Part shown: in pieces, positions 1 through 64,000 of the stretch
Layout: each line of letters starts with the position of its first letter
How positions within the stretch are numbered: position 1 is the first letter of the stretch
Assembly (NCBI RefSeq): GCF_002803845.1
Contig: NZ_CP024985.1
Location: forward strand, 1,116,001-1,180,000
Origin: Streptomyces lavendulae subsp. lavendulae
GTDB lineage: Bacteria; Actinomycetota; Actinomycetes; Streptomycetales; Streptomycetaceae
Length of the DNA stretch: 64,000 bases
Reading direction: 5' to 3'
Made by a program: the position numbers and the translations under genes
The notes under the pieces: model-generated
Told to the model about the DNA's origin: nothing
Database searches by the model: none
Seen by the model: only the letters and a program-made list of their open reading frames with translations

Positions 1-2
1 GC

Positions 3-965
3 CACGGCCAGATCGTCAACGAGATCACCCTGCGCCTCGACCCCGTGACCGGTGCGGTGGTCCGGGAGCTGACCACGTCGACGAACCACCCCAACACCCG
101 TGGCGTGGAGCCCGATCCGCAGATGCGGAAGGTGGTCGACTACTGGAAGGGGTACGCCACCCGGTACGCGGGCGCGACGATCGGCCGGCAGCGGGCCTCG
201 TTCCGCCGCGTCCTGTCACCGGTCGGGGAGAGCACGATGGGCAACCTGGTGGCCGACTGGGCGCTGTGGGCCTCGCGGCAGCCCGCGGACTCCTTCGACA
301 CCAGCCCGCGTCCCGAAGCGGGCGGAGCGGACCTGGCGTTGATCGCGCTGGCCCCGCGGACCGGCCGGAGCCTGATCAACACGGACCTGCTCCTCGGGTC
401 CGCCACGGAGGATCCCGTCAGCTTCGAACGGGCCTGGCGGGCCGTCGGGTACGGCAGTCCGCTGGTCACGGCGTCGGTCACCGGACAGCAGCTCCACGAC
501 ACCCTGGAACAGCAGTGGGCGCCCGACGGGCGGGGCGGGCTGACGTACGCGCCGCTCGCGGTCTCCGCCAACGTGCGGTACTCCTTCGACGCGTCGGGGG
601 CGGCCGGTGACCGGGTGGCGCCCGCCGACGTGCTCATCGGGGGCTCCGCGCTGCGCCCGGACGGCACGTACCGGGTGGTGACGTCCTCGTACACGCTGAC
701 CGGGCAGGACGGGTACCCGGCCCTCGGCGGGTTCCGGGATCCGGCCCGGCACCGGCGGGACACCGACAGCTTCGTCGCGTACGTCGCCGCGCTGGGCACG
801 CTGCGCGCGGTGTCGACCGGCCGGGTGTCGATGAAGGGCGGAGCGCTGTCGGCCGGCCGGCCGGGCCGGCTGGTCCCCCTGGGCGAACCGGTCCCGTCGG
901 TACCGGCTCCGGTGGCGGCCGCCGAGGCCGCCGCGGGCCGCACCGGGGGCCGTCCGGTGTGCTGA
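3..965 (+). CDS. 5'-nucleotidase family protein, C-terminal part (cut by window edge)
   Basis: The frame is open from the first bases of the window, so the N-terminus lies outside it; about 320 residues are visible. The sequence reads as the C-terminal substrate-binding domain (5_nucleotid_C) of UshA/5'-nucleotidase enzymes. It has the NLVADWAL segment, the SVTGQQLHDTLEQQW segment, and near the end the SYTLTGQDGYPALGG loop that in this family helps hold the nucleobase. Family members are secreted or surface metallophosphoesterases that dephosphorylate nucleotides; the metal-binding catalytic domain and any signal peptide would be upstream and cannot be checked. The tail after about residue 280 is low-complexity Ala/Pro/Gly. 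No gene follows on this strand for about 280 bp. Confidence 0.85.
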   Translation, partial: HGQIVNEITLRLDPVTGAVVRELTTSTNHPNTRGVEPDPQMRKVVDYWKGYATRYAGATIGRQRASFRRVLSPVGESTMGNLVADWALWASRQPADSFDTSPRPEAGGADLALIALAPRTGRSLINTDLLLGSATEDPVSFERAWRAVGYGSPLVTASVTGQQLHDTLEQQWAPDGRGGLTYAPLAVSANVRYSFDASGAAGDRVAPADVLIGGSALRPDGTYRVVTSSYTLTGQDGYPALGGFRDPARHRRDTDSFVAYVAALGTLRAVSTGRVSMKGGALSAGRPGRLVPLGEPVPSVPAPVAAAEAAAGRTGGRPVC

Positions 966-1156
966 GCACTCCGTAAGGCACGGGTGAGGGGCACGTCATA
1001 TGCCGTTCCGAGGATGAACGGCGTGGAACCCATCGTGTGTCGGACTGACCCTGGAGGACGCCAGGACGCTCCCGTCGGCGGTGCGCCGTCGGCCCCCGCC
1101 TCCGTACCGCCTCCGGTGGTTCGGACCGTACCGCACCGCAGGCTTTTCCCGATTCG

Positions 1157-1186
1157 TTGACCCGTTCGACGGCCGCTGGCTAGGTT
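1157..1186 (+). promoter_or_regulatory. Promoter of the SARP gene
   Basis: TTGACC (1157-1162), an 18-bp spacer and TAGGTT (1181-1186) form a good match to a housekeeping (HrdB-type) promoter. The expected transcription start is near 1193. That coincides with a possible leaderless GTG at 1193, but a GTG at 1247 with a proper Shine-Dalgarno is the preferred start, which would give a leader of about 54 nt. Confidence 0.6.
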
Positions 1187-1246
1187 GGAATTGTGCCCGG
1201 ACGGCAGGAATGGGCGATTCGGCTCGCCGAAGAGATCGGAGCAGCG

Positions 1247-2017
1247 GTGCGATACAGGATTCTCGGGAAACTTCACGTCGCGAACGAGGGAAAGCGGTTC
1301 TACCTCTCGGCCCGCAAGAAGGAAATCGTACTGGCCGCCCTTTTGGCGAGGGCGAACCACGTGGTACCGCTCGACGAGTTGATTTCCGAGATCTGGGGCC
1401 AGGAGTCACCGTTACGGGCCACCACCGCGATCCATGTGCGTATCTGCGAGCTGCGGAAATTCCTGAGGTCCTGCGGAATAGCGGAGGGGCCGATCGTCAC
1501 CCGCTCGCCCGGCTACTTCATCCGTGTCGAGCCGGGGGAGCTCGATGTCGAGAGGTTCGGTCAACTGGCTGCTCAGGGCCGCGCGGCGGCGCGGGCGGGG
1601 CAGCACAACGAGGCCGTGGAGCAGTTGCGCGCCGCACTGGAACTGACCCAGGACACGCCTCTGGGGGGCCTGCGAAGCGGTCCGATCATCAACGGCTTCG
1701 TGACCTGGCTCGACGAAACCACGCTGGATTGCACGGAATTGCTGATGGAGTCGGAACTCGCCCTGGGCGGGCACCGGGAAACGGTCAGCCGGCTGTACGC
1801 GCTCTTCGGACGGCACCCTTTGCACGAGGCGTTCCACCGGCAGCTCATGCTGGCGCTCTACCGGTGCGACCGGCGGGCGGACGCCCTGCACGTCTACCGG
1901 GTCGCCCGCGATGTCCTGAAGGAAGAACTCGGACTCGATCCCTGCCTCGCGACGCGCCGCATTCACCACGCCATTCTCGCCGCCGACAATCCCCGCCTCG
2001 CGCGCATACCGGCGTAG
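1247..2017 (+). CDS. SARP-family transcriptional activator with a TTA codon
   Basis: A 256-residue protein with the classic SARP layout: an OmpR-like winged helix (about residues 1-95, opening VRYRILGKLHV) followed by a bacterial transcriptional activation (BTAD) all-helical domain to the C-terminus. SARPs bind phased direct repeats beside the -35 element and switch on antibiotic clusters. The GTG at 1247 has GGAG five bases upstream and gives the usual SARP N-terminus; a GTG at 1193 would add 18 residues and could be leaderless. Leu56 is encoded by TTA (1412-1414), so translation should depend on the bldA tRNA, as for many pathway-specific regulators. It stands alone just before the convergent LAL operon; no obvious target cluster is in view. 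Confidence 0.88.
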   Translation: MRYRILGKLHVANEGKRFYLSARKKEIVLAALLARANHVVPLDELISEIWGQESPLRATTAIHVRICELRKFLRSCGIAEGPIVTRSPGYFIRVEPGELDVERFGQLAAQGRAAARAGQHNEAVEQLRAALELTQDTPLGGLRSGPIINGFVTWLDETTLDCTELLMESELALGGHRETVSRLYALFGRHPLHEAFHRQLMLALYRCDRRADALHVYRVARDVLKEELGLDPCLATRRIHHAILAADNPRLARIPA

Positions 2018-2040
2018 GCCGGTCCGGTCCGCCCGGTTCG

Positions 2041-4872
2041 TCAGCGCGTTTCGAGGGCCTCCAGCGCCTCCGGCAGTTCGGACCGGCCGGAAACCGTCAG
2101 CTTGCGGTAGACGACCGTGAGGTGCTTCTCCACCGCGCGGCGCGTGACGCCCAGTTCGTCGGCGATGTCGCGGTTCGACAGTCCCCGTGCGGCCAGCCCG
2201 GCGACCTTCAGCTGGATCCGGGTCGGGGCCGCCGCCCGGTCCGCCGCGGGGCCGCCCGGCAGGTTCCGGGCGCGGGCCGCGAGGTCCGGCAGGCCGCACG
2301 CCGCGGCGAGGGCGCCGCCCTCCCGCAGCAGGCTCCTCGCGCCGGGGTCCCCGTCGGCGGCCGCCCGTGCGCCGAGCTGTACGAGCGCCCTGGCCAGCTC
2401 CAGGCGGTGGTGCGAGCCGCGCAGCACGGCCACCGCCTCCCGCAGCAGGTCCGTCCCCCGTTCCCCGTCGGTCAACACGCCCCGCAGGCGCAGCGCCCTG
2501 CCGAGGACGGCCGGGGCGCCCCAGGCCCGCGCGCGCTCGTACTCGTCGCGCATCAGCTCCGCGGCCGCCTCCGTCTCGCCCAGGCGGCGGTGCGCCAGGG
2601 CCGCCCAGGGCCGCCAGGGGCCGAGGGCGGGGTTGTGCCAGCCGGCCCGCTCCAGCCGTCTGCCGCAGGCCAGGAAGTGGTCCAGGGCGGTGGCCTCGTC
2701 GCGCCGGTGGTAGGCGCGGACGCCCTGGAGCAGCTGGTGGGTGACGTTGCGGTACACCCCGGCGGTGTCCGCGGCGCCGGGGGCCGTCTCCCGGGCCAGG
2801 AGCCGGTCGGCCGCCCGCGGGTCCCCGGTCTCGATGGCCACGAGCGCCAGCGCGACGTCCGCGGCCGCGTCGGCCCCCCACCGCTGCCCGGCGGTCTCGT
2901 GGGCCCGCAGCGCCAGGGCTTCGGCCCGTACCGCGTCCCCGGACCACAGCAGGGTCACGGCGAGTTCGCTGCCGGCCAGCACCTGCGCCACCGGGGCCTT
3001 CAGGCGTACCGCGCGGGCCAGGAGGGTCTCCAGCCACCCGGGCAGGTCGGCCGGTTCGTCCGCCGCGAGCAGCGTGACCGCCAGCAGCGGCAGGGCCGTG
3101 TACGGCAGTTCGGGCACGGCCGGGGTGCGCTCCAGGATCCGCCGGGCCAGCCGGACGGCGGCCTCGCGCTCGATCCGCCCGGCCGCCACCGCGTCGTGCA
3201 GCAGTACGGTCGCCAGCTCGCGGTCGGCTCCGGTGTCGAGGGCGGGCTCCGGGCCCAGCCCGCGCAGCCGTTCCACCGACCGGGCGAGCCGTTCGGGCGT
3301 GGCGGGCTGCGTCCAGCGGACCCTGGCCTCCAGGCGCAGCGCCACCTCCGGGCGGGCTCCGTCCTGCTCCCCGCCGGGGGCGTAGGAGGCCGACTCGCGC
3401 CGGATCAGCTCGGCGGTGTGCGGCGGCGCGGTGTCGAACAGGGGCGGCGGGACGCGCAGGAGGGCCGCGGCCCGTCGCGCGGCCGAGGGCAGCAGGGGCA
3501 CCGCCTGGGAGATGTGCCGGGTGGCCATCCAGGGGTCGAGGTTGCGCTCGACGCCGGCCAGGTCGACCAGGACCGCGGCGCGGTCCTCGCCGTCGGTGGA
3601 CGCGTCCCGCAGGGCCCGGCGCAGGTACCCCACGGCCTCCTCGGGCGCACCGCGGTCGAGCGCGGCGTCGGCCGCCGCGCGCAGCGCGGTCACCGCCCAG
3701 GCGCTGTCGGCCGGGCCGGACGGCGGTGTGACCATGAGCCGGGCCGCGACCTGTTCGGCCGGGTGCCCGTTCCGGTGGAGCAGGGCCGCCGCCCGGCCGG
3801 TGAGCCGTTGGAGCTCCTCGGCCGGGATGGTCTCCTCGGCCGCGTCCCGGACCACCGGGTGGACGAAGGCCGGTGCCGTGCGGCCGGGGCCGCGGGTGAG
3901 CAGGCCCAGGCGGCGCAGCGCGCGTTCGGCGGTGCGGCAGTCCACGGCGTCCAGCTCCGCCAGGGCGCCGGTCAGCCCCGGTTCGGCCTGGTCCCCGAGG
4001 ACGGCCATGGCCCGTGCGAACCCGATGACCGGGGAGGGCAGTTGTTCCAGGCGCAGGGCGAGGCGTTCGCGCAGGACGGGCGGCCGCAGGCGCAGCGCCG
4101 ACGAGGCGTCCGCGCCGAACGGGCGCAGTCCCGCCTGCCGCATGCTGTCGCCGACGGACACGGCGAGCATCGGGCTGCCCGCGAAGGCCTCGTGGCAGGC
4201 CTGGCCGAACGCGTCGTGGACCGGTACGCCGAGGCGGCTTTCCACGACGGCGCGGACGGCGGCCGGGGACAGCGGTCGCAGCCGCAGCGTGCGCCCGCCG
4301 CCGGTGAGGAGCTCGCGCACGGCGGGCCGGTCGGCGCAGGGATCGCCGTCGGCGACGGTCAGGACGAGGGTCACCGGCCGGGCGGTGGGCCGTCTGGCGA
4401 GGTAGCCCAGCCAGCGCAGGGAGTCCGCGTCCGCCCACTGGAGGTCGTCCACCAGGACCGCCAGCGGCTGGTCGGCGGCGATGCGTTCGGCCAGCGCGCG
4501 CAGGTCCCGCAGGAGGTGCGGGTACCCCTCCGCGGCCGGTGCGGGCGCCCCGCCCACGACGGCCCAGGCGGCGGCCCCGCCCCCGTCGAGCCACCGGTCG
4601 CGGACGGGGGGCCGCGCACCGGCGAGGACGGGCTCCAGGATCTGGCGCACCACGCCGAAGGCGAAGTCCCGTTCGGACGGGGCCGCGTCGGCCCGCAGGA
4701 CCCTGGTCCGCTCCCGCGCCGCCAGTGGTGCGAGGTGGTCGAGCAGCTCCGTCTTGCCCGAGCCGAGGGCGCCGGTGACGAGGACGGGGGCGCCCGATCC
4801 TGCTCCGGGGTCCTTGGCGGCGCGCAGGGCCTCGGCCACCGCGCGCAGCTCGGCGTCGCGTTCGAGGAGCAT
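2041..4872 (-). CDS. LAL-family (AAA + LuxR) transcriptional regulator, third of the tandem trio
   Basis: A 943-residue large ATP-binding LuxR-type regulator. The N-terminal AAA module has a Walker A at about residues 34-41 (GALGSGKT) and a Walker B ending LVDDLQWAD. A long helical sensor-like region follows, then a C-terminal LuxR/GerE helix-turn-helix (GLSNRDIADELGVTRRAVEK region). Known LALs such as MalT and PikD activate sugar or polyketide genes in response to a ligand. The ATG at 4872 lies 5 bp after the stop of the upstream LAL, so the three LAL genes form one operon and this is its distal member. The ligand cannot be read from the sequence. Confidence 0.87.
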   Translation of the reverse strand: MLLERDAELRAVAEALRAAKDPGAGSGAPVLVTGALGSGKTELLDHLAPLAARERTRVLRADAAPSERDFAFGVVRQILEPVLAGARPPVRDRWLDGGGAAAWAVVGGAPAPAAEGYPHLLRDLRALAERIAADQPLAVLVDDLQWADADSLRWLGYLARRPTARPVTLVLTVADGDPCADRPAVRELLTGGGRTLRLRPLSPAAVRAVVESRLGVPVHDAFGQACHEAFAGSPMLAVSVGDSMRQAGLRPFGADASSALRLRPPVLRERLALRLEQLPSPVIGFARAMAVLGDQAEPGLTGALAELDAVDCRTAERALRRLGLLTRGPGRTAPAFVHPVVRDAAEETIPAEELQRLTGRAAALLHRNGHPAEQVAARLMVTPPSGPADSAWAVTALRAAADAALDRGAPEEAVGYLRRALRDASTDGEDRAAVLVDLAGVERNLDPWMATRHISQAVPLLPSAARRAAALLRVPPPLFDTAPPHTAELIRRESASYAPGGEQDGARPEVALRLEARVRWTQPATPERLARSVERLRGLGPEPALDTGADRELATVLLHDAVAAGRIEREAAVRLARRILERTPAVPELPYTALPLLAVTLLAADEPADLPGWLETLLARAVRLKAPVAQVLAGSELAVTLLWSGDAVRAEALALRAHETAGQRWGADAAADVALALVAIETGDPRAADRLLARETAPGAADTAGVYRNVTHQLLQGVRAYHRRDEATALDHFLACGRRLERAGWHNPALGPWRPWAALAHRRLGETEAAAELMRDEYERARAWGAPAVLGRALRLRGVLTDGERGTDLLREAVAVLRGSHHRLELARALVQLGARAAADGDPGARSLLREGGALAAACGLPDLAARARNLPGGPAADRAAAPTRIQLKVAGLAARGLSNRDIADELGVTRRAVEKHLTVVYRKLTVSGRSELPEALEALETR

Positions 4873-4877
4873 CCGGC

Positions 4878-7388
4878 TCAGTCCTTGTCGGGGAGGGGAC
4901 GGGAGAGGTCCGCCCGGCCGGAGAGGCCGAGCTTGCGGTAGACGCGGCTGAGGTGCATCTCGACCATGCGCCGGGACACGCCGAGGCGGAGCGCGATCGC
5001 CCCGTTGGTGAGCCCCTCGCGGACCAGTTCGGCGGCGCGCGTCTCGGCCGCGGTCAGCTCCTCGCGGACCGGCTCGCCGGCGTGCGCCGCCGGGAAGGGG
5101 CCCTTGGTCCGGCCCCCGGCTCCGGGTGGCGGGGTCGGGGTGCCGTGTGCGCCGGTCAGTGCCCGGACCCGGCGCGCCCGGCGGGGCGCGGCCCACTCGG
5201 CGGGGGTGTCCTCCCGGAGCAGCAGCCGCGCCGCCTCGTCCCGGGCCGCTCGGGCCCGTTCCCCCTCGGTCACCCGCCCCACGGCGAGCAGGGCCGTACC
5301 GATGGCGCTCGCGCTCCCCCACGCCCGGGCCTCGGCGAGTTCCGCGGCGGCGAGACATGTCGCCCCGGTCCGGTCGCCGCCGCCCAGGCGGGCGAGGGCG
5401 GCCGCGGAGCGCCAGGGCACGAAGGAGGGGTTGGTCCACCCCCGGGCCAGTAGCCCGCGTCCGCATTCCAGCAGGTCCGGCAGTGCGGCCCCGTGGTCGC
5501 CGGTGCGCAGGCCCAGGCGGCCCCTGGCGTAGAGGAACGTCGGCCACCACATGCCGCTGACCGCCCGCAGGGGCACTTCGGCCGTGGCGGCCCGGCCCGC
5601 GTCGTCCACCTCGTCGCGCTCCAGGTGCAGCAGGATCCGCAGGGCGGTGGTCAGCGGCACGGACTTCACGGATCCGGAGCCCTGGGACGCCGCCCATTCG
5701 GCCTCCGCCAGGTCCTGTTCCGCCTCCTGGAGCCAGCCCCGGCGCAGGGCGACGCTCGCGCGTACGGCCAGGGCCGCGGCGACGGCGGTCCGCGCCCGCA
5801 GCGCGCGGGCCTGCGCCACGATCGGGTCGAGGCCGGCGGCGGCGTCCTCGTGGGAGTCCGCCAGGGCCAGCGCGTAGCAGGCCGCCAGCCGTGTGGTGAA
5901 CAGCGGCGGGTGGCCGGGCGCGGGGCGCAGCGCGGCCCCGGCCAGGGCGCGCACGCGGGCGGGCGGCAGCGCCCCGGAGAGGGCGCCGCGCAGGGCCGCC
6001 ACGCCTTCCTGCGCGGGCCCCCGGGGCGGTACGGGCAGCGGCGGTACGCGGGCCGCGACGTCCGCGCTCTCCTCCGTGGGCGCCGTGTCCTCGATCAGCC
6101 AGTGCAGGGCGAGGAGGGCGTTGCGCTCCGGCTCCGGGGTGTCCGGGTGGGCCAGTGTCCGGGGAAGGGCGGCGGCGCGGCGCACCGTCGTCTCGTGTCC
6201 GCAGGTGGCGAGGAGGTCCGCGGCCCGCAGCCGGTCCGCGGCCGGGACGTGGTCGTCGGGGCTGTTGAGCAGCCGCCACCCCGCGCGCTCGTCGCAGTCG
6301 GGGCCCTCGCCGAACGGGTCCGCGTCGGCGGACGGGCCCGGGTCGGCGGGCGGGGCGGTGCGGGGGGCGAGTACGGCGGCGCGCGCATGCAGGGCCGCGC
6401 GCTCCGCCCCGGTCAGGCCGGCAAGGGCCCGTTCGGCGACGCCCGGTGGTGTGCGCGGGGCGTCCGTGCCCTCGACGAGGCCCGTGTCGGTCAGCAGGCA
6501 CAGCGCGCGGGACACCGGTACGGTGCGCAGTGCGGCCAGTTCGCCCAGCGCGGCGGGGCCGAGGTGCGGCCCGGCGGCGGCGATGGCGCGCAGGAGGCGG
6601 ACGTGCTCCTCGGACAGGCCGTCGATCAGCCGTGCGGTGCGGTCGCCGACGGACTCGGCGGCGCGCCGGGGCAGTTCGGCGGCCGTGTGCGCGCTCGGCT
6701 CCAGCCCGTCCGCGTCGATCCCGTCCACCACCGCGCGCAGCACGGCCGGGTTGCCCGCGCAGGCTTCGGCCGCGGCTCCGGCGAAGGCCGGATCCACGGG
6801 CCCCTCGAAGGCGGCGGCCAGCATCGCGGCCACGCCGAGCGGGGTCAACGGGCGCAGTGCGAGGCGGGCGACGGCGGCGGGGGCTTCGTCGGAGCGGCCG
6901 TCCTGGCCCGGCCGGCCGGCGGGGACGGCGCCGCGGGTCCCGGCGACGAGGATCGCCAGGGGCGCGCCGCGGGCCCGCCGGATCAGGGCCTCCAGCCAGT
7001 GCCGCGAGTCCGCGTCCGCCCACTGCGCGTCGTCGACGGAGAGCAGCAGCGGACGTTCGCGGGCCGCGGCGAGGAACAGCTCGCACAGCGCGGGCAGCGG
7101 CAGGGCGGCGGGGGCCGGTGCGCCGGGGGTGTCCGGCCCGGCCAGGAGCTGGGTGACGATGCCGAAGGGCAGGGCCGATTCCGTCGGGGAGCCGGCCGCG
7201 TGCGCGACGGCGCATCCGGCGTCCCGCGCCCGCGCGGCGGCGTACCGCAGCAGTGCGCTGCGGCCGGTGCCGGGGGCTCCCTCGACGGCGACGACGCGGG
7301 AACGTCCGGCGAGCAGGTCCGCCACGGCCGCGCGCAGCAGCGCCAGTTCACCGTCCCGCTCGACGAGGGCGGCGGAGGTCCGGTCCAT
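4878..7388 (-). CDS. LAL-family regulator, second of the trio, with altered Walker A
   Basis: An 836-residue protein with the same plan as its neighbours: an N-terminal ATPase module, a helical middle and a C-terminal LuxR helix-turn-helix (GLTNGAIALRLGVSRRMVEM region, about the last 60 residues). The Walker A reads GAPGTGRS at about residues 37-44, with Arg43 where the nucleotide-binding Lys is expected. Walker B is intact (SVDDAQWAD, about 117-125). Lys-to-Arg at this position usually weakens ATP hydrolysis or binding, so this member may be a constitutive, inactive or regulatory partner. It starts 8 bp after the stop of the first LAL gene and stops 5 bp before the third. Confidence 0.87.
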   Translation of the reverse strand: MDRTSAALVERDGELALLRAAVADLLAGRSRVVAVEGAPGTGRSALLRYAAARARDAGCAVAHAAGSPTESALPFGIVTQLLAGPDTPGAPAPAALPLPALCELFLAAARERPLLLSVDDAQWADADSRHWLEALIRRARGAPLAILVAGTRGAVPAGRPGQDGRSDEAPAAVARLALRPLTPLGVAAMLAAAFEGPVDPAFAGAAAEACAGNPAVLRAVVDGIDADGLEPSAHTAAELPRRAAESVGDRTARLIDGLSEEHVRLLRAIAAAGPHLGPAALGELAALRTVPVSRALCLLTDTGLVEGTDAPRTPPGVAERALAGLTGAERAALHARAAVLAPRTAPPADPGPSADADPFGEGPDCDERAGWRLLNSPDDHVPAADRLRAADLLATCGHETTVRRAAALPRTLAHPDTPEPERNALLALHWLIEDTAPTEESADVAARVPPLPVPPRGPAQEGVAALRGALSGALPPARVRALAGAALRPAPGHPPLFTTRLAACYALALADSHEDAAAGLDPIVAQARALRARTAVAAALAVRASVALRRGWLQEAEQDLAEAEWAASQGSGSVKSVPLTTALRILLHLERDEVDDAGRAATAEVPLRAVSGMWWPTFLYARGRLGLRTGDHGAALPDLLECGRGLLARGWTNPSFVPWRSAAALARLGGGDRTGATCLAAAELAEARAWGSASAIGTALLAVGRVTEGERARAARDEAARLLLREDTPAEWAAPRRARRVRALTGAHGTPTPPPGAGGRTKGPFPAAHAGEPVREELTAAETRAAELVREGLTNGAIALRLGVSRRMVEMHLSRVYRKLGLSGRADLSRPLPDKD

Positions 7389-7396
7389 GCCCGCGA

Positions 7397-10309
7397 TCAC
7401 CGCGCGCCCGTCTGCGGGCGGGGCCCGGACGGGGCGGGGGCGAGGGCGCGGAGCGCGTCGGGGAGGTCGGCCCGGCCGACCAGCCCGAGCTTGCGGTAGA
7501 CCGAGGTGAGGTGCATCTCCACGGTGCGCCGGGCGATGAACAGGGTCTCGGCGATCTCCTGGTTGGTGGCGCCCTCCGCCGCCGCCCCCGCGACCCGGTG
7601 CTCGATGCCGCTCAGCGGGCAGGGCCGGGGGCGCGCCGCCGCGCCGGTGCGGGGAGCGGGGCCGGGCCCGGTGAGGCCCGCCGCGGCCAGCGCCGCCCGG
7701 ACCCCGGCGGTCAGGGCGGGCGAGCCGCAGCGGCGGGCCGTCTCGTGGGCGCGGCCCAGGTGGCGGCGGGCGCCCGCCGTGTCGCCGCACCGCGCCAGGT
7801 GCCCGCCCAGCAGCAGTTCGGCCCGCGCCCGGTCCAGCCGGGCCTGGGACCGGGACAGCGCCTCGACCGCGCCGGTCAGGAACTCGGTGCGCCGGTCCCC
7901 GTCGGCCACCGTGCCCGCCGCCAGGAGGGCGTGCCCGAGGGCGTACGGGGTGCCCCAGCGGTCGGCCAGTTCCCGTGCCTCGGCGGCCAGTTCGGCCGCT
8001 TCGGCGGTGCGGCCGAGCCGGACCAGGGCCGTGACGGCCAGGGGTCGCCAGGGGGCCCAGGGCCGCCCGTCGAGGCCGGCCTCCGCGAGTCCGTGCTCGC
8101 ACCGCAGCGCACACACCAGCGCGCCTTCCGCGTCCCCGCGTCCGAGCCGGATCCGGGCCCGGGCCATCAGGTACGGGATCCTGCCCAGGAGGGTGTGGTC
8201 CAGGTGGCTGGAGGCGACCCGGTCGAGCATCGTCTCCGCGGCCTCGGTGTCGGCCTGCTCCAGCCGGACGCAGCCCCAGGCGACGAACGGCAGGGCCGAA
8301 CCGCCCGGACCGGGGTGTTCCACGGCTTCCAGAGCGGCCCGTGCGTCGAGGGCCGCGCCGGGGACGTCGCCGAGGCGGTGGCGGACCATGGAGCGTTCGG
8401 CCAGGAGCGACCAGCGGGGCAGGCAGCCGCTGTCGTCGGTCATCGCCAGGTCCAGCATCTCCAGAGCCATGCCGGGTTCGTCGGCCAGGTGGAGCACCTG
8501 GGCCGCGCGGGCGCGCATCCAGTCCCGGGGGGCGGCGCCCTCGGCCCGGACGGCCCGGCCCACGAGGTCCACGGCCTCGCGGGCGGACTCCCCCTCGACG
8601 GCGGCGAGCAGGGCCCGGGCGAGGAGGCCGGCGCTCCCCTGCGGCGCCGGCTCCTCCCCCAACGCCGCCCGGGCGCGTTCGCGTACGGCGGGGAACGCCG
8701 ACGGCCGGTGCAGACCGGCGGCGAGGACGGCCAGTTCGACGGTCCCCCGCAGTGCGCGGTCCTCGGCGTCCGCGCCGGGCTCCTCGGCCGGGCGGGCGGG
8801 CGTCCGGGAGAGCACGGCGAGGGCCGCCGCCGCATCGCCCGCGGCGAGGGCGGTCATCGCGAACTGCACGGCCACCGAGGCGCGCAGGCGGACGTCCCGG
8901 GTCTGGTCGAGCAGGCCGCGCAGCGCGTCCAGCGCTTCGGCGGGGTGGGTGGCGGCCAGCGCCCCGGCCAGTTCGAGGGCGGTGCGCACCCGGCCGGTTT
9001 CCTCGGGCTCGGCCTCCATCAGCCGCCGCAGGTACGGGACCGCCGCCGACCGGGGGCCGGTGCGGCCCGCGCGTTCGGCGGCGTCGCGCAGGGCGCCGAG
9101 CATCCAGCCCTCGTCGAGCCGGGGCAGGGGGAGCAGGTGCCTCGCCACCTCGGCGGAGGCGAAGCCCTCGTCGTTGAGGAGCCGTGCGGCGCGGGTGCGC
9201 AGGCGCACCAGTTCCCCGGGCGGGGCGGCGGCGAGCACGGCCGCGTGGAAGGCCTCCTCCCCGTCGACGGAGAGGAGTTCGTCGTCCCGGTGGCCGTCCA
9301 GGACCGCCGGGACGAGGCGGGGCGGCACGCCGGCGAGCGCGCCGACGCGTTCGGGAGAGGCGGTCTGGCCGGTGCCCCCGTCCGCCGGGGACGGCGGGCG
9401 GTCACTCCGGTCCAGGACGGCGGCGGCCCGTACGACGCGCAGCTCCGTCTCGGTCAGACCGCGCAGGTGGGCCCGTACCGACGCGGCGTGGACCTCCCGC
9501 CACGCCGCGTCGACCTGCCCCACGGACCGGGCTTCGGGCCGGACGCCCGCGCGGCGCAGCCGTAACAGGATGCGTCGCAGGAGGAGGGGGTTGCCGTCGG
9601 AGAGTGCGGCGCAGCGCCAGGTGAAGGGGGGTTCCGGCGCCTGCCCCAGGATGGCCTCGACGGTCTCGGCCACCTGTTCCTCGGCCACCGGCCCGAGGCC
9701 GACGAGGCGGGTCCCCGGATGCCGGACGATCCTGGCGAGCGCCGAGCGGGCCGGTCCGGTACCGGAGGCGCCCCAGGCGAGCACGGTCAGCAGCCGCGCG
9801 CTCTCGGTCCTGCGGATCAGGGACTCCAGCCAGCGCAGGGACGGCCCGTCGCACCACTGCGCGTCGTCCACGACGATCACCAGCGGGCCCCGCGCCATGA
9901 GGGTGGAGGCCAGCCATTCCGTGCGGGGCGGGACGCGCTCGGCTTCCGCGCCGGGCCCGAACAGCTCGCGGACCGCGCCGTATTCGGTGGTCGCGCGCTC
10001 CGGGCGGCCCGCGGTGTGCAGCACGGTGGCCCCGCGCAGTCGGCCGTCGCGGCGGAAGCCGTCGATCAGGGCCGTCTTCCCGATGCCCGTGTTCCCGCGC
10101 ACCACGACGCACCCGGCGCGGCCGGCGTCGGCCGCTTCGGCGCACGCGAAGAGGGCGGCCAGTTCGCCGGAGCGGCCTGCGGGTCCGGGGGTTCGGCCGG
10201 CCGCCACGGGGGAGCGGCCGGCCGCGCCCGGCTTGGTGGGCTCCGCGCTCACCGCGGCGCGGGCCGGTCCGCGCTCCCCGCGCGCGGACGGGGGAAACGC
10301 TGTCTGCAT
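7397..10309 (-). CDS. LAL-family regulator, first of the trio, with a TTA codon
   Basis: A 970-residue LAL regulator. An Ala/Pro-rich lead of about 45 residues precedes the AAA module with Walker A at about 72-79 (GNTGIGKT) and Walker B around 145-152 (IVVDDAQWCD). A tetratricopeptide-like helical body follows, and the protein ends with a LuxR helix-turn-helix (GATNQEIAETLFIARRTVEM region). The ATG at 10309 has GAGGA eight bases upstream. One leucine, about residue 249, is encoded by TTA (plus-strand bases 9563-9565), which implies bldA control of the lead gene of this operon. It is divergent from the large SARP gene across a 304-bp regulatory gap. Confidence 0.88.
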   Translation of the reverse strand: MQTAFPPSARGERGPARAAVSAEPTKPGAAGRSPVAAGRTPGPAGRSGELAALFACAEAADAGRAGCVVVRGNTGIGKTALIDGFRRDGRLRGATVLHTAGRPERATTEYGAVRELFGPGAEAERVPPRTEWLASTLMARGPLVIVVDDAQWCDGPSLRWLESLIRRTESARLLTVLAWGASGTGPARSALARIVRHPGTRLVGLGPVAEEQVAETVEAILGQAPEPPFTWRCAALSDGNPLLLRRILLRLRRAGVRPEARSVGQVDAAWREVHAASVRAHLRGLTETELRVVRAAAVLDRSDRPPSPADGGTGQTASPERVGALAGVPPRLVPAVLDGHRDDELLSVDGEEAFHAAVLAAAPPGELVRLRTRAARLLNDEGFASAEVARHLLPLPRLDEGWMLGALRDAAERAGRTGPRSAAVPYLRRLMEAEPEETGRVRTALELAGALAATHPAEALDALRGLLDQTRDVRLRASVAVQFAMTALAAGDAAAALAVLSRTPARPAEEPGADAEDRALRGTVELAVLAAGLHRPSAFPAVRERARAALGEEPAPQGSAGLLARALLAAVEGESAREAVDLVGRAVRAEGAAPRDWMRARAAQVLHLADEPGMALEMLDLAMTDDSGCLPRWSLLAERSMVRHRLGDVPGAALDARAALEAVEHPGPGGSALPFVAWGCVRLEQADTEAAETMLDRVASSHLDHTLLGRIPYLMARARIRLGRGDAEGALVCALRCEHGLAEAGLDGRPWAPWRPLAVTALVRLGRTAEAAELAAEARELADRWGTPYALGHALLAAGTVADGDRRTEFLTGAVEALSRSQARLDRARAELLLGGHLARCGDTAGARRHLGRAHETARRCGSPALTAGVRAALAAAGLTGPGPAPRTGAAARPRPCPLSGIEHRVAGAAAEGATNQEIAETLFIARRTVEMHLTSVYRKLGLVGRADLPDALRALAPAPSGPRPQTGAR

Positions 10310-10465
10310 GGTGACGGTCCTCGGGTGGATTCCTGTTCGTGCGGCGCGGTCCGGCGTTCGGCGGGGCGGGGGTGACGGCGGGCCGGACCGTCGACCGGCG
10401 TACGGTGGCCGGCCGCTCCCCGTCGTTCGGCGCCCCCCGGTACCGTGCCATCCTGCACCGCCCCC

Positions 10466-10514
10466 CTTGCGAACGCCTTGCCAAGGGCTTGCCGTGGCCG
10501 AACGGCCACCTTGG
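10466..10514 (+). promoter_or_regulatory. SARP-type operator: 11-bp phased CTTGC repeats overlapping a promoter
   Basis: CTTGC occurs at 10466, 10477 and 10488, exactly 11 bp apart, and CTTGG follows at 10510, in the same phase after one skipped turn. The last copy overlaps TTGGAA (10511-10516), which lies 17 bp before GATGAT (10534-10539), a plausible -35/-10 pair for the SARP gene at 10614. A 6-2-6 inverted repeat (TCATCA/TGATGA, 10525-10538) overlaps the -10. Phased heptamers overlapping the -35 are the known layout of SARP binding sites, so autoregulation, or control by the SARP at 1247, is inferred. The gap 10310-10613 holds no gene. Confidence 0.55.
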
Positions 10515-10613
10515 AATACGCCGTTCATCATGTGATGATCCAATTTGTCTGGCGGCGGTGACGCGGTGCCGACCGAGTGCCAGCGCAGCCACGTGTGCAA
10601 GATGGGGAGCTCC

Positions 10614-13600
10614 ATGCCCGCAATTCCGACGGCGGACCGTCCGGCCGAGCCCCTGCTGAGGGTGCTGGGCCCCATGGCGGCCCGCCACGACGGACGCGAC
10701 CTCCCGCTCGGCCCGCCGCGCCGGCGGGCCCTGTTCGCCCTGCTCCTCGTACGCCTCGGACGCGTCGTGCCCACGGAGGTCCTCGTCGAGGAGCTGTGGG
10801 GCGGGGAGCCGCCGCGCCAGGCCGTCGCCACCCTCCAGAGCCACGTCTCCCACCTGCGCCGCGCCCTGCGGCCGGCGGCCGCGGCGGCCCGGCTGTCGGT
10901 GCGCCACCGGGCCCAGGGCTACGTCCTCGACGTCGATCCGGAGCAGGTCGACGTGTGCCGCTTCGAGCGGCTGGTCGCCGAGGGGCGGCAGTTGCTCGAA
11001 CGGCAGGATCCGGCCGGGGCGCGCGACCGGCTGGCGCAGGCACTGCGCCTGTGGCGGGGGTCCCCGTACGCGGAGTTCGACGCCCATCCGTCGCTGTACG
11101 ACGAGACGACACGGCTGGAGCAGCTCCGGCTGACCGCCGTGGAGGTCCACGCGGAGGCCCGACTGCTCCTCGGGGCGGACGAGGAGGTGGCCGCCGACCT
11201 CGACGGGGAGGCCCGCCGCCACCCGACCCGGGAACGCCTCGTCGGCCACCTGATGACCGCCCTGTCCCGGCTGGGCCGGCAGGCGGAGGCGCTGGAGGCC
11301 TACGAACGCACGCGCGTCCACCTCTCCGAGGAGTTCGGCGTGGAGGCCGACGCCGAGCTGCGCCGGATCCGGACGGCGCTCCTGACCCGCGAACCGGAGG
11401 CGGCCGTTCCCGTCCCGGCACCGCGCGCGCGGGAGCGGCCCCGCACCGACGGCGCCGGGGAGGCGGGCCGCGGCGGCACGCCCGTCCCGGCCCCGCCCGC
11501 ACCCGGCCCCGCCCACCCCGCGCCGCCCGGGGCGGACGATCCCCTCGACGCCCCGTCCGGGGACCGGTACGAGGACCCGGCCGAAGACCGGTACGCGGAC
11601 CCGTGCCCGGACGGGGACGGCGGGACGGCGCCCCGGCAGGCGGTGGACGGCCCGTCCGAGCAGGGCCGGCCGGCCGGGCCCTCGCCGTTCACCGGGCGCT
11701 TCCGCGAACTGGACGGCCTCACGGCCGCCGTGGCCGACGTGCGCGTGGGTCACGGGCACGTGGCCGGGGTGCTCGGCCCCGCCGGCATGGGCAAGACCCG
11801 CCTGCTCCTCGAACTGGCCCCCCGGCTGGAAGCCATCGGCTCGGGAACGGACGGGGACGAGGGGCTGGAGGTGGTCTGGAGCCACTGCTTCCCCGGCGAG
11901 GGCGTCCCGCCCTACTGGCCGTGGACGCAGGTCCTGCGCCGGCTGGCCGCCACCCGCCCCGAGGCCTTCCGGGACGCGGCGAGGCCCTTCGGCGCGCTGC
12001 TCTCCCCCGTGATGCCCGAGCGGACGGCCGGGGCCGGTGGCGCCGCCGGAGCCGGATCCGATGCCGGAGCCGACTGGGCCCAGGCCCGGTTCCTGACCAA
12101 CGACGCGGTCTGCGAGGTGCTGCTCGCCCTGGCCGGCCGACGCCCGCTGGTGCTGTTCCTGGAGGACCTGCACTGGGCCGACACCGCCTCCCTGGACCTG
12201 CTCCGTCTGCTGAGCACCCGCCGCCACGGCCACCCGCTCGCGATCGTGCTGACCGCCCGCGACTTCGAGGTCGAATCCGACGCCACCCTGCGCCGGACCC
12301 TCTCCGAGGTCCTGCGCGGTCCGCGCACCCAGACCCTGCGGCTGGACGGGCTCTCCCGCCGGGCCGTCGCCGCGCTCGTCCGGGCGCAGGCCGGGCCGGG
12401 CGTGGACGCGGAGGTCGTCGAAGTGCTGCACCGGCGCAGCGAGGGCAACCCGTACTTCGTGATGCAGCTCCTGTCCCTCCTCGGCGACGCCCGCAGCCTG
12501 CACCGGTCGGACGCGGTGGACACGCTGCTGTCCCGCGTGCCCACCGGCGTGCGCGAGGCCCTGAACCAGCGGTTCGCGAAGCTGCCCGGACCGGTCCTGC
12601 GCGTGCTGCGGCTGTGCGCGGTCCTCGGCACCGAGGTCGACACCGACCTGCTGCACCGCACGGTCGCGGGGGACGAGCCGGTGACCGAGGCGCTGGAGGC
12701 GGCGATCCGCGCCGGCCTGTTCGAGGAGGACCCGCACCATCCCGGGCGGCTGCACTTCGCCCACGCCCTGGTGCAGGAGACGCTCGTCGCCGAGCTGGCC
12801 CGCCAGGACCTGCACCGGCTGCACGCCAAGATCGCCGAGGCCCTGTGCGCGCGCCGGCGGGGGCGGGTGGGTGACGAGGAGATCGAGCGGGTGGCCCACC
12901 ACACCTGGCACGCCGAGCGCGCCCTGCCCGCCGGGAGAGCGCTCCCGAGACTGCTCCAGGCCGCGGAACAGGCCGAGCAGCAACTGGCGTACGAGCGGGT
13001 GGAGACCTGGCTGCGCCGGGCGGTGCACCTGATCGGCTTCCTGCCCCCGGACGAGACCGCGACCGTACGCCTCGAACAGCAGCTGCACATCCAGCTCGGC
13101 CAGGTCCTGGCCACCACCCGCGGCTACGGCCATCCGGAGGCGGAGGCGGCGCTGGCGCACGGCCGGGCGCTCAATCCGGTGACGCGGGCCCCGGAGGACC
13201 CGTCGGTGCTCTGGGCGCTGTGCGCGGCCTACCTGGTCACCGGCCGCTACGACGCCTCACGGCAGTTCTCCGGCCTGTTGCGGGAGATGTCGCACCACGC
13301 CGAGGAGCCGGTGGCGGTGCTCGGAGCGGCGTACGGCGAGGGCATCGTGCTGCACGTGCGGGGGATGCTGCCGCAGGCCCTCGCCGAGCTGGAGCACGGT
13401 GTCGAGAGGGCGGACCGGTACGCCCGCGACGGCCATTCCCTGGCCCGGACCTTCCAGCACGACCCGCGCGTCTCCTGCCGGTCCTACAACGCGTTCACGC
13501 ACTGGCTCCTGGGCGACCGCCCGACCGCCACCGCGCGCCGCCGCGAGCTCCTGCGCCTGACCGCGTACGACAGCAGACCCTCGGACCGCTGTTTCGCCCT

Positions 13601-14066
13601 CTACGTGGACGCGGTCGTGGCGGCCTGGGAGGGCGACGCGGGCACGGCCCTGTCCTCGGGCGCCGAGGGGGTCCGGCTGGCGGGAGAGCACGGGCTGCTC
13701 TACTGGAAGGCCATGCTCGGCCTGCTGGAAGGCTGGGGCCTGACCCATTCCGCACGGGAGGCGGAGGGCCTGGGCCTGATGCACGCCTCGATGGACCGGC
13801 TGCGCGGCTCCAGGACCCTGCTGCGCCACCCCCTCCACCTGGGCCTGCTGGGCCAGGCCCAGCATCACGCGGGGCGCCGGGAGGAGGCGCAGGAGACCTT
13901 CCACGCCCTCCTGGCCGCGGTCGAAGAGCGCCGTGAGGACGTCTACCTCCACCCGGCGCTCCCCGCCACGGGGCTCATCCGTACGCTGCTCGGCCCCGCG
14001 GGGACGGTCGCCGTCGCCGCGCCTAGGCCGGGTTCCAGTGGAACCTCCCGCCCCCGACCCACCTGA
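10614..14066 (+). CDS. Large SARP regulator (winged helix-BTAD-AAA-TPR)
   Basis: An 1150-residue activator of the long SARP class. The winged helix (about residues 14-105) and BTAD (about 110-255) are followed by a Pro/Ala/Asp-rich linker (about 260-360). An NTPase domain comes next, with Walker A near 387-394 (GPAGMGKT) and Walker B near 512-521 (VLFLEDLHWAD), and then a TPR-rich C-terminal half. The chosen ATG has GGGGAG four bases upstream; an upstream ATG at 10545 lacks such a site. The promoter carries phased CTTGC repeats. Family knowledge points to ATP-modulated activation of secondary metabolism. The 3' end overlaps the convergent small gene by 44 bp. The target genes are not in this window. 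Confidence 0.88.
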   Translation: MPAIPTADRPAEPLLRVLGPMAARHDGRDLPLGPPRRRALFALLLVRLGRVVPTEVLVEELWGGEPPRQAVATLQSHVSHLRRALRPAAAAARLSVRHRAQGYVLDVDPEQVDVCRFERLVAEGRQLLERQDPAGARDRLAQALRLWRGSPYAEFDAHPSLYDETTRLEQLRLTAVEVHAEARLLLGADEEVAADLDGEARRHPTRERLVGHLMTALSRLGRQAEALEAYERTRVHLSEEFGVEADAELRRIRTALLTREPEAAVPVPAPRARERPRTDGAGEAGRGGTPVPAPPAPGPAHPAPPGADDPLDAPSGDRYEDPAEDRYADPCPDGDGGTAPRQAVDGPSEQGRPAGPSPFTGRFRELDGLTAAVADVRVGHGHVAGVLGPAGMGKTRLLLELAPRLEAIGSGTDGDEGLEVVWSHCFPGEGVPPYWPWTQVLRRLAATRPEAFRDAARPFGALLSPVMPERTAGAGGAAGAGSDAGADWAQARFLTNDAVCEVLLALAGRRPLVLFLEDLHWADTASLDLLRLLSTRRHGHPLAIVLTARDFEVESDATLRRTLSEVLRGPRTQTLRLDGLSRRAVAALVRAQAGPGVDAEVVEVLHRRSEGNPYFVMQLLSLLGDARSLHRSDAVDTLLSRVPTGVREALNQRFAKLPGPVLRVLRLCAVLGTEVDTDLLHRTVAGDEPVTEALEAAIRAGLFEEDPHHPGRLHFAHALVQETLVAELARQDLHRLHAKIAEALCARRRGRVGDEEIERVAHHTWHAERALPAGRALPRLLQAAEQAEQQLAYERVETWLRRAVHLIGFLPPDETATVRLEQQLHIQLGQVLATTRGYGHPEAEAALAHGRALNPVTRAPEDPSVLWALCAAYLVTGRYDASRQFSGLLREMSHHAEEPVAVLGAAYGEGIVLHVRGMLPQALAELEHGVERADRYARDGHSLARTFQHDPRVSCRSYNAFTHWLLGDRPTATARRRELLRLTAYDSRPSDRCFALYVDAVVAAWEGDAGTALSSGAEGVRLAGEHGLLYWKAMLGLLEGWGLTHSAREAEGLGLMHASMDRLRGSRTLLRHPLHLGLLGQAQHHAGRREEAQETFHALLAAVEERREDVYLHPALPATGLIRTLLGPAGTVAVAAPRPGSSGTSRPRPT

Positions 14067-14259
14067 CCTCCCCGGGATCGTCGAGGTCGTGGATGGTGAC
14101 CCCGGCGGCGGCCGCGGAGAGGAGCACGTCCGTCATGGACCGGGCGGTACTGAAGACCTCGCCGTCGATTTCCACGATGCGGAAGGGCGGGTCCCCGGGC
14201 TGCACACCGAGCACGGTGACGCGCGCCGGGGAGATGTAGGGAATCGTGCCTTCGGTCAT
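14023..14259 (-). CDS. Small protein of unknown function
   Basis: I do not recognise this 78-residue protein. It is soluble-looking, begins MTEGTIPYISPARVTVLG and has a mid segment (RIVEIDGEVFSTARSMTDVL) that looks like an alternating beta/alpha fold. There is no signal peptide, membrane segment or cysteine pair. It overlaps the 3' end of the large SARP gene convergently by 44 bp. The codon usage fits a real actinomycete gene (third-position GC), and it could be a small adaptor. No function is claimed. Confidence 0.6.
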   Translation of the reverse strand: MTEGTIPYISPARVTVLGVQPGDPPFRIVEIDGEVFSTARSMTDVLLSAAAAGVTIHDLDDPGEVRWVGGGRFHWNPA

Positions 14260-14374
14260 CCGAAGCTCGCCTCCACTTCACGGCCGGGGCCGACGCGGGG
14301 CGCGGACCCGCTCTACGTGTACCCCGCTTCGGCACGACTCATGCGCCCCACCCGTCCCTGGGGCGGGCTGTCGG

Positions 14375-15589
14375 TCAGGTGATCGTCCAGTGCTGGAGGG
14401 CCGATCCGGTGTCCGGTTGCTGGGTGACCGGGGAGCCGGCGGCCGTGGAGGCGGTGGTGAGGAGCAGCCCGCTCTTCACCGAGGTGACGGTGTGGGTGCC
14501 GTCCTGGCCCCGGACGACGGTCCAGCGCTGGTTCGCGCCGCCGTGGCAGGTCCACTGGATCACCTTGGCGCCCGCCGCGGTGGATCCGCCGCTGATGTCG
14601 GCGCAGAGGCCGGACTCGGCGTTGACGATCTCGTAGGAGCCGTCCGGCTGACGCGTGAAGTTCCACTTCTGGTTGGCGCCGGTGTTCGGCGTGTACGTGA
14701 TGAGCTGGGTGCCCGCGGTGGTGCTGTGGCCGGGGTCGTCGAGGGCCCGGCCGCCGGAGACGAGCGTGCGGGTGCCGTCGAGGGTGCCGGGGGCGGGTCC
14801 CACCGCCGTGAGGGTCAGGGTCTGCTCGGCCGCCGTGCGCGCACCGCCCACCCCGCCACCGGTGTCGGTCCAGGAGCGGGCCGGGGTGGTCTCGGCCGGC
14901 CGGGAGGCCACGGCCGACAGGGCGATGACCAGCCCGCTGTACCGGTTGACGAGGCGGTGGGTGCCGGTGGGTCCGCCGTCGGCGGAGGTGCCGGGGACGA
15001 CCCACCACTGCCGGCCGGTCAGCGCGTCGCGCACCCACCGGAGGTAGGCGTGGTCGTCGCCGTGGCTGCCGTACTCGTTCTCGATCTGTACGGCCACCAC
15101 GGGGCCGCCGTGGCGGGCCTGGAGGGCCGCGATGCGGGGGATCAGCGCGTCGAACCAGCGGGCGACCGCTGCCAGGAAGGGCGGGTGGGAGGTGCGCGGG
15201 CGCATGCCCGGGGTTCCGGTCAGCCAGGCGGGGAGTCCGCCGTTGTCCCATTCGGCGCAGATGTAGGGGCCGGGCCGGACGATCACGTCGAGCCCGGCCC
15301 GCCCGGCCAGGCCGATGAACCGCTCCAGGTCGCGCGGGCCGTCGAAGCGGACGTCCCCCGGGGTCCGCTCGTGGAAGTTCCAGGGGACGTAGGTGTCGAC
15401 CGTGTTGAGTCCGAGGGCCGCCACGCGCTCCAGGCGGTCGGCCCACTGTCCGGGGTGGACGCGGAAGTAGTGCAGGGAGCCGGACAGCACGCGGTGCGGT
15501 CGGCCCGCGCGCAGGAAGGCACCGCCGGTGTGGGTCAGCGTGGCCGGTGCACCGCTCGTGGCCCGCCCTCCGGATGTTATCGATGCCAA
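14375..15589 (-). CDS. Chimeric protein: truncated GH35 beta-galactosidase joined to a ricin-B lectin domain
   Basis: A 404-residue ORF of two unrelated parts. Residues about 25-193 are the first half of a GH35 beta-galactosidase barrel: SGSLHYFRVHP, TYVPWNFHE, CAEWDNGGLP, and IENEYG with the acid/base Glu. Sequence similarity stops at RDALTGR, so the second half of the barrel with the catalytic nucleophile Glu is absent. After a junction near residue 193 come a linker and a C-terminal beta-trefoil (about 270-404) with QxW repeats (NQKW, NQRW, LQHW), typical of carbohydrate-binding ricin-B domains. No signal peptide is seen. The TTG start at 15589 lies inside a LacI operator, with a GGGAGGGG run just upstream. 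Galactosidase activity is not expected; it may be a deletion fusion or a pseudogene. Confidence 0.7.
   Translation of the reverse strand: MASITSGGRATSGAPATLTHTGGAFLRAGRPHRVLSGSLHYFRVHPGQWADRLERVAALGLNTVDTYVPWNFHERTPGDVRFDGPRDLERFIGLAGRAGLDVIVRPGPYICAEWDNGGLPAWLTGTPGMRPRTSHPPFLAAVARWFDALIPRIAALQARHGGPVVAVQIENEYGSHGDDHAYLRWVRDALTGRQWWVVPGTSADGGPTGTHRLVNRYSGLVIALSAVASRPAETTPARSWTDTGGGVGGARTAAEQTLTLTAVGPAPGTLDGTRTLVSGGRALDDPGHSTTAGTQLITYTPNTGANQKWNFTRQPDGSYEIVNAESGLCADISGGSTAAGAKVIQWTCHGGANQRWTVVRGQDGTHTVTSVKSGLLLTTASTAAGSPVTQQPDTGSALQHWTIT
15575..15589 (-). promoter_or_regulatory. LacI-type operator O2 overlapping the GH35-fusion start codon
   Basis: TGTTATCGATGCCAA on the plus strand is an exact copy of the O1 site 79 bp away. 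It has the central CG and imperfect two-fold symmetry of LacI/GalR operators. Read on the minus strand, its first three bases are the TTG start codon, so a bound repressor would block elongation or initiation there. Confidence 0.6.
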
Positions 15590-15639
15590 GGCCCCTCCCG
15601 GCGTCCGCGACGGCTCTTCGGAGATCGATCCCGGGTCGG

Positions 15640-15668
15640 ACTATGGCAGAGAATGTTATCGATGCCAA
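15640..15668 (-). promoter_or_regulatory. Promoter of the GH35-fusion gene with LacI-type operator O1
   Basis: On the minus strand, TTGGCA (15668-15663) and CATAGT (15645-15640) are spaced by 17 bp. The operator TGTTATCGATGCCAA (15654-15668) covers the whole -35 element and part of the spacer, so repressor binding would exclude RNA polymerase. The divergent lacI-type gene starts 95 bp away and is the obvious candidate repressor. Confidence 0.65.
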
Positions 15669-15762
15669 TGGAGTGCGCACATCTGCCCCGCAGCCCGGCG
15701 GGAACCGGCCGGGGCGGCATGGGGGGCGATATCATCCGTGCTCGTGACGGGAAGGGGGCCCC

Positions 15763-16803
15763 ATGGCGAGGCGGAGCGTCGGTGACCAGGAGCGGCCTCC
15801 CGCAATGACGGACGTCGCCCGGGTCGCCGGGGTGTCGGCGCAGACCGTGTCGAGGGTGCTTTCGGGCCACCCGAACGTCCAGGAGCGGACGCGCGCGAAG
15901 GTGGTGGCCGCCGTCGAACAGCTCGGCTACCGGCGCAACAACGCGGCGCGGATGCTGAGCTCCGGCCGGAGCCGCACCATCGGGGTGGTGACCCTGCAGA
16001 CCACGTTCTACTCGCGGGCTGCCGTCACGTCCGGCATCGAGTACGCGGCCCAGGCCGCCGGGTACGCGGTCAGCACGGCCACCACGACCTCCCTGGACAC
16101 CTCCGCGATCGAGGGGGCCCTGGCCAGGCTGGCCGACCAGGGGGTCGAGGGCGTGGTCCTGTCGGTGCCGCCGATCCACACCAGCGAGCGGATCGAGCAG
16201 CTCACCCGGTCCACGCCCACCATCACGATCGGCGGATCGCGCACCGACGCGACCGGGGTCGTGGCCGTCGACCAGGACCTCGCGGCCCGCCTGGCCACCC
16301 GGCACCTGCTGGAGCTGGGCCACGACACCGTCTGGCACGTCGCGGGTCCGGCGCACTGGCTGGAGGCCGCCGGCCGTCGCGACGGCTGGCGCGCGACGCT
16401 GGAGGCCGCCGGCCGACCGGTGCCCCCGCCGCTGGAGGGTGACTGGTCCCCCGCCTCCGGTCATCGGATCGGGCTGGCCCTGCGCCGCGTCCCGGACGTC
16501 ACCGCCGTCTTCGTGGCGAGCGACGAGATGGCCTTCGGCGTGATCAGGGCCCTGCACGAGCTCGGCCGGCGGGTCCCCGAGGACGTCTCCGTCGTCGGGG
16601 TCGACGACATCGAGCTGGCCGCGTACTGCACCCCGCCCCTGACCACCGTGGCGCAGCCGTTCGACCGGATGGGAGCCCTGGCCGTGGAACGGCTGCTGCG
16701 GCACGTCGCGGATCCCGGCACGGTGTCCGCGCCTGCGTCGGTCGAACCGGAACTCGTCGTACGGGCGAGCACCGCCCCCGCGAGGAATCCCAAACAAAAC
16801 TGA
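15763..16803 (+). CDS. LacI-family transcriptional regulator
   Basis: A 346-residue LacI/GalR repressor. The N-terminal helix-turn-helix and hinge (about residues 15-70: MTDVARVAGVSAQTVSRVLS, then the QLGYRRNNAARML hinge helix) precede a periplasmic-binding-protein-like sugar sensor ending with the usual VEPELVVRAST segment. AAGGGGG lies a few bases before the ATG. It is divergent from the GH35-fusion gene, whose promoter carries two identical LacI-type operators, so it probably represses that gene until a galactoside or related sugar binds. The ligand is inferred only from the neighbour. Confidence 0.9.
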   Translation: MARRSVGDQERPPAMTDVARVAGVSAQTVSRVLSGHPNVQERTRAKVVAAVEQLGYRRNNAARMLSSGRSRTIGVVTLQTTFYSRAAVTSGIEYAAQAAGYAVSTATTTSLDTSAIEGALARLADQGVEGVVLSVPPIHTSERIEQLTRSTPTITIGGSRTDATGVVAVDQDLAARLATRHLLELGHDTVWHVAGPAHWLEAAGRRDGWRATLEAAGRPVPPPLEGDWSPASGHRIGLALRRVPDVTAVFVASDEMAFGVIRALHELGRRVPEDVSVVGVDDIELAAYCTPPLTTVAQPFDRMGALAVERLLRHVADPGTVSAPASVEPELVVRASTAPARNPKQN

Positions 16804-16837
16804 ACAAAATCCACCGAATACCAACGGATCCGCATGT

Positions 16838-16849
16838 TATGTTGACGCC
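16838..16849 (+). promoter_or_regulatory. -10 element giving a leaderless deoR-type mRNA
   Basis: TATGTT (16838-16843) ends six bases before the ATG at 16850, and no Shine-Dalgarno is present, which fits transcription starting at the A of the ATG. The preceding stretch is unusually AT-rich (AACAAAACTGAACAAAAT, from about 16795), a plausible operator for autoregulation. The -35 is poor. Confidence 0.4.
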
Positions 16850-17644
16850 ATGCAACTGGCCCAGCAAAGGCGCGCGTTCATCATGGAGACGGTGCGCCGC
16901 GACGGCGCGGTCCGGGTCGCCGAGCTCGTCGAACGGCTCGCCGTGTCCGATATGACGGTCCGCCGGGACCTGGACGCGCTCGCCGCGCGCGGCCTGGTCG
17001 AGAAGGTGTACGGGGGCGCCGTCGCGGCACCCGGAACCCGCGTCGAGGAACCGGGGTTCGACGCCAAGACCGCACTGGCCGGCCCCGCCAAGGCGGCCAT
17101 CGCGGAGACGGCCGCCGCCCTGGTCGAGCCGGGCAGCGTGGTCGCGGTCTCGGCCGGCACCACCGCCTGCGCGGTGGCCGCCCGGCTGCTGGACGTCCCC
17201 CGGCTGACCGTGCTCACCAATTCCCTGCCGGTCGCCGAGCTGGTCCGGTCCGCGTCCCGCGACCGCGGGGAGGCCGCGGTCCCCACCCTGCTGCTGACCG
17301 GCGGCGCCCCCACCCCGTCCGCCGCGCTCGTGGGCCCACTGGCGGAGCTGGTGATCTCCTCCCTCCATGTCGACCTGTTGATCCTGGGCGCGCACGGCGT
17401 CAGCGAGGAGGCCGGCCTCACCACCCCGAACCTGGCGGAGGCACAGACCAACCGGACCCTGATCGGGGCGGCCCGGCGGGTGGCGGTGGTCGCCGACCAC
17501 ACCAAGTGGGGCACGGTGGCGCTGAGCGGATTCGCCCCGCTCGACCGCATCGACTGCTTCGTCACGGACGCCGGAATGCCCGCGTCCGGCCGCGAGGTCC
17601 TGGCGGACACCGTCGGCGAGCTGCTCGTCGCCGGGGCGGAGTAG
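16850..17644 (+). CDS. DeoR-family transcriptional regulator
   Basis: A 264-residue DeoR/GlpR regulator. The N-terminal helix-turn-helix (QQRRAFIMETVRRDGAVRV, then SDMTVRRDLDALAARGLVEK) is followed by a sugar-phosphate sensor domain (DeoRC) with the SAGTTACAVA loop, LTNSLPVAE and the C-terminal VVADHTKWG motif. Such proteins repress sugar-catabolic genes and respond to phosphorylated sugars. It lies 46 bp downstream of the LacI-type gene in the same direction but probably has its own promoter and a leaderless start. No catabolic operon adjoins it, so the target is unknown. Confidence 0.88.
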   Translation: MQLAQQRRAFIMETVRRDGAVRVAELVERLAVSDMTVRRDLDALAARGLVEKVYGGAVAAPGTRVEEPGFDAKTALAGPAKAAIAETAAALVEPGSVVAVSAGTTACAVAARLLDVPRLTVLTNSLPVAELVRSASRDRGEAAVPTLLLTGGAPTPSAALVGPLAELVISSLHVDLLILGAHGVSEEAGLTTPNLAEAQTNRTLIGAARRVAVVADHTKWGTVALSGFAPLDRIDCFVTDAGMPASGREVLADTVGELLVAGAE

Positions 17645-17750
17645 CCGCGACCTGCACCGGAGCGCCACACGGACCGGCCGGTTGTGCACCATTGCGCCCA
17701 AATAGTCCTTTACCTGGGTGATCGTGGCAGGTTCGGGGTAGGCACCCGGC

Positions 17751-18845
17751 ATGATCACTGTTGGGGTCGAGGAGGAGTACCTGCTGGTCGACCCGGATAC
17801 CCTCCTGCCCACGCCGCTCGTGCAGGAGGTCCGCGCCACGGCCCGGCTGGCACCGATCGCGGACGAGCAGGAGGTCCAGGACGAACTGCTCCAGGCGCAG
17901 ATCGAGGTCGCCACTCCCGTGTGCACGGCCCTGGAGGAGGTGGGTGGTCACCTCCTGCGGCTGCGGCACGCGGTCGCCTCCGCCGCGCAGACGAACGGCT
18001 GCCGCATCGCGATCACGGCCACGGCACCGGTCAGGGGCGCCCTCCCCGTGCCGATCACGGGCTCGGCGAGGTACCTGAAGATGCGGGGAGAGGCCCGACT
18101 GCTCGTCGACGAGCAGCTGATCTGCGGCATGCACGTCCACGTGGGGGTGCCGGACCGGGAGACCGGAGTGGCCGTCCTGAACCGGTTGCGCGTCTGGCTC
18201 CCGACGCTGCTGGCGCTCTCCGCGAACGGGCCCCTGTGGGACGGCCGGGACACCGGCTTCGCCAGCTGGCGCACGATCATCTTCGGCCGGTGGCCGGTCA
18301 GCGGCCCCGCACCGTACTTCGCGGGACTCGCCGACTACGAGGCGCGGGCCGACGCACTGCTGGAGTCGGGACTGGTCCCCGACCGGGGGCAGCTGTACTG
18401 GCACGCCCGGCTCTCGGAGCGGTATCCGACCGTCGAGGTGCGCTGCTGTGACGTGCAGCTGGAGGCGGACGACGCGGTGATGCTGGCCGGGGTGGTCCGC
18501 GCGCTCGCCGCCACCGCGATCGCCGAGGAGAAGGCGGGGGCCGCTCCCGCGCTGTGCCGGCCCGAGCTGTTGCAGGCCGCGACGTGGCACGCGGCCCGGC
18601 ACGGGATGGCCGGCACCCTGATGGACCCGCAGGGCCGGCTGCGCAGCAGCGGCGACGTGCTGTGCATGCTGCTGGGCCACATCGCCCCCGCTCTGGAGGA
18701 GAGCGGTGACTACCGCGAGGTGAGCTCGCTCCTCCACAGGCTGCTCCAGCGGGGCACGGCGGCCGACCGCCAGCGCCGGGCCCTGGCCGAGGCGGGCCTG
18801 CCGGCACTGGCGGCCCTGATCACGGCCGACGAGAGCACCGGGTGA
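17751..18845 (+). CDS. YbdK-type carboxylate-amine ligase (glutamate-cysteine ligase family 2)
   Basis: A 364-residue member of the GCS2 family. It starts [12 protein letters not shown], the ATP/metal-binding opening of these ligases, and carries CGMHVHVGV (about residues 124-132) and the VEVRCCDVQ segment expected near the active site. Members catalyse ATP-dependent ligation of glutamate to an amine or to cysteine. Actinobacteria use mycothiol, so a glutathione role is doubtful and the real substrate is unknown. Length is normal for the family. It is monocistronic, between the deoR-type gene and a convergent CBM48 gene only 30 bp away. Confidence 0.87.
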
Positions 18846-18875
18846 GCCGTCGGCCGGGCCCGGAGCGGGCGGCTC

Positions 18876-19151
18876 TCAGGTGCGCAGGCGGCTGTTGGTC
18901 CCGTCGTGGTCGTCGGCGCTCTCGTCGTTGAACCAGTAGTCGCCCGCGGCCAGGTAGCGGAAGGAGTGCACGCTCTTCTCGGGCAGGGCGACGGTGACGG
19001 CGCGCATGCCGTCGCGCCGGGGGGCCAGGGTGTGGGCGCCGGGCTGCCAGTCGTTGAAGTCGCCGACCACGCTGACGGGGCCGGGCGGGGTGTTGGCGGG
19101 CAGGACGAAGGTGACCTCGGTGCGGTCCTTGCACTGCTTGCGTTCGAGCAC
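18876..19151 (-). CDS. Isolated CBM48 (isoamylase N-terminal-like) carbohydrate-binding protein
   Basis: A 91-residue single-domain protein. VVGDFNDWQP and the aromatic SFRYLAAGDYWFNDE stretch are hallmarks of the early-set (CBM48/AMPK1-CBM) glycogen-binding fold. A GTG at 19151 is chosen; the open frame extends upstream but the extra residues are Pro/Arg-rich and unlike the domain. AGGAG lies about ten bases before it. Free-standing copies are common in streptomycetes and may bind glycogen or act as an adaptor; no catalytic domain is attached. Confidence 0.8.
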   Translation of the reverse strand: MLERKQCKDRTEVTFVLPANTPPGPVSVVGDFNDWQPGAHTLAPRRDGMRAVTVALPEKSVHSFRYLAAGDYWFNDESADDHDGTNSRLRT

Positions 19152-19395
19152 GGGGAGGGGCTCCTGACGGCAGGGCTGTTGTGTCTGCCCATGCTCGGAC
19201 CGCGGACGGTGCCCGGCGGGCGGACGCGCCCGTGGCACCGCGCCGCCTTCACCCGCCCGGCGCTCCGCCGGGGACCCCGCCCGCCGGGCCCGCCGCCGTG
19301 GCGCGGCGTGCCCCGGGCGCAGGTGCCATCCTGGGAGGAAGTGGACGGCCTACGCCCGGCCCCTCGGGCAGGCCCCGTCAGCAAGGGAGAACCAC

Positions 19396-19701
19396 GTGCC
19401 TGGTCTTCTTCGAGGAGTCGCGCGGACCGCTGTGGTCGCCGGTACGGCGACGGCGGTCTCCAACCGCGTTTCGCGGCGGCAGGGCGGCCGGTGGGCCGAG
19501 CAGGAGGCCCAACAGCAGCAGGCCGCCGCGGCGGCCGCCCCCGCTCCCCCTCCGCCCCCTCCGCCTCCCCCTGCCCCGACGATGGCGGACGACATGAGCA
19601 GCCGGATCGACCAGCTGAAGGAACTCGGAGCCCTGAAGGAGCAGGGACTCCTCACCGAGGAGGAGTTCGCGCAGCAGAAGAGCAAGCTCCTCGGCGGCTG
19701 A
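19396..19701 (+). CDS. SHOCT-domain protein with polyproline linker
   Basis: A 101-residue protein. A short hydrophobic N-terminus (GVARTAVVAGTATAVSNRV) is followed by Gln/Ala and polyproline runs (about residues 40-62), and then a C-terminal SHOCT domain (about 68-101) with the LKELGALKEQGLLTEEEFAQ signature. SHOCT domains are short oligomerisation modules of unknown precise role, often attached to membrane-associated proteins. It starts with GTG. Its 3' end runs straight into the long palindrome at 19702. Confidence 0.75.
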   Translation: MPGLLRGVARTAVVAGTATAVSNRVSRRQGGRWAEQEAQQQQAAAAAAPAPPPPPPPPPAPTMADDMSSRIDQLKELGALKEQGLLTEEEFAQQKSKLLGG

Positions 19702-19802
19702 GCGGCCGGCCGTGGGGGGCGGGCATCGCAGGCGCCCACCGGCGGAGGGAACGTCCCTCCGCCGGTGGGCGCCTGCGATGCCCGATTCCCACGGCCGGCC
19801 GC
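19702..19802. terminator. 101-bp near-perfect palindrome, bidirectional terminator between convergent genes
   Basis: Two 49-base arms (19702-19750 and 19754-19802) pair at about 46 of 49 positions around a 3-base loop (ACG, 19751-19753); the only mismatches are in the middle (19715-19719 region). It fills the whole gap between the SHOCT gene and the convergent DUF6325 gene, starting one base after the former's stop codon. It lacks U-tracts, as is usual in streptomycetes. The length is far beyond what termination needs. Confidence 0.75.
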
Positions 19803-19806
19803 GTGA

Positions 19807-20262
19807 CTACCCGCCCTCTCCCGCCTCCTCCGCGTCGAGGGAGGCGAGGATGGCCTGTACGGGGATGCGGCCGCTCGCCACCATCTGCGCGCCGGCGCGG
19901 CGCAGGGCGCGGGCGAAGGGTGCGGCCCACCGGTTCTCGTAGACCAGGATCGCGGCCGCGTTGCCCGGATCGAGTGCGTTGCCCGCCTCGTCGAGGTCGT
20001 CCTGGTCGAGCAGGTCGGACGACGCTCCGTCGAAGACGGACAGGCTCACGGCGCCCGCGTCGTCCTGGTCGAGGCCCTCGATTTCGAGGGCGGTGACGGT
20101 TCCGTCCGCATCCTTCTGCACGAAGCGGAGGTCGAGGATTCGGATGAGTCCCTTGTCCACCAGGTCGATCAGCAGGGGGAACGCCTCGCCCGTCAACCGG
20201 GTTCCCGGGAACTCGACGACCAGGTAGTCGACGGGGCCCATTTCTTCGATGTCGTCGTTCAT
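19807..20262 (-). CDS. DUF6325 family protein
   Basis: A 151-residue acidic protein matching the DUF6325 type: it opens with MGPVDYLVVEFPG, has the LVDKGLIRILDLRFV helix-strand segment, and ends with an AAILVYENRWAAPFARALR segment. These proteins often accompany SHOCT proteins in actinomycetes, as here, and their role is unknown; a stress-related or membrane-adaptor role is only inferred. It is convergent with the upstream SHOCT gene, separated by the large palindrome. Confidence 0.75.
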   Translation of the reverse strand: MNDDIEEMGPVDYLVVEFPGTRLTGEAFPLLIDLVDKGLIRILDLRFVQKDADGTVTALEIEGLDQDDAGAVSLSVFDGASSDLLDQDDLDEAGNALDPGNAAAILVYENRWAAPFARALRRAGAQMVASGRIPVQAILASLDAEEAGEGG

Positions 20263-20395
20263 GAACGCTCCTGGCTTCGTCAGGGTGGGGTAACGCGTCG
20301 GTGCCCGGACGTGATCCTGTTCTCATTGCAGCACCCGCCCCGCGGCGCCGCACCTCCGCGCCGCGGCGACGGCGCGGGGTGTACGGAGGCTCGGA

Positions 20396-21130
20396 TCAGC
20401 CCGTTCCGGTGAGCTGGTAGAGGCTCCTGGCGACGAGCCACAGCCCCAGGAGGAGGCAGGTGACGACGATCGCCGGGTCCTTGTGGCGCTCCAGCCACCC
20501 GCGCAGGCCCAGCAGGACGCTCTGGGCCTTGCGGGGCGAGAACACCATGTACAGCTCCATGGCCAGCAGGGTCGAGGTGGCCAGGACGCAGAAGGCCATG
20601 AGGGCCAGGAAGGACTGGGGGTGGGAGAGGTCGGCCTGTACGACGGTGGCGGCGGCGGCGCTGACCATCCCCCAGGGCTGGAGGAGCACGGCCAGGCCGG
20701 CGGCGGACCATCCGGTGGCCTCGTCCATCCGCGAGGTCACGGACGAACCGGAAGCGGAAGCCGCCTCCGGCGCGGCCGCGTCCCCCTCCACCGCGTCCCC
20801 CTCCACCGCGACCGGCGCCGCCGCACCGGCGCCGGTCGCCGTACGGCGGCTGCGGCGCCTGCGGTGTTCGCTGTACACGACCAGGCCCAGGCCGATGACC
20901 AGCGTGGCCACGAGCGCTCCGATCGACGGGGGCGAGCGCGGTGGCGGCGGCTGGCCGCCGGTGAGGAGCAGGACGAGCGCCATCACGGTCACCAGGCACG
21001 CCAGCCACGCGAAGATGAACGCGAGGCCGTTGCGCACGCCGCGGGACCCGGACACCACCAGCACGAAGGCCATGATGGGCAGCGGGAACAGCGTCACGGC
21101 CAGGCCGATGAGGAGCAGGTCGAGCACCAT
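20396..21130 (-). CDS. GAP-family (Sap-like) integral membrane protein
   Basis: A 244-residue membrane protein with about six hydrophobic segments split by a charged cytoplasmic loop (about residues 85-135, RRRRSRR then Ala/Glu-rich). It opens VLDLLLIGLAVTLFPLPIMA, and the FPLP(I) motif with the later QPWGM and ATSTLLAMEL segments resembles the GAP/Sap (sulfolipid-addressing, LysE-like) family. The mycobacterial relatives help export glycolipids; the cargo here is unknown. It lies 18 bp downstream of the SHOCT membrane gene and is probably cotranscribed with it. Confidence 0.72.
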   Translation of the reverse strand: MVLDLLLIGLAVTLFPLPIMAFVLVVSGSRGVRNGLAFIFAWLACLVTVMALVLLLTGGQPPPPRSPPSIGALVATLVIGLGLVVYSEHRRRRSRRTATGAGAAAPVAVEGDAVEGDAAAPEAASASGSSVTSRMDEATGWSAAGLAVLLQPWGMVSAAAATVVQADLSHPQSFLALMAFCVLATSTLLAMELYMVFSPRKAQSVLLGLRGWLERHKDPAIVVTCLLLGLWLVARSLYQLTGTG

Positions 21131-21148
21131 GGCGGCGGCTCTCCGCCC

Positions 21149-21568
21149 TCAGGAGTCGAGGACCTTGGCCTTGGCCCGCTCGTACTCGTCCGCCGTGAGG
21201 TCACCGTCGTTCTTGAGCCCGGCGAGCCGCGCCAGTTCCTCGGCCCTGCTCGTGGGCCCGGCGGTCTCGCGGACGTAGGAACGGAAGGACCGCTCCTGCT
21301 CCTGGGCCCGGGCGAGGGCGCGCTCGCCCATCCCGCGGCCGCGGGCGATCAGGTAGACGAAGATGCCCAGGAAGGGCAGCACGATGACGAAGGCGGTCCA
21401 TCCGGCCTTGCCCCAGCCACCCAGCCCGTCGTCGCGGAAGATGTCCCCGATGACGCGGAAGAGCAGCATGAACCAGAGCACCCAGAGGAACCACCACATC
21501 ATCACCCAGAAGGAGTTCAGCAGGGGGAAGCCCTCGTCGTCCGCCAGGTTGAGCAGCGAGATCTGCAT
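21149..21568 (-). CDS. PLDc_N/SHOCT membrane protein
   Basis: A 139-residue protein with two transmembrane segments (about residues 18-42, rich in Trp/Phe, and 58-78, FVIVLPFLGIFVYLIARG) as in the phospholipase-D-N-terminal-like family, followed by a C-terminal SHOCT domain (LARLAGLKNDGDLTADEYER region). The ATG at 21568 gives the usual length. It is the first gene of a likely two-gene unit with the GAP-family protein. Many streptomycetes carry several copies; a structural or envelope-stress role is inferred only. Confidence 0.75.
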   Translation of the reverse strand: MQISLLNLADDEGFPLLNSFWVMMWWFLWVLWFMLLFRVIGDIFRDDGLGGWGKAGWTAFVIVLPFLGIFVYLIARGRGMGERALARAQEQERSFRSYVRETAGPTSRAEELARLAGLKNDGDLTADEYERAKAKVLDS

Positions 21569-21609
21569 GGCCCGGTCTCCTGTTTCTCGGGATGGGACGG
21601 GCGGCCCGC

Positions 21610-22443
21610 TCAGGCGGGCGCCGGGGTGAAGGGGAACAGGCCGTCCGCTCCGGGCCGCACGAGGCCGTAGCTGCTCTCCGGTACCTCGTGCCAGGCCCCC
21701 GGCAGGTCCCCGAGGGGTTCGGAGACGATGAGGCGGGTCTCGTCGGAGACCTCCTGGAGGAAGGCGACATCCGGGTGCAGCCGGCGCAGCGCGTCCACCC
21801 GGCTGCTGTAGAAGAGGGACCGGGACTCGTGCTGGCTGGAGTAGCGGAAGGCCCACACGCTCTCGCCGTCGGTGACGGCGACCGTCATCTGGAGGGGGAA
21901 CTCCACCCCGTGGTCGTGTCCGGCCCGCTCCACGACCCCCGCCATCCGGGCGATGGCGGTGGGCGGGTCCTGGTCGAGGCCGAAGGTGAGGGCGAGGTAG
22001 AACATCGTCTCGGAGTCCGTGGTCCCGCCGATGTCGGCGTACAGCGCGGGGTCGACGAGCATCGTGAGGTCCCGGCGCATGAGGTGGAACCCGTTGATGG
22101 CGCCGTTGTGCATGAACATCCAGCGGCCGTGCCGGAAGGGGTGGCAGTTCGACTGCTGCACCGCCGTCCCGGTCGACGCCCGGATGTGGGCGAAGAACAG
22201 GTGGGAGCGGACGTGGTCGGCCATCTCCCGCAGGTTGCGGTTGTTCCAGGCGGGGCCGACGTCCCTGAGGAGCGCCGGACTGGGGTTGTCCTCCGCGTAC
22301 CAGCCGACGCCGAACCCGTCACCGTTCGTCGTCTCCACGCCGAGCTTGGAGTGCAGGCTCTGGTCGATCAGCGAGTGGGCCGGTTTGTACAGGATGGTGT
22401 CGAGCAGCATGGTTGTTCCCGAGTAGGCGAGCCATCGGCACAT
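21610..22443 (-). CDS. Class II glutamine amidotransferase
   Basis: A 277-residue single-domain Ntn amidotransferase. Cys2 of MCRWLAYSG becomes the catalytic N-terminal nucleophile after Met removal. The NGDGFGVGWY loop, SHLFFAHIRA, MHNGAINGF and TTDSETMFYL segments form the glutaminase site. It resembles EgtC/YafJ-type stand-alone enzymes; there are no ergothioneine genes beside it, so the acyl substrate is open. The ATG gives exactly the required N-terminal Met-Cys. It lies 42 bp upstream of the SHOCT gene in the same direction but in a different functional context. Confidence 0.87.
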   Translation of the reverse strand: MCRWLAYSGTTMLLDTILYKPAHSLIDQSLHSKLGVETTNGDGFGVGWYAEDNPSPALLRDVGPAWNNRNLREMADHVRSHLFFAHIRASTGTAVQQSNCHPFRHGRWMFMHNGAINGFHLMRRDLTMLVDPALYADIGGTTDSETMFYLALTFGLDQDPPTAIARMAGVVERAGHDHGVEFPLQMTVAVTDGESVWAFRYSSQHESRSLFYSSRVDALRRLHPDVAFLQEVSDETRLIVSEPLGDLPGAWHEVPESSYGLVRPGADGLFPFTPAPA

Positions 22444-22717
22444 GCGTCATCACCTGCGTCCCTGCGGCATCGCGGGAAGCGGATGCGCCTTCCCGCTCGT
22501 CCCCCGGATGTACGGCCATCCCATTCTGGGGTCGCTCCCCGGGGAGCGCCACGCGGAACCCCGCGGGACGCGGCCCGCCGCGGGCGCCCGCCCTGCCGTG
22601 CGGGGCACCCGGGGCGGACCTACGGTTGATGCAGGCCCGGCGCCCGCGGGATGCCCGATGCTCCCGCAACCAGCCCGACCCGGCCCGGCGCCGGAGGCAC
22701 ACGGGAAGGCACCCGGA

Positions 22718-23056
22718 ATGGCCACTGCATCAGAAACCCCCGTCCTCGACACCCTCGCCGCCATGACGGTCGACTCGCTCGAACGGTGCGGGATGAGCCC
22801 GGACATGCTCATCCTCACGCGCATCGCGGCCCTCGCCGCCTCGGACGCCCCGCCGATCTCCTACCTGGCCCACATCGACCCCGGCATCAGGGCGGGCGTG
22901 ACCGCCGAGCAGCTGCAGGACGTCCTGGTCGCGATCGCCCCGATCGTGGGTACGGCCCGCGTGATGACGGCGGCGGGCAACCTCACCTCCGCCTTCGGCG
23001 TCGCCATCGCCGTCGCCGACGCCGCGGCCGAGGCCGAGGTCGAGGCCAGGCGCTGA
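22718..23056 (+). CDS. Carboxymuconolactone decarboxylase (CMD) family protein
   Basis: A 112-residue all-helical protein of the CMD/AhpD-like fold (LTRIAALAASDAPPISY, then GVTAEQLQDVLVAIAPIVG). The redox CxxC of AhpD is missing, so peroxidase activity is unlikely. The ATG at 22718 has GGGAAGG upstream; the frame is open further 5' but the residues there are Pro/Arg-rich filler. It sits 60 bp before the DUF2252 gene, likely in one transcription unit. The upstream 274-bp gap to the divergent amidotransferase gene holds their promoters, which I cannot place. Confidence 0.78.
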   Translation: MATASETPVLDTLAAMTVDSLERCGMSPDMLILTRIAALAASDAPPISYLAHIDPGIRAGVTAEQLQDVLVAIAPIVGTARVMTAAGNLTSAFGVAIAVADAAAEAEVEARR

Positions 23057-23116
23057 CAGCAGCCGCGCCCCCGCACCGGTGACGGAGCGGGGGCGGGTGC
23101 GGTAAGGAGGCCCCGG

Positions 23117-24547
23117 ATGTCCCAGCAGTCGACCACGGCGATGCGCGCGTCGATCCGCGCCACTCCCGAGGAACGCGCGGCACTCGGCAAGGAGGCCCGG
23201 CGCCGCTCACCGAGGTCGGGACACGCGGTGTACGAGCCGGCCGCGGACCGACGGGATCCGCTCAGGATCCTGGAGGCGCAGTCCGCGGCGCGGGTCCCGG
23301 AGCTGGTGCCGATCCGCTACGGCCGGATGACCGAGTCCCCGTTCCGCTTCTACCGGGGTGCCGCCGCGATCATGGCCTCCGACCTGGCCGGGAGTCCGGA
23401 TTCGGGCATCACCACCCAGCTGTGCGGAGACGCGCACCTGCTGAACTTCCGGCTGCTGGCCTCGCCGGAGCGGGAGCTGATGTTCGACATCAACGACTTC
23501 GACGAGACCCTGCCGGGTCCCTGGGAGTGGGACGTCAAACGGCTGTCGGCGAGCTTCGTCATCGCGGCGCGGGCCAACGGCTTCGACGACGCCGAGCGCG
23601 CCCGCGTCGTGAGCGCCACCGTACGTTCGTACCGCGAGGCGATGACCCGGTTCGCCGGCCTGAGCAACCTCGACGTCTGGTACACCAAGGTCGACGCCGC
23701 CGGTCTCAAGGCACTGATCACCGGCCAGCTCCGCAAGGAAGGCCGGCGCAAGCTGGACCGGGCCCTGGCGAAGGCACGGTCCCGGGACACCCTCCAGGTC
23801 TTCGACAAGCTCACGCGGGTGGTGGACGGGCACCGGAGGATCGCGGCGGACCCCCCGCTGCTCGTCCCGATCGCCGACCTGCTGCCGGACTCCGAGCGCA
23901 GTGCGCTGGAACGGCAGTTCCGGGCGCTCATCGAGCAGTACGCGGTCACCCTGCCGTCCGACCGGCGGCACCTGCTGGCGGACTACCACCTGGCGGACGT
24001 CGCCCGCAAGGTGGTCGGGGTCGGCAGCGTCGGCACCCGGTGCTGGATCTTCCTGCTGCTCGGCCGGGACGGCGGCGACCCCTTGTTCCTGCAGGCCAAG
24101 GAGGCCGACGAGTCGGTGCTCGCCGAACACCTCGGGGCGAGCCTCTACCGCAACCAGGGCGAGCGCGTGGTCGCGGGGCAGCGGCTGATGCAGGCGACGA
24201 GCGACATCTTCCTCGGCTGGCAACGGGTCGACGGTTTCGACGGCAGGCGCCGCGACTTCTACGTCCGCCAGCTGCGCGACTGGAAGGGCATCGCGATGCC
24301 CGAGACGATGACGCCCCCGCAGCTGGAGGCCTTCGGCGGGGTCTGCGGCCTCACCCTGGCCCGCGCGCACGCACGGTCCGGCGACCGGATCGCGATCGCC
24401 GCCTACCTGGGCGGCGGCGACGCCTTCGACCGGGCCCTCGTGACGTTCGCGGAGGCCTACGCCGACCAGAACGAGCACGACCACCGGGCACTGCTCGACG
24501 CGGTGCGCACGGGGCGGCTGCCGGCGGAGGAGATCCCCGCCTCCTGA
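23117..24547 (+). CDS. DUF2252 family protein
   Basis: A 476-residue DUF2252 protein, a family with a kinase-like (aminoglycoside phosphotransferase-related) fold. The signature TQLCGDAHLLNFR followed by MFDINDFDETLPGPWEWD is present, the latter holding the conserved NDFD acidic cluster. FYRG and DWKG motifs are also there. Length and start (ATG with AAGGAGG seven bases upstream) are typical. Substrate and function are undefined in the literature known to me. It follows the CMD gene. Confidence 0.87.
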   Translation: MSQQSTTAMRASIRATPEERAALGKEARRRSPRSGHAVYEPAADRRDPLRILEAQSAARVPELVPIRYGRMTESPFRFYRGAAAIMASDLAGSPDSGITTQLCGDAHLLNFRLLASPERELMFDINDFDETLPGPWEWDVKRLSASFVIAARANGFDDAERARVVSATVRSYREAMTRFAGLSNLDVWYTKVDAAGLKALITGQLRKEGRRKLDRALAKARSRDTLQVFDKLTRVVDGHRRIAADPPLLVPIADLLPDSERSALERQFRALIEQYAVTLPSDRRHLLADYHLADVARKVVGVGSVGTRCWIFLLLGRDGGDPLFLQAKEADESVLAEHLGASLYRNQGERVVAGQRLMQATSDIFLGWQRVDGFDGRRRDFYVRQLRDWKGIAMPETMTPPQLEAFGGVCGLTLARAHARSGDRIAIAAYLGGGDAFDRALVTFAEAYADQNEHDHRALLDAVRTGRLPAEEIPAS

Positions 24548-24754
24548 CCGGACGTGTCCGGCGCCCGCTCCGGGGTGGGAAGGCAGTCAACCAACGGAGC
24601 GGGTGTGGACACGACTGGTTGCGCGTACGAAAACTCTCGGCCTGAAGTGGTCTTCCTTCATGGAATCGACCCACATAAGGCTTGACCAATGAACCTACGG
24701 CGTCGTAAATTCGAGCGCAGCGACTCGTGAGCAACTGGAAGGAGGCGAAGTCGG

Positions 24755-24832
24755 ATGTCCACCATCTCCGCAGCGCCTCGCCCGGCTCACCAGGTCGCCT
24801 GGGCTCCTGGCCGTGTCGCACACGGCTGCTGA
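24755..24832 (+). CDS. Possible 25-residue leader peptide
   Basis: ATG at 24755 preceded by a perfect AAGGAGG (24739-24745, nine-base gap), encoding 25 codons and ending His-Gly-Cys-stop. The strong ribosome binding site in an otherwise gene-free leader 190 bp before xdhA is the only support. It could be an attenuator peptide or a chance ORF. No known family. Confidence 0.3.
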   Translation: MSTISAAPRPAHQVAWAPGRVAHGC

Positions 24833-24896
24833 ACAGCCCCCCTTCCCGGCGTGCCCGTCGCGGCCCCGGACCTCTCCACCTCTTTCACCCTTTACG

Positions 24897-24912
24897 GCAC
24901 GTCGTAACGTGC
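24897..24912 (+). promoter_or_regulatory. Inverted repeat, candidate operator for xdhABC
   Basis: GCACGT (24897-24902) and ACGTGC (24907-24912) form a perfect 6-4-6 inverted repeat about 105 bp before the xdhA start. A dimeric repressor site is plausible; purine-catabolic xdh genes in streptomycetes are known to be repressor-controlled, but no such repressor gene adjoins here. Confidence 0.35.
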
Positions 24913-24953
24913 TGCTCTGCTGCGCTCCGGGTTTTCGAGCTGCGCCACTGAAA

Positions 24954-24982
24954 TAGAAAGCTCATGAAATGGCGACTAGGAT
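24954..24982 (+). promoter_or_regulatory. Candidate xdhA promoter
   Basis: TAGGAT (24977-24982) is a good streptomycete -10, 17 bp after a weak TAGAAA -35 (24954-24959). Transcription would begin near 24989, leaving a 30-nt leader with GGGGA before the ATG at 25019. Confidence 0.4.
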
Positions 24983-25018
24983 GGTCAGATCAATCGCGCG
25001 CCGAAATGGGGACGTGCC

Positions 25019-26493
25019 ATGGTAGCGGCGCGTATCACGGTCAACGGAAAAGAAACCCCCATCGCCCCGGCCGCACCCCACACCACGGTGCTGGATTTCC
25101 TGCGCGATCGCGGCCTGACCGGAACCAAGGAAGGCTGCGCCGAGGGTGAATGCGGCGCCTGTTCCGTCCTGGTGGCCCGTCCCGGTGTGAACAAGCCCAC
25201 CGACTGGGTGGCGGTCAACGCCTGCCTGGTCCCGGTCGCTTCGCTCGACGGCCAGGAGGTCATCACCTCCGAGGGCCTCGCCACCGTCGACGAGTCGGGC
25301 ACGCCGACCGCGCTGCACCCCGTACAGGAGGAGATGGCCGTCCGCGGCGGCTCCCAGTGCGGTTACTGCACGCCGGGATTCATCTGCAGCATGGCCTCCG
25401 AGTACTACCGGCCGGACCGCTGCGCGCACGCGGAATCCGCGGAGCCGTCGGACTCCGCCCACGCGGACGCCGAACACGGTCCGAACGGTTTCGATCTGCA
25501 CTCGCTGAGCGGAAACCTGTGCCGCTGCACCGGTTACCGCCCGATCCGCGATGCCGCGTTCGCCGTCGGTTCGCCCACCGAGGACGACGTCCTCGCGCAG
25601 CGCCGGGACCAGGCGCCGCCGGAGCCGGCCGCCACCGAATACACCCAGGACGACAGCGTCTTCCTGCGGCCGGGCACCCTGGCCGAAGCGGTGCAGCTGC
25701 TGCGCGACCGGCCCGAGGCCGTGGTCGTCGCCGGCAGCACCGACTGGGGCGTGGAAGTGAACATCCGCTCCCGCCGCGCGGGCTGCGTGGTCGCGGTCGA
25801 CCGGCTCTCGGAACTCCGTGGGCTGAAGGTCGAATCCGACCACATCGAGATCGGAGCGGCACTGACGCTCACCGAGATCGAGCGCCGTCTCGACGGCAGC
25901 GTCCCGCTGCTGGCCGAACTATTCCCGCAGTTCGCGTCCCGCCTCATCCGCAACAGCGCCACCTTCGGCGGCAACCTGGGTACCGGCTCCCCCATCGGCG
26001 ACAGCCCGCCGGTGCTGCTCGCCCTGGAGGCGTCGCTGGTGCTCGCCGACGCCGACGGCGAGCGCGAGGTGCCGCTGGCGGACTACTTCACCGGCTACCG
26101 GCAGAGCGTGCGCCGTCCCGGCGAGCTGATCCGCGCGGTGCGCTTCCCGCTGCCGCTGTCGCCCGTCACCGCGTTCCACAAGATCGCCAAGCGGCGCTTC
26201 GACGACATCTCCAGCGTGGCCGTCGCCTTCGCCCTCGACATCGAGGACGGGATCGTCCGCAAGGCGCGCATCGGCCTGGGCGGCGTCGCCGCCACCCCCA
26301 TCCGCGCCCTCGCCACCGAGGCCGCCCTGGAGGGCAAGCCGTGGTCGGCGCAGACCGTCGAAGCCGCGGCCGAGGTGCTGAAGGCCCAGGGCACCCCGAT
26401 GAGCGACCACCGCGCCAGCGCCGGCTACCGCTCCGCGATGCTCGGCCAGAGCCTGCTGAAGCTGTACGCCGAAACCACCGAGGCGGTGTCGTC

Positions 26494-26497
<4 letters not shown>
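25019..26497 (+). CDS. xdhA: Xanthine dehydrogenase small subunit (2Fe-2S and FAD domains)
   Basis: A 492-residue iron-sulfur/FAD subunit. The ferredoxin-like domain (about residues 1-90) has the first cluster motif GCAEGECGACSV; the second [2Fe-2S] domain has QCGYCTPGF and NLCRCTGYRP (about 110-185). The FAD domain (from about 215) has VVAGSTDWGVEV and NSATFGGNLGTGSPIGDSPP, and a CO-dehydrogenase flavoprotein C-terminus ends it. It passes electrons from the molybdenum centre to NAD+ in purine catabolism (hypoxanthine/xanthine to urate). Its stop overlaps the start of xdhB by ATGA, so the two are translationally coupled. An Ala/His/Asp-rich insert (about 133-158) is unusual. Confidence 0.92.
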
Positions 26498-28885
<2,388 letters not shown>

Positions 28886-28893
<8 letters not shown>

Positions 28894-29989
28894 CATGACG
28901 TGGGTGGCCGCGGTCGCGCGGTTGCGGGCACGCCGGGAACCCGGTGTGCTCGTGACCGTCGCGACCGTGCGCGGCCACGCGCCCCGCCGGGCCGGTGCCA
29001 AACTCGTGGTGGGGCTCACCGACACGTGGGGTTCGATCGGCGGCGGCAACATCGAGGCCGTCGCCATCGACCGGGCGCGCGAGCTGAACGTCGCGCCCGA
29101 CCCGGAGCCGGAGCTGATGGAGTTCGCCCTCAACGACAAGGTCACCGGCCGCCACGGCGTCCAGTGCTGCGGCGGGGCCGTGACGGTGCTGCTCGAACCG
29201 CTGCCGGTGGTCCAGGCGGTGGCGGTCTTCGGCGTCGGGCACGTCGGACTGGAGCTGGCGCGCATCCTCGCCCGCCAGAACCTCGACCTGTACCTGGTCG
29301 ACAGCCGCGCCGACATGCTCACCGACGAGCGGCTCGGCGTGCTGGGGGACGCGATGGCACAGATCCACGTGCGCCACACGCCCCTCCTCCCGGAGGAGGT
29401 GCTCGCGGAGCTGCCGCCCGGCACCCACGTCCTGATCATGACCCACGATCACGCCGAGGACGCCGCGCTGTGCGACGCCGCTCTGCGTACCCCCGGCCTC
29501 GGCTCGATCGGCCTGATCGGCTCGTCCGCCAAATGGACGCGGTTCCGGCAGCGTCTGTCCACCGAGGGCGGTCACGACGCCGCCACCATCGACCGGATCA
29601 AGACCCCGATCGGGATGCCCGAGATCACCGGCAAGGAGCCGGCCACGATCGCGGTGAGCGTGGCGGCGGACCTGCTGCGGACCTTCGAGACGGAGCAGCG
29701 CCGGGTGGAGCCGGACACGGCCGCGACCCCGCGCGGGCAGCGGCAGCCGGAGGCGGCGGCCACGCCGACCGTGGCGGCCACGCCGACCACGCCGTCCACG
29801 CCGACAGCGTCCGACGTGCAGCCCTTCGCGGCCATGGTCGGTCTCTCCGCGCTCGGTGCGACGGCGGACGAGGCTCCGCCGGCGGATCAGCGGCTCACGG
29901 CCGCCCTGGAGGACTCGGCGCCGTTCCGCAGGCACCTCGAACCCGAGGGCCGGACCCGCCAGCGCCGCCCCGCCCGCGGCCGCGTGTGA
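28886..29989 (+). CDS. xdhC: XdhC-type molybdenum cofactor insertion protein
   Basis: A 367-residue XdhC/CoxI chaperone that binds sulfurated Mo cofactor and loads XdhB. The N-terminal XdhC domain has TWGSIGGGNIEA and VQCCGGAV, whose adjacent cysteines are the likely cofactor ligands. The C-terminal Rossmann domain has VFGVGHVGLELARIL and GLIGSSAKWTRFR. Beyond about residue 275 there is an odd tail of about 90 residues, low-complexity Ala/Thr/Pro and then Arg-rich, not part of the family. It overlaps xdhB by 8 bp. Confidence 0.9.
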
Positions 29990-29995
29990 CACCGG

Positions 29996-30017
29996 GCCGC
30001 CGGCCACGGCCGGCGGC
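29996..30017. terminator. Bidirectional terminator after xdhC
   Basis: GCCGCCGGCC and GGCCGGCGGC form a perfect 10-bp stem with a 2-base loop in the 57-bp gap between the convergent xdhC and permease genes. Confidence 0.6.
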
Positions 30018-30046
30018 GGGACTCCGGCCCGGCCGGGATCCCGGTG

Positions 30047-31984
30047 TCAGCCCGCGTGGACGTGGGGGCGGCGGGCCCGGTCGGGTTCGGCCGCGCGGAT
30101 GACCTCACGGGTGACGGGGGCCACCTCGCCCTGCCCGAAGAGGAAGAAGCGCAGGAAGTTGGCCATCGGATTGCCCTCGGTCCACTCGAAGTAGATGTGC
30201 GGCCGCTGCCCGGTCTCGTCCCGGACGTGCAGCAGGAATGCGGCGAGCGCGTTGGGGATGCTGGAGCTCTCCAGGGTGAGGACCCGGTAGCGGTCGTGCA
30301 GCACCTCGCCCCGGATCTTCAGGCTCGATTCGAACTCGGACGCGTCCAGGACCGTGACCTCGACGAACATCACGTCGTCGGCGGCCGGGATGTCGTTGTC
30401 CGCGCGGATCTGCTCCTTCTTCTGCCGGTACTCGGTGAGGTCACGGCTGTCCGGCTCGTTGGCGATGAACCGGATCGTGCGGTTGGCGGTGTCGCGGATG
30501 AACCGCTGCGCCATGTCGTCGAGCTCCAGGTGCGTGACGCGCAGTTCGAAGACGCGGGCGAGGCGGGAGAGCAGCGAGAGCGCCATGATGCCGCCGATGA
30601 AGCAGGCGCCGATCTTGACGCCGTCCGGGCGTTCGGCCACGTTGACGGCGGTGGTGTAGACGAAGACCGCGGAGATGGTTGCGAAACCGATCGTCCAGCC
30701 GCGCTCCCCCGCCCGGCGCGCCGCGATGGTCACCGCGACGGCGGCCGAGGTGATCAGTACCAGGACACCGGTGGCGTAGGCGCCGCCCTGCGCGTCCACG
30801 TCGGCGTCGAAGATCCAGGTGACGAGGAACGCGATGAGCGTGAAGACGATGACCATCGGGCGCAGGGCACGGGCCCAGTGGGGGGCCATGCCGTAGCGGG
30901 GCAGGTAGCGCGGCATGAGGTTGAGCAGGCCGGCCATGGCGGAGGCGCCCGCGAACCAGAGGATGAGGATCGTCGAGACGTCGTAGACCGTGCCGAAGGC
31001 GGAGCCCAGGTACTCGTGGGCCAGATAGGCCAGGGCACGGCCGTTGGCCTGGCCGCCCGGCTGGAACTGGGCGGGCGGGATCAGCAGCGTGGTGATGAAG
31101 CTGCTGGTGATGAGGAAGACGCTCATGATCACGGCGGCGGTCGTCAGCAGCTTCCTGGCGCCGCGGATCCGGCCGGCCGGCTTCTCCTCGGTGTCCTCCG
31201 GATCGCCTTGGACGTGGGGCATGACCGCCACGCCGGTCTCGAACCCGGAGAGGCCCAGGGCGAGTTTCGGAAACACGATGAGGGCGATGCCGATCATCAT
31301 GAGCGGGTTTCCGTGCTCCGCCGTCAGGGCGGCCGTCCAGTCGGGGATGAGGTGAGGCTCGCTGATCACCTCCCCCAGGCCCACGGCCACGACCACCACG
31401 TTCAGCCCCAGGTAGGTGGCGACGAGCACCACGGCCACCCCGATGGCCTCGCTGAACCCCTTGAGGAACACCGCGCCCAGCAGGGCGATCATGAGCAGGG
31501 TGATCGGTACCTCGTGGCCGTGCAGGGTGCTGGTGAGGTGCGGGTTCTCCACCAGGTGCGCGGTCGCGTCGGCGGCCGAGAGGGTGATGGTGATCAGGAA
31601 GTCGGTCGCCGCGAACCCGAGCAGGGTCAGGACGAACAGCTTGCCCTTCCAGAACGTCAGCAGCCGCTCCAGCATGGCGATGGAGCCCTCGCCGTGCGGA
31701 CTCTCCTCGGCCACCCGCCGGTAGACGGGCAGGGCGCCGAACAGGGTGAGCAGGACGAGCACGATGGTGGCGAGCGGCGAGAGCAGCCCGGCGGCGAGCG
31801 CGGCGATGCCGGGCTGGTAGCCGAGGGTGGAGAAGTAGTCCAGGCCGGTCAGGCACATGACCCGCCACCACGGTCGCCCGTGGGGCTGGGCCGCGGCCTC
31901 CTTGGCGGCGGGCGAACCGTTCTGCGCGGTCAGGCCTTCCAGCATCCACGCGCGCAGGCGCGAGGAGCGGGCAGGAGTGGCCAT
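30047..31984 (-). CDS. APC-superfamily permease with C-terminal cytosolic domain
   Basis: A 645-residue membrane protein. Around twelve hydrophobic segments span about residues 40-490, opening with [20 protein letters not shown], a stretch typical of Kup/amino-acid APC-like carriers. A hydrophilic C-terminal region of about 150 residues ([13 protein letters not shown], then [12 protein letters not shown]) resembles the cytosolic part of uncharacterised actinobacterial APC permeases. The ATG at 31984 has CAGGAG upstream; a GTG at 32005 would add 7 residues. Substrate (amino acid or K+) cannot be decided by eye. No cyclic-di-AMP riboswitch was recognised upstream. Confidence 0.82.
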
Positions 31985-32131
31985 GGTGGGGAGCTCCTGT
32001 CGCACGGCAAGGAATCAGCCATCGACACCGACGGCTGGGCCAGCGTACGCACCCTGATCACTTATCCCAGCAAATACGACAATTCCGACGCATTCTTACT
32101 GCGGACGGGGGACGGCTCCCCACTTCTCCGC

Positions 32132-32184
32132 TTGCAAAACGGACCAGCGGTCCGCATACTCCATTCATGCGGACCGCTGGTCCG
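32132..32184 (+). promoter_or_regulatory. TetR-type double operator and promoter of the SnoaL/NmrA operon
   Basis: TTGCAA (32132-32137), a 17-bp spacer and CATACT (32155-32160) form the promoter. The spacer is filled by the palindrome CGGACCAGCGGTCCG (32140-32154); a second copy in the opposite orientation, CGGACCGCTGGTCCG, lies at 32170-32184 around the start site. The centres are 30 bp apart. Two operators bracketing the -10 suggest tight TetR repression, most simply by the TetR gene at 33622 downstream. Confidence 0.7.
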
Positions 32185-32234
32185 CTTTTGTCGCCGCGAG
32201 CGCCGCGCCTTCGAGCAGAACGGAAGTCCCCACC

Positions 32235-32660
32235 ATGACCATCCGCACGGAACCCGACGAGCTCTACCGCCACGGCCTGCGCCTGCTCCTGGAGAAGGAC
32301 ATCGACGGCTGGGTCGGCCTGTGGCACGAGGACGGCGTCATGGAGTTCCCCTTCGCGCCCGAGGGGTGGCCGGTACGGCTGGAGGGCCGGCGGGCCGTCG
32401 CGGACTACATGCGCCGCTACCCCGACCACATCGACCTCCACGACTTCCCCGACGTGACGGTCCACCGGACGACCGCCCCCGGGACGATCGTGGTCGAGAT
32501 GCGCGGGGTCGGCCGCCTGGTGAAGACCGGCCGCCCCTTCGACATGACCTACATCGCCGTGGTAACCGCCGAGGACGGCCTCATCACCTCCTACCGCGAC
32601 TACTGGAACCCCCTCGCCGTATCGCAGGCCGACGCCGGCTTCGCGGGAGCGGGCCGATGA
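32235..32660 (+). CDS. SnoaL-like/NTF2-fold protein
   Basis: A 141-residue protein with the cone-shaped NTF2-like fold shared by SnoaL cyclases and ketosteroid isomerase-like enzymes. It starts with an N-terminal helix (LYRHGLRLLLEKDIDGWVGL) and has WHEDGVMEFPFAPEG and the C-terminal sheet MTYIAVVTAEDGLITSYRDY. Members are isomerases, hydrolases or ligand binders. It is translationally coupled (ATGA) to the NmrA-type oxidoreductase and controlled from a promoter with two TetR operators, so it probably handles the same toxic or signalling compound. Confidence 0.82.
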   Translation: MTIRTEPDELYRHGLRLLLEKDIDGWVGLWHEDGVMEFPFAPEGWPVRLEGRRAVADYMRRYPDHIDLHDFPDVTVHRTTAPGTIVVEMRGVGRLVKTGRPFDMTYIAVVTAEDGLITSYRDYWNPLAVSQADAGFAGAGR

Positions 32661-33505
32661 GAGACCGCGACGCCACCCTGGTCATCGGAGCCACCGGCAC
32701 CACCGGCCGTCGCGTCACCGCCGGGCTCCTCGCCGAAGGCCACCGGGTCAAGGCCGCCGGCCGCGGCGCCACCCCCGTGGAGGGCGCACAGGCCGTCCGT
32801 TTCGACTGGAACGACCCCTCGACCTGGGACGCGGCCCTCGACGGCGCCGACCGCGCCTACCTCGTCCCGCCCATCGGCTCCTCCGACCCGGCCGCCGTCA
32901 TGCTGCCCTTCCTCCGCCGGGCCAGAGCCACGGGGCTGCGCCGCGCCGTTCTGCTCAGCTCCTCGGCGATCCCCGAGGGCGGGCCGGCCGTGGGGCAGGT
33001 CCACCGGGAACTGCCCGCCCTGGTCGAGCAGTGGGCGGTACTGCGGCCCTCCTGGTTCATGCAGAACTTCACCGGCGACACCCCCCACGCGCGCAGCATC
33101 CGCGAGTCCGGCGCGATCTCGACGGCCGCGGGCGACGGCCGCGTCGGATTCGTCGACGCCGAGGACATCGCCGCCGTCGCCGTACGCGCACTGACCGATG
33201 CCCGGTCCCCCGACACCGACCTCGTCCTGACCGGCCCCCGGGCCCTGAGCTACGACGAGGTCGCCGCGATCATCAGCCAGGTCACCGGCCGGACCGTCGT
33301 GCACCGGCACCTGACCTTCGAGGAGTTGCGCGACCGCTGGGCGGCCGAGATCCCGCTGGAGTTCGCCACCATGCTGGCCTCCATGGACCGGGCCATCGCG
33401 GCCGGGGCCGAGGACCGCACCACGGACACCGTCCAGCGCCTGACCGGCCGTCCCCCGGGCACCTTCCGCACCTTCGTGGAAAGGGAGGTGGCGCCGCGCG
33501 GCTGA
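32657..33505 (+). CDS. NmrA-like NAD(P)-binding oxidoreductase
   Basis: A 282-residue atypical short-chain dehydrogenase. The N-terminal GATGTTGRRVTAGLL is the NAD(P)-binding glycine motif, and SSSAIPEGGPAVGQVHRELP with LRPSWFMQNF follows the NmrA/QOR2-like pattern; the classic Tyr-x3-Lys of SDR catalysis is absent. NmrA-like proteins act as redox sensors or quinone reductases. It overlaps the SnoaL-like gene by four bases and lies about 115 bp before the TetR gene transcribed in the same direction. Confidence 0.85.
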   Translation: MRDRDATLVIGATGTTGRRVTAGLLAEGHRVKAAGRGATPVEGAQAVRFDWNDPSTWDAALDGADRAYLVPPIGSSDPAAVMLPFLRRARATGLRRAVLLSSSAIPEGGPAVGQVHRELPALVEQWAVLRPSWFMQNFTGDTPHARSIRESGAISTAAGDGRVGFVDAEDIAAVAVRALTDARSPDTDLVLTGPRALSYDEVAAIISQVTGRTVVHRHLTFEELRDRWAAEIPLEFATMLASMDRAIAAGAEDRTTDTVQRLTGRPPGTFRTFVEREVAPRG

Positions 33506-33621
33506 CCCTCCGCCGGGAAGGGGGGAGGAGGGGTGACCGGCGCGTCCGGCGCACGACAGCGCGTATCGTCGACTGGCCCGCACCACCCGGGCCGTCGGAC
33601 ACCATGCATCAGGAGGACCCC

Positions 33622-34236
33622 GTGACCCAGCGGCCGGAACGCGCGGACGCCCTGCGCAACCGAGAGGCCGTCCTGGCCGCCGCCGACGCCCTCTTCGCCT
33701 CCAGCAGCAGCCCCCACGGCGTGTCGATGGACGAGATCGCCACGGCCGCAGGCGTCGGCAAGGGCACCCTCTTCCGACGCTTCGGGGACCGCGCCGGCCT
33801 GATCGGTGCCGTGATCGCCTCCCGCCTCGAACCCCTCAAGCGCGACGTGGTGGAGGCGCGGGAGACGCCCGGATCCGCGCCGCGACAGCGGGTACTGGAC
33901 CTCCTCGACGCCTCGCTGCGCTTCAAGATCGCGAACCGGAACCTGATGTCGGCCGCGGAGGAGGCCGGGATCAGCAGCCCCTACCGGGCCGACCACTACG
34001 GCTGGTGGCACGACATGCTCCGGTCGGAGCTCGACGGCGTGCCCACCGTCCACGACCCGGACTTCACCGCCCACGCACTGCTCGCCGCCCTCCGCGCCGA
34101 CCTCGTCGCCCACCTGATCGACGAACGGAAGATGACGCCCGAAGACCTGCGGTCCTCGCTCGCGGCCTACGTCGACAACGCCCTCGGGGACGGCAGCGAC
34201 CAGCCTCTCAGCGGGCCGGGTCACCCAGCGCGGTGA
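33622..34236 (+). CDS. TetR-family regulator of the SnoaL/NmrA operon
   Basis: A 204-residue TetR repressor. The helix-turn-helix lies at about residues 10-57 (EAVLAAADALF, MDEIATAAGVGKGTLFRRFG), and a helical ligand domain follows. GTG at 33622 is chosen because AGGAGG sits five bases before it; an ATG at 33604 lacks a site. Location and orientation make it the likely repressor of the operators at 32140-32184. It overlaps convergently with the next TetR gene by 29 bp. Confidence 0.88.
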   Translation: MTQRPERADALRNREAVLAAADALFASSSSPHGVSMDEIATAAGVGKGTLFRRFGDRAGLIGAVIASRLEPLKRDVVEARETPGSAPRQRVLDLLDASLRFKIANRNLMSAAEEAGISSPYRADHYGWWHDMLRSELDGVPTVHDPDFTAHALLAALRADLVAHLIDERKMTPEDLRSSLAAYVDNALGDGSDQPLSGPGHPAR

Positions 34237-34927
34237 GGATCTCGCCGACCGTGTGCTCGAAGAGCGGCCCGGGGTCGGTGAGGGCGAAGTCGAGGTGTCC
34301 GAAGACCTCCACCGCGACGGCCCCGTACAACCGCGCCCAGCAGGCGACGAAGACGTAGATCACCTCCAGCGGTACCGGCTCCCCCGCCAGGTGCTCGCGC
34401 ACCTCCTCCAGCTGCGCCGCCCAGACGGGGTCCAGCCCGGCGGGGGTCCGGACGGCGCCGCGCCGCGAGAGTTCGACCATGAGACCGAGGAGGACGCCCC
34501 CGAAGCGCCAGCTGGGGTCGTGGGCGGGGGCGCCGGGCGCGGTGTCGGCGTCCGCCACGGGCTTGGCGAACAGCAGGGCGAACTCCCGCGGGTGGGCCAG
34601 CGCCCAGCGGCGCAGCTCGCGGCAGACCTCGCGCAGCCGCTGCCCCGGCTCCCCGGCGGGCAGCCCGTCGCGCGCCGCGGCCAGGGCGGCGGCCAGCTCG
34701 TCGTACAGGTGCGAGACCAGGGCCTGGACCAGCTCCCGGTGGCCGGCGTAGTAGCGGTACAGGCCCGGCGCGGTCAGGCCCATCTCGCGGGCGACGGCCC
34801 GCACGGTCACCGCCTCCGGGCCCTCCTCGACCAGCAGCCGCCGCGCGATGCGCATGGCATCGGACAGCGCCTCCTCACGTACGCGGTGGCGCCGCCTTCC
34901 CGCGGCCGTTTCCGGGGTGTCCGTCAT
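34208..34927 (-). CDS. TetR-family regulator, divergent from the darcynin-like gene
   Basis: A 239-residue TetR protein. The helix-turn-helix is at about residues 18-62 (AMRIARRLLVEEG, VRAVAREMGLTAPGLYRYYA), with a TetR_C ligand domain behind it (WARLYGAVAVEVFGHLDFAL, the common C-terminal segment). The ATG at 34927 is preceded by a weak GGCGGG; a GTG at 34948 is possible. It is divergent from the gene at 35026 with AGTTAAC repeats between them, so it most likely regulates itself and that gene. Confidence 0.87.
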   Translation of the reverse strand: MTDTPETAAGRRRHRVREEALSDAMRIARRLLVEEGPEAVTVRAVAREMGLTAPGLYRYYAGHRELVQALVSHLYDELAAALAAARDGLPAGEPGQRLREVCRELRRWALAHPREFALLFAKPVADADTAPGAPAHDPSWRFGGVLLGLMVELSRRGAVRTPAGLDPVWAAQLEEVREHLAGEPVPLEVIYVFVACWARLYGAVAVEVFGHLDFALTDPGPLFEHTVGEILTALGDPAR

Positions 34928-34948
34928 CTGCGCGGGCCCGCCTTCCAC

Positions 34949-34995
34949 TTGACAAAGTTAACGGGTATCACTTTAGCTCTCCCCGAGAGTTAACA
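34949..34995 (+). promoter_or_regulatory. Divergent promoter with AGTTAAC repeats
   Basis: TTGACA (34949-34954) with TTTAGC 17 bp later (34972-34977) forms a plausible promoter toward 35026. AGTTAAC occurs at 34956-34962 and again at 34989-34995, 33 bp apart, bracketing the -10 and the start site. These low-GC palindromic cores are the likely operator of the divergent TetR regulator. Confidence 0.5.
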
Positions 34996-35025
34996 CCGTA
35001 AACAATTGCTTGAGGGACCGGACTC

Positions 35026-35394
35026 GTGAAGTACTGCATCGTGCTGACCTACACGCTCACTCCGCGCTGGCTGGCGCTGTCGCGCGAGGAGCGCAACCGG
35101 ATGCGCACCACGCACATCGAGCCGGTCTTCGCGCAGTACGCGGACCGGATCACGGCCCGGTTCTTCGACGCCGAGGCCTTCAACGGCGGCTTCTCGGACT
35201 TCGCCGTGCTGGAGACCGAGGACCTGGGCGCGTACTACTTCCTCGTCGAGGCCCTGCGCGACACCCCGCTCATCAGCGACGGCCACCTCGTCCTCGGCGA
35301 GGTCCTCATCGGGGTCCGGGACGGCTTCCAGGAGTACGAGCGCGCCCGCGCACGACGTGACGGGTTCCCGCGCGGGTCTGGTGTGAAGCAGTGA
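35026..35394 (+). CDS. Darcynin-like family protein
   Basis: A 122-residue protein opening MKYCIVLTYTLTPRWLALS, followed by RTTHIEPVFAQYADRITARFFDAEAF and ETEDLGAYYFLVEALRDT. This reads as the darcynin family, a small ferredoxin-like (dimeric alpha/beta barrel related) fold of unknown function found near TetR regulators. A GTG start is used. It is driven from the promoter shared with the divergent TetR gene, and its stop codon lies inside the palindrome that precedes the next TetR gene. Confidence 0.7.
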   Translation: MKYCIVLTYTLTPRWLALSREERNRMRTTHIEPVFAQYADRITARFFDAEAFNGGFSDFAVLETEDLGAYYFLVEALRDTPLISDGHLVLGEVLIGVRDGFQEYERARARRDGFPRGSGVKQ

Positions 35395-35405
35395 ATCACT
35401 GCTTC
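35385..35405 (+). promoter_or_regulatory. Perfect palindromic operator before the tetR/aidB-like operon
   Basis: Arms GAAGCAGTGA and TCACTGCTTC around one central A form a perfect 21-bp palindrome ending 11 bases before the ATG at 35416. The size and symmetry fit a TetR dimer site for autoregulation of the following tetR-acyl-CoA dehydrogenase operon. It also overlaps the last codons of the darcynin-like gene. Confidence 0.7.
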
Positions 35406-35415
35406 AATTCTTCCC

Positions 35416-36030
35416 ATGCCCTACCGCCGACCGCCCGCCGTGCAGGCCCGTCTCGACGCGCGCCGTGACCGGGTCCTGGAAGCCGCCGTCCGTCTGCTCG
35501 CCCGGGAGGGGTACGCCGGCTGCTCCGTCGCCGCGATCGCGGCCGAGGCCGGTATCTCCACCGGAAGCGTCTACCAGTCGTTCTCCGGCAAGTCCGAGCT
35601 CGCCGCCGCCCTCTTCCGGACCCTGGTGGCACGGGAGGTGGAGGCGGTGACCGCCGCCGCCGACCGGCCCGGTACCTCCGCCCATCGGGTGGCCGCAGCC
35701 GTGGAGACCTTCGCCTCGCGGGCGCTCCAGGCGCCCCGGCGGGCCTTCGCCCTGCTGGCGGAACCGGCGGACCCGGCCGTCGACACCGAACGCCTCGTCT
35801 TCCGGCGGGCGTTCCGCGACGTGTTCGCCCGGCAGGTCGCCGCGGGCGTGGCCGTCGGCGAACTGCCGCCGCAGGCACCCGAACTGACGGCGGCCGCACT
35901 GGTCGGGGCGATCGCGGAAGCGCTCGTCGGACCGCTCGCCGACGGCGACGCGGCCCCGGGCGAGGTCATCCCCGGCCTGATCACCTTCACCCTGCGTGCC
36001 CTTGGAGGACACGATGCCGCAGACGCATGA
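35416..36030 (+). CDS. TetR-family regulator of the acyl-CoA dehydrogenase operon
   Basis: A 204-residue TetR protein with the helix-turn-helix at about residues 18-62 (VLEAAVRLLAREGYAG, AIAAEAGISTGSVYQSFSGK) and a helical ligand domain. A 21-bp palindrome lies immediately upstream. Its last 17 bases overlap the start of the acyl-CoA dehydrogenase gene, so the two are cotranscribed. FadR-like sensing of an acyl-CoA is a reasonable inference from the partner enzyme. Confidence 0.87.
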   Translation: MPYRRPPAVQARLDARRDRVLEAAVRLLAREGYAGCSVAAIAAEAGISTGSVYQSFSGKSELAAALFRTLVAREVEAVTAAADRPGTSAHRVAAAVETFASRALQAPRRAFALLAEPADPAVDTERLVFRRAFRDVFARQVAAGVAVGELPPQAPELTAAALVGAIAEALVGPLADGDAAPGEVIPGLITFTLRALGGHDAADA

Positions 36031-37648
36031 GGTCACCAACCAGGTACCACCGCACCACGGTTACGACGCCGCCGCGGATCCGGCCCTGCTGGAGGCCCTC
36101 GCCCGCGAGGGGGCCGGCCGGGCCGCGCCCGAGCTGCACCGCCTCGGCGTCCTCGCCGGTTCCGAGCAGGCGGCGGAGTGGGGCCGGCTGGCCAACGAGA
36201 ACGAGCCCGTCCTGCGCACCCACGACCGCTACGGCCACCGGATCGACGAGGTCGAGTTCCACCCGTACTGGCACGAGCTGATGCACACCGCCGTCTCGCA
36301 CGGGCTGCACGCGGCCCCCTGGGCGCAGGACGAGCCGGGCGCGCACGTGGCCCGCGCCGCGAAGTTCATCGTCTGGAGCCAGGTCGAGGCGGGCCACACC
36401 TGCCCGGTCTCCATGACGTACGCCGCCGTCCCGGCGCTGCGCGCCGCGCCCGCCCTGGCCGAGTGGCTGGAGCCGCTGCTCGCCTCCCGCACGTACGACT
36501 TCGGGCTGCGCCGGCCCGACACCAAGCGCGGGCTGATCGCCGGCATGTCGATGACCGAGAAGCAGGGCGGCTCGGACGTCCGCGCCAACACCACGACCGC
36601 CGTACCGGCCGGGGACGGCACGTACCGGCTGACCGGGCACAAGTGGTTCACCTCGGCGCCCATGTCGGACGTGTTCCTGACCCTGGCGCAGGCCCCGGGA
36701 GGGCTGTCCTGCTTCCTGCTGCCGCGGGTCCTGCCCGACGGCACCCGCAACCGGCTGCTGCTCCAGCGCCTCAAGGACAAGCTGGGCAACCGTTCCAACG
36801 CCTCGTCCGAGATCGAGTACGACGGGGCCTTCGGCTGGCTCGTGGGCGAGGAGGGGCGCGGGGTCGCGACCATCATCGAGATGGTCAACACGACCCGCCT
36901 CGACTGCGTGCTCGGCGGGGCCTCCGGGATGCGGCTCGGCCTGATCCGGGCCGTCCACCACGCCACCCACCGGCGGGCGTTCGGCAAGGCCCTCGTCGAC
37001 CAGCCCCTGATGCGCAACGTCCTGGCCGACCTGGCCCTGGAATCCGAGGCCGCGACGGCCGTCGCCATGCGCCTGGCGGGGGCCACCGACCGGGTCGCGC
37101 GCGGCGACTCGGACGAGGCGCTGCTGCGTCGGCTGGGCCTGGCCGTGACCAAGTACTGGGTGTGCAAGCGTGCTCCCGGGCACGCCGCGGAAGCCCTCGA
37201 ATGCCTTGGCGGCAACGGCTACGTCGAGGACTCGGGCATGCCGCGCCTCTACCGCGAGGCGCCGCTCTCCTCGATCTGGGAGGGCTCGGGGAACGTGGCC
37301 GCCCTGGACTCGCTGCGGGCCATGGCGCGGCAGCCGGAGACCGTCGAGGCCTTCTTCGCCGAGGTGGGCCGGGCGGCCGGGGCCGACCGGCACCTGGACG
37401 CGGCGGTGGCGGGGCTGCACAAGCAGCTCGCCGATCCCGCCGGGGCCGAGTACCGGGCCCGGCAGCTGACCGAGACCATGGCCCTGGTGCTGCAGGCGTC
37501 GCTGCTGCTGCGGCACGCCCCGGCCGCGGTCTCCGACGCCTTCTGCGCGTCGCGGCTGGGCGGCGAGCACGGCGGCGCGTACGGCACCCTTCCGACCGGA
37601 GTGGACACCGGGGCCGTTCTCGCCCGGGCCGCGACGGCCACCGTGTGA
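36014..37648 (+). CDS. AidB-like acyl-CoA dehydrogenase
   Basis: A 544-residue flavoprotein, longer than ordinary acyl-CoA dehydrogenases and matching the AidB subfamily. It carries MTEKQGGSDVRANTT (flavin-binding), the GHKWFTSAPMSDVFL strand, TTRLDCVLGGASGMR with the glutamate/arginine region, and the AidB-like ECLGGNGYVEDSGMPRLYRE plus SSIWEGSGNV C-terminus. Escherichia coli AidB protects DNA from alkylation and oxidises isovaleryl-CoA weakly; the actinomycete role is not settled. GGAGG lies five bases before the ATG, within the 3' end of the upstream tetR gene. Confidence 0.88.
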   Translation: MPQTHEVTNQVPPHHGYDAAADPALLEALAREGAGRAAPELHRLGVLAGSEQAAEWGRLANENEPVLRTHDRYGHRIDEVEFHPYWHELMHTAVSHGLHAAPWAQDEPGAHVARAAKFIVWSQVEAGHTCPVSMTYAAVPALRAAPALAEWLEPLLASRTYDFGLRRPDTKRGLIAGMSMTEKQGGSDVRANTTTAVPAGDGTYRLTGHKWFTSAPMSDVFLTLAQAPGGLSCFLLPRVLPDGTRNRLLLQRLKDKLGNRSNASSEIEYDGAFGWLVGEEGRGVATIIEMVNTTRLDCVLGGASGMRLGLIRAVHHATHRRAFGKALVDQPLMRNVLADLALESEAATAVAMRLAGATDRVARGDSDEALLRRLGLAVTKYWVCKRAPGHAAEALECLGGNGYVEDSGMPRLYREAPLSSIWEGSGNVAALDSLRAMARQPETVEAFFAEVGRAAGADRHLDAAVAGLHKQLADPAGAEYRARQLTETMALVLQASLLLRHAPAAVSDAFCASRLGGEHGGAYGTLPTGVDTGAVLARAATATV

Positions 37649-37653
37649 GCCGA

Positions 37654-37707
37654 CTGCCGGGCCCGGCAGCTTCGGCGGCTGCCCGCAGTCGCCGCCGGGC
37701 CCGGCGG
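37654..37707. terminator. Two GC palindromes after the acyl-CoA dehydrogenase gene
   Basis: CTGCCGGGCCCGGCAG (37654-37669) and CCGCCGGGCCCGGCGG (37692-37707) are perfect 16-bp palindromes in the 177-bp gap following the stop codon. They probably form a tandem terminator. Confidence 0.5.
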
Positions 37708-37825
37708 ACCCCGTGGAGCCGGCGCCGGACGAGCCGCCGGTGCAACCGGTGCGCTCCCCCGGAGCGTCTGGGCCGTTGACGGCGGACGGCCGGAGCGGCG
37801 ACGGGCGATGGGACGGGGACGGGAC

Positions 37826-38974
37826 ATGAGACGCTCGTACGGGAACGCGATGCTGGTCACCGCGGTGGCGGTGGCACTGGGGCTCTCGGCCTGCACCCCG
37901 TCCGGAGACCCGGATCCCGCAGCGCCCGCCCGGCCCACCGGCGGATCCGGGAGCGCCCAGGCCTCCCCCTCCCCCTCCCGCTCCCCCTCCCCCCGCCCGA
38001 CGGCCCGCCCCTCCGGAAGCGCCCCGGGGAGCCCGGCGCCGTCGGGGCACACGGGTGCGACCCCCGCGGTGCGTACGGGTGTCCCGTGGAACCTGGACCG
38101 GCTCGACCAGCGCACCCGCCCCCTCGACGGCCGCTTCGCCGCGGGCACCGACGGCAGCGGGGTGCACGTCTACGTGCTGGACACCGGCATGGACATCAAG
38201 CACCCCGAGTTCGCCGGACGCGCCACCCCGGGCGCCGACTTCGTCGGTGCCCCCGACACCGGGGACTGCTCCGACTCGGAGGGGCTGGGCCACGGCACGT
38301 TCGTGGCCGGCATCATCGGCGGCCACACCTACGGGGTCGCCCCCGGGGCCGAGCTCGTGCGCGTCCAGGCCATCGGCTGCGAGGAGGGCGGCGGCAGCAG
38401 CGGCCCGGGCGCGGGCACTCCCCCGCCGGCCGAGGCCTCCGTCGTCAAGGCGGTCGAGTGGGTGACCGCCCACGCCCGGCGCCCGGCCGTGGTCAACATG
38501 TCCCTCAACCTCAAGACCCGCTCACCGGCGCTCGACGCCGCCGTGCAGCACATGGTCGAGTCCGGGATCCCGGCCGTCGTCGCGGCGGGCAACTTCAACG
38601 ACGACGCCTGCGGGCACTCCCCGGCGGGCGCCCACGGCGCCATCGTCGTGGCCGCCGCCACGGCCGACGACCGCCACTGGCGGGACACCGAGGGCTTCGG
38701 TTCCGGGTACGGGTCCTGCGTGGACCTGTACGCACCCGGAGACAGGATCACCTCCGCGCTGGCGGGCACCCCCGACACCGTCAGCAGCGACTCCGCCGCC
38801 ACCTCGTGGGCCACCCCGCACGTGACGGGCGCGGTGGCCCTCTACCTCTCGGCCCACCCCGGCGCCACCCCCGCCCAGGTGCGTACCTGGGTCACCCAGC
38901 AGGCCACCCGGGACGCCCTGACGGCCGTCCCCGCGGGAACTCCCAACCGCCTCCTGAACACCTCCGTCCTCTGA
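37826..38974 (+). CDS. S8 family subtilisin-like serine protease, predicted lipoprotein
   Basis: A 382-residue secreted protease. The signal peptide ends in a lipobox (LGLSAC, Cys at about residue 23), followed by a Ser/Pro-rich wall-spanning linker (about 30-75). The catalytic triad is readable: Asp in [15 protein letters not shown], His in [11 protein letters not shown] and Ser in [12 protein letters not shown] (the usual GTSMATP is altered to ATSWATP, the Ser kept). The oxyanion Asn lies in [10 protein letters not shown]. It has no P-domain or obvious propeptide inhibitor. The ATG at 37826 is preferred over 37808 because it begins the signal peptide. It is probably membrane-anchored. Confidence 0.88.
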
Positions 38975-39020
38975 CGGCTCCGCAAGGGAACGGGGTTCGG
39001 GGCGAAACGGGCCGGCCCCG

Positions 39021-39626
39021 TCAGCGGTCCACCGGCAGCAGTTCCCCGATCGCCGCGAGGGCGGCCCGCGGTTCGTCGGCGTGGCAGCGGACCGTGTGCA
39101 CCTCCGTGCGCCGCCCCGACAGACCCACCACGGTGACCGGTCGGGTCAGCTCGATGGTGATCGAGGTCTGCGACGCGACGGCCAGGTCCAGCACCCCGTC
39201 CTCGGTCCTGTTCGCGTCGGGGAAGCGGACGTCGTGGCGGGCGGAGGCGATCCGTTCCAGCGGTATCCGCAGATCGATCCGCGCACCGCGCCGCACCCGC
39301 AGTCCGCCCGGTCCCACGACGTGCGGGCGGGTGACGGCGGCGGCATGCAGCCCCAGGACCAGGAACACCGTGTAGAGGTCGAGCACCAGCATGACCAGGT
39401 GCGCGACCGGATACGCGGCGAGCATGAAGGACACCCCGACCGTCTCGACCGCGAACACGAAGACCAGCCCGTACGAAGTCGGCGCCTGAGCACGCGCGTA
39501 CCCGACAGCGGTGTCCCCTTCCCCGACCCCGTGCGTGCGGCGGGCCACCCACAACCCGAGGCTCGCCATCCACCGCCCCTCGTGCGCCACCAGCCGCCGT
39601 ACCCGCGCGAACAACCCCGTCCCCAT
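39021..39626 (-). CDS. Membrane protein of unknown function
   Basis: A 201-residue protein with two hydrophobic segments (about residues 54-73, YGLVFVFAVETVGVSFMLA, and 76-98, VMLVLDLYTVFLVLGLHAAAV), then a soluble beta-rich C-terminal domain (VVGPGGLRVRRGARIDLRIP, then HTVRCHADEPRAALAAIGE) resembling a pleckstrin-like bPH fold. I do not recognise a named family. An ATG at 39626 is chosen; a GTG at 39662 is possible. It is monocistronic between the protease and the PPK2 gene. Confidence 0.65.
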   Translation of the reverse strand: MGTGLFARVRRLVAHEGRWMASLGLWVARRTHGVGEGDTAVGYARAQAPTSYGLVFVFAVETVGVSFMLAAYPVAHLVMLVLDLYTVFLVLGLHAAAVTRPHVVGPGGLRVRRGARIDLRIPLERIASARHDVRFPDANRTEDGVLDLAVASQTSITIELTRPVTVVGLSGRRTEVHTVRCHADEPRAALAAIGELLPVDR

Positions 39627-39678
39627 ATGGCCCAGTGAACCAGGGAGGACCCCCCGGCGCACAGGAGGCCCCCGCGGG

Positions 39679-40473
39679 TCAGTCCTTGCGGAGCGTGGCC
39701 GCGTGGTCGGGCACGAGGGTCAGGAGCTCCTTGGGCGGCCTCTCGTACCCCGTCGACGGGGGCCGGGACGGCAGGACGAGCGGCGGCAGGGCCACGTCCC
39801 CGTAGGGGATCGAGGACAGCAGGTGGGCGATCATGTTGATCCTCGCGCTGCGCTTGTCGTCGCTCTCGACCACGTACCAGGGGGCGTCCGCCGTGTCCGT
39901 GTGGACCAGCATGTCGTCCTTGGCCCGCGAGTAGTCCTCCCAGCGCGTGAGGGACTCCAGGTCCATCGGGGAGAGCTTCCAGCGCCGCAGCGGATCCTCC
40001 GCCCGGCGGCGGAACCGCTCTTCCTGGACGGTGTCGCTGACGGAGAACCAGTACTTGCGGAGCAGGATCCCCTCTTCGGCCAGCATCCGCTCGAAGACCG
40101 GGCACTGCCGCAGGAAGAGCTGGTGTTCCGCCGGCGTGCAGAAGCCCATGACGTGCTCGACCCCGGCGCGGTTGTACCAGCTGCGGTCGAACAGCACGAT
40201 CTCCCCGGCGGCCGGCAGGTGCGCCACGTAGCGCTGGAAGTACCACTGCGTGCGCTCCCGCTCCGTCGGCTTCGGGAGGGCCGCGATGCGTGCCGCGCGG
40301 GGGTTGAGGTGTTCGGCGACGCGTTTGATCGTGCCGCCCTTGCCCGCGGCGTCGCGGCCCTCGAAGACGACCACCAGGCGGGCGCCCTCCGCGCGCACCC
40401 ACTCCTGGAGCCTGACCAGCTCCGTCTGGAGCCGTAGCAGTTCGGCCTCGTAGACCGCCTTGCCGAGTCCCAT
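39679..40473 (-). CDS. ppk2: Polyphosphate kinase 2 (PPK2 family)
   Basis: A 264-residue single-domain PPK2. The Walker A is VFEGRDAAGKGGTIKR, Walker B VLFDRSWYNRAGVEHVMGF, and the lid contains DPLRRWKLSPMDLES and ARAKDDML; this arrangement is that of PPK2 enzymes that move phosphate between polyphosphate and nucleoside di- or monophosphates. GAGGG precedes the ATG at 40473. It is divergent from the DevS-like kinase gene; polyphosphate metabolism next to a dormancy-type two-component system suggests an energy-stress role. Confidence 0.9.
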   Translation of the reverse strand: MGLGKAVYEAELLRLQTELVRLQEWVRAEGARLVVVFEGRDAAGKGGTIKRVAEHLNPRAARIAALPKPTERERTQWYFQRYVAHLPAAGEIVLFDRSWYNRAGVEHVMGFCTPAEHQLFLRQCPVFERMLAEEGILLRKYWFSVSDTVQEERFRRRAEDPLRRWKLSPMDLESLTRWEDYSRAKDDMLVHTDTADAPWYVVESDDKRSARINMIAHLLSSIPYGDVALPPLVLPSRPPSTGYERPPKELLTLVPDHAATLRKD

Positions 40474-40618
40474 TACCGTTCCCTCCCCTTCGTCGTCGGA
40501 CACTTCGATCAAGTCAGTCACGGCGGACGTCCGCGCGCAACGATGTCCTCCGGGCCCCGGCGTGTCGATACGCTGGCCGTTGGCCGGGGGCATCGGGCGG
40601 CAGCCGGAAGGGAAACGA

Positions 40619-42343
40619 GTGGGTGTGGGCGATCCGTTGACGCAGGTACCGAGGATGCGGCTGGACGAGCTGCTGGACGAGCTCCAGGCGCGCATCGACG
40701 AGGTGCGCGGCACCCGCGACCGGGTGCACAGCCTGCTGGAGGCCGTCGTGTCGGTGGGGCGGGAGCTGGACCTCGCCCAGGTGCTCCGGCGCATCGTGGA
40801 GGCGGCCGCGCTGCTGGTGGACGCCGAGTACGGGGCCCTGGGCGTGATCGGGCCCGACGGCCGTACGCTCGCCCAGTTCCTGACCGTCGGGCTCACCGAC
40901 GGGCAGATCGCCGACATCGGTCCCCTGCCGGCCGGCCACGGCCTGCTCGGCGAGGTCATCCACCACCCGGAGCCGCTGCGGCTGACCGATCTCGGAGCGC
41001 ACTCCTCCTCGTACGGGTTCCCGGCCCACCATCCGCCCATGCGCACGTTCCTCGGGGTGCCGATCCGGGTCCGTGACGAGGTGTTCGGGAACCTCTACCT
41101 CACCGACAAGCGGGGCGGGGTCGACTTCGACACCGAGGACGAGACCGTGATCTCCACCCTCTCGGTGGCGGCGGGCGTGGCGATCGACAACGCGCGGCTC
41201 TACGAGGGGGCGCGGCGCCAGCAGTTGTGGCTCAGGGCCAATGCGGAGATCACCGAGAGCCTGCTGTCGGGCAGTTCGCGCCCGGCGGTGCTGGAGCTGA
41301 TCGCCCGCCGTGCCCAGGAGATCACCGCGGCGCGGCTCGCGAACATAGCCGTGCCGGTGGACGGAGTCGACGGCCTGGTCGTGGAGTTCGCCGCCGGCGC
41401 GGACGGAGCGGCGTGGCAGGGCCTCGTCGTCCCCTTCGACGGGACGCTCTCCGGTGCCGCGCACCGGGCGGGCAAGCCCGTGACGGCCATGCAGGCCTCG
41501 GACGACGGACGCTATCCGGCCGAGGGCCGGACGCGGGGGCGGGACGGGCTGGGGCCCGCCGTGGCGGTGCCGTTGGGCACGGCGGGCGGGGAGAGCCGGG
41601 GCGTCCTGCTGCTCTCGCGCCCGGCGGGCGATCCGGCATTCGGGGAGGGCGAGCTGGAGCCGATCGTCGCCTTCGCGGGTCAGGCGGCGATCGCCCTGGA
41701 GCTGGCGGAACGGCGCCGGGACGCCGAGCAGATAGCGCTGCTGGAGGAACGCGACCGGATCGCCCGCGACCTGCACGACCTGGCCATCCAGCGGCTCTTC
41801 GCCACCGGCATGACCTTGCAGAGCGCCGCCCGGCTCGTGGAGCACGAAGGGGCTGCCGAGCGGGTGGGCCGGGCGGTCGACGACCTGGACGAGACCATCA
41901 AGATCATCCGCTCGACGATCTTCGGGCTCCGCACCAAGGACCGCGAGAGCGGACCCGGGCTGCGGGCACGCGCCGCCCGTGCCGTCGGCGACGCGGCGGC
42001 CTCCCTCGGTCATCCGCCGCGCCTGAGCATGGAGGGGCTCCTCGACACCGACGTACCCGCGCGGCTCGCCGACCACGTGGTGGCGGTGCTGGGCGAGCTG
42101 CTCAGCAACGCGGCCCGTCACGCGCGGGCGACCCGGGTCGGCGTGACCCTCAAGGCCGCGCGGGGCGAGATCGTGCTGACCGTCTCGGACAACGGCACGG
42201 GCATTCCCGCACAGGGCCGCAGGAGCGGGCTGCGCAACCTCGACGAGCGGGCCCGGGACATGGACGGGTCCTTCACCATCGAGACCCCCGAGAAGGGCGG
42301 CAGCAGGCTCGTGTGGCGGGCGCCGCTCCCCGGCAGCCGCTGA
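40619..42343 (+). CDS. GAF-domain sensor histidine kinase, DevS-like
   Basis: A 574-residue cytosolic kinase: two GAF domains (about residues 45-195 and 220-365), a HisKA_3 segment with phosphoacceptor His in RIARDLHDLAIQRLFATG, and a HATPase_c domain (ELLSNAARHARA, VSDNGTGIPAQGRR). This order is that of DevS/DosT-like oxygen or redox sensors, where the first GAF holds haem in mycobacteria; a haem ligand cannot be proved here. GTG at 40619 has GGAAGGG upstream. The DevR-like response regulator gene is 1.1 kb downstream, with PNPOx and STAS genes between them on the other strand. Confidence 0.87.
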   Translation: MGVGDPLTQVPRMRLDELLDELQARIDEVRGTRDRVHSLLEAVVSVGRELDLAQVLRRIVEAAALLVDAEYGALGVIGPDGRTLAQFLTVGLTDGQIADIGPLPAGHGLLGEVIHHPEPLRLTDLGAHSSSYGFPAHHPPMRTFLGVPIRVRDEVFGNLYLTDKRGGVDFDTEDETVISTLSVAAGVAIDNARLYEGARRQQLWLRANAEITESLLSGSSRPAVLELIARRAQEITAARLANIAVPVDGVDGLVVEFAAGADGAAWQGLVVPFDGTLSGAAHRAGKPVTAMQASDDGRYPAEGRTRGRDGLGPAVAVPLGTAGGESRGVLLLSRPAGDPAFGEGELEPIVAFAGQAAIALELAERRRDAEQIALLEERDRIARDLHDLAIQRLFATGMTLQSAARLVEHEGAAERVGRAVDDLDETIKIIRSTIFGLRTKDRESGPGLRARAARAVGDAAASLGHPPRLSMEGLLDTDVPARLADHVVAVLGELLSNAARHARATRVGVTLKAARGEIVLTVSDNGTGIPAQGRRSGLRNLDERARDMDGSFTIETPEKGGSRLVWRAPLPGSR

Positions 42344-42359
42344 GGGGGGCGGTACGGGC

Positions 42360-42827
42360 TCAGCCGCCGACCGCCAGGGCGGGCGGCGGCGCGGCCTCCA
42401 GCCGGAATCCCGTGACGAGGTCCGGGCGGATCCGCAGGGCTCCGGTCATCGGCCGCCCCACCCAGGGGCGCAGCAGGTCCGCGTACCGGCCGAGGTCCTC
42501 GGCGTCGGCCACGGGTCGCGCGTAGCCGGTGACGACGACGCTCCAGCCGAGGTGGGTGTGGGGATCGATGGCGTCCGCCTCGTACGCCACCACCACGCCC
42601 GGCGCGTCGACCGGGGCCGCCAGGGAGGCCAGCGCGCCGCCCTCGTGGATCCGGATGATGACGTCCTCGCCCTCGACGAGGTGGTTCACCGGCCGTACGG
42701 CGGGCAGCGCGTGCTGCGTGAAGACGATGCGTCCGAGCGGCACCGTGGCGAGGAGCTCCAGGGCCTCGGCGCGGTCCAGCTCCCACATGTGCCGGCCGGC
42801 GGGCCGCCGTATGCCGTCCTGGTCCAT
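42360..42827 (-). CDS. Pyridoxamine 5'-phosphate oxidase-like flavoprotein
   Basis: A 155-residue split-barrel FMN-binding protein. MWELDRAEALELLATVPLGR and IVFTQHALPAVRPVNHLV are the usual opening of this family, followed by VVAYEADAIDPHTHLGWSV. True PNPOx catalytic residues are not evident; such proteins are mostly F420- or FMN-dependent reductases in actinobacteria. GGAGG is upstream of the ATG. It lies 17 bp behind the STAS gene, so the two share a promoter divergent from the DevR-like regulator. Comparable proteins occur in mycobacterial DosR regulons. Confidence 0.85.
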   Translation of the reverse strand: MDQDGIRRPAGRHMWELDRAEALELLATVPLGRIVFTQHALPAVRPVNHLVEGEDVIIRIHEGGALASLAAPVDAPGVVVAYEADAIDPHTHLGWSVVVTGYARPVADAEDLGRYADLLRPWVGRPMTGALRIRPDLVTGFRLEAAPPPALAVGG

Positions 42828-42844
42828 GGTCGGTACCTCCGTGA

Positions 42845-43171
42845 TCACGAGACGACGAACTTCAGGCCGTGGTCGGCGGACAGCACCCGCATCGACTTGA
42901 CCACCAGCGGTGGTACGTCGCACAGGAGGAGCCGCGTTCCCGCCACGCGGCAGTGGCGGTCGAGACGGGTCAGGAGGTCGATGCCCGCGCTGTCGCAGAA
43001 GGCGAGGCCGCACAGGTCCAGGACGATGTTCCGGTGGCCGGATCCGGCGAGTTCGCGCAGGCGCGGCCCCACTTGCCCGGCCGTGTAGAAGTCGAGTTCT
43101 CCGGCCAGGGCTATCCGCAGCCCGCGGTCGTCCCGGGCCACGGTCTTCAGGTCGATCAAGGCGGTCGTCAT
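42845..43171 (-). CDS. STAS-domain anti-sigma factor antagonist
   Basis: A 108-residue SpoIIAA/RsbV-type protein. LDLCGLAFCDSAGIDLLTRL is the phosphoacceptor region, with Ser in the CDSAG motif (about residue 61), the position controlled by anti-sigma kinases. It switches partners by phosphorylation in general stress pathways. It starts the operon STAS-PNPOx, divergent from the response regulator across a gap bearing two DevR-like boxes. A SpoIIE-type phosphatase lies 9 kb away but is frameshifted. Confidence 0.85.
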   Translation of the reverse strand: MTTALIDLKTVARDDRGLRIALAGELDFYTAGQVGPRLRELAGSGHRNIVLDLCGLAFCDSAGIDLLTRLDRHCRVAGTRLLLCDVPPLVVKSMRVLSADHGLKFVVS

Positions 43172-43278
43172 CGCGTCCTCCGCGCTGCGTGCGGCTCCGT
43201 GGAGCCGCGCTGTTCCCCGTGCGCCGTCAGTTCATCCGGTGCCACCCGCGCCCGGGAAGGCCCGGCAGGCCCTCGGAC

Positions 43279-43294
43279 AGGGCCGAAGGTCCCT
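43279..43294. promoter_or_regulatory. DevR-like box 1
   Basis: AGGGCCGAAGGTCCCT is a 16-bp near-palindrome (one mismatched pair outside the centre) in the 263-bp divergent gap between the STAS operon and the response regulator gene. It shares the AGGGCCGA...CCCT frame with box 2, 64 bp away. It is likely a NarL/DevR-type dimer site. Confidence 0.5.
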
Positions 43295-43342
43295 TTCGCG
43301 AGGCCCGTTGCGACGGTTCCCTCCGGAACCCCGCGTCCGATG

Positions 43343-43358
43343 AGGGCCGATCGGCCCT
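43343..43358. promoter_or_regulatory. DevR-like box 2
   Basis: AGGGCCGATCGGCCCT is a perfect 16-bp palindrome, 77 bp before the response regulator start. Same frame as box 1. It is a candidate binding site of the adjacent regulator for autoregulation and for driving the divergent STAS-PNPOx pair. Confidence 0.55.
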
Positions 43359-43434
43359 GTCCGGACGGCCCGTCCGGCGGGCAGGATGCGGGTGTCCGTG
43401 CGTCCAGGGCGAACCCAGGCGAAGGAGTCGCGTC

Positions 43435-44202
43435 ATGACCGGCAGCGGTGCCCCCTCCCCCGCGGCGGAGCCCATCCGCGTCTTCCTGCTCGACGACCAC
43501 GAGGTCGTACGCCGGGGAGTGCACGACCTGCTGGACGCCGAACCCGACCTGACGGTGGTCGGCGAAGCGGGCACGGCGGAACAGGCGCTGATCCGCATTC
43601 CGGCACTGCGTCCCCGGGTCGCGATCCTGGACGTCCGGCTCCAGGACGGCGACGGGGTGAGCGTGTGCCGCGAGCTGCGCTCGCAGATGCCCGGGCTCGC
43701 CTGCCTGATGCTCACCTCCTTCGACGACGAGGACGCGCTGCTGGACGCCGTGATGGCGGGTGCCTCCGGGTACGTCCTGAAGCAGATCACCGGCACCGAC
43801 CTGGTGACCGCCGTGCGGACGGTGGCTTCGGGCCGGTCCATGCTCGACCCCGGGGCCACCACACGGCTGATGGCGCGCATGCGCGGGGAGGTCCCCGAGG
43901 AGGAGCGGGCCCCGGGGCTGCCCGGCTTCACGGACCGGGAGAAGGAGATCCTCCTCATGGTCAGCGAGGGGCTCACCAACCGGGAGATCGGCAAGCGGCT
44001 GTACCTCGCGGAGAAGACCGTCAAGAACATCATCTCGCGGCTGTTCATCAAGCTGGGGGTGGAACGGCGGGTCCAGGCCGCCGTGATCGCCAGCCACGCC
44101 CTGACCCCACCGGGCCGACACCCGGCCCCCGCCCGGGCCGCGGAGCAGGAGCGGCCCGCCGGGCAAGGGCGGCAGGCAGGTCAGTCGTCGATCGCCTGGT
44201 AG
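43435..44202 (+). CDS. DevR/NarL-family response regulator
   Basis: A 255-residue response regulator. Receiver domain (about residues 14-132): acidic pocket LLDDHEVV, phosphoacceptor Asp in AILDVRLQDGDG, switch Thr/Ser in LMLTSFDD, Lys in GYVLKQ. The C-terminal LuxR helix-turn-helix (about 160-225) contains EGLTNREIGKRLYLAEKTVK then RRVQAAV, close to the DevR/DosR pattern. A Pro/Ala/Gln tail ends it. GAAGGAG precedes the ATG. Its partner is most likely the GAF kinase at 40619. It overlaps the convergent hydrolase gene by 22 bp. Confidence 0.9.
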   Translation: MTGSGAPSPAAEPIRVFLLDDHEVVRRGVHDLLDAEPDLTVVGEAGTAEQALIRIPALRPRVAILDVRLQDGDGVSVCRELRSQMPGLACLMLTSFDDEDALLDAVMAGASGYVLKQITGTDLVTAVRTVASGRSMLDPGATTRLMARMRGEVPEEERAPGLPGFTDREKEILLMVSEGLTNREIGKRLYLAEKTVKNIISRLFIKLGVERRVQAAVIASHALTPPGRHPAPARAAEQERPAGQGRQAGQSSIAW

Positions 44203-45416
44203 AGCGTGGTCCAGAAGTCGTGGATGGCCCGCGCCGAGTCCGGGGTGGACATCCCGGTCTGGGTGAGGAGGATGCCGACGAGCCGGTTGTGGGGGTCGGC
44301 GTAGGTCGTGGTGCCGGCTCCGCCGTCCCAGCCGAACTGGCCGACGGGCGCGTAGTCGCCCCGGTAGGTGCGCACCGTCATCCCGAAACCCCAGCCGCCG
44401 GTCTGTCCCTGACCGTGTGACAGGTGGACGACACTGCGCCCCCATGCCTGGAGGGCGGCCGTCTGCTCGGCCGGGAGGCGGTTGCCGGTCATCAGCTCGA
44501 CGGCGGGCCGGGACAGGATCCGCTCGGTCCCGTGCATCCCGTGGTCGAGCAGCATCCGGAAGTAGGCGTGGTAGTCGTCGACGGTGGAGTCGAGTCCGCC
44601 GCCGCCCGACTGGAACGCCGGGGGCCGGCTGTGGTGTCCGCCTTCGGCCTCGTCCGCCACCTCGAACCCGCCGGTCTGCGGATCGGGGGCGTACAGGGGC
44701 GGCAGCCGGTCGATCTTGTCGGCGGGCACGTGGAACCCCGTGTCCTTCATCCCCAGCGGATCGAAGATGCGCTCGCGCAGGAACGCCTCGAACGACCGGC
44801 CGGTGACCCTGGCCACCAGCACCCCGAGCACGTCGTCGCTGACGTTGTACAGCCACCGCTCCCCGGGCTGGTACATCAGCGGAAGCGTGCCGAGGCGGCG
44901 CATCCACTCGTCCGGCTCCACTGCCGGGAGCATCCATCCGTTCTCGCCGTAGACCCGCTGCTCGAAGTAGGCGCTCATCATCGGGGAGCCCATCGCCGTC
45001 ATGTCCAGCCCGAGCCCGCAGGTGGAGGTGAGCAGGTCCCGCACGGTGATCGGACGCCGCGCCGGTACGGTGTCCTCCAGCGGAGCGTCGGCCCGCTGGA
45101 GCACCCGCCGGTCGGCGAGCTCGGGCAGCCACGGGTCCACCGGGTCGTCGAGCCGCAGCCGGCACTCGTCCAGCAGGACCATGGTCGCGGCGACCGCGAC
45201 CGGCTTGGTCGTCGAGGCCATCCGGAAGATGGTGTCCCGGCGCATCGGCGGGCCACCGTCATGACGCATCGTCCCGATCGCTTCGACGTGCGTTTCCTCG
45301 CCCCGGCCCACCAGGGCGACGAGCCCGGGAACCTTTCCGGACTCCACGTGCCGTCGCAGCACCTCGCGCAGTCTGCGCAGTCCTGCTCCGGAGAGGCCGT
45401 TGTTGCCGTTTCCCAC
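44181..45416 (-). CDS. Serine hydrolase (class C beta-lactamase/esterase family)
   Basis: A 411-residue penicillin-binding-protein-like hydrolase. SxxK is STTK in FRMASTTKPVA (about residue 69), with YNVS as the YxN motif (about 190) and a C-terminal WDGGAGT stretch in place of the KTG/HxG box. No signal peptide, so it is probably a cytosolic esterase or D-aminopeptidase-like enzyme rather than a resistance beta-lactamase. GTG start. It is convergent with the response regulator and downstream of the PadR/DUF1048 pair, with a gap of about 90 bp. Confidence 0.85.
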   Translation of the reverse strand: MGNGNNGLSGAGLRRLREVLRRHVESGKVPGLVALVGRGEETHVEAIGTMRHDGGPPMRRDTIFRMASTTKPVAVAATMVLLDECRLRLDDPVDPWLPELADRRVLQRADAPLEDTVPARRPITVRDLLTSTCGLGLDMTAMGSPMMSAYFEQRVYGENGWMLPAVEPDEWMRRLGTLPLMYQPGERWLYNVSDDVLGVLVARVTGRSFEAFLRERIFDPLGMKDTGFHVPADKIDRLPPLYAPDPQTGGFEVADEAEGGHHSRPPAFQSGGGGLDSTVDDYHAYFRMLLDHGMHGTERILSRPAVELMTGNRLPAEQTAALQAWGRSVVHLSHGQGQTGGWGFGMTVRTYRGDYAPVGQFGWDGGAGTTTYADPHNRLVGILLTQTGMSTPDSARAIHDFWTTLYQAIDD

Positions 45417-45503
45417 CGTGAATCCCCCTGTTCGATGCTGCGAAACCGTCCCGGGTGGCCCGCACGGTGCGGGCCACCCCCGAGGACATGTGCCGTGTCG
45501 CCG

Positions 45504-45893
45504 TCAGACGGTCCCGTCCGCCCCTGCGGTGTCTTCGGCGGCGGCGCGCCCGATGTCGTCGGCGAGCCGCTTGCGCGCACGGGCGGGGACGTAGCCACCG
45601 TCCGAGTAGTTCTGGGCGAAGGTCTCGGCGAACTCCACCGGGTCCTCCCCGACGACCTCGCGGATCGGCGTCCCGTCCGCCACCGCCTGCTCGAACAGGT
45701 CGGCGAGATCTTCGAACATCGACGCATTGCTGTCGGCGTCGGTCGGCACGAAGTGCATGAGGTGCCGCTCGATCGCCCCGACCGCCGCGCGGTGGCCCTC
45801 CGGGAGCTCCTTGACGCGAGCCCTGTACGCCCTCCACCGCTTCTTGGGCCCGATCATCTTCGCGATGATCCCGCTCTTCTCGACTTCGGACAC
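45504..45893 (-). CDS. DUF1048 family protein
   Basis: A 129-residue protein of the DUF1048 family, which commonly follows PadR regulators. It has a helical opening (IIAKMIGPKKRWRAYRARVK) and a middle helical segment (MFEDLADLFEQAVADG). GTG at 45893 starts two bases after the padR stop, so translation is coupled. Its function is unknown; related pairs control a nearby membrane or export function. An Ala-rich acidic tail ends it. Confidence 0.8.
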   Translation of the reverse strand: MSEVEKSGIIAKMIGPKKRWRAYRARVKELPEGHRAAVGAIERHLMHFVPTDADSNASMFEDLADLFEQAVADGTPIREVVGEDPVEFAETFAQNYSDGGYVPARARKRLADDIGRAAAEDTAGADGTV

Positions 45894-45895
45894 GG

Positions 45896-46228
45896 TCAGC
45901 CGCCCTCCCCTTCGCGGAGCTGTTCCAGTCGTTCCGCGAGGAAGCTCCACGTCCTCCAGAACTCTTCGAGGTATTCCCGCCCCTGAGCGTTGAGGGAGTG
46001 CACCTTGCGTGGCGGCCCCTTCTCCGAGGGGACCTTCTCCACGTCGACGAGACCGCGCTTCTCCATCCTGACGAGCAGCGCGTAGACGGTGCCTTCGGCG
46101 ATGTCCGGGAAGCCCTGCTCCCTCAGACGTGCCGTGATCTCGTAGCCGTAGGCGGGCCTGCCGGCCAGGGAAGCGAGGATGATCCCCTCCAGCGTGCCCT
46201 TGAGCATCTCGGTCAGCAGCTTGGCCAT
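45896..46228 (-). CDS. PadR-family transcriptional regulator
   Basis: A 110-residue PadR winged-helix protein. MLKGTLEGIILASLAGRP, YGYEITARLREQGFPDIAEG, then TVYALLVRMEKRGLV is the textbook PadR DNA-binding region, followed by a short dimerisation helix. It is the first gene of padR-DUF1048. A TACTGGTA/TACCAGTA inverted repeat overlaps its promoter, the usual autoregulation. PadR proteins typically respond to antibiotics or phenolics. Confidence 0.9.
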   Translation of the reverse strand: MAKLLTEMLKGTLEGIILASLAGRPAYGYEITARLREQGFPDIAEGTVYALLVRMEKRGLVDVEKVPSEKGPPRKVHSLNAQGREYLEEFWRTWSFLAERLEQLREGEGG

Positions 46229-46264
46229 GGAACACCTCCCCTTGAGCTATTGAGCGTCGTTGAC

Positions 46265-46295
46265 TACTGGTACACAGTAACGCTGACTACCAGTA
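46265..46295 (-). promoter_or_regulatory. PadR-type operator
   Basis: TACTGGTA (46265-46272) and TACCAGTA (46288-46295) are perfect 8-bp inverted arms 15 bp apart, about 40 bp before the padR start. A minus-strand TTGCTG lies next to the outer arm as a possible -35. Confidence 0.6.
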
Positions 46296-46296
46296 C

Positions 46297-46690
46297 TCAG
46301 CAAGACGGATTAGTGAACCTCGACGAGTCCGACGGCGCGTCGGTGCAGTCGGTGGTGACGCGGAAGCGCAGGCGGCAGATCACCGCGTCGGCGTCCCGGC
46401 GTACCGCGTGGGCGGCCACCGAGCCGCGCTGGTTCTGCAGCATCCGCTGCCAGAGGCGTTCCGGTTCGGTCTCCGGGATCAGGACGGGCACCTGGGTGTC
46501 CGGCCGCCGCTCCGTCAGGCCGCGGACGTATCCCGACACGGGACGGCCCGGCGAGCGGGTCGGCGAGGGGAGTTCGACGATCCGATCGTAGGCACGGTGC
46601 ACCTTCTCGAAGCCGAGGACGATTGGCGAGATCCATACGCCGTTGGCGCCACTGTTCACGCCCTCCATACGCCGGACCGGCCAGATCGTA
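46297..46690 (-). pseudogene. Remnant of an APC permease C-terminal domain
   Basis: The minus-strand frame carries VLIPETEPERLWQRMLQNQR, then AVRRDADAVICRLRFRV, a pair of segments I associate with the cytosolic C-terminal end of actinobacterial APC permeases. Upstream of about 46690 nothing matches and no membrane segments are present, so only the last 100 or so codons survive. It stops near the padR promoter. The match is from memory and the call is moderate. Confidence 0.45.
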
Positions 46691-46790
46691 TGAGGTGCGT
46701 CAAGGCCTCGCCAGGGCCCGTGGCGCCGGGCCCGACCGGGGGCACCGTGGACATGGGCCCACCGGCCCGGCGGTGACCGCGCCGATCGGA

Positions 46791-46823
46791 CCCGAGGGGG
46801 TCCGAGGGGGTCCGAGCGGGTCC
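46791..46823 (+). repeat. 10-bp tandem repeats before the DUF4118 gene
   Basis: CCGAGGGGGT-type units recur with a 10-bp period at 46791, 46801 and 46811 (the last with one change), ending in GGGTCC at 46818. GGGTCC (46818-46823) and GGACCC (46831-46836) then form an inverted repeat. About one helical turn per unit suggests a protein-binding array or simple slippage repeat. Confidence 0.5.
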
Positions 46824-46859
46824 GTTCCCGGGACCCCATGTCCGGACGGGAGGCTCCAC

Positions 46860-47609
46860 ATGTCCGGGTACCGGCTCCAGGAACGTGCCGCGCTGCTCGC
46901 GGCCCTCGTGGTTCCCTTCGCGGTGGCGCTCGCGCTCGTGCCCTTGCGTACAGACCTTTCGGCGTCGAACGCCGCGCTGGTCATGGTCGTGGCGGTGGTG
47001 GCCGTCGCCGCCCTGGGCACCCGCACCGCCGGGGCCTTGGCCGCGCTCTCCGCGGCGGCCTGGTTCGACTTCTTCCTCACCCCGCCCTACCGGCGCTTCG
47101 CCATCGCCGACCGCGCGGACGTCGAGACCGCCGTCCTCCTGCTGCTCGTCGGCCTGGCCGTCTCCCAGATGGCCCTCCGGGCCCGTCGGCTCCGTGCCGT
47201 GGCCGTCACCGGCTCCGGGCACCTGTCCCGCCTCCGGGTGGCCGCCCGCCTGGCCGAGGACGGTGGCTCGCCCGAGGCCGTGGTCGAGCACGTGCGCCGG
47301 GAACTCCTCGGGCTGCTGGACCTGCGCGGCTGCCGTTTCGAGTACGGCAGCCTGATGGGGCACCGCCCCCGCCTGGAGCACGACGCCGGGGTCTGGCTCC
47401 GCCACGGGGGCCGGATCGTCGAGTACGACAGCTGGCCGAACGGCGAGACCGAACTCCGCGTCGTGGGCGGCGGGCACCACTACGGCCGGTTCCTCCTCGA
47501 CCCGCGTCCGGGTCCGCTGCCCCCGGAGGAGGCCCGGCTGGTCGCCGTCGCCCTCGCCGCCCAGGCCGGTGCGGCCCTGGACTCCACCGGGCTGGCCCGG
47601 AAGGCGTGA
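46860..47609 (+). CDS. DUF4118 membrane protein related to the KdpD sensor module
   Basis: A 249-residue protein. The N-terminal four-segment membrane module (about residues 8-108) has the DUF4118 signature FDFFLTPPYRRF that lies in the KdpD potassium-sensor kinase. Here it is followed by a soluble C-terminal domain of about 130 residues instead of a kinase: EHVRRELLGLLDLRGCRFEY, then VALAAQAGAALDS, a partial GAF-like fold. GGGAGG precedes the ATG. It stands before kdpF, so it may belong to a potassium-linked locus that has lost most of its genes. Confidence 0.8.
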   Translation: MSGYRLQERAALLAALVVPFAVALALVPLRTDLSASNAALVMVVAVVAVAALGTRTAGALAALSAAAWFDFFLTPPYRRFAIADRADVETAVLLLLVGLAVSQMALRARRLRAVAVTGSGHLSRLRVAARLAEDGGSPEAVVEHVRRELLGLLDLRGCRFEYGSLMGHRPRLEHDAGVWLRHGGRIVEYDSWPNGETELRVVGGGHHYGRFLLDPRPGPLPPEEARLVAVALAAQAGAALDSTGLARKA

Positions 47610-47781
47610 AGGCCGCACTTCGCGGAGCCCGCCGCGCGTCCCCGCGTATGGGGTGCGCCAAAGGAGCGCTTGCGCCCGTATGGACCCCGTCAAGGCGGCT
47701 CGGCGCGCAGGGCCACTCGCGGTTTGCTCGGTCTCGGCCACTCCGGCCGATTCCACCTCATCACTACACCAGGAGCTCACG

Positions 47782-47865
47782 GTGGCCGATCCGGCCTTCG
47801 TCGTCACCACGGTCGCGGTCTTCGCGCTGGTGGCCCTCATCGCCCGGGGGGTGACCAAGCTGTGA
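47782..47865 (+). CDS. 27-residue membrane miniprotein upstream of kdpF
   Basis: GTG at 47782 with AGGAG (47771-47775) upstream, encoding one hydrophobic helix (FVVTTVAVFALVALIARGV) and a Lys-Leu end. The stop overlaps the kdpF start in GTGA, so the two are coupled. Small single-helix proteins in this place are seen before kdp operons in streptomycetes; the role is unknown. Confidence 0.65.
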   Translation: MADPAFVVTTVAVFALVALIARGVTKL

Positions 47866-47951
47866 ACGCCGAGAACATCGTCGGCCTCGTCGTGGCCGTC
47901 TCCCTGCTCGGATACCTCATCCTCGCCCTCGTGTACCCGGAGAGGTTCTGA
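47862..47951 (+). CDS. kdpF: Potassium-transporting ATPase subunit F
   Basis: A 29-residue single-helix peptide reading NAENIVGLVVAVSLLGYLIL then ALVYPERF, a clear KdpF. It normally stabilises the KdpFABC complex. Here it is intact but kdpA behind it is broken after its first codons, so the peptide probably has no partner from this locus. It starts in a 4-base overlap with the preceding miniprotein gene. Confidence 0.85.
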   Translation: MNAENIVGLVVAVSLLGYLILALVYPERF

Positions 47952-47959
47952 GCACTGCC

Positions 47960-47998
47960 ATGAGTCCCGTAACCGCTGGTGTGCTCCAGCTCCTCGCA
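47960..47998 (+). pseudogene. kdpA: kdpA 5' fragment
   Basis: ATG at 47960 begins MSPVTAGVLQLLA, the standard KdpA N-terminus, 9 bp after kdpF. Homology stops after about 13 codons and the sequence passes into a reductase in another frame. Thus kdpA, and with it kdpB and kdpC, were deleted here. Confidence 0.65.
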
Positions 47999-48654
47999 CC
48001 GACCGCGAGCTCGCCCACGAGGTCGGGGACGCCCTCGGCGTATGGCCGGACGGCGGCGGCATCCGCCTGGCCGAGGCCCTGCGGACGCGCTTCGACATCG
48101 CCCGCATCACCCCGGACCTGCTGAGGTTCGTCGTCGCCCGCACCGGAGACCAGGACCTCCAACGGCTGCTGCGCCCGGACACAAGGACGAGCCGGCCAAG
48201 TGGAGCCGGGGACGGCAGGCCGCCGACGTCATCGGCGCCTTCCCCGTCCGGGCCTGCGCCGCGGAGTGGACCGGAGTCCTCAAGCGACTCCGGCCCCGCC
48301 TCTACTCCATCTCCTCAAGCCCCCTCGCCCACCCCGGCGAGGTCCGCCCTGACCGGGTCCGCCGTCCGCTACGCCAACGACCTCGGCCGGGACCGCAAGG
48401 ACGTCTGCTCCAGCTACCTCGCGGACTGCGCCGACGACGGGCCCTTCCAGGTGTTCGTGCAGCGCTCGCCCCACTTCCGGCCGCCCGCCGGACCGGCCAC
48501 ACCAATGATCATGGTCGGCCCGGGTACCGGGGCCGCACCGGCCCCGACTGGCTGGGCGCACTGCGGCATGGACAGGGAGTCGGGCGCCGCGTACGTGCGG
48601 CAGATGGCCGCCGACAGGCGCCACGTCCGCGACGTCTACCGACCGGCCCGCCGT

Positions 48655-48656
<2 letters not shown>
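47999..48656 (+). pseudogene. Decayed flavoprotein reductase (CysJ/nitrate-sulfite reductase type)
   Basis: Fragments of one diflavin-reductase-like protein appear in several frames. TDRELAHEVGDALGVWPDGG opens it. A one-base loss at about 48180 shifts to KDEPAKWSRGRQAADVIGAF and RPRLYSISSSP (FAD-binding RxYS). A one-base gain near 48348 then shifts to SAVRYANDLGRDRKDVCSSY and MIMVGPGTGAAP (NADP-binding). An internal deletion follows, and only GAAYVRQMAADRRHVRDVY remains of the C-terminus. Its 5' end is fused to kdpA. No functional product is expected. It abuts the convergent enolase stop codon. Confidence 0.7.
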
Positions 48657-50097
<1,441 letters not shown>

Positions 50098-50138
50098 TCA
50101 GCTGGGCAACGTGGCAGGCCAGCGGGGTAAAGTGCCCT

Positions 50139-50561
50139 ATGCCCACCTCGGAAGCCGCCGCCATCGCCGCAGAACTGCGCACCGCGATGGGCAAGCTCAC
50201 CCGACGCGTCAAGCACGAGGACCGCATCCCGCTGGGCCAGGCCGCCGTACTCGGCGCCCTCGACCGCAACGGCGCCATGACCACCAGCGACCTCGCCGCC
50301 GACCAGCGCGTGCGCCCCCAGTCCATGGCCCGGTCGGTGGGGCTGCTCATGGAGCAGAACCTGATCACGCGCCGGGCGCACCCCACGGACGGCCGCAAGT
50401 CACTGGTCGAGCTGTCGGACGCGGGCCGGACCGCGCTCGAAGCGGAGCGCGGCCGCAGGGCTGGGTGGCTCGCCCAGGCGATCGAGGCCGAACTCACGGA
50501 CGAGGAGCGGGAGTTGCTGGCCCGCAGCGCCGCCCTGCTGGAGCGGCTCGCCACGCGCTAG
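50139..50561 (+). CDS. MarR-family regulator divergent from enolase
   Basis: A 140-residue MarR protein with winged helix at about residues 35-105: LGQAAVLGALDRNGAMTTSD, RVRPQSMARSVGLLMEQNLI and the wing RRAHPTDGRKSLVEL. MarR repressors release DNA on binding small, often phenolic or antibiotic, ligands. It shares a repeat-filled promoter with the divergent enolase gene. Its TAG stop codon lies within the GCTAGC target duplication of the following IS element, so the insertion left the coding sequence intact. Confidence 0.88.
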   Translation: MPTSEAAAIAAELRTAMGKLTRRVKHEDRIPLGQAAVLGALDRNGAMTTSDLAADQRVRPQSMARSVGLLMEQNLITRRAHPTDGRKSLVELSDAGRTALEAERGRRAGWLAQAIEAELTDEERELLARSAALLERLATR

Positions 50562-50562
50562 C
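50557..50562. repeat. Left target-site duplication of the IS element
   Basis: GCTAGC, repeated at 51620-51625 on the other side of the element. It contains the marR stop codon (50559-50561). Confidence 0.75.
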
Positions 50563-51619
50563 TGTATTGATCACGAGCGTTGTTGACACTCGGTGGGTCT
50601 TGAACATGACGAAGACCTCCGGTGTGGTGGGAGCTGTCTAGGAACCCATTGCACAACGGAGGTCTTCGTGTCCCACCGTAATGCCCGGCTGACCGTCTTC
50701 GGTAGGCGCCTGCTGGTCGAGCGGGTCGCTTCGGGCCGCCCGGTCGCGCACGTGGCCGCCGAGATGGGCATATCTCGGGCCACCGCACACAAGTGGGTGC
50801 GCCGGTGGCGGGACAACGGCCCGGCCGGGTTGCACGACCGCTCCAGCCGACCTCGCACGACCCCGCACCGGACCTCGGCCGAGGTCGAAGCGAGGGTCTG
50901 CGACCTGCGGCGGGCCCGCAAGCTGGGCCCCGCCCGGATCGGCCCGGTCCTTGGCCTGCCCGCCTCGACCGTCCACCGAATCCTGACCCGGCACGGTCTG
51001 AACCGGCTCTCGTTCATGGACCGTCCCACCGGCACCCTGATCCGCCGCTACGAACGCGAGAAGCCCGGCGAGCTGATCCATGTCGATGTGAAGAAGCTCG
51101 GCCGGATCCCCGACGGCGGCGGCCACAAGGCCCTGGGCCGGCAGGCCGGCCGTGCCACCCGCAACGGGATGGGCTTCGACTACGTCCATTCCGCGGTCGA
51201 CGACCACTCCCGCCTGGCCTACAGCGAGATCCACCCCGACGAGAAGGTCGCGACCTGCGCGGGGTTCCTCACCCGCGCGGCCGCGTTCTTCCACCACCAC
51301 GGCATCACCCGCATCGAACGGGTCCTGACCGACAACGCCTGGGCCTACCGCAAGGGCCTGGCCTGGAAAACCGTCCTGGCCCACCTCGGCGCGAGCGGCA
51401 AACTCACCCGCGCCTACCGGCCCCAGACCAACGGCAAAGTCGAACGCTTCAACCGCACCCTGCTCGACGAATGGGCCTACCTGCGGCCCTACACCTCAAA
51501 CGACGAGCGGACAGCAGCCCTGGCAGACTTCCTCCACACCTACAACCACCACCGCTGCCACACCGCCCTGGGCGGACACCCGCCCATCAGCCGCGTAAAC
51601 AACCCTGCGGGTCAATACA
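50563..51619 (+). mobile_element. IS481-family insertion sequence, 1057 bp
   Basis: The element is bounded by imperfect terminal inverted repeats: the left end TGTATTGATCACGAGCGTTG and the right end, read inward, TGTATTGACCCGCAGGGTTG, matching at about 20 of the first 25 bases. A 6-bp duplication GCTAGC flanks it. It encodes one DDE transposase, has a single gene in one frame as IS481 elements do, and shows no decay. Intact ends, target duplication and ORF indicate a recent insertion. Confidence 0.85.
50609..50669 (+). promoter_or_regulatory. RNA hairpin sequestering the transposase start
   Basis: ACGAAGACCTCCG (50609-50621) is perfectly complementary to CGGAGGTCTTCGT (50657-50669), a 13-bp stem with a 35-base loop. 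The 3' arm contains the Shine-Dalgarno GGAGGT and most of the GTG start codon. A TTGACA at 50583 could drive transcription starting inside the 5' arm, which would avoid the hairpin; read-through mRNA from marR would fold and be silent. Confidence 0.65.
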
Positions 51620-51624
51620 GCTAG
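50668..51624 (+). CDS. IS481-family transposase
   Basis: A 318-residue DDE transposase. The N-terminal helix-turn-helix (VAAEMGISRATAHKWVRRWR, about residues 30-50) is followed by an RNase H-like core with the DDE acidic residues in LIHVDVKKLG, VLTDNAWAY and NGKVERFNRTL. GTG at 50668 with GGAGGT five bases before. The TAG stop lies at 51622-51624, outside the IS end and inside the target duplication, so this copy borrows its stop codon from the host. Confidence 0.9.
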   Translation: MSHRNARLTVFGRRLLVERVASGRPVAHVAAEMGISRATAHKWVRRWRDNGPAGLHDRSSRPRTTPHRTSAEVEARVCDLRRARKLGPARIGPVLGLPASTVHRILTRHGLNRLSFMDRPTGTLIRRYEREKPGELIHVDVKKLGRIPDGGGHKALGRQAGRATRNGMGFDYVHSAVDDHSRLAYSEIHPDEKVATCAGFLTRAAAFFHHHGITRIERVLTDNAWAYRKGLAWKTVLAHLGASGKLTRAYRPQTNGKVERFNRTLLDEWAYLRPYTSNDERTAALADFLHTYNHHRCHTALGGHPPISRVNNPAGQYS

Positions 51625-51625
51625 C
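51620..51625. repeat. Right target-site duplication of the IS element
   Basis: GCTAGC, matching 50557-50562. It supplies the transposase stop codon. The 200 bp after it, up to 51831, hold no gene that I can recognise. Confidence 0.75.
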
Positions 51626-51831
51626 GCCGCCGCCCGAAGGTTGCGGCCCGGGTCGGGGCGCTCCGGATGCCGAGGGTGGCGAGGGCCGCCGCCGTCACCT
51701 CGGTGGCGGTCCGCCGCCGGGGCCTGCCGCCCGGACCGGGCGGGAGGAGGATGGGATGAGGGCCGCGGGGCGCGCAGCGGAAGGGATCACCAGGTCCCCC
51801 GCCCGCCGCGGCGGGTGAAGGAGGTCCGGTC

Positions 51832-53918
51832 GTGGTCATGTCCGGGACGTTCCGGGCCGAGCCCAGCCCAGTGAAGGTGGTTCCCTCCGAGCCGGGCGGT
51901 CTGCTGGACGTTCTGAGCGTGGCCGCGGTGGTTCTGGACGTCGAGGGGCGGATCACGTTGTGGAGCCCCCAGGCGCAGGAGCTCTTCGGCTGGTCGGCCG
52001 AGGAGGCGCTCGGCAGCCGCGCGGCCGGACTGCTGGTCGCCGAGGAGTACGTCGACCTGGTCCTGGAGCTGTTCGCCAAGGTCATGGCCGGTGGCGGCGC
52101 CTGGGCGGGTGTCTTCCCCGTGCGCCGCAAGGACGGCTCCACGCGACTGGTGGAGTTCCGCAACATGCGGCTGCAGGACGAGCACGGCGGGGTGTACGCC
52201 CTGGGGATCGCCTGCGACGAGGCCGTGCTGCGCGACGTCGAGCGCGACCTGGCCCTGTCGGTGCCCCTGGTGGCGCAGTCCCCGCTGGGGCTGGCGGTGC
52301 TGGACCGCGACCTGCGCTACGTCCTGGTCAACCCGACCCTGGAACGGATCAACGGCCTGCCCGCCGCGGAGCATCTGGGCCGTACGCCCGGTGAGGCCCT
52401 GCCGTTCCTGGACACGGAGGTGATCGAAGCCGCCATGCGCCGGGTCCTGGACACCGGCGTACCGCTGCTGGACCAGTACGGCATCGGCCGCACCCCCGCC
52501 GATCCGGACCGGGAGCACGCCTGGTCGGGCTCGTACTACCGGCTGGAGGACCCGCGCGGGCGGGTGATCGGTGTCGCGCTCGTGGTCGTGGACGTCACCG
52601 ACAGCTACCGCGCGGCCCAGGAGGCCGCCGAGGCCCGCAGACGCCTCGACCTCATCGCCCGGGCGTCGGTGACCATCGGGACCACGCTGGACCTGGAGCG
52701 CACGGCCCGCGAACTCGCCCGCCTCGTCGTCGCCGACCTGGCCGACTTCGCCTCGGTCGACGTCCTCGACTCCGTCCTGGAGGGCAGCGTGGCCACGGCA
52801 CCCGGCCCTCGGACGGGGCAGGCGCTCTTCATGGCCCTGGCCGTGGCGGCGGCCCACGGGACGGCCGTCGTCCGTGCCGCCGACCCGGTGGGCGAGCGCA
52901 TCACGTATCCGGCCGAGCGCCTGGTCACCCGCTGCGTGCAGACCGGGCGTCCCGTCCTGGTACCGCACGTCACCGACGCGGACCTGGCCCGGATCGCACG
53001 CTGGCCGTACCGCTGACCGCCCGCGGGCAGGTCCTCGGCGCCCTCGGCCTGCTGCGCATCCGCAATCCGCTCCCCTTCGACCACGACGACGTCACCCTGG
53101 CGGGCGAGCTGGCCACCCGCGCCGCCGTCGCCATCGACAACGCCCGCTGGTACCAGCACGCCACCGACACCGCCCTGACGCTCCAGCGCCACCTCCTCCC
53201 CCATCCCCCGCCCCGGTCCGCCGGCCTGGAGATCGCCTACCGGTACCAGCCCGCGGCGGCGGCCAGTGCGATCGGCGGCGACTGGTTCGACGCGATCCCC
53301 CAGCCCGGGGACCGGACCGCCCTCGTGGTCGGCGACGTCATGGGACACGGTGTCCACGCGGCCGCGACGATGGGACAGCTGCGCATGGCCACCCGCACCC
53401 TGGCGGACCTCGGCCTCGAACCGGCCCGGGTCCTGCGCCACCTCGACCACATCACGGCCGAACTGGACGGGACCATCGCGACCTGCGTCTACGCCACCTG
53501 GGACCCGCACCGCTCCCGCTGCCGCGTCGCCCTCGCCGGTCATCCGCCGCCCATCGTCATCCGCTCGGGGCGGGCCCCCGAACTGCTCTCCCTCCCCGCC
53601 GGCGTGCCGCTCGGCACGGGAGGCCTCGGCGGCACGCGCTTCGAGAACACCTTCCTCGACCTGTTCCCCGGGGACCGGCTGGTGCTGTACACCGACGGCC
53701 TCGTCGAAACCCGCGACGACGCCCTGGACGACCGCCTCGGCCTCCTCCTCAGCCTCCTCGCCGAACCCGGCCTCTCCCCGGAGGCCGCCTGCGACCGGCT
53801 GCTGACCGCCCTGCGCCACCCCGACGCGGCCGACGACGTGGCCCTCGTCATCGCCCGGGTACGCCCCCACCCGCCCACCATCGCGGCCGGACCGGGGAAA
53901 CACGGGGAAGGGGAATAG
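51832..53918 (+). pseudogene. PAS-PAS-GAF-SpoIIE phosphatase, interrupted by a frameshift
   Basis: GTG at 51832 with AAGGAGG seven bases upstream opens two PAS domains (about residues 25-130, VVLDVEGRITLWSPQAQELF; and about 145-250, GLAVLDRDLRYVLVNPTLER) and a GAF domain. The frame ends at 53016, inside the GAF, after LARIARWPYR. GAF and the PP2C-like SpoIIE domain resume in another frame from 53001 with LAVPLTARGQVLGALGL, then IGGDWFDAI and VVGDVMGHG (metal-binding Asp), to ALVIARV at the end. The join lacks a stretch normally found here, so it looks like a small deletion with frameshift. If intact, it would dephosphorylate an STAS anti-anti-sigma factor. Confidence 0.75.
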
Positions 53919-53977
53919 GGGCCCGGGGCGGCGGGTTCGCGGGACTGCAAGATCAACACGGTGGTTCGGGAGGGGTC

Positions 53978-55111
53978 ATGACGGTCCACGGCACGGTGGT
54001 CGCCGGTTTCGAAGGGGTACGGGAGGAGTTCGCCGCCTTCCTCGCGGCCGAGGAGCACCCGCCCGGCGCACAGCTGGCGGTGTACCGGGGCGGCGAACAG
54101 GTGGTGGACCTGTGGTCGCAGGGGGTGGACGCCGAGTCCCTGATCGGCGTCTTCTCCTCCACCAAGGGCGCGGCGTACCTGGTGGCGGCGCTGCTGGTGC
54201 AGGACGGCCTCCTGGACCTGGACCGGAACGTCGCCTCGTACTGGCCGGACTTCGCCGCGGAGGGCAAGGGCGGGATCACGCTGCGCGAGTTGCTGGCCCA
54301 CCGGGCCGGGGTGATCGGCCTGGACGCCGGGTTCACCGCGCGGGAGCTGGCCGACGACCGGGCGATCGCGGCCCGCCTCGCGGGGCAGCGCCCGTTCTGG
54401 CAGCCGGGCCGGTTCTTCGGCTACCACGCCCTCGTGATCGGCGCCCTGGTCGGCGAGGTGGTGTTCCGGGCCACCGGGCGCACCCTGCACGCCTGGTACG
54501 AGGAGCGGGTCCGCGCTCCGTACGGGCTCGATCTGTGGCTGGGACTGCCGGAGTCCGAGGAGCCGCGCTTCCTGAGCACGCTTCCGATGCTGCCGACGCC
54601 GCAGCAGGCCGCCGAGATCGAGGCGGCCACCGCGAGCCGGTACAGCATGGTGGGGATCGCCTTCAACGAACACGCCCCCGGCAACGTCGAGTTGTACGAC
54701 TTCCCCAACTCGCGTGCCGTGCGCGCCGGAGGCCAGGCGTCGGCGGGCGGGCTCGGCTCGGCGCGCGGCCTGGCGGGCATGTACGCAGCCGCCGCCTTCG
54801 GCCTGGGCGGGCGGGGGCCGCTGCTGAAGCCGGACACGGCCGCCGAGTTCGCCCGGATCCACTCCGAGGGCAACGACCTCGTGGGCGGCGCCCCGAAGGC
54901 GTTCGGCCTCGGCTTCCAGAGCTACGGCTCCCGCTTCCCCGCCCTCGGCGCGGGCGCCTTCGGCCACAGCGGCGCCGCGGGTTCGCTCGGCTTCGCCGAC
55001 CCCCGGCAGGGCTTCGCGTACGGCTACACCCGCCGCCGGTTCGCCTTCCCGGGCGGCGCGGCCCCGGAGAACGAGCGCCTGCTGTCGTCGGTCGTCCGCG
55101 CGCTCGGCTGA
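53978..55111 (+). CDS. EstB-type serine hydrolase (beta-lactamase fold)
   Basis: A 377-residue family VIII carboxylesterase-like enzyme. SSTK in IGVFSSTKGAAYL (about residue 62) is the SxxK nucleophile-lysine pair, GYHAL (about 149) holds the Tyr, and GHSGAAGSLGF near residue 330 is the HxG box. No signal peptide, so it is cytoplasmic. The ATG at 53978 follows GGGAGGGG closely. It lies 60 bp after the broken SpoIIE gene. Ester or lactam substrates are possible; activity cannot be told apart by sequence. Confidence 0.85.
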   Translation: MTVHGTVVAGFEGVREEFAAFLAAEEHPPGAQLAVYRGGEQVVDLWSQGVDAESLIGVFSSTKGAAYLVAALLVQDGLLDLDRNVASYWPDFAAEGKGGITLRELLAHRAGVIGLDAGFTARELADDRAIAARLAGQRPFWQPGRFFGYHALVIGALVGEVVFRATGRTLHAWYEERVRAPYGLDLWLGLPESEEPRFLSTLPMLPTPQQAAEIEAATASRYSMVGIAFNEHAPGNVELYDFPNSRAVRAGGQASAGGLGSARGLAGMYAAAAFGLGGRGPLLKPDTAAEFARIHSEGNDLVGGAPKAFGLGFQSYGSRFPALGAGAFGHSGAAGSLGFADPRQGFAYGYTRRRFAFPGGAAPENERLLSSVVRALG

Positions 55112-55213
55112 CGCGACCACGGCCCGGCAGGGCCACGGGCGGGGCACGGTCACGGAATCCGGGCCGCGCCCCGTTCCCGTCCGCCCGGCCCGCCCGGTCC
55201 GCCCGGTCCGCCG

Positions 55214-55819
55214 CTACCGCGTCGCGCGGGTGGCGGGGCGGGCGTGGCCGGCGTAGTGCCGGGCGGCACGGACCCGGTTGCCGCAGCGGTCCGAGCACCA
55301 CCGGCGCGAGGCGTGGGCGCGGATGAACAGCCGGGTGCAGCCGCGGGCGCCGCACGCCGAGAGCTTGGCGCCCTCCCGCCCCGTCAGCAGCTCCGCGCCT
55401 TCCTCGGCCAGCCGGGCGAGGGCCGCGTCCACGGCCCCGCCCGCACGATGACGCAGGGTCAGTTCCGGCCCGCCCTCGGTCCAGGTGAGCTCCCGTACGG
55501 CCGGTGCCGCCGCCAGGGCCCGGTTGAGCTGCCCCAGCGCCTCCTCGGCCGGCGGCTCGCCCTCACCGTGCGCGCTGAAGATCGCCCTCAGGGTGTCGCG
55601 CAGGGCGCGCACGCGCCGCACTCCGTCCTCGTCCACGGATGCCCGGTCGGCGATCAGGCCGCGCTCGCGCAGCCATCCGTGCGCGGCGGCGGCGTCGGGC
55701 AGACCCTCGTACGGGCCGCCCGGCAGTGCGAAAGCGGTGTTGACCAGGGCGAGCGAGGCGTACTGCTGCTCGCCGGGGGCCGGTCCCTGCGGCGAGGCAA
55801 GGCGTTCCACAGCATCCAT
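55214..55819 (-). CDS. CGNR zinc-finger (ABATE) transcriptional regulator
   Basis: A 201-residue protein. The ABATE domain (about residues 18-130, LALVNTAFALPGG, RALRDTLRAIF) is followed by a C-terminal CGNR zinc finger (about 155-185): cysteines in SACGARGCTRLFIRAH and CSDRCGNRVRAARHY. The family is thought to sense a small molecule and bind DNA through the finger. It lies 48 bp behind sufS in the same direction, with a CTAACG/CGTTA inverted repeat at its own start that resembles one in front of sufS, suggesting self- and sufS-regulation. Confidence 0.85.
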   Translation of the reverse strand: MDAVERLASPQGPAPGEQQYASLALVNTAFALPGGPYEGLPDAAAAHGWLRERGLIADRASVDEDGVRRVRALRDTLRAIFSAHGEGEPPAEEALGQLNRALAAAPAVRELTWTEGGPELTLRHRAGGAVDAALARLAEEGAELLTGREGAKLSACGARGCTRLFIRAHASRRWCSDRCGNRVRAARHYAGHARPATRATR

Positions 55820-55823
55820 GCCG

Positions 55824-55852
55824 CTAACGGTAGCAGTTGAGATTTCCCGTTA
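55824..55852 (-). promoter_or_regulatory. CTAACG/CGTTA inverted repeat before the CGNR gene
   Basis: CTAACG (55824-55829) and CGTTA (55848-55852) form an inverted repeat with an 18-bp spacer between sufS and the CGNR gene. The same half-sites occur before sufS with a 17-bp spacer. Confidence 0.5.
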
Positions 55853-55867
55853 TCCTACGGCCGGGCG

Positions 55868-57208
<1,341 letters not shown>

Positions 57209-57709
57209 TCACCGGTCGGGCAGCGGCGGGGCGGTCCGTGAGAGGACCCCGCGCAGCAGCAGCGCCGCCACGCCGGTGAGGACCAGCGGCACGCACAGGA
57301 CGAACAGGATCCGTGGGATCTCCCATCCGGCGCCGATCATGATTCCGCCGAACAGGCCGCTGACGAGGGTGCCGATGCGGCCGATCCCGCTCATCCATCC
57401 CATGCCCGTGGCCCGCAGCGTCGCCGGGTAGGCCAGGGCGCCGACCGCCTGGAGCGAACCCATGGAACCGCCCAGACACACCCCGAGAAGGCAGACCAGG
57501 GCCGAGAGTCCGGCGTATCCCGTGCCCGCGACCGCGGCGGCACAGACGGCGAGGCCGCTGAGCACCGACGCCAGGGCGAGGAAGCGGAAGCGGTCGCACC
57601 TTCCGAGACAGAACGACGCCAGGAGCTGTCCGCACAGGGTCCCCGCGCCGAACAGCGCGACGACGACCCCGGTGCGGGCCGCCGTTTCGCCACCCTGTCG
57701 CCCGAAACC
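57209..57709 (-). pseudogene. C-terminal half of an MFS transporter
   Basis: From about GETAARTGVVVALFGAGTL to the end, about 165 residues read as five membrane segments of an MFS carrier (CLGGSMGSLQAVGALAYPAT, GMGWMSGIGRIGTLVSGLFG). The open frame continues upstream to 58000, but those residues are Arg/Pro/Gly-rich and carry no transmembrane helices, so the N-terminal half is gone. It may have belonged to an aromatic-acid type symporter; no product is expected. Confidence 0.65.
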
Positions 57710-57790
57710 TTCCCCCGTGCGACCGCGCTCGCGGACCGCTGGCCTCCTGTCTGCTCGGCAAGCGCCAAGCGATCGATCTCCCCGTATCAG

Positions 57791-58174
57791 GTGATCCGTG
57801 GCACGCTTGACGGGCTGACACTTCAGGGGACCCTGGTGCGGCGGAGCGCGCTGCTGCACTGCACCGACGTGACCGGCCCGGTCGGGGTGGTCGCCTCCAT
57901 CACCGCGCACGAGGTCACGGGGGGCCGGGTCCCGTCCGGTGTCCACGTCATGGCCGCTACGCTGCCGCCGAGGGCCACCGCCGACCGGATCGTGCGTCAC
58001 CTTCCGCGGACGACGGCGCGTATGACGGAGGTCCCGACCGGCGAACCGGGCACGATGACGCCGACGTCACCACCGGTGTCCGGTGCCCGGGACGAGGCCG
58101 TCGGCCGTCAGCGGGGTCCGGCGGCCAACGCCCGAACCGCACCCGGCACGAGCAACAGGAAGACAGAGGGATGA
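57791..58174 (+). pseudogene. Unidentified coding remnant upstream of tetR
   Basis: The frame VIRGTLDGLTLQGTLVRRSA, DVTGPVGVVASITAHEVTGG, RVPSGVHVMAATLPPRATAD looks like genuine protein (regular strands and helices) up to about 57990 and then becomes low-complexity. It resembles the C-terminal part of a saccharopine-dehydrogenase-like protein, but I cannot confirm this. No start or ribosome site is convincing, so I treat it as a truncated relic. It overlaps the tetR start by 4 bases. Confidence 0.3.
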
Positions 58175-58857
58175 CGCCCCAGACCCGACGCACCGGCAGG
58201 ACCGGCCGCCCACCCCGCCTATCCCAGGAGGCCATCCTCACGGCGGCCCAGCACGTTCTGGACGAGGAGGGGCCGGAGCACCTGTCGATGCGCCGACTGG
58301 CACAGGAGCTGTCCAGCACGGCAATGGCGCTCTACCATCACGTGCGCGACAAGGACGAGCTGCTGCTCCTCCTGCTCGAACGCCACGCCCAGCGCTTCGC
58401 GCGCCCCGAACTGCCCACCGATCCTCGTGACCGGCTGATCGCGGCGAGCCGGGCCCTGCACGACATCCTCGCCGAGTGTCCGTGGATCGTGGAGGTCCTC
58501 GTCTCCGACGACCTGATGGCCGTCTCCGCCCTGTGGATCGTGGAGAACATGATCGACGCCGGGATCGAATGCGGACTCAGCCCGGAGGAGGCCGTCTACG
58601 CCTACCGCGTCATCTGGTACTACACCGCGGGCGAGCTCACCGTCCGGGTGAGCCGCGAGCGGCACCACGCAGGCCTGAAGCGGCCACCGCACCGCGACAA
58701 GGCCTTCGCCACGCTCGAACCAGAGGAGTTCCCCCGGCTCGCCGCACTCGCCGGCCAATGGGACGAGATCACCACCCGGGACACCCACCACGAGGGCCTG
58801 GTCGCCATCGTCGACGGGCTGCTGTCGCGGACCGGCACGGCGCGGCGGGCGAGATGA
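58171..58857 (+). CDS. TetR-family regulator
   Basis: A 228-residue TetR protein with helix-turn-helix at about residues 18-65 (QEAILTAAQHVLDEEGPEHL, MRRLAQELSSTAMALYHHVR) and a C-terminal ligand domain containing ALWIVENMIDAGIECGLSPE and YRVIWYYTAGELTVR, as in the TetR_C_7-like class. GGAAGACAGAGGG precedes the ATG weakly. The next complete gene downstream is an MFS exporter 400 bp away on the same strand; this could be its repressor. A strong terminator separates the two. Confidence 0.87.
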   Translation: MTPQTRRTGRTGRPPRLSQEAILTAAQHVLDEEGPEHLSMRRLAQELSSTAMALYHHVRDKDELLLLLLERHAQRFARPELPTDPRDRLIAASRALHDILAECPWIVEVLVSDDLMAVSALWIVENMIDAGIECGLSPEEAVYAYRVIWYYTAGELTVRVSRERHHAGLKRPPHRDKAFATLEPEEFPRLAALAGQWDEITTRDTHHEGLVAIVDGLLSRTGTARRAR

Positions 58858-58860
58858 CGC

Positions 58861-58902
58861 TGGGCCCGTACCACCGACGCGGACATCGGTGGTACGGGCC
58901 CA
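58861..58902 (+). terminator. Strong hairpin terminator after tetR
   Basis: TGGGCCCGTACCACCG (58861-58876) and CGGTGGTACGGGCCCA (58887-58902) form a perfect 16-bp stem with a 10-base loop, 3 bp after the tetR stop. Confidence 0.75.
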
Positions 58903-58914
58903 CGGCCCCGGGTT

Positions 58915-59147
58915 CGGGCACCTTGTAGGCGGCGGCCCCCCGGCCCCGGAAGGCCGCCTGTACGTCCCGCAGGGTCGGCGGGTGCGCGCCGCCCCTGGGT
59001 ACGACACAGGCGCAGGTCCGTTCTCCCACCGAGCAGATACTCTCCACCTCCAGCACCGCATCTTCTCAGCGTCTCCAGCCGGTCCGGCGTCATCACCCCC
59101 TGGGGGGCGCGGTATCGGAGCTTGCCCTCCTCCTCGTACAGCGCCAC
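58915..59147 (-). pseudogene. Short NRPS remnant: TubC-like docking segment and adenylation C-terminus
   Basis: On the minus strand from 59147, MALYEEEGKLRYRAPQGVMT then PDRLETLRR matches the N-terminal TubC docking motif of NRPS/PKS proteins (LWEEDGRLRYRAPAGVLT type). From about 59056, one frame away, VGERTCACVVPRGGAHPPTL and FRGRGAAAYKVPE match the C-terminal subdomain of aryl-adenylating ligases. The two scraps are joined within 230 bp by deletion and frameshift. The identification is by eye and short; the gap 58858-59255 otherwise holds only a terminator and the exporter promoter. Confidence 0.4.
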
Positions 59148-59219
59148 TCCGGCCGCATTCAGTTCTGGACGCCGGCCCCGGGCCCCGGGCCTTTCCCGGC
59201 CCGCCCCATCCCCCCGGTG

Positions 59220-59249
59220 TCGACAACGGACGACCCCAGGGGCTACTTT
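59220..59249 (+). promoter_or_regulatory. Promoter for leaderless MFS mRNA
   Basis: TCGACA (59220-59225), 18 bp, then TACTTT (59244-59249) ends six bases before the ATG at 59256, so transcription should start at that ATG. TACATGTA (59253-59260), a perfect palindrome at the start codon, could be an operator. Confidence 0.5.
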
Positions 59250-59255
59250 CCTTAC

Positions 59256-60704
59256 ATGTATAAAAACTTACGAGGGCGCCCTGGCGCGGTCCTGGCCGCA
59301 GCAGTCGTCGCCCAGTTCGTCTTCGCCCTGGACATGTCCGTGGTCAACGTCGCGCTCCCCGCGATCCGCACCGCGCTGGGCTTCACACCGCTCGACCTGT
59401 CGTGGGTCGTGCACGTCTACGCGCTCACGTTCGGCGGCCTCCTGCTGCTGGGCGGCCGCGCCTGCGACCTGTACGGCCAGCGCCGGCTGTTCGTGCTGGG
59501 GCTGGCGGTCTTCGGTGTGTGCTCGCTGGCGGGCGGCCTGGCACAGGTCCCCTGGCAACTGATCGCCGCCCGCGCCGGGCAGGGCCTGGGCGCCGCCGCG
59601 GCCGCGCCGGCCGCACTGGCGATGCTCACCACCACCTTCCCCGAGGGCCCGCGGCGCGTCCGCGCGCTCGGGGTGTGGAGCGCCGTCAACGCCGCGGGAG
59701 GCGCCCTGGGCGTGCTGGCGGGTGGGCTGCTGACGGAGTACGCGGGCTGGCGCTGGGTCATGCTGATCAACCTCCCGATCGTCGCGGCGGCTCTCGCGCT
59801 GGTCCCCGCCGTCGTGCCCGCCGCGGCACGGCCCGCCCGGCGCGAGCGGCTGGACGCACTCGGCGCGGTCCTCGCGACCGGCGGGACCGCTCTGCTGGTG
59901 TTCGGTGTCGTCCGCACCGACACCCACGGCTGGAGCTCCCCGGCCACGCTGACGACCCTCGCCGCCGCGATCGCGCTGCTGGTCGCCTTCGTCTTCGCCG
60001 AGTCCAGGACCTCCAGCCCGCTCCTGCGCCTCGGTCTGCTCCGCAGCCGCTGGGTCGCCGGCGCCAACGTGCTGGTGTTCCTGGCCGCGGCCGGGCAGTT
60101 CGCGGCGTTCTACTTCGTCTCCCTGTACCTCCAGCAGGTCCTGGGCATGGGCGCCGCAGCGACCGGCGCCGCGTTCCTGCCCTTCTCCGCGGGCCTGGTC
60201 GCCGGCACGGTCGTCGCGACCCGTGTCATCGGCGACCGCAACCCCCGCACGTCCCTGGTGCCCGGCGCCCTGCTGGCCGCCGCGGGCCTCACCTGGTTCG
60301 CCTTCATCAGCCCCGACGGCGGCTTCCTCACCGATGTGCTGGGCCCGTCCGTCATCACCAGCGTCGGCGCCGGAATGGTCCTGGCCCCGGTGGCCGCGGC
60401 CGCGACCACCGGAGTCACCCGGCGCGAGGCCGGCATGGCCTCCGGCTTCATGAACAGCTCCCGCCAACTCGGCGGCTGTGTCGGCCTGGCCGCCCTCGCC
60501 ACCATCGCCGCACACCGCACCGGCGCGGCCACCGATCCCGCCGCGCTCAACGACGGCTACGCCCTGGGCCTGGCCGTCACCGCCGCCCTCTTCGTCATCG
60601 CGGCGGCCGTGGCGGTCGTCGTGCTGCCCCGGCGCCGGGCCGCCCTTCCCGTCCCGCAGCCGACCACGGCCGCGGAGAACCAGATGGAAGGAACTTCGTC
60701 CTGA
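59256..60704 (+). CDS. MFS drug exporter, EmrB/QacA (DHA2) type, with early TTA codon
   Basis: A 482-residue, probably 14-helix exporter. AQFVFALDMSVVNVALPAIR is helix 1 with the DHA2 motif, LGGRACDLYGQRRLFVLGL is motif A, GQGLGAAAAAPAALAM is motif B and GVLAGGLLTEYAGWRWVMLI is motif C of antiporters. Homologues start a few residues before the RPG, as the ATG at 59256 does; a GTG at 59217 has no ribosome site. The fifth codon is TTA (59268-59270), implying bldA dependence. A TetR gene lies upstream and a terminator at 60789 follows. It probably exports a hydrophobic drug or metabolite. Confidence 0.88.
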   Translation: MYKNLRGRPGAVLAAAVVAQFVFALDMSVVNVALPAIRTALGFTPLDLSWVVHVYALTFGGLLLLGGRACDLYGQRRLFVLGLAVFGVCSLAGGLAQVPWQLIAARAGQGLGAAAAAPAALAMLTTTFPEGPRRVRALGVWSAVNAAGGALGVLAGGLLTEYAGWRWVMLINLPIVAAALALVPAVVPAAARPARRERLDALGAVLATGGTALLVFGVVRTDTHGWSSPATLTTLAAAIALLVAFVFAESRTSSPLLRLGLLRSRWVAGANVLVFLAAAGQFAAFYFVSLYLQQVLGMGAAATGAAFLPFSAGLVAGTVVATRVIGDRNPRTSLVPGALLAAAGLTWFAFISPDGGFLTDVLGPSVITSVGAGMVLAPVAAAATTGVTRREAGMASGFMNSSRQLGGCVGLAALATIAAHRTGAATDPAALNDGYALGLAVTAALFVIAAAVAVVVLPRRRAALPVPQPTTAAENQMEGTSS

Positions 60705-60783
60705 CGGGACGCCACCGCCGCACCGCCTGACCGACGGCATCCGCCTCGGCTCCCGCCCCACCCCCGGCCGCGCCGAGGAGACG

Positions 60784-61340
60784 TCAAAGGCCGGGAGCGG
60801 TGACCGCTCCCGGCCCGTTCTCTTCGGCCATTGCCGTTCGGCGCGCCCGAGGCCGCAGACGGTCAGCTCCGCCGGAAGCCGGCCGGTCCGTGAATCCGGG
60901 GTGGCCCATGCCGGTGACGGTCGGCCAGCGCTTCCAGCAGTCCATCCGCGGCCAGGCGTCGGCCCAGCTGGTGTCCTCCGGGTCCGGCGGCAGCAGCGCC
61001 GGATCGCCGTCGAGCGGCAGGAAGGGCCGGCCGCCGAGACCGGCCTCGGGCAGCGGGACGAAGAAGGTGCCGTCCATGTTCACTCCGGCGGCCACCCGGG
61101 GGTCGGCGGCCATGGCCGTGGCCGCCGAGGCACCGCCGATGGAGTGCCCGGCCATGCCGATGTGCCGGGCGTCGGTCAGCCGGGAGTGGCGCCGGGCGGG
61201 GCGGTCACCCGTGAGCCGGTCCAGCAGGAACGTCACGTCGCGCGCCCGGGCGTCGGACACGCGGTTCAGCGACCGGTCGGGGAACACCTGCTCGCACGCC
61301 TTGCAGCCGAGCACCCGGCCGCCGGGGAAGGTGGTGCCGT
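60784..61340 (-). pseudogene. Truncated lipase/PAF-acetylhydrolase-like alpha/beta hydrolase
   Basis: The middle of a secreted-lipase type hydrolase survives: TTFPGGRVLG, RDVTFLLDRLTG, nucleophile elbow HIGMAGHSIGGASAATAM, then GVNMDGTFF (about 60886-61338). Upstream residues are Arg/Pro filler with no strand pattern, and the C-terminus after GMGHPGFTD runs into a terminator hairpin instead of the usual end with helices. Both ends are lost, so it is unlikely to work even though the Ser is kept. Confidence 0.6.
60789..60815. terminator. Terminator between the exporter and the hydrolase remnant
   Basis: GGCCGGGAGCGG and CCGCTCCCGGCC form a perfect 12-bp stem with a TGA loop. It lies inside the open frame of the opposing hydrolase remnant. 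Confidence 0.65.
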
Positions 61341-61433
61341 CGGACTCCGGGTTCACCCCGCCCCGCTCCTCGCTCACCGCGCGCGCCGAGGACCTGACCT
61401 CCGGGGCTGCGTCGTCGCCGCGCTCCACCACGC

Positions 61434-62075
61434 CTACGACAGGCCGGCGGCCGCCGCGCGCCAGGCTTCGGTGACGGCGGCGTGCGCCTGGAGGGTGCGG
61501 GCGGCGGTGTCTCCGGTCAGCTCCAGCGGGCGGCCGACGTGGACGCACAGCCGCGGTCGCCGCAGCGGGGCCGTGACGAGGCCGGCGACCTGCTTGGCGA
61601 CACCGCCGGAGGTGATGCGTCTGGCCCCCGCCTGTCCGACGGGGACGACGGGCGCCCCGGTCCTCGCGACGAGCCGGGCGAGCCCGCTGCGGAAGGCCCG
61701 CGGCTCGGCCTCGGCGGCGTCACGCCGCGAGGGGATGCCGCCCTCGGCGTACATGAGCACGGAACGCCCCGCGGCCAGCGCCGACTCGGCGCGGTCGATG
61801 GCCTCGGCGGCCCGCCGGTCCCCCCGGTGGACGGGGATGTGCCCCTCACGGACGAGCAGCCGTCCCAGGACCGGGGCGCGCCACAGCCCGGCGGCGGCCA
61901 TGACGACGGGCTCGACCCCGCAGCGGCGCAGGGCGGCGAGCACCACGGCGGGATCGGCGAGGGAGGTGTGGTTGGCGACGATGACGCTGCCGGACGGCAC
62001 GTGGGCGTCGGGCGCCACGGTGACGCGGATGCGCCCCAGGGCGGGGGCCAGGGCCTGGGCGAGGCGGCTGAGCAT
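61434..62075 (-). CDS. PlsC-type lysophospholipid acyltransferase
   Basis: A 213-residue acyltransferase. VIVANHTSLADPAVVLAAL contains the catalytic NHTSLAD (HX4D) motif at about residues 34-40; GHIPVHRGD and MYAEGGIPSRRD are the glycerol-phosphate binding blocks II and III, and APVVPVGQAG is block IV. It acylates a lysophospholipid or related acceptor at the membrane. The ATG at 62075 is preferred over upstream starts, where residues are Arg-rich. It is downstream of the TROVE gene with about 110 bp between them, holding a small inverted repeat. Confidence 0.87.
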   Translation of the reverse strand: MLSRLAQALAPALGRIRVTVAPDAHVPSGSVIVANHTSLADPAVVLAALRRCGVEPVVMAAAGLWRAPVLGRLLVREGHIPVHRGDRRAAEAIDRAESALAAGRSVLMYAEGGIPSRRDAAEAEPRAFRSGLARLVARTGAPVVPVGQAGARRITSGGVAKQVAGLVTAPLRRPRLCVHVGRPLELTGDTAARTLQAHAAVTEAWRAAAAGLS

Positions 62076-62153
62076 GGCGTTCTTCCGATCGTGACGGCGG
62101 CGACGGGGCCGCCGGGACTGCCCCCAGGGTCGCCCGCGCCGCACCCGGACCGC

Positions 62154-62171
62154 CTGAGTACCCCTACTCAG
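62154..62171. promoter_or_regulatory. Inverted repeat between TROVE and PlsC genes
   Basis: CTGAGTA and TACTCAG form a perfect 7-bp inverted repeat around CCCC. It may be an operator for the acyltransferase gene or the end of the TROVE transcript; no T-tract. Confidence 0.4.
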
Positions 62172-62186
62172 ACCCACCGGGCCGCG

Positions 62187-63869
62187 CTACCCATCCGCGG
62201 ACACCTCCGCGCAGCCGGTGGCCGTCGCGGCGGCCGTCGCTCCGGAGGGTGCGGGGTCCCAGGGCCAGGCGGACTCCCGGCCCGCCTCGATGAGGCCGAC
62301 CATCCGGAACGCGGCGTCCGTGAGGCCGCCGAAGGTGTACCGGTGGGGACCCGTGGGGCCGTGGGCCGGCCGGTACCCCGCGAGGTTCCAGGTGTACACG
62401 GGGACGTCGGCCGGGACCGGTTCGGCCGGTCCGTGGTGGCCGTCGGGGGCGGTCTGCTCGTCGGTGACGATCAGGACCCGGTCGTGCTCCCGGTAGTGCG
62501 TGCGCACGGCCTTGGCGGTGTGGGTGCCCCCAAGGCTGCGGAACCGTTCCAGCACCTCCAGCACCGGCTCGTCCGGCGCGAACGGCACCTCGCGGCTGCT
62601 CCAGCCGAACTGCACCAGGTCCGCCTGCTCGGCGCGCAGGGCGAGCGCGGTTCCGAAGACGGCCGCGGCGTCCGCCCGGGTCAGCCGGGACCGCTCGGAG
62701 ACGGTGTCCCAGAACATGGAGTCGGACCGGTCCACCAGGATCAGCGTCCGGCCCGGCAGGGCCGGGACGTTGGCCAGGGAGTGGCCCAGGGCGCCTTCCA
62801 GCGCGGCCGTCCAGCGCGGCGACGGCGCGTGCCGGTGGGCGGCGAGGTAGCGGAAGGGGAACTGCCGGGAGCGGGCGACCTCGGCGGGGTCCGAGAGACG
62901 CCCGGCGACCCGGGCCGCGACCTCGTCCGGGACTCCCGCCCCGTCGAGGTTGCGGAGGTTCCGCAGGAGCGCCATGGGGCCCATCGACGGGATCACCGCC
63001 TCCCAGACGGCGGCGTCCATCGGGCCGTGGAGCCAGCCCGCCACGGCCTCCCACGTCATCCCCGCGGCGGCGAGCCGCTCGGCGCCGCCCGGGCCGGTCA
63101 CCAGCGCCCGCCGCTCGTCCGGAGCCGACTCCATCAGCGCCCGGTGTGCGGCGAGCAGTTGGTCGGAAGCCGGCGCGAGGGCGCGCTCGGGGTGGTGGCG
63201 GCGGTCCAGGGCGTACCGGAAGAGCGGGCCCTGCCAGGGCTTCTCCGGGTCGGGCGAGGCGTGCACCAGGTTGAGGACGTCGCCGAAGCGGAACCCCTTC
63301 GACGCGGTGTCGTACTTGAGCAGGGAGCGGGAGGTGTAGAGCCGGCGCACGGCGTCGGCGATGCCCCGCTTCACGGGCTGCGGCACGTTGCGCCCGTACT
63401 CCGAGGTCCAGTGGGCGAGCAGTTCCCCGGGTTCGTCGGCGCGCTGGAGCACCGAGTCGATCACGGAGCGGTTGGACGGGCCCTCGGTGGCCCCGGCCTC
63501 CAGCCGGGCCCGTACGTACGCGGCCGCGCCCACCAGGGACGCCGTCCGCATGTTTCCCTCGGCGCGGAGCCACCGCAGCAGGCCGGCCGTCCACCCGGGG
63601 TCCCGGACCGCGAGGTCGCGGACGAGGCGGGTGTAGCGGTCGTCCCGGTCCTGGCCGCTCTCGTAGAAGGTCCGCTGGGAGACGAGGTTGCCGACCGCGA
63701 GGAGGTAGAGCTCCTCGCGGGGTTCGCGGACGAACCCGTGGCCGCCCTCGTGGGTGCGCAGGCGCCGGGCGGGCCGGTGGTGGGTCAGGGGCGCGGGCGG
63801 CGCGGGCCGGGCACGGGCGGCCGCAGCGATGTGCGGCGCCACGAGCATCTCGGACCAGGTCTTGGACAC
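62187..63869 (-). CDS. TROVE-domain (Ro60-like) RNA-binding protein
   Basis: A 560-residue bacterial Ro orthologue. The TROVE HEAT-like ring (about residues 25-345) has LVSQRTFYESGQDRDDRYTR, RWLRAEGNMRTASLVGAAAY, VPQPVKRGIADAVRRLY and FRFGDVLNLVHASPDP. The C-terminal vWA domain (about 365-520) has an intact MIDAS opening ILVDRSDSMFW and VLIVTDEQTA. Ro rings bind misfolded RNA ends and Y RNAs and can feed them to PNPase; the protein is linked to RNA quality control and stress survival. GTG at 63869 lacks a clear ribosome site. No rtcB, pnp or recognisable Y RNA gene is beside it. Confidence 0.9.
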   Translation of the reverse strand: MSKTWSEMLVAPHIAAAARARPAPPAPLTHHRPARRLRTHEGGHGFVREPREELYLLAVGNLVSQRTFYESGQDRDDRYTRLVRDLAVRDPGWTAGLLRWLRAEGNMRTASLVGAAAYVRARLEAGATEGPSNRSVIDSVLQRADEPGELLAHWTSEYGRNVPQPVKRGIADAVRRLYTSRSLLKYDTASKGFRFGDVLNLVHASPDPEKPWQGPLFRYALDRRHHPERALAPASDQLLAAHRALMESAPDERRALVTGPGGAERLAAAGMTWEAVAGWLHGPMDAAVWEAVIPSMGPMALLRNLRNLDGAGVPDEVAARVAGRLSDPAEVARSRQFPFRYLAAHRHAPSPRWTAALEGALGHSLANVPALPGRTLILVDRSDSMFWDTVSERSRLTRADAAAVFGTALALRAEQADLVQFGWSSREVPFAPDEPVLEVLERFRSLGGTHTAKAVRTHYREHDRVLIVTDEQTAPDGHHGPAEPVPADVPVYTWNLAGYRPAHGPTGPHRYTFGGLTDAAFRMVGLIEAGRESAWPWDPAPSGATAAATATGCAEVSADG

Positions 63870-63891
63870 GCGCGGGGTGTGACGAGGCAGT

Positions 63892-63907
63892 GAATCCCCC
63901 CGGATTC
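63892..63907 (-). ncRNA. Hairpin in the TROVE leader (weak Y-RNA candidate)
   Basis: GAATCC/GGATTC arms around four bases lie just upstream of the TROVE start, enclosed by ACGAGG/CCTCGT at a distance. Y RNAs are often encoded beside bacterial TROVE genes, but this element is small and lacks a demonstrable tRNA-like module. Confidence 0.2.
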
Positions 63908-64000
63908 GGCGGTTCTTCGGGCCCCTCGTGCGGACGTACCGGCGGGGCGGGTGCGTACGACCGCGCCTGCCGAGATCAGAAGGGGCGGCGGCATCACTTG

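Follow-up and report, generated by a model that had tools for sequence, protein, structure and literature searches.

A candidate PimR-type operator between a SARP-LAL gene and three divergent LAL genes in Streptomyces lavendulae

The closest described systems are the operators of PimR and related SARPs. The SARP domain of PimR is reported to protect TGGCAAGaaagCGGCAGGtgttCGGCAAG on the coding strand of pimM, and by qRT-PCR the deletion of pimR lowered pimM 90-fold and left pimR at 0.84 (PMC3367932). The same report assigns to SanG and PolR the CGGCAAG heptamer consensus that they share with PimR. As described in PMC5930380, the heptamer triplet is required for full pimM expression and pimaricin production, with 4-bp spacers preferable to 3-bp ones; SanG and PolR have single doublets, so the secondary operator is not universal, and in PnR2 and ChxA the function of the divergent gene is not conserved. 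Autoregulation by SARPs is not unheard of, since a PieR site upstream of pieR is among those listed in a review (PMC10972967). In the literature searched at the level of titles and abstract openings, we found no report of a SARP-LAL controlling LAL genes.

The regulator genes and the phased array

The window analysed here is a stretch of 64,000 nucleotides from Streptomyces lavendulae subsp. lavendulae (NZ_CP024985.1, 1,116,001 to 1,180,000). Five regulator genes were considered, with domains assigned by Pfam:

1247 to 2017, plus strand: small SARP, 256 amino acids, Trans_reg_C and BTAD, convergent to LAL3
2041 to 4872, minus strand: LAL3, 943 amino acids, AAA_16 and GerE
4878 to 7400, minus strand: LAL2, 840 amino acids, AAA_16 and GerE, 4-bp overlap with the end of LAL1
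7397 to 10309, minus strand: LAL1, large ATP-binding LuxR-type regulator, 970 amino acids, AAA_16 and GerE, first gene of the presumed target operon
10614 to 14066, plus strand: SARP-LAL gene, 1150 amino acids from the conserved ATG, the start codon being set by conservation

The product of 10614-14066 carries Trans_reg_C (OmpR-type DNA-binding), BTAD and AAA_16, with no GerE at E <= 1e-5; by these predicted domains it is a PimR-type SARP-LAL, in which a SARP domain is followed by an AAA/LAL-like half without the LuxR HTH.

The plus-strand repeats that gave rise to the original prediction, CTTGC at 10466, 10477 and 10488 and CTTGG at 10510, are present at these positions, as are TTGGAA (10511-10516) and the TCATCA/TGATGA palindrome (10525-10538). 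Read on the minus strand, the three CTTGC copies form the following element:

10466 to 10494, minus strand: candidate PimR-type operator reading toward the LAL operon; CGGCAAG (10494-10488), TGGCAAG (10483-10477) and TCGCAAG (10472-10466), separated by the 4-bp spacers ccct and gcgt

Its three heptamers match the unit published for PimR, SanG and PolR (PMC3367932) at 18 of 21 letters. The array is the one place in the 64-kb window that scores at least 18/21 against this unit, 0.01 such matches being expected per 64 kb (mean of 100 first-order resamplings), and among spacings of 8 to 22 bp a triple of 18/21 occurs at 11 bp alone. Triples of at least 16/21 numbered two at 11 bp versus five each at 9, 12 and 21 bp; since other spacings thus equal or exceed 11 bp at this lower level, the high score alone is significant. 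CTTGC-N6-CTTGC occurs twice in the window, both times within the array, compared with a mean of 0.03 in shuffled sequences, none of 100 of which reached two. The plus strand of the intergenic region, which faces the SARP gene, yielded a best triple of 11/21, and heptamers facing the SARP gene, as an autoregulatory operator would have, were not found in this region. A secondary two-heptamer operator as at pimM was not found in the window either, where no other pair at the 11-bp spacing scores at least 13/14. The array thus has CGGCAAG-type heptamers, an 11-bp period and three copies, and it lies between the SARP-LAL gene and the divergent gene with its heptamers pointing toward the latter, which is the placement of the PimR type. 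Its sequence features support the assignment as a genuine PimR-type SARP operator, which would be a new example of a known operator type.

A genome scan for CTTGC-N6-CTTGC arrays, proposed earlier as a way to find targets, singled out the array but yielded no regulon. The three-copy form of CTTGC occurs once in the 8.93-Mb genome (reversed control pattern, 0), and the array is also the sole exact genomic match to three copies of YSGCARG. A looser three-copy pattern with up to two mismatches gave 29 matches versus 43 for its reversed control, and the two-copy pattern gave 7 versus 13; because the matches are fewer than those of the commoner control, the loose patterns carry no signal and no genome-wide regulon can be claimed from them. 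Besides the window's own, the surroundings of the two-copy matches at C1:722744, C1:2524052, C2:5047 and C2:55970 were examined (C1:3749455 and C1:4857939 were left out), together with those of C1:8381617 among the 29 three-copy matches. The match at C1:722744 is inside a predicted gene. An imperfect triple, TGACAAG, TGGCAAG and CGACAAG, occupies C1:8381617-8381645 (L128:9618-9646), a position that gene prediction places between genes. It is upstream of a SARP-LAL paralogue, at a distance of about 1.8 kb that includes two other genes, and may serve that paralogue as an operator or have arisen by chance. The doublet at C1:2524052-2524069 (CGGCAAG and TGGCAGG, separated by gttg) precedes a predicted DUF3071 gene by about 128 bp and is possibly due to chance.

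Homologous promoters and the SARP promoter

A single homologue scan provided 40 loci, 16 of which (L029-L044, including S. natalensis and S. filipinensis) were used, with SARP domains 69-76% identical; the 24 more distant loci were left out. These 16, the window and six further loci (L092, L094-L098) make up a set of 23, to which L093, from the same genome as L034, does not add; L077, at a contig edge, is outside the promoter counts. Among arrays that point away from the SARP gene, the best one outscored all 200 resamplings in 17 of 17 regions (the 16 and the window). This best array was not at the usual place in L030, L031, L036 and L037, where a doublet or a degraded triple stands instead, and in L040 the array lies 539-567 bp upstream of the SARP gene, with none within 420 bp. 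Arrays facing the SARP gene occurred in 14 of the 17 regions and were each equalled by 48-163 of 200 resamplings. Five of the six further loci, considered without resampling, carry arrays (two heptamers only in L097), and L098, with a related SARP, has none.

The weights of the resampling scan were chosen after a first look at the loci, and the strict published heptamer was therefore used for the 23-locus and window counts. Within 420 bp upstream of the SARP start, triples facing away reached 16-20 of 21 letters in 21 of the 23 loci, the exceptions being L040 (11) and L098 (12), and triples facing the SARP gene scored 11-14 of 21 in all 23; in L043, the published PimR array likewise faces away. 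Altogether, an array of the PimR type accompanies the SARP-LAL gene in 22/23 loci. The idea of a SARP operator built of phased direct heptamers, for which a lack of conservation in orthologous promoters had been named beforehand as the adverse outcome, is thus supported by the 18/21 match, the 11-bp phase and the conservation of the repeats. The divergent genes in ten of the 16 homologues encode LuxR (L029), TauD (L030), PAS-LuxR (L031), FemAB-like (L032), methyltransferase (L033), KS-KR PKS (L034, L044), AT-TE (L036), medium SARP (L038) and AT (L041) proteins. Across these ten, the window and its close relative G038, the operator stays and the divergent gene varies in kind. L036 does not correspond to the natamycin ScnRI locus, as its divergent gene encodes the AT-TE protein.

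By analogy with AfsR (PMC10936776), we took PRQAVATLQSHVSHLRRAL as the recognition helix of the SARP-LAL, a mapping that is our own. This segment is identical in the S. filipinensis homologue and one residue apart from that of S. natalensis PimR (H for Q), and the small SARP of the window has many differences from the SARP-LAL at the aligned positions. The protein that binds the array is, judged from these alignments, most likely the neighbouring SARP-LAL. In L098, which lacks an array, the presumed helix carries Y in place of H and C in place of S; L029 also carries Y in place of H, yet its array is present. HLSR replaces HVSH in L038 and L095, both with CTGCAAG as the heptamer nearest the SARP gene. 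Such cases are at most suggestive.

Between the array and the SARP-LAL gene, three features were delineated:

10510 to 10516, plus strand: CTTGGAA, containing the likely -35 (TTGGAA, 10511-10516) of the SARP-LAL promoter
10530 to 10541, plus strand: ATGTGATGATCC, core of the SARP-LAL promoter by homologue conservation, with the putative -10 GATGAT at 10534-10539
10525 to 10538, no strand: TCATCA-TG-TGATGA palindrome over the putative -10, in the window and G038

GATGAT follows TTGGAA after 17 bp in the window, and the alignment of 16 regions has CTTGGAA, about 17 bp and then, as the homologues' core element, ATGCCAAGATCC or similar. Of the 23 homologous promoters, 12 have exact CTTGGA at the corresponding position ahead of the SARP gene; it is absent from several polyene-type loci. 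Because of this conservation, TTGGAA is likely the -35 of the SARP promoter, as originally proposed. The pimR start site, as published (PMC3367932), fits the conserved core only loosely, and the -10 assignment is therefore tentative; a sigma-70 consensus scan gave nothing. The original prediction had also counted CTTGG at 10510 as a fourth repeat, which we rejected: read as a heptamer, TTCCAAG agrees with CGGCAAG in 4/7 letters and is a poor copy, no heptamer occupies the intervening step (10499-10505) toward the array, and CTTGGA is conserved as a promoter element, so that CTTGG is better read as part of the -35. A second regulator at the palindrome was not supported either, since the palindrome is found in two of 23 loci, the window and G038, and is absent from the other 21; the intergenic region of G038 is nearly identical overall to that of the window.

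Two further patterns were observed around this promoter. In 3/23 loci (L036, L033, L029), an inverted repeat with perfect 8-bp arms, GATCTTGG and CCAAGATC, and an 18-bp gap spans the SARP -35 and -10; it is degenerate in the window. In L034/L093, L033 and L044, the 11-bp steps continue from the operator toward the SARP -35, with CGACCAG or CGACAAG filling the step that is empty in the window; a spreading of bound monomers onto the SARP promoter is possible in these loci.

The regulator island and its surroundings

Positions 1247-10309 of the window form a regulator-only island of three tandem LAL genes and the convergent small SARP gene. The LALs, arranged head to tail, share 31-43% identity with one another in partial alignments. 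The complete five-regulator island is present in one other genome, G038, and LAL1 DNA was found in 2 of 382 genomes of the genus, including the window's own, at E <= 1e-60 in a DNA search that distant homologues would escape. In the 16 homologous loci, the search for LAL1-3 partners returned only weak matches to the SARP-LAL itself (L031 has less than 1 kb upstream available).

Window and G038 differ at 14 positions in the 304-bp intergenic region and at 11.9-19.4% of four-fold sites in the five regulator genes; the intergenic region as a whole is more conserved than silent sites. The stretch 10463-10542, whose edges were set at the flanking differences, contains one difference, in a spacer, versus about 3.7 expected for these 80 bp from the intergenic average, and the operator stretch is not clearly more conserved than that average. 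On the side of the LAL operon, the best promoter candidate was the following:

10450 to 10455, minus strand: CAGGAT, weak candidate -10 of the LAL operon, kept in G038 and following the last heptamer at a distance of 10 nt

No convincing conserved LAL promoter was found, and nothing comparable to CAGGAT is kept in the homologues beyond G038.

SARP-LAL genes usually, though not by definition, lie beside biosynthetic genes. No evident biosynthetic cluster appeared in Pfam scans of 37 window genes or frames and of 13 genes from the upstream 40 kb; coverage of the downstream 20 kb (L071) was by gene prediction only. On the chromosome, where the window spans 1.116-1.180 Mb, the stretch from 863 kb to 2.09 Mb is free of Condensation domains and that from 644 kb to 1.826 Mb of full ketosynthases, and neither a full ketosynthase nor a Condensation domain lies within 250 kb of the island; these chromosome searches bear on clusters with such domains and may miss other types. 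Partial ketosynthase matches of 32-42 out of 252 positions, just above the cut-off, are located at 1.352 and 1.675 Mb. A search of the plasmids with the intergenic stretch gave nothing. The GH35/ricin-lectin gene at 14375-15490 matches about half of the GH35 profile (counterpart in L092, 16350-19315), and G038 has about 3 kb extra at the place matching window 15011-15017; an internal deletion that left a fusion could account for the window version.

The likely target of the array and its place among known systems

We favour, with a probability of about 0.77, the reading that 10466-10494 is the operator of the neighbouring SARP-LAL and activates the divergent LAL1-LAL2-LAL3 operon, and that the SARP gene has its own promoter, TTGGAA-N17-GATGAT. 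The letters, spacing, orientation and conservation of the operator and the identity of the presumed recognition helix point to it; we infer the binding itself, the activation of the LAL operon, the grouping of the three LALs in a single operon and the location of its promoter. In a mechanism modelled on PimR (PMC5930380) and on the AfsR structure as described in PMC10936776, about three SARP-LAL monomers would bind side by side on the minus-strand heptamers, lined up along the same helix face with 11 bp for each, and would recruit RNA polymerase to the promoter that the repeats face, that of the divergent LAL1-LAL2-LAL3 operon. They might do so either by overlapping the -35, as with SanG and PolR, or from an upstream site, as with PimR. 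The three-LAL operon (10309 to 2041) appears to be the likeliest target because of the heptamer orientation and the PimR precedent, in which pimM is activated and pimR is not autoregulated. The original prediction had named this operon with a "perhaps" and had taken a self-contained autoregulatory circuit as the main role, having been led to the wrong main target by reading the repeats on the plus strand. We do not favour autoregulation as the main function, as the heptamers point away from the SARP gene in 21/23 loci and PimR is not autoregulated in the expression data reported (PMC3367932). Some findings count against the favoured reading: CAGGAT is weak and kept only as far as G038, there is no pimM-like secondary operator, L098 and L040 are exceptions, and the register between array and SARP promoter is conserved, which would also be expected of an autoregulatory site.

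This register is also an argument for the SARP-LAL binding the array chiefly on behalf of its own gene, by upstream activation or by monomers spreading onto the -35. In 20 of the 23 loci (not in L040, L097 and L098), the start of a heptamer of at least 6/7 precedes the SARP core element by 42-44 bp, the 11-bp steps of L093 extend without a break from the array via CGACCAG to TTCCAAG on the -35, and the PieR site is listed upstream of its own gene (PMC10972967). However, the core-to-ATG length is conserved as well (84-92 bp in 19 of those 20 loci, 127 in L094), so the register may be plain co-inheritance, and we dropped the fixed spacing as proof of autoregulation. With the heptamers facing away, the intermediate step (10499-10505) empty in the window and the PimR data opposed to it, we consider control of its own gene as the main role unlikely. 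A dual role, in which the array activates the LAL operon and modulates the SARP promoter as well, would draw on the same register and on the unbroken steps of L093, and an operator between divergent promoters can serve both; the PimR expression data (PMC3367932) speak against this too, and such dual control seems to us just as improbable. The array might also be a fossil, moved with the SARP-LAL gene from a biosynthetic cluster and without control over the adjoining LAL genes. The rarity of LAL1 DNA (2/382 genomes), the distance of at least 250 kb to any full ketosynthase or Condensation domain and the lack of a conserved LAL promoter would fit, but the operator and core promoter have hardly changed between the window and G038, below the four-fold rate, and all five regulator genes are present in both, which makes a fossil very improbable.

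Within the favoured reading, activation of the LAL operon by the SARP-LAL, a particular operator is paired with its likely protein, and a switch that can be tested is placed above three uncharacterised LAL regulators; operator orientation could also aid target prediction when silent Streptomyces genomes are mined. A more speculative extension, which we hold to be doubtful, is that the SARP-LAL and its operator left a cluster and now drive, as a stand-alone island, a relay of three LAL activators acting on distant clusters. If this were true, SARP-LAL signalling would have turned global instead of pathway-specific.

Compared with known systems, the unusual feature would be the target, a rare three-LAL island. 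Like the PimR operator of S. natalensis pimM-pimR (pimaricin; PMC3367932, PMC5930380), the array consists of three heptamers of the CGGCAAG type, 4 bp apart, in the region that separates a SARP-LAL gene from the divergent regulatory gene they face, and the presumed recognition helices are one residue apart; unlike it, the array would act on three LALs rather than on the PAS-LuxR gene pimM, and the window has no secondary doublet and no biosynthetic cluster seen alongside. The SanG and PolR operators (nikkomycin, polyoxin; PMC3367932, PMC5930380) share the heptamer consensus, but are described with two heptamers over the target -35, whereas the window has three and a putative target promoter. 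The putative operators of PnR2 (phoslactomycin) and ChxA (cycloheximide), as presented in PMC5930380, resemble the array in that heptamers with 4-bp spacers lie between a SARP-LAL gene and a divergent gene of other function; they differ in lying within biosynthetic clusters and, for ChxA, in having a doublet only. The afs box of AfsR (PMC10936776) likewise has 11-bp direct repeats on which SARP protomers sit side by side, although its repeat letters are different and AfsR carries NOD and TPR domains in contrast to the LAL-like half found here.
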